Positions 1 to 64,000 of a DNA stretch of 64,000 nt are shown piece after piece (the first letter of the stretch is position 1; the number at the start of each line of letters is the position of its first letter). The notes under the pieces are model-generated. The model saw only the letters and a program-made list of their open reading frames with translations, was not told the DNA's origin and did no database searches. The stretch is from Prosopocoilus inquinatus (lineage: Eukaryota > Arthropoda > Insecta > Coleoptera > Lucanidae). The stretch lies in contig CM069871.1 in the NCBI GenBank assembly GCA_036172665.1, positions 8,308,001 through 8,372,000 of the forward strand, written 5' to 3'. The position numbers and the translations under genes are program-made.

Positions 1-24
1 TACATCTCTCTTCAATTGGCGGTT

Positions 25-213
25 GGCAATTGACTTGAATTGTGATGAAGTTGTATCAAGTTCTCTTTAGTTATTGAAGACCAGATCAATTGATATGCGT
101 ATCAATCTTACGAAATAGCCCTGAATATGCATTTCTCGGCAATCGACTTGGATTGTTATGAAATTGTATCAAGTTCTCTTCAATTATTGAAGACCACATC
201 AACTGATACGCAT
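25..213. repeat. diverged direct repeat, two ~77-bp copies
   Basis: A segment starting at 25 recurs at 138 (offset 113 bp). Both copies share GGCAAT, the string TTGTATCAAGTTCTCTT, ATTGAAGACCA and a TGATA(T/C)GC end. No coding potential is seen, and 214-400 is plain AT-rich sequence. Confidence 0.7.
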
Positions 214-404
214 AATTAATTACTTTTCATCTTTAAATTTTTTTAATATTACCGATTTTATCTTCCCAAGACAAAGTACGCCAAACAAATCACATTAGTC
301 CCGTACATTATCCAAATAATTATCCCATAATTTTTTTAAATAATTAAAGAAAATTGTTTTTTGAAAATTTAGATTCACTTTAGTGCTTTCTTTTCAACTT
401 TTTA

Positions 405-840
405 TTTCAGTAAGCGGTTTGGCTGTCGCCCTGGCATCAAGGGTTCGAATCCCATCACCACGTTGTTTTTTTTTTTTTTTAATTGAGGTTTAGGTGGCGT
501 CATCGAACGGCCAATTTTTGACCTAAAATTGTGTCGCGGGATGACGCAACCCAGATTATTGTTAACGTGTGGACTCGATCTCGAGATAACCCGGACAGAT
601 CAGTTCGATTGCTAAAACGATGAGAAGAGTTCTCTTGCTGAGGAGACACCAAATAGCGCAGAGATAGCTGCCCATGGCACGGAACATTGCAATTGAAACT
701 GACTTGCAACTAATTTATCTATCGTATTAATTTTATTATTATTATTTATTATTAGTTATTGTTTGTCATTTTGGCACAAGGTTAAGTAAATAAAAATTCG
801 GCTGCGTGATGACCCGACATAACCTATTATTATTATTACA
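405..840 (+). mobile_element. tRNA-like SINE candidate (or tRNA-derived relic)
   Basis: A canonical Pol III B box, GGTTCGAATCC, lies at 442-452 within a T-arm-like GGG/CCC hairpin. About 380 bp downstream the block ends in a TTA microsatellite tail (825-839), the kind of tail used by SINEs mobilised by non-LTR retrotransposons; the LINE at 8570-10371 also ends in TTA repeats. Against a working SINE, a run of 15 T at 466-480 directly follows the B box and would stop Pol III, and no good A box is seen. It could be a decayed tRNA pseudogene joined to another repeat. Confidence 0.4.
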
Positions 841-1060
841 ATTTTTAATTTTTAAAATGTTTATGTTTATAATTTTTGCAATACATGATAACAACCTGAT
901 TAAAAATTATAAAAATGATTAGAAACGATTCTTTAAACCTAGAAAAATCACTATTAAAATAAGAAAAAATTCCAAAAATCAAAAAAAAAATGTGTAAAAT
1001 TAAGCTTGATCAATCTCATGATCAATCCAACCCAATTGAACTCAACTTAAGTAAAAATTA

Positions 1061-1248
1061 AAGGATATAAAACAAATAAAACACTTTAGAAACGAGCTAA
1101 AATTATTTTTTATTACTTACTTAACGCTTCGTAAACAGGATTGTTTGCTTTTTCGAAAGTGATTGAATAACTGTTTGAGAAACGTCAAGTAAATAATAAA
1201 AATTGGCTTTAACTCGTTTCGAAAGTGTCTTATTTGTTTTATAACCTT
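1061..1248. repeat. foldback (inverted repeat), arms ~70 bp
   Basis: The left arm from 1061 (AAGGATATAAAACAAATAAA...) is matched in reverse complement by the right arm ending at 1248, with a loop of about 45 bp that includes TTTTCGAAAGTG. No ORF is present. It is the first of three palindromes in 730 bp. Confidence 0.75.
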
Positions 1249-1420
1249 CCTGCAATTCGCAAGAGCAAAAAGTTTAGGAAAATTAAAAGAAGCGAAAGTA
1301 AAATAAAGAATTAAAAAAAATAAAGTAACTCAAAATTTCGTCGAATTAATCTTAACTTAACTTAAGGAAAATAAAAACGAAAAATAAAATTTATGAAATG
1401 TAACTAACCGAACCCAATTG

Positions 1421-1553
1421 ATGCCCGGTTTCTTCACCTCCTGATAAATTTATCTGCCAGGTATTATCCTTGGAAATCATTGTATCGATAATAATTTCCG
1501 AGGATATTATTACCTGGCAGATAACTTTATCAAGAGGTGAAGAAATCGGGCAT
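1421..1553. repeat. foldback, arms ~60 bp
   Basis: ATGCCCG at 1421 pairs with CGGGCAT ending at 1553. TTCTTCACCTC, ATCTGCCAGGTA and CTTGGAAAT also have inverted partners, and the turn is near 1487. It abuts the next palindrome with no spacer, so the two may be parts of one composite foldback element. Confidence 0.8.
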
Positions 1554-1787
1554 GAATCGATGAGTGCATAACGGTGTTCAGCGCAAATTTACTGTGTTGA
1601 GAAAACTGTAAATAACTTTTTTTTAGATTTTTATTTTAAGTAATTATTGTCTTCAGGAGGCTTCAGGTATCCTTATCTGAAAGAATGTTAAGCCAATAAT
1701 TCACTTAAAATAGAAATCTAGAATGTTATTTATTGTTTCCTTAACATAGTAAATTTGGACTGAACACGATTATGCACTCATCGATTC
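1554..1787. repeat. foldback, arms ~105 bp
   Basis: GAATCGATGAGTGCATAA at 1554-1571 is matched by the inverted sequence ending at 1787. The arms continue through GTGTTCAG, CAAATTTACT and AGATTTTTATTTTAAGT. The loop (about 1660-1700) contains TCTTCAGGAGGCTTCAGG. No ORF. Confidence 0.8.
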
Positions 1788-2240
1788 GATTTAATTCTTT
1801 TTGGCGCAAGTGTAATATTAAAAAGCAACGAGAAGTTTAAAAAAAAAAACAAAGCAAAACATTTGAAAAAATTTCGATTAGTTAAAATTACATTTGAACA
1901 GTCTCAAGGTCAACGGAACTCAGAAACTAATTTTTTTCAATCCAACTAAAATATAAACAAGGCATTTAAACAATGTCAAGGACAACTGAATACAATTGAA
2001 CTCAATCTAATTTTGTTTGTAATTTTTTTAAATTTCTAGTGACGAAATTATTAAAACTAAAGGTATATAACCTTATATTAGCAGAAAGTTACATTTAAGT
2101 GCCATCCATTTCTGAAATAAAAAGTAGGTCGTTCCGTTTAAAAAAAAAAATGAGATACCGAATGTTTGGTAGGTATCGATCGCTCGGTATAATGCAAAAA
2201 GATATCTTAATTTTGTTCACATTTTCGTAAAGGCCAAATA
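1788..2240. other. AT-rich interval with a weak ~80-bp direct repeat
   Basis: CATTTGAACAGTCTCAAGG (about 1890) has a diverged copy about 80 bp downstream (CATTTAAACAATGTCAAGG). Nothing else is recognised. Confidence 0.4.
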
Positions 2241-2247
2241 TCTAAAA

Positions 2248-2660
2248 ATATACAGGGTGTTCCTTTTAAAGAAAATAAGTTTCCACGAACCACCATTCTT
2301 CTGATCACTCTGTACAGTTCAAACTAATTTTACAATATGTCGCGTATTGTCTAGTATAAAATTCTTTACAGAATTTTTTCCTAATTTTTTTCCCATAAGT
2401 CTCACAGAAGAAATACGCATCGTTGAGCCACCCTGTAGAGATGAAAACAATTTTATATTAGTCGTTATCGAGATGGTTCCCCTGAACACACTATTGGGAC
2501 AGCCTGTATAATAGCAAACGTAATTCCAAGATCATTGTTTTACGTTCATTTACGTGGTAATTGTACAGAACCCCTGCGATTGTTGTACGTAATATACGAT
2601 CAAAAAGGTTTTAGACCCTGAACGTATTATACAAGGTGTTTCATATTACGTGTTATTTTA
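2248..2660. mobile_element. cluster of CAGGGTG/CACCCTG transposon termini
   Basis: TACAGGGTGTTCC at about 2250, the inverted CCACCCTGTA at about 2431, CAGCCTGTATAA at about 2512 and TACAAGGTGTTTC at about 2629 resemble the ends of Tc1/mariner-type MITEs that recur in this window (best case 34455-34936). Pairing among them is too poor to define an element. Confidence 0.35.
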
Positions 2661-3470
2661 ATAAATAAACAAATAACGCGGCGATTTAAATTAGCATAAA
2701 AAAATAGTTTGGATTGAGCTGTAGCGCGTAACCTACATAATAGCCTGTAATTAGCATTTTTTTCCAATTCAAAAATTTTTGCTTCTGTGCTTTACAAACA
2801 CATATAATTAATTAATTATGAGGCTGCTGTAAAAGTCGTAATAATTAATCACCCATAATTAGCTAATAAATCACGAACACCTCGATTTGAAGGCGAACTT
2901 TTTGTTGTGATTGCCTTTCGATGATAAACGAAAAAATTCGAGCGGCCGGAATTCTTAAAAATGTCAGAAAGTACGTGACGTGCCTCTGGAAAACGAAGGA
3001 ACACAACAACACTTCCTAATTAGCGATTCTAATGAGACTGCAATATGTTTTGCAACGGTTCAGTGTCCCACTGAACTGCGCAGTTGTTTTATTATGTGAA
3101 GGCAAGGCCAACTTAATATTTAGAGGCGGTTTAGAATTTCGGACAGCAGCGAGCCTGCCTCCTGCGGAAGAGGAAGAGAGGACGAAGACGGGCCACTGCA
3201 GCACGTCAATCTGTCGGGAGTTGTCGTCTCTGATGTTTATACAGCCCATTAATCAATTACAATAATTTAATAACGGATCCACGTGGCTTTCATCTAGATC
3301 CAGATAGATACATGGTAGCTACTACAACAACATAACATCTGATGTGAGTCAGACGTACTAGAAAGTAACTAACATGTTTAAAGGTCAATTAGAGGAAGTA
3401 TTTATCCGAACGGTTCTTTTTCACATTCTTTTAATATTTCACGCAAATTTATTTTCATTTTTTTTCTCTT
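2661..3470. other. no recognised gene
   Basis: Both strands are open for 77 codons around 3016-3265, but the two frames simply overlap on opposite strands. The proteins resemble nothing I know and no splice, promoter or domain signal supports them. Confidence 0.4.
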
Positions 3471-3471
3471 G

Positions 3472-4577
3472 AATTAAATTCCGCTTGAGAATATACCGAC
3501 TGTTGCATTGAAACTTGAAAGAAGGCGGAGTCTAGTAGAATCAGTGGTTGTTTGCCCGTTAAGTCATGCCCCGGGCACTCTTATTAGTGTAAGTTTAATG
3601 TAACCAGCCGAAAAAGAGCTGCCACTGCCAAGATCATAAAAGGTTCACATTTGTGCTAAACATATAATGATATAAAGAGAATACAGCACTGGCCCCAACA
3701 CTTCCTTACGGTACATCAGCCCCTATATGAGTACGACATTTCATGTTTAACATGAAAGTGTCGATTGACTTACGAATTCTCCTTTTTAAACTATCCGTAC
3801 AGAATGTGACAAAGTGCATTTTCTAAAAGTTCGGGTCTAAAATTCGATGTATCAAAACCGTCAGCAGTGGCGTAACTAGAAGTGAAGCCGTCGGGGGTTG
3901 CAAAATTTCTAACAGCGCCTTGCATTTATTTTATTATTAACAAAGTAAAACTGAAAAAATTCAAATCAAAACTGCCTAACTGCTTCTGGTGACAACAGTT
4001 GTCAAAATTTTAAGTTAGAAAAACTCCTGAAAACTAACGTCAATTTTTAAATTAAATTCCGCTTGAGAATATACCGACTATTTTATAGAAACTTGAAAGA
4101 AGGCGGAGTCTAGTAGGGTTAGTGGTTGTTTGCTCGTTAAATCACGCCCAAGGCACTAATAAGATCGTACGCAGCCGGAAGATTTAAGACAAACAATACG
4201 AGCATGGGTTTCCGTGTTTCCAACTCAAAACGAGACATACGATGTGCGTTCAATCATGAAAGATCATGAAAACATTTGCCTCGGGGTTAATTGCCATAAA
4301 TCAATAAATAAAAACGAAGTGTAAATATTATTAACCACAATCAGAGTAAAGTGTCCGATAAACAAAATAATCACGCCGTTAGATTCTTAAAAGTCGCCTC
4401 CTAGTGACGATCAACAGTGGCGTAACTAGAAGTGAAGCCGCCGGGCTGTTGTCAAAATTTCTAACAGCGCCTTGCATTTATTTATTACTAACAAAGCAAA
4501 AATAAAAAAATTCTAATCAAAACTGCTTCTGGTGACAAGAATTTTCAAAATTTTAGGTTAGAAAAACTCCAGAAATC
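3472..4577. repeat. two-unit direct duplication (~550-580 bp period)
   Basis: Segment A (3472-3580) recurs at 4050-4157, sharing AATTAAATTCCGCTTGAG and GAAAGAAGGCGGAGTCTAGT. Segment B (3865-4030) recurs at 4415-4577, sharing GTGGCGTAACTAGAAGTGAA and TTTCTAACAGCGCCTTGCAT. The order A-B-A-B indicates a tandem duplication of a larger unit. Differences between copies are substitutions and small indels. Confidence 0.85.
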
Positions 4578-4596
4578 TAATGTGTAGCGAAAATAC

Positions 4597-5108
4597 TTCT
4601 CAGTTGTTTCTCAAGCACTCTCTTGAAGAAGAAATTTTATTCTTAGCTATTTTGAAACTCTTCCCCGGGAACAAAATTAATTGCGATAGCAAATAAACAG
4701 ATGGCGCCACTTATATTTGAAACTTCTTATATTCTATAGCTATTTCTGTTCAGCGTTATTTATTCGAAATTGTATTTTTTTATGCTAAGCAAATCAAACT
4801 TGAGCAATTGCTTCTGGATTATCCTATTTCTACAAAAGTGACAAGAGCTGTCAAAATTTGAAGGTAGAAAAACTCTAGCGCCAAGCGAAAATGTTTTTCA
4901 ATTGTTTTTCAAGTTCTCTCCCTCTCTCTCTCTCGAAGAAAAAATTTAACTCTTAGCTATTTTGAAACTCTTTCCAGGAAACTAAAACGAATTAAATGGA
5001 ACTGCGATCGCAGATTAACAGATGGCGCCACTTATATTTGAAACTTCTTATATTCTATATTCTACAGCTATTTACGTTCAACTTTATTTATTTGAAATTG
5101 TATTTTTT
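4597..5108. repeat. direct repeat, ~300-bp period
   Basis: 4597-4777 and 4891-5108 share CTTAGCTATTTTGAAACTC, AACAGATGGCGCCACTTATA and TTTGAAACTTCTTATATTC. The second copy carries a CT-rich expansion near 4920-4943. The linker repeats the GCTTCTGG...AGAAAAACTC segment of the preceding duplication. Confidence 0.8.
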
Positions 5109-6720
5109 TTTTCGTTATCGTTTACAATCGATTGTATTTGCTGGCTTTGCTTTTTTTTGTTTATTTTTCTTCTTTCTGCGACTTTGAGTTAAAAAAATGA
5201 AAAAAGAACTCCTTTTCTTCGCCCCCCCCCCCCCCCGTGATTTTTGCATTTTTCTCTTTTTACAAATTCCGAACGTCAGATTTGTTAGTTTTTGCAATTG
5301 ATTGTTTTTCCTTCATAATCGATCGTCTTCTGTTTGATAATCGATTGTCTTTCGCTTGGTAATCGGGTCTTCTTTCGTTGGAAGTCGATTGTCTCTTGTT
5401 CTGTTTTACTTGTTTCTTACTTTTGATATAAACAGAAAAAAATCTCCTAACAAAAAAAATTACTAATCGATGATCTTTTGTTTGTAGTCGATTATATTTG
5501 CTTGTAGTTATTTGTCTTTCTTTCGTTTGTTATCGATTATCTTTTGATTCTCTTCCTTTTTTCGTCGACTACGAATAAAAAAAGTCTCTTATTATTTCCC
5601 TTGGCGATATTGTACGCCCTTTTTACAAATACCGAATGTTAGTTTTGCTAATCGATTGTCTTTTGTTTGTTTGTTTTTTTTTTAATTTACAATCGAGTAT
5701 TTGTTTTAGTCAATTGGGCGATTTTGCTTCTTTTTTTTGTTTTGCTTCCGATAAACAGAAGAAAATCCCAATTCCAAGAAAAAGAAATTGATTGTAGATT
5801 TTTTAATCGATCATCTTTTGTCTGTAGTCGATTGTATTTACGTCGGGCGCCAATTACCTTTCTCTGTCTCTGTCTGACTGTTTAAATTTGAAAATGATAT
5901 TGAAATTTTCTTTTTTCTGTTCAAATTCTGCAAAATTTTTGTCAGTTGTCAATTGTTTTAAAAAAATTTTTCTCTCATTACTTTTTTATCGACCGTCATT
6001 TGTTTTATTTATTTTTTTAAAATATTTTTTCGAATTTCTAAAAACTTTTTTTACTATCAACTTTTATTGACTACCACTTTTATTGATCATCACTTGTTTT
6101 TAAATATAGTTTAAATTTGTGCGATGACCTTGACATGTTTTCTTAAAAAATTTAGAAAATTTTTGTCGGTTGTCAACTTTTTCTAAAGATTTTCCCCCTT
6201 TTGCACTTTTTCTTTAATTTTTTTTTCCCCAATTTTTAAAAATGTTTCAGTTTCTTTCACTTTCAACTTTTCGTTGTCATTTGATCGCCATTTGTTTTCA
6301 GACTTCGCTTAAGTTTGAACGATAACCTAGAAAATTGTTTTAAAAATTCAACAAAAATTCTGTCGTGAAATTTTTAAAGAGTTTCTCTCTCTTCACTTTC
6401 TTGTTGATCATTGTCTTGTCGAATGTCGTTTGTTTTTTCCTTTTTCTAATTTTTAATACGCTTTAAAATAAATACCATCTAAATTCATTTGTTTTCAGAT
6501 TTAGTTTAAATTTTAACTATAATTGTTTTAAAGATTAAAAAAAATGGCATTTGTAATTTTTTTAAAGTTTTCTCCCTGGTCATGTTTTTTACCGATCATC
6601 GTTCGGTTTCTTTTTATTTTTCGAATTTTTAAAAGTGTTTTAAATTCCTTTACTTGCGACTTTTATTGAAGTGTCCGCCCTTCTTGATCGTCTTTTGTTT
6701 TTAAGTACGTATTTTTTTAC
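5100..6720. repeat. T-rich, highly diverged repeat with AATCGATTGTCTTTTG-like motif
   Basis: The + strand is very T-rich. Short related words recur throughout (ATCGATTGTCTTTTGTTTG, TCGATTGTATTT, ATCGATCATCTTTTG), followed by a second word family (TTTATTGATCATCACTTG, TTTCGAATTTTTAAAA). A C15 run lies at 5222-5236. Open frames here encode only Phe/Leu/Ser-rich strings, as expected from T-rich DNA. Confidence 0.6.
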
Positions 6721-6847
6721 GTACTACGGAAACATATTGCGATGATAGTGGACCATCCTAAAACAGAAAAGGTATAGCAGAGGAAAAAACATAATAAAAT
6801 ATCAACATCAAAAAATTATGTGTAAACAAATCCCGGAAACTTTTACG

Positions 6848-7066
6848 ACACCCTGTATAGCAAAAATTTTATTCATATTATTACCGCGTTTTGGTAAGTT
6901 AATAATTTCTTCAGTATTCTGTCATATTAAGTCATTTTTACAGTCTTAAAAAGTAATTATTAATTTCCGACCCTATGTTATATAACAAAAAAGTCTTATT
7001 TTGGCCTCTTTTACTTGCCCTGGAAATTTGGCAAACGAATTTTTCAACACCCTGTATAGTAAATAG
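6848..7066. repeat. paired direct CACCCTGTATAG termini
   Basis: CGACACCCTGTATAG at about 6848 and CAACACCCTGTATAG at about 7052 occur in the same orientation about 200 bp apart. They look like single ends of CAGGGTG-type elements rather than an inverted pair. Confidence 0.45.
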
Positions 7067-7265
7067 ACAATTTGATTTGAGGGCTGCTGTCAGTAAGGTT
7101 GCCGGCTTTTGATTGATTTTTTTTTTTAATGAAACATTTATGTGGAATGTGACCTCGGAATAATGTCAACACCTTTGTCTTTAAATTTAATTAAAAAAAT
7201 ATCATGCGTTATCAAGAAGAACTGTTAATAATAAAAAAATTGTAAATTTCTCAACAATAAAAATA

Positions 7266-7432
7266 TTACGCAAAAGGTTTTTAAGCTCTAACCGGACAGA
7301 ATTAAAATTGGATTCAACGTTTCACAATCGATTGATTTTGTTCACTCCTGACGAAGCTATTATCAATGTAGTGAAACGTTGAGTGCTTTTCCAATTTTAA
7401 ATCTGTCCGGTTTACAAACCATTTGCTTACAG
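7266..7432. mobile_element. foldback element with central hammerhead-like motif
   Basis: TAACCGGACAGA at about 7289 and ATTAAAATTGG and CAACGTTTCAC downstream are matched in reverse complement by GTGAAACGTTG, CCAATTTTAA and TCTGTCCGGTTTA up to 7413. A further interrupted match extends to about 7266 and 7432. The turn contains CTGACGA...GAAAC (annotated separately). No ORF. Confidence 0.7.
7343..7385 (+). ncRNA. degenerate hammerhead-like motif
   Basis: CTGACGA (7348-7354) fits the hammerhead core CUGANGA, and GAAA lies at 7373-7376. Stem I is a 5-bp CACTC/GAGTG (7343-7347 with 7381-7385). The cleavage triplet would be GUU (7378-7380). Stem II (7355-7372) pairs poorly and stem III has lost its loop (GAAACGUU), so self-cleavage as a monomer is not expected. 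It sits at the turn of a foldback, as the intact motif at 27797-27861 does. Confidence 0.4.
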
Positions 7433-7610
7433 TTTTCATCGAACAAGAGTCGACTTCAATTAATAATAAAAAAATTCAACAAGAAAAACTCTTAAACATT
7501 CCAAGTGAGTCATAAGATGTGTTTTTAACGACTCATTACATAAATTCCTAGATTACGTATTATTAATTTACTTTTTTTTGAAACTCAGATAATAAAACCT
7601 TTTTCTCACT

Positions 7611-7635
7611 TTCCATTCCATTCCATTCCATTCCA
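7611..7635. repeat. (TTCCA)n microsatellite
   Basis: Five consecutive TTCCA units. Confidence 0.95.
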
Positions 7636-8410
7636 TGGATTGTGATGTGATGGTGATGACAAGATGGTGTTTAAAATGTAAATTACCTTAAGACCTCTCA
7701 TTAACTCTCCTACTTGTACCGGAGCTATGCCGAAATAATGTCCAGTCCATTATTTAAGTGACACAGCTAACTGTCCAATAAATCTCCCATTTGATCAGAA
7801 TTCATTGCCCGTCGCGGTTACGTAACGTTATGCGTGCATGACCCATATCCGTGCTAACCTTGACACAAAGGGCACAACTGACTCACTAATTCGGGCGAGA
7901 GAGCATTCAAACGAAAATCTTTTACGATCCAGTTCATCCTTTAAGACTCTCCAGGTGTTCTTTTATTATTTATTCATCATCGTCGAATCGGCCCCGAGAA
8001 TTAAGGAGGAGAGCGTTTCATTAATACGTTGTTGTGGATTTCTCTCTCTCTGTTGAAGTTACCAACTGCGCCCGTAAAAATGTCTGTGTCACCAATGCCG
8101 CCGTCTTTTATTACCGTAAAAGTGGTTGGTATGTAAGGGCACAGGGCACAGTATGGGGAAAACTGGAAGAACGGGGAAGGGCGGATGAATATTTTTGAAA
8201 TCTAAGTTGAAACTTGACTTTAGTAACAAATATTTGCTGTTCCTTATTATAAATATACAGGGCGCCTCTAAATTCCGTGGACGTGGCTTAATCACAGATT
8301 CCTGACCTCAAAATAAATTAAAAAGTATAAAACATTAACTTTTCCATCTATTTATATTTGTGAACTTTGTTTACAAATTTCCAGAATTTTTTTCCGCAAA
8401 ATAATTCCAA
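7636..8410. other. no recognised gene
   Basis: Only short open frames without recognisable similarity. A TATACAGGGCGCC terminus-like motif lies at about 8255-8270. Confidence 0.4.
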
Positions 8411-8411
8411 T

Positions 8412-8556
8412 CACACTTACCATACTAGATTTAAATCAAACCCTCGTCCTCACCCACATTCTACTTCTTTGAAAAGTATGAAAAGGGTGCTTCCTTTAAT
8501 TGCTGTAAGTTTTACAATGCTTTGCCAGCTCATATTAAGTATTCATGTAACAATGA
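8412..8556 (+). pseudogene. C-terminal fragment of a second non-LTR retrotransposon RT ORF
   Basis: The translation carries a conserved tail seen in Jockey/CR1-like reverse transcriptase proteins: an H-x-Y-x-TR motif followed about 30 residues later, after a frame change near 8505, by F-Y-N-A-L-P-A-H-I-K. The next element's RT linker starts almost immediately downstream, so this is a separate, older copy or a nested insertion. It is far too short to function. Confidence 0.55.
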
Positions 8557-8569
8557 AAGAAACAGAAAG

Positions 8570-10371
8570 CGCTGTGGGATATAATAAAAAAAGAAACGTC
8601 GCCTCATTCTTCGAGTGAAGCAATCAATATCACATGTGAGGAATTCAATCAATTTTTTGTAGCATTGGAAATAATACACTCCAAAACATCCCTGTAAGCA
8701 GGAACAATCCAACTCAGTACCTGAATACACTCACGCGAAATTCCTCTACATGCTACCTAACTCCTGTTACTCCAGAGGAAATCAGATCAATTATAGGTGG
8801 ACTTAAACCAAAAACCTCGACAGATGTTTACGGCCTGAATACAAAACTCATTAGGACATGTTCCAAGTACATAGCTCATCCTCTAGCGAATATTATCAAC
8901 ACGTGCTTCCAAGAAGGTGTAGTCCCTGACGAAATGAAAATAGCGAAGGTTGTGCCCGTATTCAAAAAAGGAAACCGTTCTTCCATCACCAACTACAGAC
9001 CCATCTCAATCCTGCCTGTCCCATCTAAGATCTTCGAAGCTGCCTTATGCACCAGGTTGAATAACTTCCTTTCAAAAAACAACTGTTTGACTGTTTGCCA
9101 GTTCGGATTCAGAAAGGGGAAAATACGACAGACGCAGTACCATCGCTCTTGAATTATGTATGGGATGCTTTCGAAGAACATTGCGATTGTGAAGCCTTAC
9201 TGTGTGACCTGAGTAAAGCGTTCGACTGTATGCAACACGATATATTCCTTTCGAAACTCGAACATTATGGCGTAAGAGGAATCACTCTGCAAGTCGTACA
9301 ATCTTATCTGGAAAACAGGAAGCAAGGCGTCTATCTAGGTGGACAAATCAGCAACTTGTCACCCATTCTTACTGGTGTTCCACAAGGCTCACTGACGGGA
9401 CCTCTTTTCTTCAGTATTTTTATTAATGATCTGCCACACCGAATACCAGCTCATACTATTCTATATGCAGATGATACAACTTTAATATGCAAAGGCCATA
9501 GTTACAAAGAAGCTCAAGTAAACCTGGACAAAGCAAACAAAGAAGCTGCAATCTGATTTTCCGACAATAAACTGTTCTTAAATAACGATAAATCATCGAA
9601 ATTAGTATTCACTACCAAACGAAACACTGGTTTAATAGCAGCAAATACTACTAAATTCTTTGGTATTACACTGGATACCCGGCTAACTTGGAAAGCGCAT
9701 ACGGATGAACTTCTAAACAAACTTGCCGCAGCTACCTACGCAATCCGAAGAATTAGGGATATTATAGATAAAGAAGCCTCATTAGTTGCTTATTTTGCCC
9801 TATTTCAGTCAAGAATGAGTTATGGTATTCAAGTTTGGGGAGAATCTGCTCACGCCCAGGCAGTCTTTGTTGCCCAAAAAAAGGCAATTCGCATTATTGA
9901 ACACGTTGCTCAACAAAGTCACTGCAAACCTTTATTTCGCAAACTTGGCATAATGACAATGACATCTCTGTACCTTCACTCTCAGCTTACAAGAGCTCAC
10001 GACGAAGCTGACACATTATCGAAAAGGGGAGCTACAATATCTGCAAACTTAAGAAGCCACTACAAATTAGAAGTATCAATGCGAAGAATAAATGCCACGG
10101 CAGTACAAACTAGACATTTGTACCTATACAATAAATTACCGATAGAATGGACCAAATTGTCAAAGAAAGTGTTTGCCAAAAAATTAAAATCTTACTTAAT
10201 AGGCAAGGCGTATTATAACGTAAATGAATATCTTGAAGATACCCTAAAATTGTAATTGCAATCTCACTTAATGTGCTTAATGTACTTTTAATGCAATTTA
10301 ATGCAATTTTGATTTTGACTAAACTGTAAATTATTGAGCTGAATAAACGTTATTATTATTATTATTATTAA
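8570..10371 (+). mobile_element. non-LTR retrotransposon (LINE), 5'-truncated, Jockey/CR1-like
   Basis: This is a 1.8-kb LINE remnant. It begins in the linker between endonuclease and RT, spans the whole RT domain and C-terminal region, has a 110-bp 3' UTR and ends in (TTA)n at 10350-10370. The endonuclease domain and any ORF1 are missing, typical of 5' truncation during target-primed reverse transcription. The tail directly abuts the first unit of the satellite at 10374, so it probably inserted at the array edge. Clade assignment rests on motif style only. Confidence 0.85.
8587..10255 (+). pseudogene. reverse transcriptase pseudogene (broken by 2 frameshifts and 1 stop)
   Basis: The protein would be the RT polyprotein of a LINE, which copies its RNA into a nicked chromosome. 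Visible in order: a linker with K-A-L-W-D (about 8560-8590); RT block 0/1 with V-V-P-V-F-K-K-G and N-Y-R-P-I-S (8950-9010); F-G-F-R-K-G (about 9105); D-L-S-K-A-F-D (about 9210); G-V-P-Q-G-S (about 9375); the catalytic Y-A-D-D at 9464-9475; and a C-terminal Y-N-K-L-P (about 10128). Breaks: a frameshift in the T6 run near 8655, a frameshift near 9115, and an in-frame TGA at 9554-9556 where the family has Trp. No start codon for the full protein survives. The long intact stretch 9557-10255 suggests moderate age. Confidence 0.85.
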
Positions 10372-10373
10372 TC

Positions 10374-13080
10374 ACCACATTCAGAAAAGAACAAAAATTA
10401 CTTTTGCTTCAGAAGATCTGTTACTCCGTCGACGACTTTTTCCTTTAAAATTTAAAAACTCCTCCTAAATGATTAATTATTGACGTTTATCGATATCATT
10501 TGTATTTTTCATATTTGGTAATAAATATTTTGGTATTTGATATTTATATTTGAAGGTGAATCTGTCTGTGAAGTTTGAGAATTTTTCATTCGCCCGGTTT
10601 CGAAGATATTTACAAAAAATCAGTGACGGAGTTCAATTTATACCAAACTATCGGCACGGTCTTGACCAGTGAATGTTAAAATAAATTACTGGAAAAGTTT
10701 TTTCTTTCAATCTTTTTCAAAAACGAACTAGAATTATTAATTATCTGTTCGGGTATCACTATTATTAATCAAGGCTGAGCTGATAGTTTGGTATAAATTG
10801 AATATTTTTTAAATATCTTGAAACTGATCGCATGAAAAATTGTCAAACTTCACGCACAGATTCATCTTGAAGAGTGCTTTAAGAAACCGAAATGGAATTT
10901 TGCTGTAAAGTAATTAGGGAAGCCAATATTCGAGCACTTTTAAATTAACATGGGATTTCCTATGTTGCGTTTGAAAAGGCAGCACCCTGTATACAGCAAT
11001 TCACATACCTACTTAAGAATTTAAAATTCATCTATTTCTAACAAAAAAATTAATAATTTGTTTTTTTTGCCATAAAATATTGTTCATTTTTATTGACGAA
11101 AGACACATATTTGCATAAAGTTCGCGCGAGTCAGAGCCTTAGAAATAAGACGACGAGGCAGGTAATTAACAGAAAACAAAAAACAAGAAGCTAAAACTGA
11201 TGCCGTTCATAACCACATTCAGGAAAGAACTAAAATTACTTTTGCTTCAGGAGAAGTGTTACTCCGTCGACGACTTTTTTCTTTAAAATTTAAAAACTCC
11301 TCCTAAATGATTAATTATTGACGTTTATCGATATCATTTGTATTTTTCATATTTGGTAATAAATATTTTGGTATTTGATATTGATATTTGAAGGTGAATC
11401 TGTCTGTGAAGTTTGAGAATTTTTCATTCGCCCAGTTTCGAAGATATTTACAAAAAATCAGTGACGGAGTTCAATTTATACCAAACTATCAGCACGGTCT
11501 TGACCAGTGAATGTTAAAATAAATTACTGGGAAAGCTTTTCCTATCAATCTTTTTCAAAAACGAACTAGAATTATTAATTATCTGTTCGGGTTTCACTAT
11601 TATTAATCAAGGCTGAGCTGATAGATTGGTATAAATTGAATATTTTTTAAATATCTTGAAATTGATCGTATGAAAAATTGTCAAACTTCACGGACAGATT
11701 CATCTTGAAGAGTACTTTAAGAAACCTAAATGCAATTTTGCAGTAAAGTAATTAGGGAAGCCAATATTCGAGCACCTTTAAATTAACATGGGATTTCCTA
11801 TGTTGCGTTTGAAAAGGCAGCACCCTGTATACAACAATTCACATACCTACTTAAGAATTTAAAATTCATCTATTTCTAACAAAAAAATTAATAATTTGTT
11901 TTTTTTGCCATAAAATATTGTTCATTTATTGACGAAAGACACATATTTGCATAAAGTTCGCGTCGAGTCAGAACCTTAAAAATAAGACGACGAGGCAGGC
12001 AATTAACAAAAAACAAAAAAAAGAAGCTAAAACTGGTGCCGTTCATAACCACATTCAGAAAAGAACTAAAATTACTTTTGCTTCAGGAGAAGTGTTACTC
12101 CGTCGACGACTTTTTTCTTTAAAATTTAAAAACTCCTCCTAAATTATTAATTATTGACGTTTATCGATATCATTTGTATTTTTGATATTTGGTAATAAAT
12201 ATTTTGTTATTTGATATTGATATTTGAAAGTGAATCTGTCTGTGAAGTTTGAGAATTTTTCATTCGCCCAGTTTCAAGATATTTACAAAAAATCAGTGAC
12301 GGAGTTCAATTTATACCAAACTATCAGCACGGTCTTGACCAGTAAATGTTAAAATAAATTACTGGAAAAGCTTTTTCTATCAATCTTTTTCAAAAACGAG
12401 CTTGAATTATTAATTATCTGTTCAGGTTTCACTATTATTGATTAAGGCTGAGCTGATAGTTTGGTATAAATTGAATCTTTTTTTAAATATCTTGAAACTG
12501 ACCGCGTGAAAAATTATCAAACTTCGGGGACAGATTCATCTTGAAGAGTACTTTAAGAAACCTAAATGGAATTTTGCTGTAAAGTAATTAGGGACGCCAA
12601 TATTCGAGCAGCTTTAAATTAACATGGGATTTCCTATGTTGCGTTTCAACAGGCAGCAGCCTGTATACAACAATTCACATACCTACTTAAGAATTAAAAA
12701 ATTATTTATCTATTTCTAACAAAAAAATTTAATAATTAATTTTTTTTCCATAAAATATTGACGAAAGACATATTTTCATAAAGTTCGCGTCGAGTCAGAG
12801 CCTGAAAAATAAGACGACCTTTGAATTAACATGGGATTTCCCATGTTAAGGGCAGCACCCTGTATATAACAATTCACATACCTACTTAAGAATTTTAAAT
12901 TCATCTGTTTCTAACAAAAAAATTAATAATTTGTTTTTTTTTGCCATAAAATATTGTTCATTTATTGACGAATGACACATATTTGCATAAAGTTCGCGTC
13001 GAGTCAGAGCCTTAAAAATAAGACGACGAGGCAGGCAATTAACAAAAAACCAAAAAAAAGAAGCTAAAACTGACGCCGTT
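10374..13080. repeat. satellite-like tandem array, ~837-bp unit, 3+ copies
   Basis: Unit starts (ACCACATTCAG(A/G)AAAGAAC) fall at 10374, 11212 and 12048, giving periods of 838 and 836 bp. The third unit breaks off at about 12815 and resumes in the middle of a fourth unit, which ends near 13080 with AAGCTAAAACTGACGCCG; about 560 bp are missing at that junction. Each unit holds its own inverted repeat (for example 10551-10665 against 10756-10870, sharing TATACCAAACTATC and its complement) and a CAGCACCCTGTATA(C/T)A word near its end. Copies are very similar, so amplification was fairly recent. No ORF. Confidence 0.9.
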
Positions 13081-13098
13081 TTTTTTCTATTTGCGCGT

Positions 13099-13134
13099 TA
13101 TAAAAATCCGATAGCGTATGCTGCAAGATCACAT
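13099..13134 (+). promoter_or_regulatory. candidate TATA promoter
   Basis: A TATAAAA box at 13099-13105 in a locally GC-richer context is followed about 25-30 bp later by TCACAT, a possible initiator, and then by an ATG at 13155. Spacing fits an insect Pol II core promoter. It lies directly downstream of a satellite array, so chance is possible. Confidence 0.35.
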
Positions 13135-13154
13135 AACAAGTTTATCGTCGACCA

Positions 13155-13415
13155 ATGGGGAGTGAGGAGATTGTATTCGTTCTGACCTTGGCCTTGATTA
13201 TTTTTGGCAGCGTGCGGGCCAATTCGCAGCTGCTTTGTTTAAAGCAGCGAGTTGACCATGAGCGCCTAGTGCTTCTATGGCATGTTTTTTTTTTCCTACG
13301 TTGGTTCGTTCGTTCGTTCGATCAGGCACCTGGCTTCCTTCCTCTTCTGTTATGCAATGCGCAATTTGTCGCTATTTATATATCCTACGACGTCAAAAAA
13401 CCGGCACGTATCTAA
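13155..13415 (+). CDS. candidate first exon encoding a signal peptide; product unknown
   Basis: I do not recognise this protein. The N-terminus is MGSEEIVFVLTLALIIFGSV followed by RANSQ: a short acidic start, a hydrophobic stretch of about 15 residues and a small-residue cleavage context, as in a secretory signal peptide. It lies 50 bp downstream of a TATA box. After about residue 36 the frame runs into low-complexity TTCG-rich sequence, so the true exon probably ends earlier, but I see no strong GTRAGT donor. If real it would be exon 1 of a secreted-protein gene; a chance ORF is about equally likely. Confidence 0.28.
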   Translation: MGSEEIVFVLTLALIIFGSVRANSQLLCLKQRVDHERLVLLWHVFFFLRWFVRSFDQAPGFLPLLLCNAQFVAIYISYDVKKPARI

Positions 13416-13594
13416 TACTATAATAATGAGTAAGCGTAATGTTTGTTTACTATTATGAGCGAACTCATTTTTCAAAGCTTTTAGAACGGATTTAGTTTTT
13501 TCTTTCGGTCTCTCTCAGTATTTGAATTACGTAACTGCAGATACACGAGACCACACATATCTGAAATTCATTTTCATTTTTCGATTGTGAATTC

Positions 13595-13636
13595 GAATGT
13601 GAATGCGAATGCGAATGCGAATGCAAATGCGAATGT
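13595..13636. repeat. (GAATGC)n minisatellite
   Basis: Seven hexamers of GAATGC and close variants. On the minus strand this yields a run of His-Ser codons in an otherwise unremarkable ORF, which is best explained by the repeat. Confidence 0.9.
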
Positions 13637-14045
13637 GGTACGTTTTCTCCTCGCTCGCCTTCTTTTTTAATCGATGTCTTCTGAATGAACATAAGGTTTT
13701 CATTCAAGACTATACCGGCTGTTTGTTTCTGTTGGTTTCGATTTAAATAAACATGGACGCCCACTAGAGGAAATTCCACAGTATAACTTTGTGCAGAAGG
13801 CTTCTTCATTGATACTTCCGTGATATCTGGGGAATGGACGATATATTTCTATCGAAATGAAAAATAGTATCCGCAGTTAAAATCTTGAATATATTCATTC
13901 ATTGTTTCATTCGTTTTAAAAAATAAAACCGCATTAGCATGAAAGTGTGCAGGATTAAATGCGCGTAATACCTTCACATAAAACTGACAGCCACGTGACT
14001 GACGTAAATGTACAATCAAACAATATCTGCAAATCGAATGTTGGA

Positions 14046-14063
14046 CCCGATGACATGCTAAAA
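14046..14063. repeat. dispersed 18-bp word, copy 1 of 4
   Basis: CCCGATGACATGCTAAAA occurs here and at 15053, 18952 and 20867, all on the same strand and each preceded by a (T)GGA or TGAA context. The last three are followed by a further shared AACCAGAT. It may mark the edge of a dispersed repeat family. Confidence 0.8.
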
Positions 14064-14078
14064 GGGTTGATGCGTTCC

Positions 14079-14260
14079 TAACATCATTTGGTCATCAGCG
14101 GAGAAAATGATCAACAGTTGGTACTATTTGAAGGTCTTGCCCCTTTTTCAGTCATTCGTACGTGAATTGCGCCTTCATTTTCCACCAATCCATCCCTAAC
14201 TCCACCTGAAAAAACCTTAAATTAAATAAACCTTAAATTCACTTCGTGCTTAAATTGCTT
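14079..14260. repeat. left arm of a 4.6-kb-spaced inverted repeat
   Basis: ACATCATTTGGTCATCAGCG, ATGATCAACAGTTGGTACTA, CCACCAATCCATCCCTAACT and TTCACTTCGTGCTTAAAT all recur in reverse complement at 18497-18680. Together the arms bracket about 4.2 kb that includes a foldback, a solo LTR, a hairpin array and local duplications. No transposase is seen. Confidence 0.8.
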
Positions 14261-14322
14261 TTAAATTGAAATCTTGAGGTGCCTTAAGTCACTAAAAACG
14301 CTGTCAACTTAAATTAGTTTAT

Positions 14323-14645
14323 TGTTTCGTTTCTAGGGTTTAAATTTATTTATTTAAACAAATAAAACACTCGGTAAAAACTTAACCGTAATTTAATACT
14401 GCTTACGAACTAATTTATTTGTAACAATTTATTTACACACTAAAATCTAACTTCGACGATTGCTGTTAGAATTCGACTGACTCCTGAGTCAACTCCGGCC
14501 GATTTTATATCCTTTGCTGCCATCTCGAATTTTCCAAGCTGGAAAATTCAAGTTTGTTCGATGATGGCGTGACGGCCAATGACGCATAACGAATCGACTT
14601 CTTGACGCCTTCAGCTTGACGTAGAAAGTCGGGTGGCGCACCACA
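14323..14645 (-). mobile_element. solo LTR (323 bp) with 4-bp target duplication TTAT
   Basis: On the minus strand the block begins TGTGGTGCGCCACC and ends GAAACGAAACA (TG...CA ends). It has a TATA-like GGATATAAAATCGG followed about 25 bp later by TCAGTCG, and AATAAA-type signals near the 3' end, as expected of a Gypsy-like LTR. TTAT flanks it at 14319-14322 and 14646-14649. The empty site is preserved in the right arm of the host foldback, where TAGTTTATTAGTAAAAG runs without interruption. No internal retroelement sequence remains, so recombination between two LTRs probably removed it. Confidence 0.85.
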
Positions 14646-14856
14646 TTATTAATAAAAGTCGGAGTCGTTATGATGACATGTTTCGATCAAAAGACCATTT
14701 TCAATTCAAATCTACAAGAAAGAAATTAAAGCTTAAAATAGTAGACCAATAACAAAACAAATCGACTTTTACCAAGGTTTGTCTTTGCTTTGTTTTGTTT
14801 TTGTTTTGTTATTGGTCTACTATTTTAAGCTTTAATTTCTTTCTTGTAGATTTGAA

Positions 14857-14886
14857 TTGAAAATGGTCTTTTGATTGAAACATGTC
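14857..14886 (+). ncRNA. degenerate hammerhead-like motif
   Basis: TTGAAAA (14857-14863) stands where CUGANGA is expected (C to U and G to A changes) with one extra base. A GGTC/GATT stem II with a TTTT loop follows, then GAAA (14877-14880) and a two-pair stem III ending in GUC. The left arm of the same foldback holds the inverted copy (about 14672-14702) with GGTC/GATC, so stem II pairing is kept by wobble change. No stem I is visible. Predicted inactive. Confidence 0.3.
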
Positions 14887-15052
14887 ATCATAACGACTTC
14901 GACTTTTACTAATAAACTACTTTAAGTTGACAGTGTTTTTAGTGACTTAAGACACTTCAAGATTTCAATTTAATTAATTACAGTCACTAATATCATGGAT
15001 AATCCACTATAAATTACTTTTCGCTAGGCCCGACGAACAATCGAATGTTGGA

Positions 15053-15070
15053 CCCGATGACATGCTAAAA
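15053..15070. repeat. dispersed 18-bp word, copy 2 of 4
   Basis: CCCGATGACATGCTAAAA, followed by AACCAGATGT and AGTAGCTACATGT, which are also shared with the copy at 18952. Confidence 0.8.
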
Positions 15071-15359
15071 GGGTGAAAACCAGATGTTTAGGATAGTAGC
15101 TACATGTATAGCTTTATGACCTCCTCGGTAGCGTCGTCCCATCTAATCAGTATTATTTGCCAAAAATATAAAACATGTTGATTTACACTTAGTAAAAATG
15201 ATACGTATTCTTTTCATAACGAAGGACTTTTTGCCTCATTTTTCTTCTACTATACATGCAGTACTATCTAAAATTTTCTTTTTCTCCTGAATTTCTTTGA
15301 TGGCTTCAAAGAACGTAACAATTTGCTAAAACTTTATCCATCGATGGTGTCTTCAAACT

Positions 15360-16310
15360 CCTGCAGGGCTTTCAGGGTTTGTTTGTGTTTTGTCTTCGAA
15401 GCTTCTGGAATTTTCAGATAAACCATTTCAGAGATATCAAAGAATGCAGCGGAATAAAACATTAGTAATGTTTAGGGAAATAACGAAAGAAACTACGTGA
15501 CATAGACTTAGAAGACGAAACAAAAACAAATCCTGAAGGTCTTTCAGGAGAGGTAGGATTTGTTTTTGTTTCGTCTTCAAAACTTCTGTAATTTTCAGAT
15601 AAACCATTTAACGACCCAAAATAAACCAAATAACGAAGAAACTCTCTGATTAAAACACTCTTGCGAAAATTAGTGAAGATCTGCAGATTCCAGAAGCTTT
15701 AGAAGACGAAACAAAAGCAAATCCTGAAGGTCCTCCAGGAGAGTTATGATTTGTTTTTGTTTCGTCTTCAAAGCTTCTGTGTCCGTGCCATTAAAGCACC
15801 CCTCCAGGAAATTACTAAACATCTTCAAATTCCAGAAACTTTGAAGACGAAACAAAAACAAGCAGTGATTTCAAGATTTGTTTTTGTTTCTCCTTCAAAG
15901 CTTCTGGAATTTTCAGATATATCTTCAATATTTTTCTGGAAGGGTGCTTTGATGACATAGACACAGAAGCTTAGAAGACGAAACAAAAACAAATCCAGGT
16001 CCTCCAGGAGAGTTTTTGTTTCGTCTTCAAAGCTCCTGTGTCTATGTCATCCAAGCACCCCTCCAGAAAATTACTGAAGATCTGAAAATTCCAGAAACTT
16101 TGAGGACGGAACAAAAACAAACCCTGAAATCACTGCGTGTTTTTGTTTCGTCTTGAAAGTTTCTGGAATTTGAAGATCTTCAGTTATTTTCCTTTTCTTT
16201 ATTCTTCAGTACAGTAATTTTCTGGAGTTTCTTTGGATATTTCCCCAAACCTTACTAACGTTTTATTCCATTGCTCTCTTTGATATCTCTGAAATGGTTT
16301 ATCCTGGCTA
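15360..16310. repeat. array of alternating-orientation hairpins built on GAAGACGAAACAAAAACAAA
   Basis: The word TTTGTTTTTGTTTCGTCTTC and its complement alternate eleven times, at about 15379(+), 15508(-), 15557(+), 15700(-), 15748(+), 15843(-), 15874(+), 15974(-), 16011(+), 16100(-) and 16136(+). Adjacent opposite copies form about five consecutive hairpins, several with turns containing CCTCCAGGAGAG. The whole set lies inside an outer inverted repeat, 15416-15485 against 16236-16307, sharing TAAACCATTTCAGAGATATC. The 63- and 69-residue open frames here are artefacts of the repeat. Confidence 0.85.
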
Positions 16311-16640
16311 CACCGCAGCAACTTCTTAAAAATGCAAATCAAACGTGTAATAATTAATTTAATTTATTAAGAAGATGACATGCAATTTTCTGCAGAAAAA
16401 CAGAAATAATTTATTCAAAATAATTAACGGGAAGCATACGACGCGACGGTTGAAAATTTTTCTCTAATTAAAGGTGTGACCTGTGCTCTATAGTAAAACT
16501 TTGTCACCCCCACCCCCTCATTTTTCAGTGAGTCTCTGGATTCAGACGCCAAAAATATTGATCTAAGAATAGCTTAAAAGAAGTACAGACGTAATCCCTT
16601 GAAGATTCTTCTAAATTTGTTAAGTGACGTCTCTAGATTG
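16311..16640. other. AT-rich interval, nothing recognised
   Basis: A CACCCCCACCCCC run lies at about 16503. No gene signals. Confidence 0.5.
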
Positions 16641-17505
16641 AAAGAAGTTGTTGAATTCAGCCTCGTGACCTTGTTCGGCCTTGAGAATCATCTGCCTTGT
16701 TTCATATTTTGACTTTTTTCTTTTCTTCTACTTCTCCGTTGAAGACGATTCTGTTTGGTAGCTTGAGTTGATTTTAAATGTTCCCCATGAAATAGGATAA
16801 CGTGGTGGTTATCCAAAAAAATCTAAAAGACTTCAGTGTCAAAGTGGAAGTTGGCGCCTATAAAGACTTTCTGGTCCTCAAAGTCGAAGAAACTCGCAGG
16901 TTTTGATGACCACGGGCAACAGTGACGAGGAAGACTTTTCAATATCCATTTCGTCCAAGAAATGAATTACCCTAAGATCATGTTCCATGGACAAAGGACT
17001 CCCAAAATGGAAATCATAGCTCTCCCTGATTGTTAGGGGACTTCTCAAGATCGAAGAAAGTTAGCCTCTACTTTAAAAATCTGTGGTATTTCTTGCTCAC
17101 TGATCTCTGCCTTGTTTGCAGTTTTGGCTTTTCTGCTTTTCTGCATTACAGGATTCTCGGAACGGAAGAGGATTCTGTTTGTTTGCTTGAGTTGATATTA
17201 TCTATGTATGTTTGCCTATAAACTAGGTGATCATGAGGTAAGCTGATGGTTGTCCAGATCTAAAAGGATTCAGTGCCCAACAGAAGTTGGCACCCGTAAA
17301 GACTTCTTTATTTATGAGTCTTCGAGTTTCAAAGTCGAAGGAACTCGCAGCAAGATTTGGGTTTGATGACGACGAACAACAGTCATGGGGGGGATGACCA
17401 GTCCCTTTCCAATGTCCATTCCGTTCAAAAAAAAGCATTTACTCCAAGACGACGTCGCACAAAAGACTTAAGACCCCCAGAATGGAAAGCGGCTGGTTTG
17501 GTTTT
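16640..17505. repeat. diverged tandem duplication, ~425-bp period
   Basis: Copy 1 (16640-17035) and copy 2 (about 17075-17505) share GATTCTGTTTG, GCTTGAGTTGAT, GGTTATCC/GGTTGTCC, AAAGACTTC and TCGAAG(A/G)AACTCGCAG. Numerous indels break all frames. Open frames at 17030-17221 and 17223-17438 lie within copy 2 and have no counterpart in copy 1, so I do not call them genes. Confidence 0.75.
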
Positions 17506-17737
17506 CTGGCTTTGGTAGACTTCATATGTTCATCCCTAAAAAGCAGAATCGAAAGATGATGAGAAGTAATTCGATGACACGTTGTGTCTTACAGATAGTG
17601 ACTTACAGATAGTGATGGTGAACATGAGCGCATTGTTGGACGAAACAGCGTGTACAAGAAGATCATGGTAAAAAGGTGCAAGATTTTAGGCGATGTTGTG
17701 CCCAAAGCCCGAGACGAGGAACTAACAGTGAGATGGT

Positions 17738-18200
17738 CAAGAAGTCTTCGTTTAAATGGAAGAAACCCTTGATGGTTAATTTTCAAGGACGGTGGGTGTA
17801 AGACGATGTAATTTGAGGCTCGCAGATAAGAAGGCAGCGATGAAGGTGATCATTAAGAGAAGGTCGTCAAAAAACGAGGAATATCTTCAATAAGTATTGA
17901 TGGCAAAATGCCAGAAAGACGAAAATATGTAGAAGGAAATACTAGAAGTCTTCATCCAACAGGAAGAAACCAGTCAGCGTCCTCAAAAATGATCGAAATG
18001 ACGAGGAGTGAATACGGAGGTGACGAGGACATAGGAAGACTTCCTTCAAGTGGAAGAATCGATTAATTTTCAAGGACGATAAGTGCAAGGCAAAATAATT
18101 TGAGGTTCACAGGCGGTGGGTGCATACGAAGGCAATGACGCAGATGATGAATTGCGAGCAGATTATCAAAAAAAAAAAAAGAAAATGGGCAAAGACTTCA
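17738..18200. repeat. diverged tandem duplication, ~300-bp period
   Basis: 17738-17900 and 18035-18200 share TTAATTTTCAAGGACG, TAATTTGAGGYTC and RAAGGCA motifs. Both are interrupted by indels. Confidence 0.65.
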
Positions 18201-18360
18201 ATCAGAACTTTCAGAATCTCCTCAAGTGATGGCACTACAAAAAACCCACGTCAAAGGAATTAAGACTTACAAAAAGCGACGTTAAGATGGTTTGGGTAGA
18301 GAAAGTCTTCACCCAACAGTGTATATATCGACTTCTCCAACAAGCCGATTACAAACTGTG

Positions 18361-18494
18361 CAGTCGCGATCAAGCTAATCGAGAGACCGATTGACAGTTC
18401 TGTAACCCTTACTACCAACGCCAATAAGGGTGCAGTTAGCTTACAACAGTCTCGATTAGGATTACAACGGTCTCGATTAGGACGATCGCGACTG
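18361..18494. repeat. foldback with CAGTCGCGATC ends
   Basis: CAGTCGCGATC (18361-18371) pairs with GATCGCGACTG (18484-18494), and CTAATCGAGA is also inverted. TCTCGATTAGGATTACAAC is directly repeated in the right half. Small and non-coding. Confidence 0.75.
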
Positions 18495-18496
18495 TA

Positions 18497-18680
18497 CAAT
18501 CGGGAAAAGTATTTAAGCACGAAATGAATTTAAGGTTTACAAATACAGGTGGAGTTAGGGATGGATTGGTGGAAAATGAAGGCACAATTCAAGCACCTAT
18601 GACTGAGAAAAGGGGCAAGATCTTCAAATAGTACCTACCAACTGTTGATCAGTTTCTCTGCTGATGGCCAAATGATGTTC
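18497..18680. repeat. right arm of a 4.6-kb-spaced inverted repeat
   Basis: Reverse complement of 14079-14260 over about 180 bp, including AGTTAGGGATGGATTGGTGG. It begins immediately after the 18361-18494 foldback. Confidence 0.8.
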
Positions 18681-18951
18681 GGATCAAGAAAATCCGATTA
18701 TACATGACGTGAGAAGTCGTCGAGTAACGAAAAGAAATCCTCGATAAACTAATGGAGCAGGAACTAATCAATTCGATTGACTTTATAAATTGCCTGAGTA
18801 GTAAATGGCAGAATTTTTGGTAACTAAAGTCCGCTTGCTTCTGGTATGAGGTGGTAAGGTCTGTTCGATGCAATCGCTTGTTATCGAATTCATTACATAG
18901 ATCGTACTCTTCAGTTCGATTGAGTTTGGGTGAGAGCTAACGACTGTTGAA

Positions 18952-18969
18952 CCCGATGACATGCTAAAA
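18952..18969. repeat. dispersed 18-bp word, copy 3 of 4
   Basis: CCCGATGACATGCTAAAA followed by ACAACCAGATGTACAGG. Confidence 0.8.
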
Positions 18970-19019
18970 GAGCGACAACCAGATGTACAGGTACACGGTA
19001 ATAGCTACATGTTGATGTC

Positions 19020-20535
19020 ACAATAAAGTTTACGTTTGTTATATTTGGACATGGCAATTTTGGAGGGGGTTTTTGGCAGAAAATACTTTGTTTTTAAATA
19101 AAGTTACAGAGCAAAACCTCGGCTGTATTTCGCAAGTAATCTCCGTAAGCGCATCTAATGTAGATGAGCTAAAAACAATAAATTTCCCGCTGAGCAACAA
19201 CGCGGGGTGCTTAAAACAACTAGCGGAGACAAACACGCGCACGTTAATGTTTATAGGGGCGGCTTTTGTCCGGGGCGTATTTATTAGTAAACGGGCATAT
19301 CTCGGGGTGCTCCCGTGCACAATCGTAAATAGCTCCTAATGTGTTATACTAGGGACTTTTTGTCTCTCGACTCGGATTAAGACGAGGTGTTGCCGCTGCT
19401 ATCTTGTAATTACTTCGTTCGCAGTTGTTATCATCGCGCGCGCCGCCACTGGAGATCGCTTCTTAGAGCTTTTAAGCACCACTTAGCCTTTTGCGCGCAA
19501 TTTGTATGTGTGTTTCGTTCAGACCCATTTATAAATATAAATTAGAAACTCCCTTATAGAATTAAAATTGAATTCTATTACATATTTATTATTAGAGTTC
19601 GGAATCACATATTTTGACGTCAACGATTCGAAAAAAAAAATAAAAGAACGAGCGATCTGTTTTCGAAAAAGAAATAAAGACGTAATTATTTCTATTCTGT
19701 TTTCAAAGCACGACCGTCTCCACTTTGTTTCCAATTTATTTCGACGAGCTGCGCTTCCAGATTTATTCACGCGCGAATTCATGATGACGTCGAAATACGT
19801 GATTCCGATCGCGGTTTACTATACTTTAAATGGGTATCTAGTAATCAGGATATTCTTTTTTCTTCTTTGCTTTGAAATTATTTAATTCGCACAGTCACAG
19901 TGACTAAAGGAATTTCGTCCGTAATAATTTCGAGCGCTGGCTGTTGCATCTTGTAAATAAATCTTCGTTCGGCCAAAAACAAGTTTCGTTCGGTATGCGC
20001 ACGTACCTACAACAACATAATGAATTCCGAAACCAATAATTGAACATCGAAAAGATCAAATGTCAAACTTGTCCTGCGGATTCGGCAACGCCGCAGCGCG
20101 CGCGTTCGTTTCGTTCCCTCCTCGCATCGGCCGGCTTTAATCTGGAAAGGTGTTACAAACAACTTTAAAAATAGAGTCACAAAACAAGATAAGAATGTGC
20201 TCAAGATAAACAGGCAATATTAGAACGTAAAAATGTCATAATAAATATGGTTCTTTCCGAGAGGCGCCCATTAAAAAAAAATGGAAATTTTAATTTTTAT
20301 AATTGTTTGACCTTTTTTTTCTGTTTTGCTTTGCGTAATCGGAAAATAATTAATAATAATTAATTTTTTGGATGCCCTCTTAAGCGCGGAGGAATTATAA
20401 AATTCTGTTTGCTTTTGTTTATCGCGCCGCAAGTCAGATTATGTCGAAAGCATGTTGGAATGAAAACAATCCAGGAATTTATTTCAAAAAAAAAAAAAAA
20501 ACATTATCTAACAATACACGCAACTTTTTGTACAA
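19020..20535. other. no recognised gene; GC-richer island 19330-19510
   Basis: Frames of 88 and 93 codons overlap antiparallel at 19039-19339 and match nothing I know. 19330-19510 is richer in G+C (GTTATCATCGCGCGCGCCGC near 19429) than its surroundings and could hold regulatory or first-exon sequence, but I cannot define a feature. Confidence 0.35.
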
Positions 20536-20554
20536 TGTGTGTGTGTGTGTGTGT
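20536..20554. repeat. (GT)n microsatellite
   Basis: Nine and a half TG units. Confidence 0.95.
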
Positions 20555-20866
20555 CTTTAGTAAATAATCTTATCTCGATGCCGGTTAGTGTAAATAAATA
20601 AAAATGCGCAGAAATATTTACAACTTTTACACTTCTCGCAATCAGTGTTATTGCAAACAGGACTATATCAGAGGGAAAAAGTCAAATTTTCAAGAATTTG
20701 TTGTTTCACCTTGTCTTGCCTGTGTCTGGTTTTAACCTCATTAATAAATTAACAAATTAATTAAATTAGCTTGCTTCTAGTGGTATTGGTGAAAAGCTTG
20801 TTCGATGCCAATCTATTGCGTTTATTTAATTAATTTGGGGCGGAAACAAATTTAACGCCCGATGGA

Positions 20867-20884
20867 CCCGATGACATGCTAAAA
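20867..20884. repeat. dispersed 18-bp word, copy 4 of 4
   Basis: CCCGATGACATGCTAAAA followed by GAGAACCAGATACATGG. Confidence 0.8.
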
Positions 20885-21312
20885 CAATGAGAACCAGATA
20901 CATGGGGTGGAAAAAAAGAAATTGTTCTAGTTATTTATTTTAGAATTTAACAAAGTTTATGCATTCGCGGAATATCTCTGAAGCACTAGCATATTTGTTT
21001 ACGTTATTAGTTTGATAATATGCTATGGGGGCGTGTTTAGTCTGGGCAGCACAGAAAACGAAAAAGAAAGGACAGTCTTCCGAGGTTTACTGCGTAGGGT
21101 ACTCATCTTTACGTGTACGGGCTCGTGAAGGTGGTTAAAATGTGTAGTGGATGTTTGGTAAGAGCTGTCCACGAAATATCAGCCTGAAGGAAGCAATCTT
21201 TTATTACGAGACAACATCGGCCTTGAAATGGTAATCTGGTAAAGTATTTCGTGGTTGACTTGGTGAGGTTTGCGGGGCCGTCAAGGTGACGGTGACCCGG
21301 GCTCTGGAGTGA

Positions 21313-21561
21313 GATGTCGTCGGGGAACGGTCCAGTTACGTAGCACTATAGGGGACCGGCGACATGGGAGAGGTGCACAGAGACGTCGGCAGGCGTCTCT
21401 AGGTGACCTCTCAGGTACGGTTGAATGATGCATTGTCGGGGATCGGTCCAGTGGAGTAGCACTGTAGGGGACCGGCGATGCGAGAGAAAGATGTCGTTGA
21501 ACTGTCATGCATTGTCGGGGATCGGTCCAGTGGTGTAGCACTGTAGGGGACCGACAATGCT
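21313..21561. repeat. three GC-rich hairpin repeats
   Basis: Three copies of a ~55-bp unit (21313-21367, 21429-21482, about 21507-21561) share TCGGGGA(A/T)CGGTCCAGT and GTAGCACT(A/G)TAGGGGACCG. Each unit can fold, for example CATTGTCGG with CCGACAATG in the third, with GGTCC/GGACC continuing the stem. The minus-strand ORFs of 106 and 126 codons here simply translate this repeat. Confidence 0.85.
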
Positions 21562-21758
21562 GGAGAATAGCTAGCTGAATGCCTGACCATGTGGGGATCG
21601 TGCTCCCTAGAACGGTCATGATTTGGTGCATATCCGTGCTCGGACGAAGTGCTGGAGTCACTTGTAGGAGGCGGTTTCATCAATGATCCTGAAGAGCTCA
21701 TGCGCAGGAGGCATGGTATGCTAATATCCATCGGGAGGGGTGGGTTTCATATCCGCAG

Positions 21759-21896
21759 GTGAACATGGAGCTTAATGCATGCGAAGATAAGAAGTCAACG
21801 TGCGAGGACGACTTCCCCAGTGTCCAATATCAGTATGAGGGAGCCACAGCTTTTAGATTCGCCGCTGGAGCAGGTGGGGCCGGGAAAGCGGCCCCG
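21759..21896 (+). CDS. candidate internal or 5' coding exon, product unknown
   Basis: The 138-bp block is preceded by TTTCATATCCGCAG, a fair acceptor, and followed by GTAAGT, a near-perfect donor. It is open throughout in the frame of an ATG at 21765 (MELNACEDKKSTCEDDFPSV at the start, then a Gly/Ala-rich end). Base composition (G/C at third positions, codons GAC, GAG, TTC, GCC) is unlike the AT-rich surroundings. I do not recognise the protein. It could be the first coding exon of a + strand transcript or an isoform-specific exon of a gene extending beyond this window; it could also be a transposon remnant. Confidence 0.4.
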
Positions 21897-21899
21897 GTA

Positions 21900-23039
21900 A
21901 GTGGAATGTTCCATTTTACTGAATAGATACTCGTAAAGGGATACTTATAATTTGCATGGTCCTTATTGAATTGGAATGCTCCAATGTCCGAAAGCTAAGA
22001 CGTTTACCCTCGGCGCCTGTTGTGATCAGGGAAGCGAGAAGGAAAGAAAGAATATTGGGAATGAGAGACCTAGCCAATGGTGAGTGAATGTTTATTGTAA
22101 CTCCGTCCTCTGATAGTATTTTTTGTCTGTAATATTTAAACAAAAAAGAATCTAGACAACAAAATTGATATTAATTTTAATAAATTATTATATTATGCGA
22201 GATGAAGATACTTTGATTGTGAGAGTGAAACCGGTGCAGGAATGAATCGAAAACGTTTCCAGTTTCGATTTTAAAGTGAAGCCACTTTTAAAAAGAGCCC
22301 CCAGTCGCCGATGAAATTGTTAAATTTAAGCGACGTCGAGCAATCGAGCTATATAGCACGTACGTATACATATAACTCTCATGACTAGCCTTTTTACATT
22401 CGCCAATAATAAATTCCTAACGACATTTTTGCATACCTAATAGAGCTGCAAAAATCTCATATTTTGCTACTTCCTTCGGCGGACGGCAAGGCACTTTGGT
22501 AACAAATTGCTCTTGTGCATTTTTCAGGCCATTAAAACTTTAATGTAAACGAGTTTAATTTTATGACGTTTCTTTTTTTTTCTTGTTTTCGATGTTGCAC
22601 GGCCGATATGCAAATGCGCGCCGTACAATATTTAAAAGTGAAACGAAACTTTGGTTTTCTTTGAGCTACGCTGATTTAAACGTGTTGCCTCTGTTTTCGA
22701 AACTTGACGCATAAATTTTCTTGACATGAAAAGTATTGGCAGGTTCAGGGCCCAGAACTTTTTTTTTTTAACAATACTAGCCGCCTTGTAAAATGAATAT
22801 AATATAAGTAGCTCAAGTGTTGATTTAAACAAAATCAAAATACTTTTTTAAACTTTATCTCTCAAATTGGTCCGTTTATATAATTAATGCAACAGATAAA
22901 ACGAAAGAATTTCTTCTTTAAAATACCATCAGCGATCAACGGAATTTATAATTAGGGCAGACTGTGACATTTTCCAAAAAAAGTTGGCAACGCAGGCTTA
23001 CAGTTTGAAATTAAAAATTTTAATTGTCAGAATTGTGAC
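21900..23039. other. no recognised gene
   Basis: AT-rich sequence after the candidate exon. If that exon is real this is intron. A GC-richer patch at 22290-22370 shows no signal I can name. Confidence 0.4.
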
Positions 23040-24232
23040 ATTTAATTTTTTAAATGATCGATAATAACGGTTTTGCCTTGTGGATCCCGCCCTCCCCCCT
23101 GATATTCTAAAAAATGGTTTAAACCAGTATAAAGCCTGAACATAACCTCAAATATGACAACTGTCAACTTATCATTTATTTCTCATTGTATCCAACCGCA
23201 CAGCATAAAATAGCACCAATCACAGCCTCCTCTAATCATGAATTCCATTGATCACCCGGTATAATATAAACATACATCTGAATGTGGTTAAATTAAAAGT
23301 GAACGACGAATTTAATGTTTTAAATGATCGATAATAACGGTTTTGCCTTGTGGATCTCGCCCTCCCCCCTGATATTCTAAAAAATCGTTTAAACCAGCAT
23401 CCATACGAAATAAAATAACAAAATAGATATTGTATAAAGCCCGAGCATAACCTCAAATATGACAACTGTCAACTTATCTATCTTGTATTTCTCATTGTAT
23501 CCAACCGTACAGCATAAAATAGCACCAATCACAGCCTCCTCTAATTATGAATTCCATTAATCACCCGGCATAATATAAATATACATCTGAATGTGGTTAA
23601 ATTAAAAGTGAACGACACATTCAATGTTTTAAATGATCGATAATAACGGTTTTGCCCTTGTGGAACCCGCACTCCCTCCTAATATTCTAAAAAATGGTTT
23701 CAACCAGCATCCATACGAAATAAAATAACAAAATAGAGATTGTATAAAGCCCGAGCATAACCTCAAATATGACAACTGTCAACTTATCATTTATTTCTCA
23801 TGGTATCCGACCGCACAGCATAAAATAGTACCAATCACAGCCTCCTCTAATTATGAATTCCATTAATCACCCGGTATAATATAAACACACATCTGAATGT
23901 GGTTAAATTAAAAGTGAACGACGCATTTAATGTTTTAAATGATCGATAATAACGGTTTTGCCTTGTGGAACCCGCCCTCCCCCCTAATATTCTAAAAAAG
24001 TGGTTTAAACCAGCATCCATACGAAATAAAATAACAAAATAAAGATTGTATAAAGCCCGAGCATAACCTCAAATATTAGAACTGTCAACTTATCATTTAT
24101 TTCTAATTGTATCCAACCGCACCGCATAAAATAGCACCAATCACAGCCTCCTCTAATTATGAATTCCATTAATCACCCGGTATAATATAAACACACATCT
24201 GAATGTGGTTAAATTAAAAGTGAACGACGCAC
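23040..24232. repeat. tandem array, ~305-bp unit, four copies
   Basis: AAATGATCGATAATAACGGT begins copies at 23052, 23322, 23631 and 23937 (spacings 270, 309, 306). The first copy lacks a ~37-bp stretch (CATCCATACGAAATAAAATA...) found in the others. Each unit contains ATCACCCGG(T/C)ATAATATAAA, a word also found at the right ends of the elements at 33077 and 50062. The array ends near 24232 at GAACGACGCACGCG. Confidence 0.9.
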
Positions 24233-24620
24233 GCGTTTCGCTTTGAGGTTAAATTGCTTTTAAACGTTTTTAATCACCGAAAGTCTAGCAAAAATAAAAA
24301 GGTATTTTTGTAAAAATGTTTTAAATTGTTTGCGTTTTAACCCACTGCACTTTAAAATTAATATTCACAATAGATTAACTCGTATTTGTTGTTAATAACA
24401 CAGAGGTTATTCTCATGATTTTTTTTTTTGATTCGATTAATCCCCGTGCCTTTTTCATTCTAGATGTAAACTAATTCAAACCTCAGAGTTTTTGATAACA
24501 TCCATGAAAAAAAGGTTGTTTTCTGGCGCAGTTTACAAACTATGAGGGTGACCGATACTTCACCCACAATAAATACCGCAGTCAGAAACATTAATTCGCA
24601 AGAAACTCACCGCATAAAAT

Positions 24621-24694
24621 TGGCGCCCGACGTGGGGCAACTCTTCACAGTCATCAACAACAACACAGCAGGGAAATGGCGCCCAACGTCGGGC
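24621..24694 (+). mobile_element. LTR-retroelement primer-binding-site-like motifs (two)
   Basis: TGGCGCCCGACGTGGGGC (24621-24638) and TGGCGCCCAACGTCGGGC (24677-24694) are near-perfect complements of the 3' end of an animal tRNA-Lys (CUU type), the sequence used as a minus-strand primer site by many Gypsy-like elements. A TGGCGCAGT word at about 24523 is reminiscent of a tRNA-Ser type site. I cannot delimit an LTR upstream or gag downstream, so this is at most a relic of an element leader. Two sites 56 bp apart is odd. Confidence 0.45.
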
Positions 24695-24879
24695 CTTGCA
24701 TTCCTCGCTTCCTCATTGCATCATGTTCAAAGGAATTATTTATATCTGAAGAAAACGACGGTGATGATAAAACATGTTTTGAATATTAGAAAAATTAAGA
24801 GAATTGCTTAATCTAAGTGAACCTTGAAAAAGTTGATTACGTTTTCAATTAAAAAAAAAAATCTCTTTGTGTCTTTAAT

Positions 24880-24921
24880 GTAGGCAACCATACAAACGAC
24901 GGCGTTCGGTAGGTTGCCTAC
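24880..24921. repeat. short hairpin, 10-bp stem
   Basis: GTAGGCAACC (24880-24889) pairs with GGTTGCCTAC (24912-24921). Confidence 0.8.
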
Positions 24922-25380
24922 ACTACTAAGACTACTTGTTTTTTGAATAATCTAATTTATTACTTAAAATCTAACCCCACTGAGGGAACGCATGGCCTGT
25001 AACGAAAACAAGCATGCAAAAATGCCTGTCTGTTCGAATATTTTTAATTAACGTGAAATCCCACCGCCTGGCCACCAATTATATAGGATGGTATTTCTAA
25101 GATTTGAATTTTCTGAATTTCTAAAAAGAAAACACGAAAATATGAGAGTGTCACTTAAGGCGCAATTCTCCTGGGGCAGCGCACGGCGCGTAACGAAAAC
25201 GAGCATTGAACAATACAAGAAAAAAGAAGCCCTTTTTTAAATATAAATCTAAACAAATTACCCTAAATTTTTGAAACTGGAATTTGGTAAATGTGGTCAA
25301 AGAGAAGAGATTCTTTTGAACGCTGAAATCTGATAATCTTTACAAATTTATCAAATTCTTTGCAAAGACAGAGAGTTTTG
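24922..25380. other. AT-rich with a weak repeated word
   Basis: GTAACGAAAACAAGCAT (about 25000) and GTAACGAAAACGAGCAT (about 25191) recur; nothing else is recognised. Confidence 0.4.
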
Positions 25381-26740
25381 TTTTCAAGGTCATCCAAATA
25401 GGGGTTCCAAATTTTGAAAACGGCAGGAAAGTGAGTTTGATTGTTATTTTGTTAACCGTGCAATAAATTCGGAAGGCACACTGATGGACCATTTCCTGTC
25501 GGCATTTTGGGAATCACTGGCCTAAAACCGTCGTTGTCCTCTGCTTAGTCAAGTAATTTTGACTATTATTTCGTCCATTTCAAAAAAAAAAAAAAAACAA
25601 ATATATAAACCCTTTTGTTAAGTTTGTGTAATAAATTTGGAAGGAAAACTTGATGGACTATTTTCTGTCGACTTTTTGGGAATCACTGGTACGAAATCGT
25701 CGTCTTCTGCTTAGTCAAGTCATTTTGACTTTATTTCATCCATTTAAAAAAAAAAAGATTGGATAAATTCTTCAGAAGTCTAAACAAGAAAAAGTTGCTC
25801 CGGTAATAGTTTGGTGACTTTAGCTCTCCTTAGAATGAAATCAATTAAAAATGCAATTTAAATTTTGTGAAAACGATGAAGTTCAACTTGCAAGGTCAAT
25901 CAGTAGCGGTTCTCATTTTTCTTTTTCTTTTTCTTTTTTCTTGAAAAGTGCCACGCGGTTATTTCGAATAATTTGGTGAATTTACCCAAAAGAAAATCCT
26001 TTTGGACGTGTTCAAATCTGAGACGCTTCACAACGCGAGCAAAACTTGTTAAAAAAATATAAAATTTAGTTTTCAAGGTCATCTAGATAGGGGTTCAAAA
26101 GTTTTGGTGGTGGAAAATTTATTTTAATTTATATTTTATTAACTGCGCAATAATTTTAGAAAGAACCCTTCAAGGACCATTTCCTGCCGACATGTTGGGA
26201 ATCGCTGAACTAAAACTGCCTTCTGTTTGGCCAGGTAATAGGTGCTTAAAAGTTTGAATCGTGCTTCGAATAGTTTGGACCGTATGTCGTAGTTGTTGCC
26301 ACAGAACACCTGACATGAATTTTTGATTGACAGTTCATTTGTAAATAACCACAATTCAATCCAAACAAGTTTTAAAAATAGAGAGATTCAAAGATAAGAA
26401 CGTCTGTTTTTGACGTTTGGATCACGATTTTGTGAGCGAAAGAAAGCGATCACTCTGAAAAAAAAATCTATAACTTTAGCCTCGTTTCGACTCCTGTCAG
26501 TTAAAATTTTGGCAGAAAAATAGAAAGTTCAATTGTCCAAGGTCGTTCAGACAAGCGGTGCCAAATTTTCGTTTTGTTGGAAACTGTGAAAAGACGATTT
26601 TATTGACAATTTGTCAATTGTTCAATCATTTTGGAAAAGAATCCTCGAAGACGCTTTCCTGTCGACATTTTGGGAATTCCTGGTCTAGGACTGTCGGGTG
26701 CTCAGACAAGTAGTGGTCTGAACAAAAAAAAAATTCTAAT

Positions 26741-27111
26741 GGCCGGTTGCATCAATGTTTTAAGCAGAGCTGAAATTTAAGTCGTGTTTAGAACATGACA
26801 TTTTACGTAAGTTCAACAAAATGTCAGACACATTCTAACATAATACTTAAATGAAGTTTCATGCCCGTTTGCACCACTTTCAGTTACAAGTTTAAGTCTC
26901 ACTTAAATGTGAGTTTAAAAGTGACACTTTTTCCGTAATAGAAAGTGTCACTTAACCATTTAAGTAGGACTTAAAATTTTAAGTGAAAGTGGTGCAAACG
27001 GGCTTAAGTTCCAGTCAGAATGTGATTGACATTATACTCACCATGCATAAATGTCATGTTCTAAACATGACTTAAACTTAAGTTTTACTTAAAATATTTG
27101 TGCAACCGGGC
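26741..27111. mobile_element. palindromic MITE with a second palindrome nested inside
   Basis: GGCCGGTTGCA at the left and TGCAACCGGGC at the right form the ends, and the arms share TTTAGAACATGACA and its complement. The centre is occupied by a similar palindromic element (26863-27003). No ORF. Flanking AATG/ATAA gives no clear target duplication. Confidence 0.8.
26863..27003. mobile_element. nested palindromic MITE (141 bp)
   Basis: GCCCGTTTGCACCACTTTCA at the left is matched by TGAAAGTGGTGCAAACGGGC at the right, a perfect 20-bp terminal match, and AAGTGACACTTT/AAAGTGTCACTT closes the hairpin. It sits in the middle of the older palindrome 26741-27111, so it transposed later. Confidence 0.9.
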
Positions 27112-27140
27112 ATAAGGCAACTATAGTTTCTTGACTATAT

Positions 27141-27285
27141 GGCCGGTTGCACCAAACACTTAAGTCGAACTTAAATTTAAGTACTGCTCATAATGTGACA
27201 CTTGAGGTTACAAAACATTCAGTAAATCATATTCTAAGCGGTGCTTAAAGTTAAGCTGACCTTAAGTGTTAGGTGCAACTGGCCA
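27141..27285. mobile_element. palindromic MITE, same family
   Basis: GGCCGGTTGCACCAAACACT and AGTGTTAGGTGCAACTGGCC are inverted ends. The interior keeps CTTAAGTC/GACCTTAAG-type pairs. It lies 30 bp from the previous element. Confidence 0.85.
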
Positions 27286-27607
27286 TTAGTCTCCCTTAGA
27301 CTCCCGTAAGTAAAATAAATTTTGCAATAAAAATAAGTTCAATTTTCAAGGTCATCCAGAAGGGTTTCTTTTATTTTTTAAGATGGCCAAAAGGTGAATT
27401 TCGTAAGAAACGGATTCTTGGCTTCGGATTAAAGGAAATTTACGAGATTTATTGCCGAGCGAACGCCTTTTTTGCCGCCGTAAAACATATGAATGGAATC
27501 GAAATTTTTAAGCTGTTTTTTTTTAAAAATTTAAATAATTAACTTTCTGGCAGAATTCATTTTCTTGTCCGCCCTGATTGCGCCGTTTATTGTGATCGGG
27601 GTAGGTA

Positions 27608-27620
27608 TTTGATTTTAAGA
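27608..27620. repeat. target-site duplication, left copy
   Basis: TTTGATTTTAAGA, identical over 13 bases to 28011-28023, on the outer edge of the hammerhead foldback. Confidence 0.8.
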
Positions 27621-28010
27621 GTACGAACATGTGCCGAAGATGCCTCACTGTTCACTTTCGATGTTTAGGTCGCGCTCGATAGATCGATATAAAACAAACG
27701 CATAGATTTAAATGAAATCGTGCATCATGGTTCTATTTAAAACTGTACGCATTTGCGAAAAATTGAACGAGTCGTTTTTGGTTTGCAGTGAGAATGTCGA
27801 GCTACGTCTCTGCTGATGAAGCCCTAAACAGGGCTGAAACAGATGTACAGAGGCTGCTCGAGGTTTTCACTGCAATCAAAAACGATTTGCAACAATTTTT
27901 TTTTAAGACTGTACGTTTGTTTTACATCGAGGTAATATCGCGGTATCGAGCGCGACCTAAACATCGAGAGTGAACAGCGATGTATCTTCGGCATGTTCGT
28001 ACCCTAAGTG
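27621..28010 (+). mobile_element. non-autonomous foldback element with central hammerhead ribozyme
   Basis: This 390-bp block begins GTACGAACATG and ends CATGTTCGTACCCTAAGTG. Its halves are inverted copies: TTCACTTTCGATGTTTAGGT, GTCGCGCTCGATA, AAAACAAACG and TTGCAGTGA all have complements in the right half. A complete type I hammerhead occupies the turn, so stem I runs on into the long arms. Perfect 13-bp direct repeats flank the block. There is no coding capacity. The 13-bp duplication is longer than most DNA transposons make and fits reverse-transcription-based insertion, as does the ribozyme, which is known from Penelope-like elements and their relatives. The mobilising protein is not in this window. 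The open frame 27788-27973 is a by-product. Confidence 0.8.
27797..27861 (+). ncRNA. hammerhead ribozyme, type I, minimal stem III
   Basis: All core elements are present. CUGAUGA is at 27813-27819. Stem II is 6 bp (27820-27825 with 27830-27835) closed by an AAAC loop. GAAA is at 27836-27839. Stem III has two pairs (A27839-U27846, C27840-G27845) around an AGAU loop. The cleavage triplet is GUA, with the predicted cut after 27847. Stem I has an inner 5 bp (27808-27812 with 27848-27852), an internal loop of 5 and 3 bases, and an outer 6 bp (27797-27802 with 27856-27861); the internal loop is where the stem I-stem II tertiary contact is expected. Such short-stem-III motifs are known from retroelement and satellite RNAs and may need dimers for best activity. 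Confidence 0.85.
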
Positions 28011-28023
28011 TTTGATTTTAAGA
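28011..28023. repeat. target-site duplication, right copy
   Basis: TTTGATTTTAAGA, identical to 27608-27620. Confidence 0.8.
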
Positions 28024-28056
28024 TTGCCTAATTTGCAGGGTAGGTAGGTAGGTACA

Positions 28057-28166
28057 ACGACGCTCACCATAAATGGTGTTACCATTTGACAGTTTCGTAG
28101 CCCTTACGCTGAATGATCTTAAGGGTGTGGTTCGCATGCAAGAGTATCGTTTAAGTTGAGCGTCGT
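28057..28166. repeat. short inverted repeat
   Basis: ACGACGCTCA (28057-28066) pairs with TGAGCGTCGT (28157-28166), 90 bp apart. GTAGGTAGGTAGGTAC lies just upstream. Confidence 0.6.
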
Positions 28167-28423
28167 AGTACATTTGAACTTCGAACTCATTTAACGTATT
28201 TAATAGTATAATTCCGCCCGTTGTTTGTAATTCTTATTATTTATTGAATTTTTATGATACAATAACAATAAAAAAAAAGCACGCCAAATTTTATCTCGCG
28301 CGCGTCCAAATATAAACAACCTCACTTGTTTATTGTTGGCCAGATAACCTGCGCAACTTATTAAGGTGCGTTGCTTAATCTTATCGGGGAGTGTTATTTT
28401 GTAGATGCGATGCGAATCTCATG

Positions 28424-28440
28424 AATGATGATGATGATGA
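28424..28440. repeat. (ATG)n microsatellite
   Basis: ATGATGATGATGATGA. A second simple run, (GATGA)n, lies at 28636-28658. Confidence 0.9.
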
Positions 28441-28881
28441 AATGCAAGGACCGAAACGCCCGGGGCGATTGTTGGTTGTTGTTGTAGAGAGCCGATCGCG
28501 CTCCGCAAAAGGACTTCGTGGTCAAGCAAGCAGATGTACATACGTAGTTTGGTAGAGGAGGTGATTATTATTAATTTGCTCCGCCTGGAATTTCGCCGTG
28601 TAAACGGACGTAATCCTTACGTAATTGATTATTATGATGAGATGAGATGAGATGAGATAACAGGAGCGCAGTGATCTTCACGTAAACGAGTGATACTGAT
28701 AGAAAGATAAAGATGCATTATTTTTTATTTTATTTTTTTTTAATCAATCTTGCAGTCGAAAACTGGATCGTTATCGTTTTTGTGTTTTTAATTTGGTAAT
28801 AGCTTGTAAATTGTGATCACATAATAAAAGATAAGTAAATATTATAAATTATTAGTAAGTCCCTACTGGTCTAAAAAAAAA

Positions 28882-29129
28882 ATGGTTATCATCAGGGAAA
28901 AGAATTCGGGCCACTTGTTCCGCGAACAATGCGAAAATTTAGTACTGGGACTGTATTAGCCCCGCCCACAATAATCTTTGTCAAATGGAAACGCTCGCGT
29001 TCTCCTTCTACCCATCAATAAAAATTCGATGTACCGGAGCAGCGAGATGGTGGCGGGAGCAAAGAGTATATTCTACGTAAAAAGCACTCAACACCAAGTG
29101 GCCTGAATTCTCTAGCCTAGTTATCATAT
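28882..29129. mobile_element. MITE with GAATTCRGGCCACTTG terminal repeats
   Basis: The left end carries GGTTATCATCAGGG...GAATTCGGGCCACTTG. The right end carries its complement CAAGTGGCCTGAATTC...AGTTATCAT. About 248 bp with no ORF. A single right-type end of the same family occurs at 39553-39610. Confidence 0.75.
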
Positions 29130-29543
29130 ATAAAGGAGGCCCAATCCACAACTAATTGTGAAGTGGAAGGATAATTAATATCTACCCTGGCCAGTTCATC
29201 TTCATTAAGATGAGAATAAAGTATTATTGTATGCAATCCAATAGTAAGCATCACTTGGAGATAAAAGCATAAATATTAGCCGAAGTGTCATCTCCTTTGA
29301 TGCAAACTCATTGAGCCAAATCAAAGCCAGACTTACAACAGACGATTTGCAGTCAATTACTTATGGAACAACTTAAATAATATCGTCCTCCTCGGCATTA
29401 TCATCATCATCAGGGTTGCCAGGTTTTGTTGTCGATAAAATGTAGCCAAAAAGCGCCATTTTTTCTAAAATGCTATGTTTATCTTTCCGAATTCTCCATA
29501 AGGCCTATACTGCATTCTAAAAGCGGAACGGGCTGTAGTAAAC

Positions 29544-29712
29544 GATTACAGTTTCCTGTAATTTTACAATTACAGTTTCCTGTAATTTTTTTCTCTCCCT
29601 AAAGACTATACAGATTTACAAAAGTTTTGAGCTTATCAAAGTGTCATCTGTAAAATCGTATTTAAAGCAGCAAAAGGAAAAGGAGCAAGAAAAATTACAG
29701 GAAACTGTAATT
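29544..29712. repeat. hairpin with three ATTACAGTTTCCTGTAAT words
   Basis: ATTACAGTTTCCTGTAAT at 29544 and 29568 is matched by ATTACAGGAAACTGTAAT at about 29694, with flanking TTTTTTC/GAAAAAT extending the stem. The word itself is an imperfect palindrome. Confidence 0.8.
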
Positions 29713-29749
29713 ACCTACTATTTTTTTTTGCTTTCGTTTCGACTGTGAT

Positions 29750-32300
29750 TTGCGGGTGGCATTTGTTAAAAACAGTGCCAATTTCAAGCAAAGAACAAAG
29801 ACATACGAAGAATTGGTTAGACAAAAAAACAAACAAGTAAAAAATCGCCGATTTGGGACATCAAAAATCAGAGTAAATAAAAAAGGAAACCAAATGAAAC
29901 TTACAAAAAATCAGAAACAAAAGAAAAATGAAAGAAACGGCAATAAAGTACAAGGACATGAAGCGAACTAAGAAAAAGAAGATTGACAACGTCAAGCTGA
30001 ACGGAAAACAACAATTGAAACAAAATACAAGCAAAAGCTGTAAAAAGTACGATAAAAAAAGCGAAAAAACAAAAGAACGACGAAATACAACAGAGCGTAA
30101 AACAAAAGAAGAAGAGACGGACACCAAACAAATGTCACAAAACAAAAGACCTACGAAGAATTAGTTACACAGAAAAAGAGAACCAATAAAAAAATCGCAG
30201 ACTTGGGATAACATAAATCAGAACAACTAAAAAACGAAACCGATTGAAGCCTGCAAAAACTGACATCACCACGAAAAAGAACTGACAAATCAAAAAATTC
30301 CGACAAAATAAAAGCAAACCAAAAAAGTCAATAATACGATTAAAAAAAAGACATGAAACATGAACAACGAAATTCAGTGCGTGAAACAAACGAAAAACGA
30401 TTAACAGCAAAATGATGTCGTCGATGGAAGCGCGAATAATCAATTCGATAAAAAAAAACAAAAGGTGAAAACAGTATGAAAGCATTAAGAACCGAAAAGA
30501 AAAACATAAGAAGATTGACGGCTAAGATGAAAGAAAAACAAATGAATCTCCAGATGAGAAAGGAAAAACAGTATAAAACAAAAGACACGATTAAAAAGCG
30601 CGTTAATCGACAAAGTGTGAAAAATCGGATTGATGAGAATTAAAAAATAATAATAAAATGAATTTAAAATAAATAAAAAGAAGAAACGAACGACGAAAAA
30701 TACAGTACGTAAAAATGAATTCAAAGAAATTAAAACAGAATTGAACGACGAAATATAGTAAGTAAAACAAAAGGCGGCCACATACTGAGACGGACACAAA
30801 ACAAATGAAAAACGAACGAAAGTAAAATGCCAAAAATCAATCGATAGAAAAGCAGAAGAGAAATGCACGGTACAAAAACTTAAAGAATAGAAAAGAATTT
30901 ATACAAAATAAAAGCAAACTAAAAAAGGCAATAATACGATAAAAAAGACAAAAGGAAATGAACGCCGAAATACAGTGCGTGAAACAAAAGATTTAGAAGA
31001 ACACGAAACAAATGAAAAACGATGAATGTCGTCGCTGGAAACGCGAAAATCAATTGGATAAGAAAAACAAAAGAAGAATACTCAGTACGAAAGCATGAGG
31101 AACAGAAACGAAAACTGAAGAAGATTCACGATTAAAATGAAAAAAAAAGAAACAATCTCGAATTGAATCTCCACACGCAAAATAAAAAAAAAGTAGAAAA
31201 CAAAAGACAACTACGAAAAAAGCGTCAGTCAACAAAGTGTGAAAACTCAATAGGATTATTAACAGAAGTTAAATACGAATGCATAAAATGAATGAAAAAA
31301 AAATTAAAGATCGAGTACTGCACGCAAAACAAAAAATTACACACTGAGATAAATACAAAACAAATGAAAAATAGCGTCAATAAAATTATTTCGATAAGAG
31401 AAGCAAAAGAGAAATTAGGTACATAGTACAAATGCATGAAAACAAAAAAAGAAACAAATGAAGACTGACGACCAAGATGATCAAAAAACAAATGAATCTC
31501 CAGACTAAAAATCAAAAAGGAAAAAACAAAAGGCAACTATAAAAAATCACACATTGAAGATGGACACAAAACAAATGAAGAACGATGAAGTACGAAACAG
31601 AGTCAATAAAATAAAATAAATAAAAGAGAAATACGAAGGCGTAAAATGAAAAAGAAAGTAAAGTTTTTGCAAATGAAAACAAATTCGTAGGAAACAAAAG
31701 AGAACTGTGAAAAGGAGTTAATAAAATACGATTAAAAAGATAAGAAAATTCGAACAGCAGAAAAACAAACCAAAAGTAAACTGGATGATGGAGAAAAAAT
31801 TGAAAAAAAGACGATCCTCCGTCCAAAGTCAGCAAGGTGGCTGAAAGAAGAAAATGCGAAAAACACAAAGAAATAAAAATAAAAGAAAAATGGATAGATA
31901 AAAAAAAGAATAAATGAAAAAACCTCCTTCGCCGACAACCCAGAACACTGGAAACTGTCAGAAAGAAGAAAAATGGATGGATAGGCAAAAGAAAAAACTG
32001 CGATTCTCCGGCCGAAGACTAGGAAGTTAGAAAACTGGCAGGAAAAAGAGAAGTTCGAAAAACAGAAAAAATAAAAGAAGAATGGATAGACAAAAAATAA
32101 ATAAATGAAAAAAACGGCGATTTTCCGACCGAAAACTCAGAAATCAGGAAACCGGTAGGAAGCAGAAAATACGAAAATCATGAAAAGAAGAATAAATAGA
32201 CAAAGAAATAAATGAAAAAACGGCAAATCTCCGACCGAAAACTTTTGCAAGACAAAAAAGAAACAAAAGGGAGAAATTAAAACAGATGAACCGTGAATGA
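29750..32300 (-). repeat. A-rich diverged repeat; inverted relative of the T-rich blocks at 58.8-60.06 and 62.6-64.0 kb
   Basis: Read on the minus strand this block contains TTTTCACACTTTGTTGACTGACGC (by position, about 31220-31250), matching 59318-59350, and CAAATCGGCGATTTTTTA (about 29850), matching 59943-59960. GTTTTCGGTCGGAGATTTGC (about 32230) matches 62780-62800 and 63978-64000. The same words recur several times inside the block, so it is an old tandem repeat. Its many minus-strand ORFs are Phe-rich artefacts of T-rich DNA, not membrane proteins. Confidence 0.7.
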
Positions 32301-32502
32301 GATGCAAAACATCAATTCCTTGAAAAAAAAGCAAATAAACGATGAAATGAACAAGAAACAAAAGCAAACCACTATTCGAAGCGTTCTCGTAACAATAGTA
32401 GCGGCATGGACGGTCACTATTGACAGCATTGTATATTTTTTCTTTGCGTCTACTCTACGGTTTCAAATTTTTGATCGGTGCGTACTTTTGTTCCGTGGAT
32501 TA

Positions 32503-33077
32503 TACCAGGTGATAATTTTCAATAAGAAACATAGGAGATCAGCGTAACTACCCTTGATAATGATTTTTAATTATAATTATATTAAAAACATTAAAGAAAT
32601 CATTGTCAAGGGGAATTATACTAACCTCCTATGTCCTGGATTGAAATTTTCAATTACAAACACAGGAGGTCAGCATGACTACCCTTGATAATGACATTTT
32701 TAATTACAATCATATTGAAAACATCAAGAAATTCATTGTCAAGGGGAATCGAGGGAAATCATACTAACCTCCTATGTCCTGGATTGAAATTCTCAATTAG
32801 AAACATAGGAGGTAAGCATGACTACCCTTGATAATGACATTTTTAATTACATCATATTGAAGACATGAAAAATGTCATTGTCAAGGGAATCATACTAACC
32901 TCAGATGTCCTGGATTGAAATTTTCAATTAGAAACATAGGAGGTCAGTATGACTACCCTTGATAATGACGTTTTTAATTACAATCATATTGAAAACATCA
33001 AGAAATTCATTGACAAGTGGAATCAAGGGGAATCATACTAACTTCCTATGTTCTGGATTAAAAATGATCACCCGGTA
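32503..33077. mobile_element. element with TACCRGGTGAT terminal repeats enclosing four tandem hairpins
   Basis: TACCAGGTGATAATTTTCAA at the left matches the complement of the right end, ATGATCACCCGGTA. Inside, units starting at about 32526, 32656, 32801 and 32931 each fold on themselves: CATAGGAGGTCAGCATGAC...CCCTTGATAATGA pairs with TCATTGTCAAGGGGAATC...TACTAACCTCCTATG. No ORF. A truncated relative lies at 49976-50062. Confidence 0.85.
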
Positions 33078-34454
33078 TTAGATGCAGAATTTTGTCGAGT
33101 GTCATTGTTTGTGAAGGTGAAGACAACAACAAAAGTAACCCAAATCAAAGATTTTTAAACGCCAAACATATCTGAAGACTAGCTCAAATGGTGGGCATTT
33201 CGTCCAATTTGTCAACCCTTTTACCTTCTGTACTTCTCACATACGCAAATGCAATTGCAATATATTTTTACTTTTGGGAATATACTTCAGTATTTCAATG
33301 AAAATTCTCGAAATTCCATCTGCAACGCATTCATAAATCAAGCGCCTCTCACTGCGGAATGTGTTTTGCCTGCGAGTTTACTCCATAGGCCCGCATTTAA
33401 TCATGATTGATTTACTATAGATGGATGTCAGAGTTAAGCACCGCAAGTTTTCCCAAAGATAGGATTTTAATCAGACACAATACTCACGTCGTCGGCGTCG
33501 TAGTGAAATTTAATTTTCCCCATTCATCATCGCACCAACTTCATTTCGAACACGTTCGGGATCGTTTTTGCTTCGGATTTTTCTATTTGCGGTTTCATGA
33601 AGAAGAAGAAGAAGAAGTTGGGTAGGTATGCAAAGGTGAACGCATGATAAGCCGGGGTCTGGTTGTTTAATGTCGCCGACACGAAGGACGAAAAAGAAAA
33701 AAAGAAAGAAAGAGAAAAGGTATTTGATGTACCTAGTAATGCCACGAGACGTATGTAATCTTTTATAATACATTTTACTAAAGCCGGTAATCCAACGCTA
33801 GTTTTCATGGTTTGTAGCTCATCGTATTAAAAACAAGAAGTTAATCACTCGGCGGTGTTTATCATCGCTAATTTAACGAGTACTGGGCCTAGGCAAGCGT
33901 TTCAAAAAAAAAGCAATATACAGTATCGAAACGCGTACTTAATTTATACTAAATATCGTCGGTATTTATGGTGTTTCGTAGTTCACAGTTTCTGTGATGG
34001 CAATCTGCACACCCGACTCATATTTTACACGTTGGCCGCGGTGGTCATGGCAACCATAGCTGCGGGTAGTTTTATGGCTATCAAACGAGATCTGCATGTT
34101 GAATTTTCCCTGGCGCTTCGTGTTTTCCCCGGCAGTAGATAAATAGCCATATCTTGTGTTTTCTTCGGACTTTATTTTCTGCGTTGCTGTGTATGTATGT
34201 GTGTGTGTGTGTGTGTGCGACGATTTTATTTGGAGATTTTCAACACGTACTTGTGAAATTTATTTGTCGTCCCGTTGTCGTTCAGTTTTTTATTGCCGGG
34301 AGTCACAGCTTCGAGTTTGAAATTTTATTTTATTTCACATCCACTTGAAGGCACTCGTAAAAATATTTCGCGTTTTAAGATCTGTATGCATGATTGGTTG
34401 TATTTATTGCCGTCTGCAATTATTTTTTTCTTCGGAAATTAAAAAAAAATACAT
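33078..34454. other. no recognised gene; simple repeats
   Basis: (GAA)n at 33598-33618 and a GT-rich run at 34190-34217. An open frame of 95 codons at 33855-34142 has one hydrophobic stretch but no recognisable domain, promoter or splice support. Confidence 0.4.
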
Positions 34455-34936
34455 ATACAGGGTGATTCAAAATAAGTATCCGATCCGTCACTCACCGGTA
34501 GTACATAGAAAAAGAAAACTAAAGGTCTATATGCATAGGGGGTCTAATATTCATAGTTTCTGAGATAAGATTCATTGAAGATTCAGATGTAAATTGGTTG
34601 ATGGGCACTAGAACACCTGAATTGCGTCACAAGAGCAATGAACTCGCGTGGAATAAACTAAAACGAAACACTTGCGGTTCCCTTGAAATTAAACTGTAAA
34701 ACGCTTTTATTTACGGCTTTCTACGGAAAAGAATGTATAATACGCAATTCATTCATTCGAATTTCGGACTTGTGTATGTATATGTAAGAAATGAATTATG
34801 ATTTCCATTTTGGATTTTGGAGGAAGTTGATTTTTTAATTGCCTCTGATAGATTTATTTCTTGCAATGTCGCACTTGTAACACCTTAGTGAATACGTTCC
34901 TAACGGCTCGGTCCCTTATTCTGAATCACCCTGTAT
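34455..34936. mobile_element. Tc1/mariner-like MITE, 22-bp TIRs
   Basis: ATACAGGGTGATTCAAAATA at the left is matched by TATTCTGAATCACCCTGTAT at the right, with one mismatch (A/G). TA dinucleotides flank the CAGGGTG ends, the target used by Tc1/mariner elements. At 482 bp with no transposase ORF it is non-autonomous. It is the best-preserved member of the CAGGGTG-ended family scattered here. Confidence 0.85.
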
Positions 34937-35844
34937 AAGGTGGACTGTCAGGTGCGAAAAAAACGAACAGTTCTTACGCAGGTGCTTTTTATGTTCCTGT
35001 TTGAGTTTGGGAGAAGACTGAAACCATGTGGCCAATCTTCCTCTTCATTTTTCTGTTCAGATTTGGTAATCTCAGTGTGCCCTTAATAGTTAGCAGTACG
35101 CCGCGCATCCAGAGTATACCTTCATAAATAAATATAAGTAAAGCTTAATATCAAAATTAAAAAACTATTGGATTTAGCTATAGGCAACTCTAATTAAACG
35201 TACATTAAAATAACCTCATGAACTCAAATTGGTTATAAAATATAGTATGTATCGTTGGAAATGACGAAGTTCCACATCGTACAGACAAATTCAGACACCC
35301 TGTATATGTCAAAATAATTTTAAATTATGCGTAGCTTGAAGAGATTAAACTTTCGTATAAAAAAAAGCTTTGTTCGTATATCCGACAGGAGGTGCGCTAT
35401 TGATGAAACCCCGTCTGGATGACACACCCGGTACACATATAAACAAATCAGTGGCGTAGAATCGAGCACTCGTCGCTACTCCTCAAATATGCATAATTAC
35501 GAAGTTATTAGACATTAAAGAAAAGATCGATTTTCAGTTTTTCTGTGATAATATCGGAACTATTCGGAATTTTCAAATTTTCCCAACGGCATCAGAATTA
35601 GCACAAAAAACTGCAAAAGTTTTCCCATTTAACCAAATCTCTATCTTCCTTAATAAGAAAGTTACCCATGATAGCCTACTCAATCTGGGACACACTGTAT
35701 ATCGATATATCGACTGACATAATATATCGTTGACCATGTATACATTCGATATATCGTTACAAATATATCGATATATTCATAAACAGGGGGTAACAAAAAT
35801 ACAGACATGTTTTACAGGACAAAACAAAGAAGAAACTTCATGTA
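34937..35844. other. intergenic, with CACCCTGTATA ends and TATCGATATATCG cluster
   Basis: ACACCCTGTATATG at about 35296 and CTGGGACACACTGTATA at about 35684 are element ends; the latter follows GCCTACTCAATCTGGGACAC, which also occurs at 39492. 35696-35780 contains repeated ATATATCG/TATCGATA words. Confidence 0.5.
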
Positions 35845-35860
35845 AACATGTATACAGGGT
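35845..35860. repeat. direct repeat flanking foldback, left copy
   Basis: AACATGTATACAGGGT, identical to 36235-36250. It may be a 16-bp target duplication, although TACAGGGT is itself a common element end here. Confidence 0.5.
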
Positions 35861-36239
35861 AAATTAATAATATAGTCTTCTAAGTTGTTTGTCATTATTT
35901 AATTATGTTGAAACTGACGAAAAGTCTTCTGACAATTTATTTACTTTTTTATTCACACGACCGGTTTCGCCTAACAATAATTAGGCATTGTCAAGTGTCC
36001 GTACAAATTATAGTAAATTATTTTAAGAAAAATTGTGAAAATGTTTATAGTGTACATAACAGATTTTGTTGACAACAAAATCTGTTATATACACTATACA
36101 CGTATTTACAATTTTTCTTAAAATAATTTACTGTAATTTATATGGACACTTGACAATGCCTAATTATTATTAGGCGAAACCGGTCGTGCGAATAAAAAAG
36201 TAAATAAATTGTCAGAAGACTTTTCATCAATATCAACAT
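35861..36239. mobile_element. foldback element carrying hammerhead-like motifs in both arms
   Basis: ATGTTG at 35905 pairs with CAACAT at 36234-36239. The arms meet at 36072 with only GAC between TTTTGTT and AACAAAA, so about 335 bp form a nearly spacerless palindrome. Arms share GACGAAAAGTC/GACTTTTCATC, CACGACCGGTTTCGCCTAA and TTAGGCATTGTCAAGTGTCC. Size, lack of ORF and the long direct repeat at the flanks resemble the element at 27621-28010. Confidence 0.75.
36147..36186 (+). ncRNA. degenerate hammerhead-like motif
   Basis: TTGACAA (36150-36156) replaces CUGANGA (C3 to U, G8 to A). After one extra base, stem II is GCCT/AGGC (36158-36161 with 36172-36175). GAAA lies at 36176-36179, followed by CCGGUC, with GUC as the would-be cleavage triplet. 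Stem I is reduced to CAC/GUG. The left arm of the palindrome carries the inverted copy (about 35958-35997). Both core changes should abolish cleavage. Confidence 0.35.
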
Positions 36240-36250
36240 GTATACAGGGT

Positions 36251-36980
36251 GTTCATGGGAAGCAGCAACAATAGTTAACTTTCTTTTTGAATTTTTACGA
36301 AGTAACTTATATTGAAAAAGTTTCAGGACCTTTCCTGCCAGTTTTATGGCAATATCGGAAAAACAAATGATTATCACGTTTTTGAGATCTTCAGTTGTTT
36401 TTAACTTTTTTTTTAAATAAAATGTATGTTTTTTTATCATTGCATCGCGTTCAGGACGTCAAATTAATTATGTCTCTAAAATATTATATTCCAAAGCCTA
36501 TTTTTTTTTTTTTTTTTGGTAAATAAATCTTGTTTAAGGAAAATGTCTGTAGTCAAAATCAGGAATACGTCACTAGTGACGAAAACTCGTTCTCTTAAAA
36601 TACCAGACAAATCTGTAAAATGCCGTAAGTAAATGAGAATTAAGTTGGCAATATATCGCCATGTTGTCAAGTATAAACACAAACATTGGTACATAACCTC
36701 AGTAATTTGTTTCGTTTTGCATGTGTTTGACAGTTGTATGTCAGTGTAGTCATCTTGACTGTAAACTGAGTTGTACTATACGTTCAATTACTTCTTAATC
36801 TCATTCTAGCAATCCGAGAAGTAATTATCTAGAAACTAAACAAAAGAACGTTTTACCGTTTTTATTGCAAGGCGTTTCATTTAAATTTCTGCTTGGCACC
36901 ACTACTTGTGCCAACATTTGCGTATTTTGACGTCATTACTAGCTGTGACGCATTACGTTTGCTTCATGACGGGGACGTGT
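36251..36980. other. AT-rich, nothing recognised
   Basis: A T16 run lies near 36501-36516. Minus-strand frames here are Leu/Phe-rich and unsupported. Confidence 0.4.
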
Positions 36981-37419
36981 CATGATTCGATTTAAAAGAA
37001 AAACTCTTGCACGGTGACAGAGATGTATGATACATCAAATGAACCAATGCACATTTACTGTGGTTAGCCTGTATTTCTCTCTCACCCAGTATTTTCTTAT
37101 GAAAAAATAAATCTTGCGTGCTGTGAAAAACAGGCTTGAAGAACCTTTTTTTTTTAATTTTATATTCAGATCAACTGTACAGACGAAAGTTCGGATGAGT
37201 CAGAACAATTAAGCGAACTTCATTTTTTTAATAAATACGGTTATACAGGGTGTCCACCCGTTTTCTGCTGCTACCTCTACACAAGCATTACGAAAAAGAA
37301 AAATTGTTTAAACCCGTTGTTTATTATTAAAAACAAATCATTCGAACAAATGAAAGGAATTTGAACACAGGGATAAATTAATTAAATTAAAAAAATGTCT
37401 AGAAGTAGAAAGATGGAAG
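36981..37419. repeat. dispersed ~435-bp repeat, copy 1
   Basis: Shares long stretches with 47235-47668 in the same orientation, such as CAATGCACATTTACTGTGGT, CTCTACACAAGCATTACGAA and GGGATAAATTAATTAAATT. Both copies carry an internal TATACAGG(G/C)TGTCCACCC word. No ORF is conserved between them. Confidence 0.9.
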
Positions 37420-37867
37420 TTTTTCGATTGTTAAAGGATTAAGAAATTCAAGTGTAAGCTTCTAACTTAATACCAGAGAAAAAAAAGTTTTTTTTTGCAT
37501 TTTTTTTACGCGCAATTACCTCGCGGCCGGACCGCCGCACAGTGGGTAAAAATGACCAGTTTGCGGAAAAAAATCAATAACTTTGCAATTAGATGACATA
37601 AGTAAATGAAATTTTGAACAGTGATCAATTTTGTGATTATGGATTAGTATGAGTGGAAGTGTAATTACGGAAATTAGCGATAAATAAAGATCGGGCATTC
37701 CTAGGATATCTGGTAAAAACCAATTTAAAGATAAATAAAGCAGCGGCGTAGATTTCAACGTCGCCGCTGAACGTTTTATATGCCAGAGGCACTCTCACCC
37801 TCGCGCTCGTTGCATCAGAGGCAACCGTTTGATGTACAGGATTTTTGCTTATATTATGAATGATACA

Positions 37868-38532
37868 CACTTTATTATCAAACATATCAAAAAATGTTAA
37901 ACATCAACATTTTAGGAATTTATCCGAACCGCCAGAATTTTATAAAAACGAAAACAAACGAAACAAACGATCGGATGTAGCAAATGAGTTCCGACTTTGT
38001 TATTTTTAATGACTAATAATAAAGTATATTTTCTCGAATTAAAAAAGATATTTTTCTCTCAATTTCAAAAATATATGGTTTGCCTATATTTGGTTTCATA
38101 TTTTTAAATTTATTTTAGGGAGATATAGTAGGCGTTGGATTTATAAGAATTTTATTTTATGTGACAAAAGTTTATTTTAATTAAAAAACTATTAATCTGG
38201 GACATTTCATAATACAAAATGTTAGCAGCTAAGACAAATTACTGATGTAATGATGATTGTAAATATACCAAAATATGATAATTTCAAACTTAATTATTGC
38301 AAAAAGGTGGAAACCAAACATAGGCAAACTATATATTTTTGGAATTAGGAGAAACATATACTTCTTAATTCGAGAAAATATACTGGATGTTCCATTTAAA
38401 ATGACAAAGTCGGCACTCATTTGTTACATTTCCGATCGTCATTCGTTATCGTTTTTAGTAAATTCTGGCGGTTTAAATAAATTACTAAAACGTTTATATT
38501 TAACATTTTTTGATACGTCTGAAAATAAAGTG
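37868..38532. repeat. large foldback, arms ~235 bp
   Basis: CACTTTATT at the left and AATAAAGTG at the right end the arms. ATCAAAAAATGTTAAA, CCGCCAGAATTT, TATATTTTCTCGAATTAA and TTTGCCTAT are conserved in inverted form. The turn is near 38200 with about 190 bp unpaired. Open frames of 63 and 92 codons lie across the right arm and have no equivalent in the left arm. Confidence 0.85.
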
Positions 38533-39552
38533 TTTAAACCCTATACATTATGAGTGTAACAGAATCGCCTTTATAGTTTCTTTCAAATTAATAATTATGA
38601 AAACATTATAATAACCTTTAAAGTAACTTTTAAAAAAACTGGCCTAATAAATTTAATTCATATCAATTATAGCATATTAGCAAATAATGAGAACAATGAG
38701 GTACTAATATTAATTTGTGTGATCCACAAAAGCAAGTCAGTACTTGTAAGAAACTAATTTAGATTCAGAAAATAGTATAACAATAATAATACACTCCTGT
38801 TGACTTGCCCGTTGACAAAATTCCGGACACAATTGGCGCAGTGAAACAATGTCCAAGCCTAGTTAGTATATGTATGTATACTGAACGCTAAGATACTGGG
38901 CGTCACCAAAACATTGGTTTGCTTTTTTGCTTTATAAATTAGCAATGGGCAGATAGTGGCAGCTAAATTTTTATATACGCGTTTTCATAAGATGTAGGGA
39001 ATACACTGGTTGTAATAAGAAAGCGGAGGTAAGCGGAGCTGTTGATGAAAACTTTACACGAATATGCGCACTTCCGTAAAATGCAGTACTTTACGTAACA
39101 ACTCATAATTTTAAATTCTATTGCTATATTTCGACGACTCTAACACAAATAAATACGGAAAGGATGCATACTAATTATAAACATATAATTGTTTTTGTAA
39201 CTTTATTCTACTTGCGTATACATGCATATGAATTTTCTTAATACTCGACTCTCATTTTTGTCTCCTTGTATCACTGAACTTCAAAGTCTTCCTGATCTTC
39301 TGTTTCTTATATATACCTGATTTTTTATGTTAAATGATAATCCACCATCTTTTAGCTCTTAAATATACTACACTGTACGCCGCCGTATATAAAGTTTTTA
39401 AAAAGTTAATATTCAATCCGTACAAGAACTTTTTTATGTCTTTTGATTTAAGTATCGGTTGTTATACATGGTTGAAACTAGAAAAGAAAATGCTAGCCTA
39501 CTCAATCTGGGACACACTATATAATTTTTCTTTTGCCATCCCTACTGAGGAC
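38533..39552. other. no recognised gene
   Basis: AT-rich DNA. GCCTACTCAATCTGGGACAC at 39492 repeats a word from about 35672. Confidence 0.4.
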
Positions 39553-39610
39553 TAAATTTTCGTACCATTCGCGGAACAAGTGGCCCGAATTCTTTTCCCT
39601 GCTAATAACA
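39553..39610. mobile_element. single end of the GAATTCRGGCCACTTG MITE family
   Basis: Reverse complement of the left end of 28882-29129, with AAAATTTTCG(T/C) and GCGGAACAAGTGGCCCGAAT conserved. No partner end was found nearby. Confidence 0.75.
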
Positions 39611-40216
39611 TTATCTGACTAGTTCTCCGTATATTTAATCTAAGGGGCGCAAATGTATCGAAGGCGCAAATGTCCCGACACCATAGTTGAACCCCCTGCA
39701 CCCAGTGTCACTACTTCATTGTTTTGAATTACAATCTGTTGCCGGATTTCTAGTGATGTGATTGATAAATAAACCGTCGCACAGTGGTCGAAACGCCTAA
39801 TCTAGCTGTGCAAAATTCAAAGCATAAAAGTTTATTGATTTTAACGATTTGAAGAATAGTTTTTAAATAAAATGTATCCATTCAGATTCGGTTTTCCTCA
39901 TCTTAGATGAACACGAAGAAAAAAATTGTTATTATTTGTGTAACTAAAGATAAGGTTTTTAAATGCATGTAAAAAGCAATAAACGAATTTCTCATATTCG
40001 GCTTATGTTTGAAAATGTGTTATTTTTAAGGTTTTGTTTCAATTTCGGTTTTCCCAAACTTTCCTCTGCAGGTAATTGAACATTGAAGATACCATGATGT
40101 TAAATTTGAACTCTTCTTTTAAATTAACTTGCACGTTGTTGAAGTCTATTGCATAGTAATCCGTTGATTTTTGAGTTTAGATATGTTTGTGTAAAATCAC
40201 TATTTAATTAACGTAT

Positions 40217-40910
40217 GCAAGAAATTGCAAATAAATATACAGTGTGAATGAAAATCAAGGAATGGGTGGTCGCTATTATAGGTTTTCCAAAAAAATGTTT
40301 TAAACAAAAGTTAAATGGCTAATTATTTGCCACAAACTGACGTTTTTAATTTTTTTCTTGTGACGCAATAATTTTGAACTGTGACGTCATAAATAATTTT
40401 CTTTAAAATCTATATTTTTTCAATTTCAATTTTTTCTGTTCACGATTTTATAAAATATTACAGAGATAAGAAAAAAATTCGGGGAAATGAACTTTATTTT
40501 GTGTGAAGTTTATTTTGTGACTTCTCTCAAAATTTTTCTTATAAAATCCTACAATGTATTTATATGGCCGTAAAAAGAAAAAGTATATTATTTATCTGGA
40601 TGGAAAAGATTAGACATTGTAAGTTAAAAAAAAATCATCGAAAACGTTACAGTCCCAGATTGTGATATCACAGTTCCAGATTATGACGTCACCGCCCCAG
40701 ATTATGACGTCACTGTCCAAGATTATGACGTTACTGTCCAAGATTATGACGTCTCAAGAAAAAATGAAAAACGCCAGTTTGTGGAAAATAAATAGTAATT
40801 TAACTTTTACTTAAAACATTTTTGTAAAACCTATAATAGAGGTTTCTCTATCGTCGCATCAACCTTCCTTACTTCTTATTCACTCTGTATATTTGTTTGC
40901 AATTTCTTGC
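40217..40910. mobile_element. foldback element with a CRE-rich minisatellite in the loop
   Basis: GCAAGAAATTGCAA at the left pairs with TTGCAATTTCTTGC at the right. The arms also share TATAGGTTTT, ATGTTTTAA, AAAGTTAAAT, CACAAACTG and CGTTTTT in inverted form. The loop holds a tandem 20-21 bp repeat (40655-40756). Confidence 0.8.
40655..40756. promoter_or_regulatory. tandem CRE-like sites (TGACGTCA)
   Basis: Repeats of CCAGATTATGACGTCAC give perfect CREB/ATF palindromes TGACGTCA at 40684-40691 and 40705-40712 and one-mismatch versions at 40726 and 40747. Another perfect site lies at 40382-40389 in the left arm. The sites come from repeat expansion inside a foldback, so a regulatory role is only a possibility. 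Confidence 0.5.
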
Positions 40911-41348
40911 ACAAACTTTTTTTTATTAATTAAATACAAACATTCTTTGTAATTGTACACAAACACATTTCAACTCGAATATCAGCGGATATGAGTGATT
41001 ACTTCATCATAAATTTCAACCTCAGATCAGTTGACATAAAAGAACCGTTCAAATTTAAAATGGTGGCTATTCAATGTTTATATTACTTGTAGGGGAATTA
41101 TCCGCAGTTTCGGAAAACGCAAGTCGCAACAGAAACTTAAAAACAAGACGCACATTTTCGGGATTAAGAAAAGACAAACATGAGCGTTTCGTTTACTGTT
41201 TTGTGTATTTGGGGTTTGAAAGCCCCACGCTCAGTTACTTAAATAACTAAAAATTTTATGATGTCGTCTTAGTAACTGCCGAAGTATATTACACAAAAAA
41301 ACATGGTCTTTTTTAAATTGGCACTGCTTACTTTTTTTATATTTTTGC

Positions 41349-41862
41349 ACCGATGAGAAGTTAGCAATAAAATTCCAGCAACAAAATCATGAAATTTCAA
41401 AACGCTGCCACCGCTAAAATAACGATCACAGATCAATAATATTTAATCTATTACAAAGAGTATAATGTGTAGATTCCCCTCATATGAAGAAACTGAAAAA
41501 ATATTTGATATTAAGTTAACTATGACTATTTAAACCAGCATAAGTTATTATTCATATATCGCACCAAAACAATTGCTTTCACTGAAAATTTTCACGTAGT
41601 CATAAAGTAAACATACATATCTGTTTAATAATGCCTTCAGAAAGTTTTAGCCGGTTGATTTGAAGTAATTAGAAATTAATTAAAAGTGGCGCTCGGAACA
41701 ATGAAACAGTACCAATTTCAAATGTTCATAACTTTTCTCAGAGAACTTGCATAAAAATTCTGTTTGCAGAATATTAAAGCACGGATCGAAATCTATGGTT
41801 TAAACCACCCTCTGAGTTTTAGCCGGTTGATTTGAAGTAATTAGAAATTAATTAAAAGTGAC
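41349..41862. repeat. left arm of a long, highly similar inverted repeat (514 bp)
   Basis: Matches the reverse complement of 43637-44150 end to end with no net length change: ACCGATGAGAAG pairs with CTTCTCATCGGT, and AATTAAAAGTGAC with GTCACTTTTAATT. Differences are few substitutions. Outer flanks differ, so the boundaries are sharp. It contains part of a ~175-bp tandem unit (TTTTAGCCGGTTGATTTGAA at 41647 and 41817, diverged at about 41970). Confidence 0.92.
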
Positions 41863-42117
41863 GCACAGACCAAATGTTCATAACTTTCCATTGCGCACTT
41901 GCATAAAAAATCTGTTTGCAGATAATGAAAGCACGTATCGAAATCTATCGTTTAAACCACCTTCTGAGTTTTAGCCAGTTGGTTTGAAGTAATTAGAAAT
42001 TAATAAATTTTGACGTTTGCAACAATAAAAAAAACTTTACTTTACGCTTTGTGAATTATGGCCAAGGTCTGAAGTTTGCATTGAGTACACAGGATGTTCA
42101 AAGTTTTTGTTATAGGC

Positions 42118-42622
42118 ACACAACAACTTCGTTATTATGGAAGGTACGAAGTCGTTCAAATTGGCGAAAATATACTGCTTTTACTCAAGATTAGTAATTA
42201 AGCATTGTCCATGCGTAAGCTGACCGGATCAGTCAGATTACGGTGGAATTCTCGATATGTTCTTCTTCTGATGAGGCCTCAATTACGGCCGAAATCGCTA
42301 TGAGAACCTTGTTGCAATTTAGCTGAATTGTAGCAGCTTTTAATGATTTTTTTTTAATGATGAGTACAAATATCGCAATAACTCCTTTATTATTTGTTCT
42401 GAGGTTAAGTAGTAAAGAGTACTTTATATTTAGAATTTACTATTCTTTCGTTTCACAACAAAAAATACGGAATATTTCATTAAAGAAAAGTTTACATGTG
42501 AAGATATTATGAGAACGCTATGCGTAATTGTTTTTTTGGTATCGCCGCTTAATTGTGGGTTCATTGTTGTTGATGATTTGAACGATTTCGTACCTTAACA
42601 ATTATGAAGTTATTGTATGTAT
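42118..42622. mobile_element. decayed foldback with hammerhead-like motif
   Basis: CAACAACTTCGTTATTATGG and GGTACGAAGTCGTTCAAAT near 42120-42160 are matched in inverted form by ATTTGAACGATTTCGTACC and AACAATTATGAAGTTATTG near 42572-42617. The interior pairs poorly. It lies in the spacer of the large inverted repeat. Confidence 0.55.
42259..42307 (+). ncRNA. hammerhead-like motif with intact core words
   Basis: CUGAUGA (42268-42274), a 4-bp GGCC/GGCC stem II (42275-42278 with 42287-42290) and GAAA (42291-42294) are all present. A distal GTTCT/AGAAC pair (42259-42263 with 42303-42307) could be stem I. Stem III would be AU/AU around CGCU, but the base after it is G (42302), which is not a permitted cleavage-site nucleotide, and the proximal stem I is missing. 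Probably a recently inactivated copy. Confidence 0.45.
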
Positions 42623-43636
42623 ACAGTGTTTCCCAAAAGTAACGGATAAATTCTATAAAATGGTTAAGAAAAGGAAGAATTCTCAGGTCGATTTTTATTT
42701 TTAAATCATCATTTGAGGATGTAATTTTCAATCCCCCATCTCTAAGCTATAACAACCCCAACTTTAAAAATTCAAGTAGCAAAGAACCTCTTGTGATACC
42801 TCGTTAAATAACACTTTTAATGCTGAAAATTTGTTAAAACTTGCGGTTTATATTGGATTTTCTCTTAATTCAGAAGGGCATTATTCGAATCGTGAATTGA
42901 TATTTTTAGACATCTATCTCCAACCATCTTTTCTATTTGCAAATTTTTCTTCTTCCCACATATTATTTGTGCATCATAGTACTTTTATTTAAGCTTTAAT
43001 CATTCGCGATTACTGAGAATCACTGGGACACACTCTACATTCGAAACTTTGATCACCCTATACAGACTGTTTAAAAATAACTCGGCACTATTGCAAACTA
43101 TTTTATTATTAAAGTTACAGATACAATTAAATTAGCAAACTAGTAGTATCTTTCGTCCTGATTGCAACGATGCATTCACAAAAAACAATTGAACATCGCA
43201 TTTATGAAATAAAGGGAAAAGAACACTTTTTTTTAAATAGAACACCCTGTATATTATTTGACCAATCGATAGAGAATAAAATTCTGAATTAAAATTATTC
43301 TTTATCATTTTATCGGAAATTAATAAATAAAGAAGATATTTTGATTTTTTAAAAATTCATTAAGATGGCTGTGTTTCAAGAACAAAACATTTGAAAGCCG
43401 TGTATGTATTTGAAAACATTAATTTTGGTTTATTTGTTTATTATAAAAGGTGTTTTTGTCTGAGTTTTGTAAAAATCTTTTAATAACAAGAATTTTTATA
43501 TTTTGTTTGTACAAATCTCGATTTTTTAAGTACAAAATAATTCAGAAGGGACAATGTAAAGTTAATATTGTTTTACTCTTATCAATGTCACAACTTATTA
43601 CTTTGTAATAATTGGTACTGTTTCATTGATCTGAGA
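42623..43636. other. AT-rich spacer of the large inverted repeat
   Basis: Contains element ends (GTATACAGTGTTTCCCAAAA at about 42618 and AACACCCTGTATA at about 43240). No gene recognised. Confidence 0.5.
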
Positions 43637-44150
43637 GTCACTTTTAATTAATTTCTAATTACTTCAAATCAACCGGCTAAAACTCAGAGGGTGGTTTAAA
43701 CGATAGATTTCGATCCGTGCTTTAATATTCTGTAAACAGAATTTTTATGCAAGTTCTCTGAGAAAAGTTATGAACATTTGAAATTGGTACTGTTTCATTG
43801 TTCCGAGCGCCACTTTTAATTAATTTCTAATTACTTCAAATCAACCGGCTAAAACTTTCTGAAGGCATTATTAAACAGATATGTATGTTTACTTTATGAC
43901 TACGTGAAAATTTTCAGTGAAAGCAATTGTTTTGGTGCGATATATGAATAATGACTTATGCTGGTTTAAATAGTCATAGTTAACTTAATATCAAATATTT
44001 TTTCAGTTTCTTCATATGAGGGGAATCTACACATTATACTCTTTGTAATAGATTAAATATTATTGATCTGTGATCGTTATTTTAGCGGTGGCAGCGTTTT
44101 GAAATTTCATAATTTTATTGCTGGAATTTTATTGCTAACTTCTCATCGGT
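43637..44150. repeat. right arm of the 514-bp inverted repeat
   Basis: Reverse complement of 41349-41862. It ends about 640 bp upstream of the hdc start codon. Confidence 0.92.
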
Positions 44151-44329
44151 ATTTTTGCATAGCTAGATTATGCATTTCGATCACTATGAGTTGGGGTCAT
44201 TTTTTGATTAGGCAGTTGTAAATGAGTAAATTTGTTGTTTAGTAGAAGTGGTAGGTATTGTATAATTTGTTTTCCGGTTTGTAACTAAAGAGATTATTAA
44301 TGTTTGGGTGAAATGTCATAAAATGATGA

Positions 44330-44789
44330 TGGAATGAATGTGTGTGTTTTGAGCTGTAACGTTGTCGAAAAAGTAAAAATCTGCACATGACGCGGCGCGG
44401 TAGAAAAACGAGAGGAAAGGGTTTTTTTCGTGCAGGGTGTGGTAACGACAAGTAAACGAGCGCAAAAAACAGTTGTTTGTTGTAATGCATCCATTTGTTA
44501 TTGTGCAACACACGAGGTGGTTGTACCGGCGACGTCGGTCAGGGCTGTAGAGAGTGAAACCGGCGCTTGCGTCGGCCGTAGAAACCGAAAGTGAAAAGCG
44601 AAAATCACAACCCCACTCCATCCCCTACCTTTCGCTTTCGGGACTCCCCTCCCGGGCACTTTCCCCGGCCGTGCGTGCACCGGCTGCAGTAGGCAGCCGA
44701 GAGAGCCGCTATTAAGACGTGCCAAGGTCAGCGTTCAAACTCACTTGACGCACACCAAAACGCGAGCAATCCGTGATTGTACGAGAAGC
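44330..44789 (+). promoter_or_regulatory. hdc: hdc 5' region / probable promoter and 5' UTR
   Basis: Base composition shifts sharply from AT-rich repeats to GC- and CpG-rich unique sequence (for example CGGCGACGTCGGTCAGGGC near 44528), as expected for a promoter and 5' UTR. I see no TATA box at a convincing distance, so a TATA-less promoter is likely, but the start site cannot be placed; TCAGGG at about 44538 and TCAGCG at about 44728 are possible initiators. Upstream frames on both strands here are composition artefacts. Confidence 0.45.
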
Positions 44790-45469
44790 ATGGCCCCGCG
44801 CCGGCATCATGGCCAAGTGCAGGGCCTCCTCGGTGCCGAATCCGAGGAGGCAGGCGTCACCCGCTGCTGCGTCCCCACCGGAGAATGTCTTCGCGCCCAG
44901 CAACAACTAAGCCCCAATAACAACGATCCAATGCTCATTTCTTTAGACGATCTACGTGACACCATAAGAGTTACATGCAATAACGAAACCTGCACGATAG
45001 GGCGTTACATGCATCGTGAGTGCTTCGAGCAGTGGGAGCAGACGGTTCTTGCTTATCTTAAGACCTGCGGAAGAGCACGCTCCTGGTCCGAGCGGCAGCG
45101 TCACCAGAACCTCTGGACCAAGAAGGGCTACGACCTAGCATTTAAGGCGTGCGGTTGCAAGTGCGGCAGGGGTCACCTTAAAAAAGACTTAGATTGGATG
45201 CCTCCACCGCCTACTAGTAACATTTTCGGGCGCGTCGAAGACATCGCCGACGCCGGCAAGAAAAAAAAGCGTCGCAATCGCAACGCACGACCTACTCTCG
45301 CTATATCCGCTCATCACGCAGCCCCTAACGAAGGTCGTGGAAGGGCCGGAAGTCTTTCATCCAGTACCGGTTCTTCTTCACCACCAGCTACCGCCAGCGA
45401 ACCCAGCGTATCCCCCATACACGCTCACTCCAAAAAGAAATCCAAATTCGAATTCGCCGACAGAGTACG
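44790..45469 (+). CDS. hdc: headcase (hdc/HECA), first coding exon
   Basis: This exon encodes the N-terminal 226 residues of headcase, a conserved cytoplasmic regulator that in Drosophila restrains imaginal and stem/progenitor cell growth (with Unkempt, downstream of mTOR) and tracheal branching. Visible: CCVPTGEC at residues 26-33; the cysteine-rich HECA N-terminal domain from about residue 50 to 136, with C63/C68, MHRECF (74-79), GRARSW (94-99), NLWTKKGYDLAF (107-118) and CGCKCGRGHLKKD (121-133), very close to human HECA; a basic KKKKRRNR (157-164), possible nuclear signal; then a Ser/Pro-rich stretch. The ATG at 44790 (AGCATGG context, MAPRR start) is preferred; the frame is open upstream to 44745 without another ATG. 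The exon ends CG|GTGAGT, phase 2. The remaining coding exons, including the C-terminal HECA domain, lie beyond 64000. Confidence 0.95.
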
Positions 45470-45689
45470 GTGAGTTGCTTTTTTTTTCTCTCCAAACTCC
45501 AAACAAACATCACACCTGCAAAAAATTCTTCTATTCAAGCAAAGACTTGACTCAAATTTACAATTACTATGACCGTTAAAACAAGCAAACAAATAGAATT
45601 TTTTATGATAATTGGAAACAACAAAACAATTCAAGCTTAATAATTTGAATTGAAACAACTCCTCCATTATATTTCAAGAGCACACAAGA

Positions 45690-46400
45690 TTTTATTATAA
45701 TTATTAAGAATTTAAATTCAATGGAACCAACAAATTTGTTGTTCCCTGAAAATCTCTGACTAGAGTAAATTGAATTGCTTCCAGATGCATTCAAGCCTCT
45801 TGATTATTTTAATTATTAAGAATTTAAATTCAATTAAAACAAAAAACTTGTTATTCCCTGAAAAACTATGAAGAGAGTAACATGAATGAATTGCTTCCAC
45901 GAGCATTCAAGCTTTCAGATTATATTATACTTAATTGAGAATTTAAATTCACTAAAAACAACAAATTCGTTGTTGTTTCCTGAAAAAAACCCGAAGACAT
46001 TAAAAATTGACTCTAAATTAAAAAAAAAAACCAGTTGTGTCTGCTGTTATTATTATTAATATTATTATTATTATTATTCTTTTTTTTGAAGTTAAAGATT
46101 CGAATTCGCCGAGAGTGCAGTAGAGTCGAGTTTTTTTTTTCTGTGCACAACTTCGAACGTTTTAAAATGCTGAAAATTCCCTTCGCATCTGTAAAGTTTA
46201 AAAAGAAAAAAGAAAAAACAAGTTCTGTTTTAAGCAAAGCCCCTCAAATTTATTTACAGCTGCGTACGATCGTCAAAGTAAAACTTTCGCAGTAATAGTT
46301 TGAAGAACAAAACATTTCCTTCGAATTTCCGGAGGAACCTCTTGAAGCTGCTTTCTGATTATAATTGAGAATTTAAATTCAATAAAAACTCCTCTGAAGA
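45690..46400. repeat. diverged ~115-bp tandem repeat in hdc intron
   Basis: AATT(A/G)AGAATTTAAATTCAA recurs at about 45699, 45815, 45932 and 46360. Between copies TTGTT(A/G)TTCCCTGAAAA and GAATTGCTTCCA(C/G)(A/G) words are shared. An (ATT)n run lies at about 46047-46079. Confidence 0.75.
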
Positions 46401-47234
46401 CAAGAAATAACTGAATTTAAATTTCTTTGCTGAGCTAAACATATTCTAATTGTCTCTGGTTATTATAACATTAAAATTAAAAAAAAAAACAAAACAAAAC
46501 AAATCGTAATTTAATTTTATTATTTTAATAAAATCCAGTAGTCGATCGATACGCAAGCAATAAAAGTTTTAAGAGAAAATCTTCTTTTCTTTTTCTTTTA
46601 AATCAGGTTGGGTGTGTATAGGGTAAAAACTTGCTAATTTCAGCAATTAAGTACATAATAATTTTTCCATAATAAAAAAATCTCAGGCTTAAGAATGAGA
46701 GGGGAAGTACATAAACATGTCATTCATTCATATTCGTTAAATGTCAGGGCCAACAGAACTTCTTCTTATTATTCATCATTTCAAAGTGTTTCCCATTATC
46801 ATAATTAAAAAAACTCCTGCAACTAACTCTCTTTTCGAAAACGATTTAGATTGGACAAGCCATAATCAGATGTGTCTAAAAAAAACTCGAAAAAAAAATT
46901 AACCGATAATAAATTCCTTGTTTTCTGTACAGTTAAAAAAAAAAACCGTAAATTCTTAATTGAACGTGTTTCTGCGATGATTATGTTAATTGAAGGTTCC
47001 TCTCTTTCCCGAAAGAAATTTTTAAATTCAATAAAATCACGAAACTTTTTTTAAGGCTGGTTTAACACCATGCCTTGATTCGATATGAAAAAATAATCTT
47101 GCACGAAGTGACTGAGAGAGATGTGTGTACCAAATCAACCGATTGATTATTTTAATTATAAGTTCCTCTTCCGAAAAAAAAATTTAAATTCAATAAAATC
47201 CAGAAGCTTTTTTAAGGCTGGTTTGACACCGTGT
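46401..47234. other. AT-rich intronic sequence
   Basis: Further AAATTTAAATTCAATAAAAT words (about 47023 and 47180) link it to the preceding repeat. No exon signals. Confidence 0.5.
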
Positions 47235-47668
47235 CATGATTCGATTTAAGAGAAAAAATCTTGCACGGTGACAGAGATGTATGATACACCAAATCAACCA
47301 ATGCACATTTACTGTGGTTAGCCTGTATTTCTCTCTCACCCTGTATTTTTTTTTATGAAAAATTAAATCTTGCATGGTATGAAAAACAGGCTTGAAGAAC
47401 TTTTTTTTTTAATTTTATGGTCAGATCAACTATACAGACGAAAGTTGCTAAGTTCGGATGAGTCAGAATAATTAATTTTAATGAAACGGTTATACAGGCT
47501 GTCCACCCTTCTTCTGCGGTTACCTCTACACAAGCATTACGAAAAAGAAAAATTGTTCAAACCCGTTGTTTATTATTCAAAACAAATCATTCGAACAAAT
47601 GAAGGGAATTTGAACACAGGGATAAATTAATTAAATTTAAAAAATGTTTGTAAGTAGAAAGATGGAAG
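47235..47668. repeat. dispersed ~435-bp repeat, copy 2
   Basis: Same-orientation copy of 36981-37419, entered at CATGATTCGATTTAA(A/G)AGAA and left at AGATGGAAG. Confidence 0.9.
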
Positions 47669-49560
47669 TCACAGACAGTCCTTTCCAATTGTTTGAAATC
47701 TGTTCTTCAGGGCTGCGAACCTGGAACGAATGTCATAATCTGTCGTTTCTTTCTCTCACACTCTGAATCTCAAGGTCATTTTCTCCGTTGTTATTTTCGC
47801 GAAGGTGAAAAGTTTTGGTTGCGGCCAAAAACCAAAATTATTTTATTTTTTTTTTCCAATTTACTAATTTTGTGCTTATTTCAATTTATTTAATAAATAA
47901 TATTGGCTTGGGTTGAGTAAAGCGATTACACGAGCGTCGTTTTTCTGAATTTCAAGGTCGTTTTCTCGAAGACGATGAATAATTCCGGTTACCGACAAAA
48001 AACCGAAATTTGTCTATTTTTTTCGTCAATTTTTTTGTTAATTTTGTTCTAATTCCAACTTTTTTAAAGATCGTCTAAAACAACGAATTAAATAAGCGCC
48101 ATTTTTTTAAAAATAAATTGGATCATCAACACGTACTTGATTACTTTGAAAAAAAAGAAAAAGATTCAAAATTAAAATTTCATCAGTTTCCGAAAAACTG
48201 ATTTTAAATAAGAGGGATGTTTTAGGAGAAGTCGAAAAATGAATTTGAATGATCGTTGCTCTTCTGTCATATTATAAATCCCAAGGTCAACCTTCTTAAT
48301 TAAGAAAATGAAAGTTTTTGTTTTTGTTTTGTTCTTTTTTAGAGTAATAGTTTAAATTATTTTTGGTTTTGGTAGGGTTGGATGGGGTAACAATTAAAAG
48401 GGCAAAAACATTTTTTAGTGCCTACTTATGATTATGGAGACGTCCTAGAAGAATTATCTTGTTTCTTTGTTGTCAGATTTCTAACACAGCACCCCCAAAC
48501 GCCCTGAAAAAATAATTGTAGTTAGCACTGCACTCTATCCGTTTCAAAAATAAATAATTAGTTTGCAATTTGATTAGGAAAAAATAATTTGCAAATTAAA
48601 TAAGGTTTGTGGCCAAAGTACGAATCCTTTTAAGTCCTTTAAGGTCGTCTCTTGAGGAGAGCTACGAAATTTAGATGATTGTTCCCAGTTATTGCTTCTC
48701 TCTCATATTCTAAACCTCAAGGTCGTGTGTCTTTGATTCCAATTTTCTCGAAAATTAAATTTTTGAGGATAAGCAAGTACGCAAAAAATCAGGAAATTAG
48801 ATGATTTTTTTTCTAAAGAATTTTCCCGAGGTTTTTCAATTTGTTTACATTATTTTGGTTTGGGTTAGAAAAAAAAAGTTTAAGGTGGAAGATGGAAGCT
48901 GAAGTTCTTTTAGGACTGCGAAATTTGGATGAATGTTCCAATCTAATCCCAAGTTCTAAATCTCAAGGTCATTTTCTTGATTCCAGTTTTCACGAAAATA
49001 AAGAATTTTGAGACCAGACAAGAAACCAAAATGATTTGATTTTTTTCTAATTTGCGTCAGGTTCGGCTGCGTTAATCTCGTCGTATTTGAATTTGTTTAA
49101 ATTATTTTGAGTTGGGTTAAAAAAAAAAGTTTAAATTGGAAGATGAAAGTCAAAACCCATTTAAGTCCTTTTGGTACTGCGAAATTTGAATAAAGGTTCC
49201 CAATCTATCGCATTTCTCTGAAGTTCTAAATCTCAAGGTCACTTTCTTTATTTCTGCGAGTTTTTTTTTTATGAGGGAAGAAATCAAAATGAATAATTTT
49301 TTTTACTGTTTGCGTCAGGTTCGTTTCTCATCTCATAAATTTTGTTGATATTTCAGTTTTCGGTTGGGTTTGAAAAATGTTTTAAGTAAAAAGAAAAGAA
49401 AATGAAAGTCGGAAATCTTTTAAACCTTTTAACATTTCTTGAGAGGTACAAAAATCGGAGGACTGCTCCAATCTGTTGTTTCTTTCTCATACTCTGAATG
49501 TCGAAGTCATTTGTTGGGCTTTCTATTTTCTCGTGTGAAGTGAAAAGCCTTAAACTGTTG
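47669..49560. repeat. diverged ~200-450 bp repeats, each with a TCAAGGTCR word
   Basis: Blocks share GCGAAATTTGGATGA-type words, TCTCTCA(C/T)ATTCTAAA, TCAAGGTC(A/G) and GAAGATGGAAGTC. TCAAGGTC(A/G) or CCAAGGTCA occurs at 47770, 47952, 48281, 48717, 48963 and 49233. No coding frame is shared among blocks. Confidence 0.7.
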
Positions 49561-49885
49561 ACTAAAAAAAAAAAAACAAAGAAACTGCAAAGCAATCCGG
49601 CATCAAAGCCAAGAATATAAAATTTTTGCATATTTTCTAATCACTGATTTTTCTTCTCCCTCTTATTATTTTTTTTTTAATTGACACGATCCAAGCCAAA
49701 CGGGATTTTAATGCAGTAGGAAATGAAAGTCCAAATGTAAGACAGAGTTTTTTTCTTTCAACAAATCCCACCACTGCCACCAAAATGCAACTGGATTAAC
49801 GTGTAAATTGTTTGTAAATTTTTCTTTTCGTTTTCAAAATAGAAAAAAAAAAAAACGAAGAAGTTACAACTAAAGTCCTCTAAAT

Positions 49886-49909
49886 GGGGGTGGGGTGGGG
49901 GGGGGGGGG
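49886..49909 (+). other. G-run, potential G-quadruplex
   Basis: GGGGGTGGGGT followed by a 12-13 base G run. In the hdc intron this would be in the sense-strand RNA. Confidence 0.7.
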
Positions 49910-49975
49910 TTGGTGGATGAGACAAGATTCAGTTCAAGTGTACTTTGCTTTGCAAATTTTTCGTTTTTAAAATCA

Positions 49976-50062
49976 TAATAAAAACATCAAATCATTCATT
50001 ATTAAGGGTAATCATACTAACCTCCTATGTTCCGGATTGATAATGATCACCCGGTATAATTA
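49976..50062. mobile_element. truncated relative of the 32503-33077 element
   Basis: AGGGTAATCATACTAACCTC, CTATGTTC(C/T)GGATTGA and ATGATCACCCGGTATA match the right end of the element at 32503-33077. Only about 85 bp remain. Confidence 0.85.
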
Positions 50063-51130
50063 GTAAACATTTTGTTACCAGGCGCTTAACTACTAGACAC
50101 GCCACTGATAAATTTCAACTACATATTTATTGTTTATTTTGGCTTCTTATTTATTACACTTTTTCTTTTTTTTTTGTATATTATCCCTTCAGGATTTCGC
50201 TTTTATGGATTTGCTGCACAGGACTATTCATAATAACTATCCGACCCGTTAGGGGCGTATCTACTGATGCCATGCAATAATAAATAAATTTATCAGAGAC
50301 ACTTCGAGGTCACGCAAGAAATTAATTTATCAGGAACATTTCAAAAATCAACCTTTTTGGAAACTATTTGGATAGGACTGATGAGTATTGGATTTTAGTG
50401 CGTAACGTTTTTTTAAGATGGGGTTGACTAACCGTTTATGTTTTAGAAACTGTCACTGCGTTAACAAAAAGCGAATGTTAAGTGATCGCGTCGCATGATT
50501 GATGAATGACTCACGTACCTCGGTGCAACGCATTGTTTTGATTTTTTGTGCTCTAACAAAAACGAAATTGTGTGAAGTTCCCCTTTCTCTTCTTTTTTTT
50601 TTGATTTAAATTCACTTCCTTAGTTGGACATTAATTAATTTATACCAAAATTTTAAGTATTTTCGAAGTGACATTATTTTCGATTTGTTTTTCTTTTTTG
50701 CTTAACTCGTCGGTCGTTGGTTGTGTGAATATCATTATTTTGTTTTCTTCTAGATTGAAGAGGTCAAAATGTTTTGTGCGCTTCTTTGTTTCGGTTAACA
50801 GAAGTAATTCGATGCGTTTTACAAAATAAAAGAAACTAAAAGAGAAATTAACGAAACGTTCTTGAAAACGCAAGCCGAACCAGCTCGTGGAACTCTTTTA
50901 ACGTCCTCCTGGGATGACGTTCGTGAAACTTGAAACTTCCAAGCAGGTGTACGTATCATAATCATGATTTAAGTATCTTTTAACAGCAGTCTTATGACAT
51001 GAGATGAGATGACCAACCTGTAAAAGCGCTCGAGCCAAAACAGAAAACGCATAAAAATTTTTTTTTACTCGAGTGTTTGCTTCTTGAGTTTTCGCCGCGG
51101 TCCTTGGCAGCAATCCCAATTTTATATAAT
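50063..51130. other. no exon recognised
   Basis: AT-rich intronic DNA with a TTCATAATAACTATCCGACCCG word (by position about 50228-50249) resembling the interior end of the 34455 MITE. No gene. Confidence 0.4.
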
Positions 51131-51588
51131 CACAGTCCGGGAAATTCCGGACATTCCTAGAGATTATACGAATTTTTTATAGCAAAGGCAGACGATGAAT
51201 CGAACAAAATACGCCACGTTTCCGGATGAATTTGTGCCGACTTTTACGAATACCAGTGCGGCAATCGACGAAAAGAGTGACATTGCGGCCTCTAACCAAA
51301 GGAAATATACGAGATTTACTGCCGAGCGAAGGTTTCTTGCAACCATAAACCCTCAAAAATGAAATCGATTCGATGATCAGCGTCGTCGCATGGGGAAATA
51401 TCAAACAGGTTTACCCATTGTATAAATTTAACCCTAAATTAAATCGGTTTTAATTGCACGTACACTAATTTAAAAAAAAAATTTAAAAGCAAATGCAAAT
51501 TTTGTACAATACTACAGATTAAAAAAAAGTAATCGTATATTGTGTGACGCCCATGCTCGCGTCTGGAATGTGACTAGCTTTGTTTATA
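51131..51588. repeat. dispersed ~460-500 bp repeat, copy 1
   Basis: Shares with 58134-58632 the start CACAGTCCGGGAAATTCCGG, then GCCGACTTTTACGAATAC, ATTTGCCGAGCG-like words and the end GTCTGGAATGT(G/C)ACTAGCTT. A fragment of the same family (TTTATTGCCGAGCGAACGCC) lies near 27447. Short minus-strand frames are not conserved between copies. Confidence 0.85.
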
Positions 51589-52500
51589 ACCGAATTTTTG
51601 GAACTCGCTTGCATGTTAATATCATCGAAGAAGCCTTCGCCGGTGGAGTCTTAAGAAAACCAAGAACTAGGTGAAAATAACACCACGGTACCGTAAGGTC
51701 TGCCGGCACATGTGTGGTTGGATTTGATTTACTGTAAGCAAAGCGCTGCTGCCTGCCTGAAGATTAATTTAATCTGCGCGGATTACCGTTTTCTGACGGG
51801 AATTAAAATTGCAAAAACATGTAATTTCGATAAGAAAACGCTCTCCGACTTAATCACATACGCGTCGGTATTTTTCTGATAACTCGTCGAGAGTGTGTTC
51901 TTTTATACTTAGAACAACGAGAACTGTTTGCTGTCTGTGTGGAGGTTCTTTCTATGTAGATGCTGCTGGGGGGCATCTCTGAAACACTGATGCTTTCCGG
52001 ATGACTAAAGCCAGTTCTGCTTTTTATTTTTAGTTTAGTGGAGGCTATAAAACGTTACCGAAATAAACCTAAACAATGTGGATTATTTACAGGATCAGTA
52101 GTTGTTCACATTGCGTACGTGTATACATTTTTTTTGTTTTGGTTGAAATTGCTGCGCTGTACCAATCGATGTAATTGAGCACTTTATATCAAGCCTTCAT
52201 TTAATCTTGTATCTCACGTGACCTATGACGTATCCTTAGAATATGGGCAGTATATGGAGCGCGCGTCCATACGCGAATTACTCGGCAACCATGTTGGTTA
52301 AGTAAGTTAGGCAACCAACACAACACCTCTTGCCCTTAGAAGCAAGGTAAGTTGCTTACCTTACCGTGCCAACAGGCGCGCGTTCCACACGATTATTAGT
52401 TCTATGGACGTATCTAACCAATTATGTAACAGTTGATTAATATCACAGCGTTTAACGCTCCCTTCCGGAAATACCAATACACCTAACAAAGGAAGTCGTT
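51589..52500. other. no recognised gene; small inverted repeat near 52265-52400
   Basis: GAGCGCGCGTCCATACG (about 52257) and GGCGCGCGTTCCACACG (about 52374) are similar direct words around an AGGTAAGTTGCTTACCTTAC partial palindrome. Confidence 0.4.
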
Positions 52501-55500
52501 TTAGACAGTTTTGTTTCGCTTGTTCTTGTGTCTCAAATTTAAAACAAATACATTTTTCGTCGTAAAAATTAACTTTGCCCTAATGTTGTTTCGTTTTTGT
52601 TCCGTTGTTTCAAACATATGAAAAATAACTTGTCTTCTGTATGTTGAAACAAAAAATAATCGCATCATCAATTGTCGGTTTTCGAGTTTGTTTCGTTTCT
52701 TTCTACGCTCCAAATAAAAATAATAATAATAACCAACTAATTTTCGTTGTATTTTTGTTTGAAATAATTGACAATCGCTGTGTTTTGGATTTTGTCTTGT
52801 TTATTCATTTGTTTCGAATTAAAAAAAAAAGAAAAACAAAATAACGAAGTTGCAACGGATGACACAGTTACGCTCGTCCATCAGTTTTGGAATCTTGTTT
52901 CTTTCGTTTATTGCCTCAAATTAAAAACAAATAATTACTTTGTCGTAATTTCGTCGAAACAAATGACAATCGCTCGACAGACAATCGAACTTTGTTTTGT
53001 TTGTCTCTTTGTTTGATATTTAAAAAGAAAAACGTTACTGACGTCACGTTGGCGGTTTCGCTTGTTCGTTTGTTCCAATTTGAAAAAAAACGTCGCTGAC
53101 GTCGCATTTGACAGTTTCGTTTCGTTTGCTGTTCGTTTGTTTCAAATTAAAACAAAAAATAGCTTTGTTGTAGGGCTTCTGCCGAAACAAATGGTCAACA
53201 AACATAAATATGACATTCGCTCGTCGCTGATTAACTTTGCTGCTTGCTGTTTTTTTTTTGTGTGAAATTAAAAAGAAAAGTCACATTGACAATTTTGTTT
53301 CGCTCTCTGTTCGTTTGTTTCAAATTAAAACAAAAAATAATTTTGTTGGACTTCTGCCGAAACAAATGATCAACAAACTTAAATATGACATTTTGATTTT
53401 GGGTTTTGTCTTGTTTATTCATTTGTTTCGAATTTAAAAAAAAAGAAAAACAAAAACAAGCGAAGTTTGCCGTATTTCCGTTGCAACGGATGACAGTTAC
53501 GCTCAGACATCAGTTTTCGTTTGTTTCTTTGCCTCAAACTAAAAAAAAAATACTTTGTCGTAGTTCCGTCGAAACAAATGACATTCGCTCGTCGCTGATT
53601 AACTTTGCTTCGTTTCTCTCTTTTTGTTTGAATTAAAAAAAAAGAAGTCACTGACGTCGCATTGACAGTTTCGTTTCGCGTGCTGTTCGTTTGTTTCAAA
53701 TTAAAACAAAAAATAACTTTGTTGTTGGACTTCTGCCGAAACAAATGATCAACAAACACATTGTTACATTGACAATTTTGTTTCGCTCGCTGTTCGTTTG
53801 TTTCAGATTAAAACAAAAAATAACTTTGTTGGGCTTCCGCGGAAACAAACGATCAATAATTGCTTTCGAAATTTATTGTTAATAAAAAGAATTTTGTTGC
53901 AATTATGCATTTGTTCCGAATTAAAAAAAAAACAAATGAAGTTTGTGGTATTTCTGTTGAAACGAATCGGTTTTGGAGTTTTGTTTCGTTCGTTTTTTTG
54001 GCTCAAATTAAAAAAAATACTTTGGCATAGATCCGTCGAAACAAACGTTAAATTAAAAAAATATAACTTTGTTGGGCTTCTGCCAAAACAAATGATTAAT
54101 AAACATAAATATGACAATCGCTCGTCGCTGATTAACTTTGCTTCGTTTGTTTCTTTGTTTGAAATTTAAAAAGAAAAACGTTACTGACGTCACGTTGACG
54201 GCTTCGCTTGTTCGTTTGTTCCAATTCGAAAAAAAATAATAATAATCGCTTTCGAAATTTGTTGTTTTTAATTTAATTTAAAAAAAAGATAATTTTGTTG
54301 CATTCATGCTGATATGAAACGTAAATAGCGATCAGATATCTTTACAGAGCTTCCTTTTTTTTAAACAAAAGAACAAACGAAATAGAATTCCAAAAAGTGT
54401 TGAAACAAATGACTGGCGTTTATTGTTAGTGACTCTTGATGTTTCGTATCGCTTGTTCATTTGCTTCAAATCGAAAAGGTTTGTAAAAATTAAATCTCCC
54501 CTAATTTTGTTTCAAACGTAAAGAAATAACTTTCGTCGTATTTCCGTTGGCAACAAAACAAAAAAAAAAACAATCGATTTCGGATGTTTGTTTCGGTTGT
54601 TCCCTATGCTCCAAATAAAAACAATAATAGATACAATTTTGTAATATTTTTGTTGAAACAACTGCAATCGTTGTGTTTTGAGTTTTGTTTTGTTTGTTCA
54701 TTTGTCTCAAATTAAAAAAAAATGTAGGTATTTGTCATTGTCATTGTCATTTGTCAGTTTTATCGTATTTCCGTCGAAACAAACGAGACAAAATTCAAAA
54801 AGTCACTGTTGACAGGCGGCTGTCGAAATTTATTGAAACAAATGACTGTCGTTTTAGAAATTTCGTTTCGTTTGTTCTTTCGCGTTTCAAATTAAAAAAT
54901 TAACTTTGGTCGTACCTCGGTTGAAACAGACGATCATTAATCGGTTTTGGAATTTGTTTCGTTTCTCTCTAAAAAAGAAAAATGTTGCGTTTAAGAAACA
55001 AATGACAGTCGCTTATCATCAGTTTAATTTTTTTTTTTGCCCGGAAAAAAGATAACACCAAACGAACCAAAATCCCAAAAGCGATTGCTTATGGGCGGAT
55101 TGTCGAGATTTGTTTGAAACAAATGACTGTCGCTCATCCTTGAGTAAGCTTTGAAATTTCTTGTCACTTGTTCCTTTGCGTTTCAATTGTTTCAAAGTGA
55201 AAACAAAAGTGACAATAACTTCGTCGTGCTTTTGTTGAAATTAATGATTAATCCGTTTCGGAATTTGTTAAGTCCTTCCAAAAAATAATGAAATTTCATG
55301 CATTTATACCGATGAAACAGATGACAATCGCTTGTCATCAGTGGGCTTTTCTTTTATTTTAAAATTTCGTTTCGCTTGTTCCTTTGCGTTGCAAATTGAA
55401 AACAAAAAAAAAATGATTTCGTCGCGCTTCCTCTGTTGAAACAAATGATTATCAGTTCTAGAATTTGTTTCGTTAGTTCCTAAAAATAATGAATCTTGTT

Positions 55501-55560
55501 GCATTTTTTTTTGCTGATGAAACAGATGACGTCAGTCAATTTTCTTTTGTTTGAAATTAG
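52501..55560. repeat. 3-kb T-rich diverged tandem repeat
   Basis: A ~110-165 bp theme recurs more than a dozen times: (C/T)GTTTCGTTTGTTC, TTTGTTTCAAATTAAAACAA, AATAACTTTGTTG, CTTCTGCCGAAACAAATGA and CGCTCGTCGCTGATTAACTT. Copies vary in length and order. All 60-120 codon frames here run through the same repeat in several frames on both strands, so none is called as a gene. Confidence 0.8.
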
Positions 55561-57055
55561 CGGCAAAAAGGACGCACAACTTGCAAATTTGTCGCAGTTT
55601 TGCCAACAGTTCGCACTCGATATTTCTTCCTAACAATTTGTGATCACGTGACGTACAATCAACTATGAAGATCCTGTAGCTAGAGATAGCCGGAGTATGT
55701 TCGACAAATTAAATAAATACCGATGTCATTGGTTAGTTAGTGTTAAACTAAATTTTGTCCTGCCGCAGTTTTGCCAACCTTTCGCATTGAGACCTCCCAA
55801 CAATTAAGCCACAATTTGATTACGTGGGGTTCGATTAATTGTTATGAAAACCCTATAGTCTAAATTGATTGGAAATCAGTCTGAAAGGCTAGCTGTTAAA
55901 TACAATAAAACAATAGTGCAGGATTGCAACCTTGACATTTTTACTCAGGAAAAAATGATCTAATCACAAAAATTTTTATTTTTATTTTTTTGTTTGAAAA
56001 GTCGCCTCGGAATGAATACCAACTACGGTTTTTAATTTTTAACTAAACAATTGAGTAATTGAATTATTATAATCTTGTATAAGAAACTAACTTTGCGTTT
56101 TACGGTCGATTGTAGCTAGAGCCGAGCTTTATAATTAATTGTGAAACCACAAACGTTAACTCGTAAACCTTCATCTGCTCGTGATGTCTTCGGATTAATT
56201 AATTAAAACACTTTTTTAAAGCCGGCGAAAGGTAAACGTTTTCAACTTGCGTGCTTTAAATTCAAATGATTTAACTCAACTTCCTGGATGCGTTAGCCCT
56301 AAACTTTTTAAATTTCGTAAATTCGTTTGGAAGTTATGATAAGCTCCATCACTTCTTCATCATCGGAAGGACCAAAAGAAATTTGTGGCAATTAGGTTTA
56401 TGTGGACTGTAAAAAAAAATCCGACATGTTTTGTAATATAAATAAATTAAAAATGAATCTATGATTTGAAAAAGGACGACGAAGGACGATTTCTGGTTTA
56501 ACACTTGAAACAAGTTCTTTTCCTTGTATTTTATGAGGTTAATCCTCACCGTTCAATGACACATGTGGTTCAGGCCACTTTTAAAAATAAAAATGTGTGA
56601 GCCATATGTGGGTCAGAAATATGTATAGTGCTTTATTTATGAAGGAATATTAAGTTGGGAGTTATGAGTCAGAATGAGGAAGCAAAAAATTATTGGGGTT
56701 GCTTCAGTTCTCATCATCTTTATCCTTCATGTATTACACCTAATTAGATTGATTAATTACTTGAAAGAAGGAGACGGATAGGAATGGGACCAAAAAAAAT
56801 TAGACCCTCAGTTTTATTTGTATTTTTGTCGTTGTATTTACGTTACCTACTTTGAAAAAATTGATTTACAAGACTTGTCCACTTATACTCTACTGTACTT
56901 GCTTCTGCAATGAAACTGGGGGTGAGGGGATAGTCACGTGGTAGCTGTAGAAGAAAAACTCTGGAAAATTTCCGAAAATTAAAACAAGCACGACTACTAT
57001 AATTTTTTGACCAAATTTGAAGTGTTCTTCAAGTATTTCTCAATACAATTCTATT
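55561..57055. other. intronic, no exon recognised
   Basis: GTTTTGCCAAC(A/C)(G/T)TTCGCA recurs at about 55597 and 55770 with flanking ACAATT(T/A) words, a weak direct repeat. No other signal. Confidence 0.4.
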
Positions 57056-57429
57056 TGACTTCCGGGTTCAGAAATAATGCTCGTCAAATAATTTTAAACA
57101 CTTTAATAAAACAAAACAAACAAATACACTAGTATTACTCTCTAACACTTATCTTGACAAATAACACTATAATTCGCTCTCTGTTCATTCGCCCAAGTTG
57201 CTCGTATTTTTCGCTTGCTAAGTAAGAGCTGTCGCGGCAGCGCGCCGATACGCTATTATAGTAAATGCACTCGCTCCAGATGGGCGTGGAAACGCCGAGA
57301 ACACCCGGTAGACTTCTCCAAGCAATCGCGAGGGTCTCCGGTAATGCTTGTAAAAATTAGGCTGGACGGTGCAGGTGCCTGCCTGTCTGGCCGCGAAATA
57401 CCTAGACGCCCCTGTCCACGGCTGTAACA
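57056..57429 (-). mobile_element. possible solo LTR (374 bp)
   Basis: Read on the minus strand it begins TGTTACAGCCG and ends GGAAGTCA (TG...CA). It is GC-rich in its first part, has CTATAATAG as a TATA-like box (57252-57260) and TTTTATTAAAGTG near the end as a polyadenylation-like signal. This layout resembles the clear solo LTR at 14323-14645. No target duplication is evident, and the antiparallel 70-75 codon frames within it look like composition artefacts. Confidence 0.35.
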
Positions 57430-58133
57430 ATACTAAGACCATCATAAATTTAAATTATTTTATTTGTTTCCAGTTTATTTTTCGGTTGCTGCGTCTCATT
57501 TTGTTCGTTTACCCTTTTGAATTTTTGTTTTCTTTTCTTTTATTCTTAGATTTTTAATTATTAATTAATTCTATTTGTTTTTGTTTGTCTTTGTATATTT
57601 TTTTGCCTTTAGTTTGTTTTAATTAATCTCTCTAAACATCCAAAACTCTGTTTTAATTGATTTTCGAGACGATGTATGGATGAAACCATCGAGGATTCAA
57701 TTTTTTTCTCTCTCTCTATTTTTATAATAATTATTATGTATCATTATTTAGTTACGTGCTGCTGAAAACGTTTACTTCGCTTTTTTCTCTTGCTTGCGTT
57801 TTCATTAATCATTTCACGTCGTCTTGATTAGAATGTAATAATTTGCGGTGTACGTAAATAAGGAAAAACTGGGGCAGCTAATTGATTAAAAATGTGCAGC
57901 GAATTGAAACCGCAATTTATTTATAATATCGCGCGTAATGCGACACTTGTCCTTGACGATAATAGCTAAAACATGGTTGTTTTTTTTTCTGCATCTCTGT
58001 AATTACACGTTTGTAATGAGATTAAGAGGCAATTCCAACGATTAATAAATAACATTGCAAAAATCAGGTTTTTTTTTTTTTAAATAATTCGACGTTAATT
58101 TATACGTGCCCAAACTTTTATTAAAGTTATTAC
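57430..58133. other. T-rich intronic DNA
   Basis: No exon or element end recognised. Confidence 0.4.
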
Positions 58134-58632
58134 CACAGTCCGGGAAATTCCGGACATTCCTAGAAAGATTAACATGATTGTCTACAAAAGTTGCAGCGGC
58201 ACACTTTAAATCGAACAGAATAGATGTTTGTGGTTGAATGTTTGCCGACTTTTACGAATACTAGTACGCCGTTTAACAAGAACTGTGGGACTGAGGCCTC
58301 CAATCAAAGAAAATTTGCCAGATCTATTGCCGAGCGATTTCTTTTTGGCAGCCGTAAAAACATAAAAATGAAATCGACTTCAAAACAGATTTGATGAGCT
58401 TTGCACGTAGAAATATTGAATAGGTTTATGCGTTTAATAAATTTTACGCTGAATTCGTCAACGTCAATTGCACATTATACTAATTATATTATTATATGCA
58501 ATTGTTTTTACGGTTTCAAAAAAAAAATAGGAATAATATTTCATTAGAATTTAATACTACAGATTTCACATAATTCATATATTTTAGGACGCGCGCCCAT
58601 GCCCGTCTGGAATGTCACTAGCTTTGCTTATT
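58134..58632. repeat. dispersed ~460-500 bp repeat, copy 2
   Basis: Same orientation as 51131-51588. The 24-base start around CCGGGAAATTCCGG is identical; the middle is more diverged and this copy is about 40 bp longer. Confidence 0.85.
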
Positions 58633-58779
58633 AATCAGGACGTAAATAAATAAATAATGGTTTAATGATGAATTCTATAAATATTTTTTTTTCATCTAAA
58701 TTCTTTATGGCCACTTGGCCATATTGTTTATCATTTTGTAATTATAAATAAATAAATTAAAAAAATATTCAGCTTTTTC

Positions 58780-60065
58780 GTGTTCCTTTTTTTTTGTTTT
58801 TTCTTTCTACATTTCGTTTACTGTTGATTTCTTTTTGATTTTTGCCAGCTTGTTCGAGTTCCTTTTTTTTTGTTTTTTTCTTTCTACATTTCATTGACTG
58901 TTGATTTCTTTTTCTAAAAAAAAAAAAAATCTTTTCATTTGTTTACTTTTTAACTTATAAGACGTTTAACTAACTCACCTTGTCTGTACAGTATGATTTT
59001 TATTGTTTGAAGTCTGTTTGAATTTACCGCCATACAAAATTTTTACAAGGTTGGCAACACTGTCCGGGACCATTTTTTTTTTGCTAATAATAACATCTCC
59101 ATTTGAGATGTTTTTAATGATTGTTTAAAATGTCCACCCTTGACGCTATATGTACTTCGAGTATCGTTTTCCTTTGTTTGTTGTTCATTCCATACTTTTT
59201 ACAGTTCTCTTTTGTTTCCGGCGATTGTCTTTTTTTTGTCGTATCAGTGTCGTGGTGCTTTTGTTTATTATTTTTGAAATTCATTTTATCCTCTCTCTTT
59301 TGTTTATGTTTATCAAATTGATTTTTCACATTTTGTTGAATGACGCTTTTTTACAGTTGTCTTTTGTTTCCTACTAACTACTTTTTTTATCGTTTTGAGA
59401 TTTGTTTGTGTTTTTTTTGTTCATCTTATTCATCAATTTTCTTCTTTTTTTGTTGTATGAGTGTCGTGGTGCTTCTGTTTATCATTTTTTAAATTTAATT
59501 TTACGCTCTCTCTTTTGTTTATGTTTATCAAATTGAATTTTCACGTTTTGTTTGCGGACGCTTTTTTATAGTAGTCTTTTGTTTCCTACTAACTAGTCTT
59601 TGTTTTCGTTCGGAGATTTGTTTGTTTTTTTATTCATCAATTTTCTTCTGTTTACGCTTTCGATTTGTGGATTTATTTTATTTTATTTGCTTTGCGTATT
59701 AGCGACTTTTTTATTGTTTGTTTTGTTTTCTTCTATAATTTTTTGATTCGTCCGGAAAACTTGTCTCTGGCTTTTCGTTCAACTGTATTACGCAGGTGTT
59801 GTGAATATTTTGTTTTGTTTTTTTTTTCGCTTCATGTCTTGTATTTTGCTGCTGTTTCTTTTGATAATTTCTCTAAAGTTTTTGATTTTCTTGTACAGGT
59901 TAAATTGTTTTTTTTTTAAATTTGTTCTGATTTTTGAGATTCCAAATCGGCGATTTTTTATTTGTTTTCGTTCGTTTTTTTTTGTCTAAACTGTTATACG
60001 TATAGCATTATTTTTTTGTTTGAATTTTCTTTTGTTTCTTTCTGCTCCTATTTTTAACAAACAAA
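58780..60065 (+). repeat. T-rich diverged tandem repeat (family of the 29.75-32.3 kb block)
   Basis: A local direct repeat (about 58780-58850 and 58853-58915) shares TTTCTTTCTACATTTC and TGTTGATTTCTTTTT. From 59150, words TTTGTTTCC(G/T), TCGTAT(C/G)AGTGTCGTGGTGC, TCTCTCTTTTGTTTATGTTT and TTTTCAC(A/G)TTTTGTT recur with a ~240-bp period. The same words appear inverted in 29750-32300 and directly in 62560-64000. Confidence 0.75.
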
Positions 60066-60619
60066 GAAACAAAAAAAGTAATTAACCTTTGCAACTGTCA
60101 AATTAATTACATTTGCATGTTTAATAGCGTATTTACATCTGGGTTCAGCTTTATGTAATAAGACGAGATAGAGATATCGATCCTGAGTGCACATCGCCGC
60201 AGCCAATGGAAAATGTTATAATTAATGATTCGTCTTTGTTTTTTTATCACCGCCATTATGTTGTTTTATGCGTTTTTTCGAAGTTTTTGAAAACCATTGT
60301 TTCCATCCGATGGATGTATCGAACATCAATGTTATTTTTGCCATATCGAATTTGAGTCTAACATCTAACATCCATGTTTTTTCATTTGATATTCGTATCC
60401 TCAGTTCATCCCCCACCCCCCTCCCACATTCACTTATTGGTAACTCGTACCAACGACGATTTGGTTCAAATTATCTTTTAAATTAAAAAAAAAATCAGTT
60501 GATTTAAATCGTCGCAACTTTGTATTTTTGTATTAAATACTCTTTTCAAAAAACGCACTGTATTAATTGTGGGCTAGAATCAATGAGATTGTATCACAGG
60601 AGACAACACGATTACGTTC
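60066..60619. other. no exon recognised
   Basis: Mixed-composition intronic sequence. CCCCCACCCCCCTCCCAC lies at about 60410. Confidence 0.4.
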
Positions 60620-60627
60620 ATGTACGT

Positions 60628-60907
60628 CATAGGTTCCCAAAACTTTTTGGGATCGCCGCCGACTTTGAAAGACAAAAATTGTTTAATGCCCCCCCGTATC
60701 GGATAGGCAAACCGGAAGACTCGTCTGCTCTGCGGGATCGATTATCAATAATGCAGAACTTAAACGTTCAATAACTTTCTGGTTTCAAAATCGTGAAAAT
60801 TATTAATTTTAAAGTACGTATTTACCAATCTCTGGATTTCCCATGACCTCGCCCCCCTAGAACGCTTCAGTACCATTGGGCGCTACCGCCCACTTTGAGA
60901 ACCTATG
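60628..60907. mobile_element. hAT-like MITE (280 bp) with 8-bp target duplication
   Basis: Ends CATAGGTTCCCAAA and TTTGAGAACCTATG are inverted, in the style of hAT elements (CARRGGTTCYCAAA). The 8-bp flanks ATGTACGT (60620-60627) and ATGTATAT (60908-60915) match at six positions, and the two differences are exactly a CG to TA change, consistent with decay of one CpG. No transposase. Confidence 0.8.
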
Positions 60908-62405
60908 ATGTATATGATATAAAATGATGTTACCGATAATTTTTTTGATTTTTTTTTATGCTACAGCAACGCTTATGGCGCAAAGACGCCATGTTTTCTC
61001 CTTAGAAGTAAGCAACACCTTCCGAAATAGTTCTTAAGTGAAAAATTGAGGTTATGAAGCGTCACGTCGATTTGACAGAAGTGAAGCCACGACGTGGAGC
61101 ACAGTCGGTCGTGACAAATAATGTTCTACATCTGCGTTTCTTTAATCCTATTTATTCTCAGCCGATAAAATCAAAAGTCGGCGTGTCTTCCTAGATTACT
61201 ATTACGTTTATGACTACTTGAAAATGTTGTTTACCATAAAAAAATACCTTGTGTTTATGTGGTGATTCATCGAATCTATTTATAATGCGACTGTTTGACC
61301 CGCACACTATATAAAAAATAAACGTAGATACATAACTGCACGAGACAATGAAACGAAAATAATAATTCCAGAAATTACGCAACTCGTCCGATTACATTTT
61401 ATTATTTTTATTATTATTATTAACGGTGCCTTGTTATTCATTCATTCATTCATTAATTCCTGTTGCGTCAGTTCAACGAAAGAGAGACTTTTATTTACCA
61501 TTTATTCCGGCGTGGTTCCAAGAATTCGTTCCTTCCATCTCGAACTTACTTGTTCAACATCATACATGCATTTCATCGACATTAATTAATTAATTAATTC
61601 ATTACGTAATTATGCCGTCGTCGCAGATGAATGGAACGAAGTCGAGAATGGACGAAACGAACGTCTATCTTATTTTCGGAATCCATAAATTTGTTTTACT
61701 GTTACACGCTTCCTGGAAATTGTACGTAAAAATATTACATGCTCGATAACATCCTAGTCGAATCGATTTTTTTCCCCCCCCGGATAAAAGCAAATATACA
61801 AACTGGAATTCTTTGTTTTTGTTACTACTCGTTTTTAAGTGAAGTTTATTTTTAATTCAAGTTCGAATGCACGAGAATTCCACAAGCCAGGTTTTTTTTT
61901 ACTCGCCCTGAAATTTATATTGGTTCCGAAAAATCCAATTTTGTAATAATTTCTTATTCAAAATCAACGATCTAAAATAGATTGAAACTTTTTTTTTGTT
62001 TGCAACGTGTATCGTGGTTACCAGTTTTGCTGAAAACTTGTCTAGGTATAATTTAGCAATATTGAAGCCTGCATTTAGGAATTGAAGAAGCTGCTGCATA
62101 TTTTGTTGTATCAAGAACCTGATTCACTGATTGGTGTAGGTACATCAAGAAATAAAACAAAATGAAATGAAAAGTGAGGCAAAATGTATGTATATAAGAA
62201 TTTGTACATTATATTATATTTTTTATTAAAATAGTGTCAAATGAATGGGTGTAATTCTAATAATAAAGCAGTCGCAGACAAAATATATTTATTTTTTTAG
62301 TTATGCAGAGTATTCCAACACTGCGTTCTCGGGCTGCATCTAGATAACTATTGAAGGTTCAAAAAAATTTTTTTTTGTATTGTACTTTAGCAAAAATCTT
62401 TTTCT
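60908..62405. other. no exon recognised; simple repeats
   Basis: (ATTC)n at 61436-61454 and TTAATTAATTAATTAATTCA near 61582. No splice-bounded frame was seen. Confidence 0.4.
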
Positions 62406-62535
62406 AAGGCCCAGTTTTACAATGACGGTTTAACTTTAAGTCGTAGCTTAAATCTTCACAACAATTGTTGAAATAATCGTTGCTAAGGGTTTAAGCCTTA
62501 GCTCAAAGTTGAACCCCATTTGTAAAACTGGACCT
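62406..62535. mobile_element. palindromic MITE (130 bp)
   Basis: AGGCCCAGTTTTACAA and TTGTAAAACTGGACCT are inverted ends. GACGGTTTAACTTTAAG and CTCAAAGTTGAACCCC pair inside. Style resembles the GGCCGGTTGCAC palindromes at 26.7-27.3 kb but the ends differ. Confidence 0.85.
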
Positions 62536-62559
62536 AAGAGTTAAATAAAATAAATAAAA

Positions 62560-64000
62560 CTAAGGTCCGATTTCATAATGGAACTAAAGGAGGCTTTAAA
62601 TGAAAGTCACATTCACATGTTCAAAAAGATGCGAAGACGTAGTTATTCATACATCAGAATGTGACTTTTATTTTAAAGTCTCCTTTTTCTTTCTCTTTTG
62701 TTTTTTTTTTGTTTTAAAGAAATGATGTTTTGAATTTTATTCACGTTTCCTGCCAGTTTCTTGAATTGTAAAAGTTTTCGGCCAGAGAATCGGCGTTTTT
62801 CATTTTTTTTTTGTATATCCATTCTTTCAATTCATTATTTTATCCATTTTTCTAAGTTTTTTTTTTGATTTTGTCTTGTTCACTTTTTAATCGAATTGGT
62901 TTTCGCGTTCTATTGACTATTTTTTGCAGTTCTCTTTTGTTTCCGGAGATTGTCTTTTTTTTGTCGTATGAATGTCGTGGTGCTTTTATTTATTATTTTT
63001 GAAATTCATTTTATGCTCTCTCTTTTGTTTACGTTTAACAAAGTGATTTTTCACATTTTATTTGCTGATGCTTTTTTACAGTTGTCTTTTGTTTCCTATT
63101 AACTAGTTCTTTTTTTTAATAAAATAAATAGACTAAGGCCCGATTTCATATTCGAACTTTAGGAGACTTTATAATAAAAGTCACATCCACACGTCCAAAA
63201 AAATGCGAAGATGTATTTATACATCAGAATGTGATTTTTATTTTAAAGTCTCCTTTTCCTTTCTCTTTGTTTTTTTTTTTGTTTTAAAGAAATGATGTTT
63301 TGAATTTTATTCACGTTTCGCTTATTTTTTTTTCTATTTTGTTTCCTGCCAGTTTCTTGAATTGTAAAAGTTTTCGCCCGGAGAATCGGCGTTTTTCATT
63401 TTTTTTTTTTGTGTATCCATTCTTTGAACTCATTATTTTCTCCATTTTTCTAAGTTTTTTTTTTATTTTGTCTTGTTCACTTTTTAATCGAATTGGTTTT
63501 CGCGTTCTATTGACTACATTTTACAGTTCTTTTTTGTTTCCGGCGATTGTCTTTTTTTGTCGTATTAGTGTCGTGGTGTTTTTGTTTATTATTTTTGAAA
63601 TTCATTTTATGCTCTCTCTTTTGTTTACGTTTAACAAAGTGATTTTTCACATTTTGTTTGCTGATGCTTTTTTACAGTTGTCTTTTGTTTCCTATTAACT
63701 AGTTTTTTTTTTAATAAAATAAATAGACTAAGCCCCGATTTCATAATCGAACTTTAGGAGACTTTAAAATAAAAGTCACAGCCACATGTCCAAAAAGATG
63801 CGAAGACATAGTTATTTATACATCAGAATGTGACTTTTATTTTAAAGTCTCCTTTTTCTTTCTCTTTTGTTTTTTTTTTGTTTTAAAGAAATGATGTTTT
63901 GAATTTTATTCATGTTTCGCTTATTTTGTTTTTTTTTTCATTTTGTTTCCTGCCAGTTTCTTGAATTGTAAAAGTTTTCGGCCGGAGAATCGGCGTTTTT
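62560..64000. repeat. tandem repeat, ~573-595-bp unit, with internal hairpin; runs off the window
   Basis: CCGATTTCATA marks unit starts at 62567, 63140 and 63735. Each unit starts with a hairpin (62587-62686 in unit 1) in which AGGAGACTTTAAAATAAAAG pairs with CTTTTATTTTAAAGTCTCCT, the stem ending in GTCACA/TGTGAC, followed by T-rich sequence with TTTCCTGCCAGTTTCTTGAA and GAGAATCGGCGTTTTTCATT. The third unit is cut at 64000. The 132-codon Phe-rich frame at 63300-63698 is an artefact. Confidence 0.9.

Follow-up and report, generated by a model that had tools for sequence, protein, structure and literature searches.

A foldback MITE of the beetle Prosopocoilus inquinatus interrupted by a 5'-truncated hammerhead retrozyme, a probable product of Penelope-like machinery

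Introduction

A palindromic block that carries a complete hammerhead ribozyme at its turn and lies between identical short repeats raises the question of whether it is a single mobile element of unusual design or the outcome of more than one insertion. Such a block occupies positions 27608-28023 of the 64,000-nucleotide stretch of Prosopocoilus inquinatus DNA analysed here (the window). An earlier note read it as one non-autonomous foldback element of 390 bp, mobilised through RNA, with 13-bp target duplications and with stem I of the hammerhead merging into element-length arms. We compared the block with the window's own 650-Mb beetle assembly, in which the window occupies C3:8308001-8372000, and consider it very likely that a MITE here contains a 5'-truncated retrozyme copy, probably inserted by the machinery of a Penelope-like element (PLE). 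The feature itself is ordinary repeat nesting and illustrates how nesting can mimic a new element.

Two nested repeat families

The block is an imperfect palindrome, its arms at 27632-27690 and 27935-27993 being complementary at 88%, and the RNA fold of 27621-28010 reaches -205 kcal/mol (z -19.9). The 13-bp repeats on its two sides, TTTGATTTTAAGA at 27608-27620 and 28011-28023 (neither with a strand), are exact. Searched against the genome, the whole block has 65 matches (best 40 of 2655 candidates scored); its own locus accounts for two of them, and the remaining 63 are confined to the hammerhead part at query positions 140-304. The right arm alone retrieves a separate dispersed family (76 matches; best 40 of 806 candidates scored), and the hammerhead family is found in other surroundings than the arm family. 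When 19 arm relatives were searched with the hammerhead part, none had a hammerhead inside the arm element; the sole match among them is a hammerhead-family copy about 0.4 kb outside the arm match of L046. The insert is likewise absent from all 15 arm relatives that were aligned letter by letter to the window flanks joined without the insert, these 15 having been picked from the 19 for one-piece alignment, with L042 and L046-L048 excluded for a broken best-oriented match. An uninterrupted 20-mer spanning the insertion point is exact in 11 of the 19, and the assignment of the left arm draws on the 19 relatives searched and the 15 aligned.

Comparison of these copies shows the block at 27608-28023 to consist of two unrelated mobile elements, a truncated copy of a putative ribozyme retroelement within a foldback DNA transposon. 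The palindrome and its identical flanking repeats were thus described correctly, and the single 390-bp element was not. Since the two families are nested, the apparent merging of stem I with element-length arms is an effect of nesting and not one design.

The outer element is presumably a PIF/Harbinger MITE, taken as such from features of that superfamily and assigned from its ends and duplication only; the common features are the foldback structure and the terminal inverted repeats GGGTACG../..CGTACCC beside TWA. With the window counted, the ends GGGTACG...CGTACCC of the arm family adjoin TWA in 15 of 16 cases on the left and in 12 of 16 on the right, and the three flanking bases are identical on both sides in 9 of 16. 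These ends beside TWA define the MITE of the window as 27619-28004 on the plus strand, with TAA on each side (27616-27618 and 28005-28007, without strand). Its left part (27619-27749) has a small internal deletion relative to its relatives, and its right part (27908-28004) ends in CGTACCC and begins with the duplicated target of the insert (27908-27915). Removal of the MITE and one TAA leaves a target of two 14-bp repeats with 13 of 14 positions matching. Read from this reconstructed target, the 13-bp repeats are part of its 14-bp tandem repeat, and neither element produced them as its duplication: the left copy runs across the TAA and two bases into the MITE, and the right copy lies outside the MITE. 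The function of target duplication that had been assigned to them belongs instead to TAA for the MITE and, for the insert, to the 8-bp ACTGTACG (27742-27749 and 27908-27915, strandless; exact, or 10 of 11 positions counting AAxACTGTACG). Two successive insertions are shown: a foldback MITE with TWA duplication entered a 14-bp tandem repeat, and this MITE later received a hammerhead retrozyme copy (unit 311 nt) that is truncated at the 5' side, is flanked by an 8-bp duplication and has its 3' end at the T-run of its family.

The window holds 43 inverted pairs of at least 40 nt, and overlapping foldback repeats cluster at 26736-27286, beside the block. A small palindromic element (GTACAACGACGCTCA.../...TTGAGCGTCGTAGTAC) lies at 28053-28170, about 50 bases to the right of the MITE and adjoining a GTAG repeat; it is without a hammerhead by the type I and relaxed descriptors.

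The hammerhead and its family

The insert (27750-27907, plus strand) is a 158-bp monomer in forward orientation only, comprising unit positions 155-309 plus AAG, with the whole hammerhead inside. All core letters of a type I hammerhead are present within 27797-27862, so that the complete core at the turn of the palindrome was read accurately. On the plus strand, stem I consists of a distal part (27797-27802/27856-27861) and a proximal part (27806-27812/27848-27854), with the UAC side of an internal loop at 27803-27805; these are joined by the core CUGAUGA (27813-27819), a stem II of 6 bp with loop AAAC (27820-27835), and a segment at 27836-27847 with GAAA, the two-pair stem III (CAGATG; CAGCTG in the family) and the U-A that precedes the cleavage point predicted after 27847. 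The rod of about 27771-27887 is the continuation of stem I and lies wholly within the inserted copy, and the T-run at 27896-27904 (plus strand) is one of two places at which outer ends recur in the retrozyme family.

With both strands scanned, a descriptor of the complete type I hammerhead has one match in the window, as against three in 100 second-order Markov windows. One more match, AT-rich and on the minus strand at 25775, came from a relaxed descriptor and was judged to be chance. The covariance-model check proposed by the earlier note was negative for the window at the Rfam gathering score, the best sub-threshold hammerhead match being Hammerhead_HH9, whose 18.0 bits fall short of the cut-off of 52 (E 0.12 in a search of 600 bases) and with whose consensus the UAC beside stem I aligns. 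In the genome, Hammerhead_1 has at least 8 matches, 7 of them above the cut-off (best 74 of 83220 candidates scored). None of the 14 relatives given reached the gathering score. In a relaxed Rfam scan of four loci only L009 matched (Hammerhead_1, 22.2 bits against 34). A scan for the stem II pattern found nothing in viral contigs and nothing in plasmids.

The retrozyme unit, taken as one period in L009, measures 311 nt with a GC content of 0.41, and no coding sequence was seen in it. Direct hammerhead pairs 307-312 nt apart occur in 3 of the 51 loci scanned (L009, L027 and L053), L012 having been dropped from the counts as a duplicate of L009. The core CUGANGA..GAAA is kept in 50 of 54 hammerhead copies (L012 excluded). 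Among these 50, the self-complementary CAGCTG followed by TA is found in 42, the window having CAGATG, and this self-complementarity (CAGCUG) suggests that the hammerheads may act in pairs, as dimers. The commonest form of stem II has 5 bp with the six-base loop CAAACA (27/50), and the 6-bp stem II that had been described holds for the window and is a minority form in the family (3/50).

Four of the eight Hammerhead_1 loci were examined: L094 and L092 match the retrozyme unit beyond the hammerhead, L093 and L095 mainly within it. In these diverged hammerheads U-C precedes the cleavage point in three of four, and U-A does so in 48 of the 50 young copies. In an alignment of six sequences, four of them diverged, paired cells amount to 88.1% against 82.2% when shuffled (reached by 2 of 500 shuffles), two-sided changed cells number 6 against 3.0 (10 of 500), and the covariation score is reached by none of 500 shuffles; pairs with a two-sided change number 3, no more than in the shuffles (2.6). 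As a hammerhead model had retrieved the four diverged sequences, the support from this alignment is modest.

The hammerhead family fits metazoan retrozymes, with predicted ribozyme activity and a predicted circular RNA. It has in common with metazoan non-LTR retrozymes, as described in PMC7229834, the type I hammerhead, direct pairs in some loci, a unit length within 170-400 nt, a GC content below 50%, duplications of more than 4 bp and a strongly self-paired predicted circle. It differs from them in that the copies here mostly form head-to-head composites with two recurrent outer ends, not tandem arrays, in that circle and cleavage are predicted from sequence, and in that only a truncated monomer is present in the window. 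For the predicted circle the fold energy is -94.6 kcal/mol; bases at the T-run end and immediately ahead of position 139 are predicted to be mostly unpaired, positions 139-142 mostly paired. The retrozyme would be transcribed and its multimers trimmed to units by the type I hammerhead with its weak two-pair stem III, the units then being circularised. A non-autonomous hammerhead element mobilised through RNA, as the earlier note proposed, is apparently right in kind, the family being akin to satellite hammerheads and linked to PLEs.

Two other candidates were set aside. A rod-like retrozyme circle of 390 or 403 nt, in which the 13-bp repeat would be a duplication or a terminal redundancy, was considered with circular folds and is ruled out by the two genome families. 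A 306-bp tandem array at 23127-24231 (3.6 copies), retrozyme-sized and hence a possible second retrozyme, has no hammerhead by the relaxed descriptor.

Insertion grammar of the retrozyme

Insertions of the family were examined in two samples. The first comprises 43 insertion clusters from 39 loci, the copies being those that score best against the query, so that the sample is young and biased. In 22 of the 43 the insertion is a head-to-head composite whose outer ends fall one at unit position 133-150 (hereafter ~140) and one at the T-run; composites with the same site at both ends are represented by one T/T and no 140/140. On a crude null with an even choice of sites, one of each in 22 of 23 has a p of 5.7e-6. 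Nine clusters are forward-only, six ending at the T-run (the window included) and three at ~140. A further 11 have an end away from both sites, some of these being trimmed alignments or truncations. Duplications of at least 8 bp were found in 22 of the 43 clusters, against 8.1% of 839 shuffled end pairs, and in 18 of the 22 two-site composites.

The second sample was selected with the hammerhead-free half of the unit (best 40 of 1064 candidates scored) and comprises 16 clusters from 12 new loci, L078 and L079 having been dropped as repeats of L009 and L012; the shuffled end pairs are those of the first sample. Six composites use one of each site and none the same site twice, all six with a duplication of at least 8 bp; four of the 16 clusters are forward-only and end at a site, and six have an end elsewhere. 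Over both samples, 29 composites have a site at each end, and in 28 of these the two sites differ; duplications in two-site composites are usually 8-14 bp. An inverted part stands at the start of 44 of the 59 clusters, and 13 of the 59, the window among them, are forward-only with the right end at a site. No report of a two-site, head-to-head grammar for retrozymes was found in the open-licence literature searched.

The arms cross the hammerhead cleavage site and can exceed one turn (L053, L065), so that either the enzyme switched from one RNA to another or it copied a circular or multimeric template. To judge from the arms, the template was not a cleaved monomer read once.

Penelope-like elements as candidate mobiliser

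Earlier work did not settle which enzyme integrates animal retrozymes, but named PLEs as a strong candidate (PMC7229834; PMC8969392). The canonical PLE layout combines a reverse transcriptase and a GIY-YIG domain in one frame (PMC11167929), and the known structure includes head-to-head copies and an optional tail (PMC3846280). The purified PLE of the anole cuts both strands and extends them, starting at a pair of adjacent internal sites between which the tail lies; its strands are alike in start site, and hammerhead cleavage is dispensable for insertion (PMC11167929).

A genome search for GIY-YIG gave at least 150 matches, most of equal score (best 150 of 2232 candidates scored). Neighbours within 10 kb are head-to-head in 46 of 47 pairs, 94 of the 150 scored matches being paired. 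Four close pairs (L074-L077), chosen for closeness, were examined: all four are palindromes more than 99% identical, with one tail-less end and one end 37-38 nt longer, and their duplications measure 13, 11, 15 and 12 bp. These head-to-head palindromes are nearly identical to each other and the family looks very young in the genome. A further locus, L068, has a frame of 369 residues with GIY-YIG, in which Pfam found no reverse transcriptase even at E 10; its closest protein among the matches listed is 60% identical over 96% and carries RVT_1 and GIY-YIG, and RVT_1 is present in many of its best 120 listed relatives. In L069, a retrozyme copy (2006-2456) lies about 0.4 kb from a GIY-YIG fragment.

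The retrozyme has in common with GIY-YIG PLEs (PMC3846280; PMC11167929) head-to-head inverted insertions, two alternative ends (the 'tail'), duplications of about 8-15 bp and AT-rich targets. Its two ends are 143/168 nt apart on the unit, whereas those of this beetle's PLE are 37-38 nt apart. No trustworthy sequence homology between retrozyme and PLE was found, only one weak common 8-mer, TCACTATT, at a PLE end and the ~140 site; it was discarded as support because a match of 8 bases is reached by 23 of the 311 windows of the unit and by 46 of the 1300 of the PLE.

By analogy with these insertions, we infer that this beetle's PLE moves this retrozyme. PLE machinery would cut both target strands and begin to reverse-transcribe from ~140 on one strand and from the T-run on the other, both being fixed internal sites; as a rule this would yield a head-to-head composite with 8-14-bp duplications, and the window copy would be a one-armed, shortened product whose single hammerhead could cut a read-through transcript at most once. 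In its general form, we lean towards the proposal that PLE machinery integrates an animal retrozyme by extending both cut strands on circular or multimeric RNA, each from a different fixed internal site flanking the hammerhead rod, with 'one site per strand' for retrozyme and PLE alike. If true, this would be insertion-level evidence for the mover of animal retrozymes and for the head-to-head insertion mode of PLEs. A retrozyme and a young PLE that share a two-site head-to-head grammar in one beetle genome make the published guess at PLEs directly testable.

Alternative explanations

The palindrome, the exact 13-bp repeats and the hammerhead at the turn would agree with a single foldback element that brings a hammerhead of its own and lies between 13-bp target duplications. 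Such an element is scarcely credible: arms and hammerhead are separate genome families, the site is uninterrupted in arm relatives, and the right 13-bp copy begins 6 bases outside the MITE end while the left one overlaps the MITE. A hammerhead that is a chance or dead motif without a role in a palindromic repeat family would agree with Rfam scores below gathering, a stem III of two pairs with a two-base loop, and the few direct pairs (3/51 loci); the core kept in 50 of 54 copies makes it improbable, as does a covariation score that no shuffle in 500 reached, for six sequences of which four were found by a hammerhead model.

The choice of machinery calls for a separate comparison. Twin-primed LINE insertions have an inverted 5' part and a variable duplication, and the T-run end, the AT-rich duplications of 8-14 bp and the inverted 5' parts of the hammerhead family fit such twin priming; the window also contains a reverse transcriptase (RVT_1) at 8640-10255, its LINE type judged by eye. 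Mobilisation by a LINE, through ordinary target priming with twin priming and not by a PLE, is nonetheless unlikely, as a fixed second start is not expected of twin priming: the second start site of the retrozyme recurs at one place, unlike that of twin-primed LINE insertions, and 28 of 29 two-site composites are one-of-each, as are the four PLE loci. Integration by PLE machinery is thus the reading that we prefer.

Other features of the window

The reverse transcriptase pieces at 8640-10255 lie in three overlapping or adjoining frames; two of these frames carry an RVT_1 match, which in one case scores below the curated cut-off. A tandem array at 10368-13080 is built of units of about 838 bp that contain inverted repeats. 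The open reading frame at 44595-45473 is the N-terminal exon of headcase (Pfam HECA_N), and its best named relatives are from beetles, such as Tenebrio molitor at 86%.
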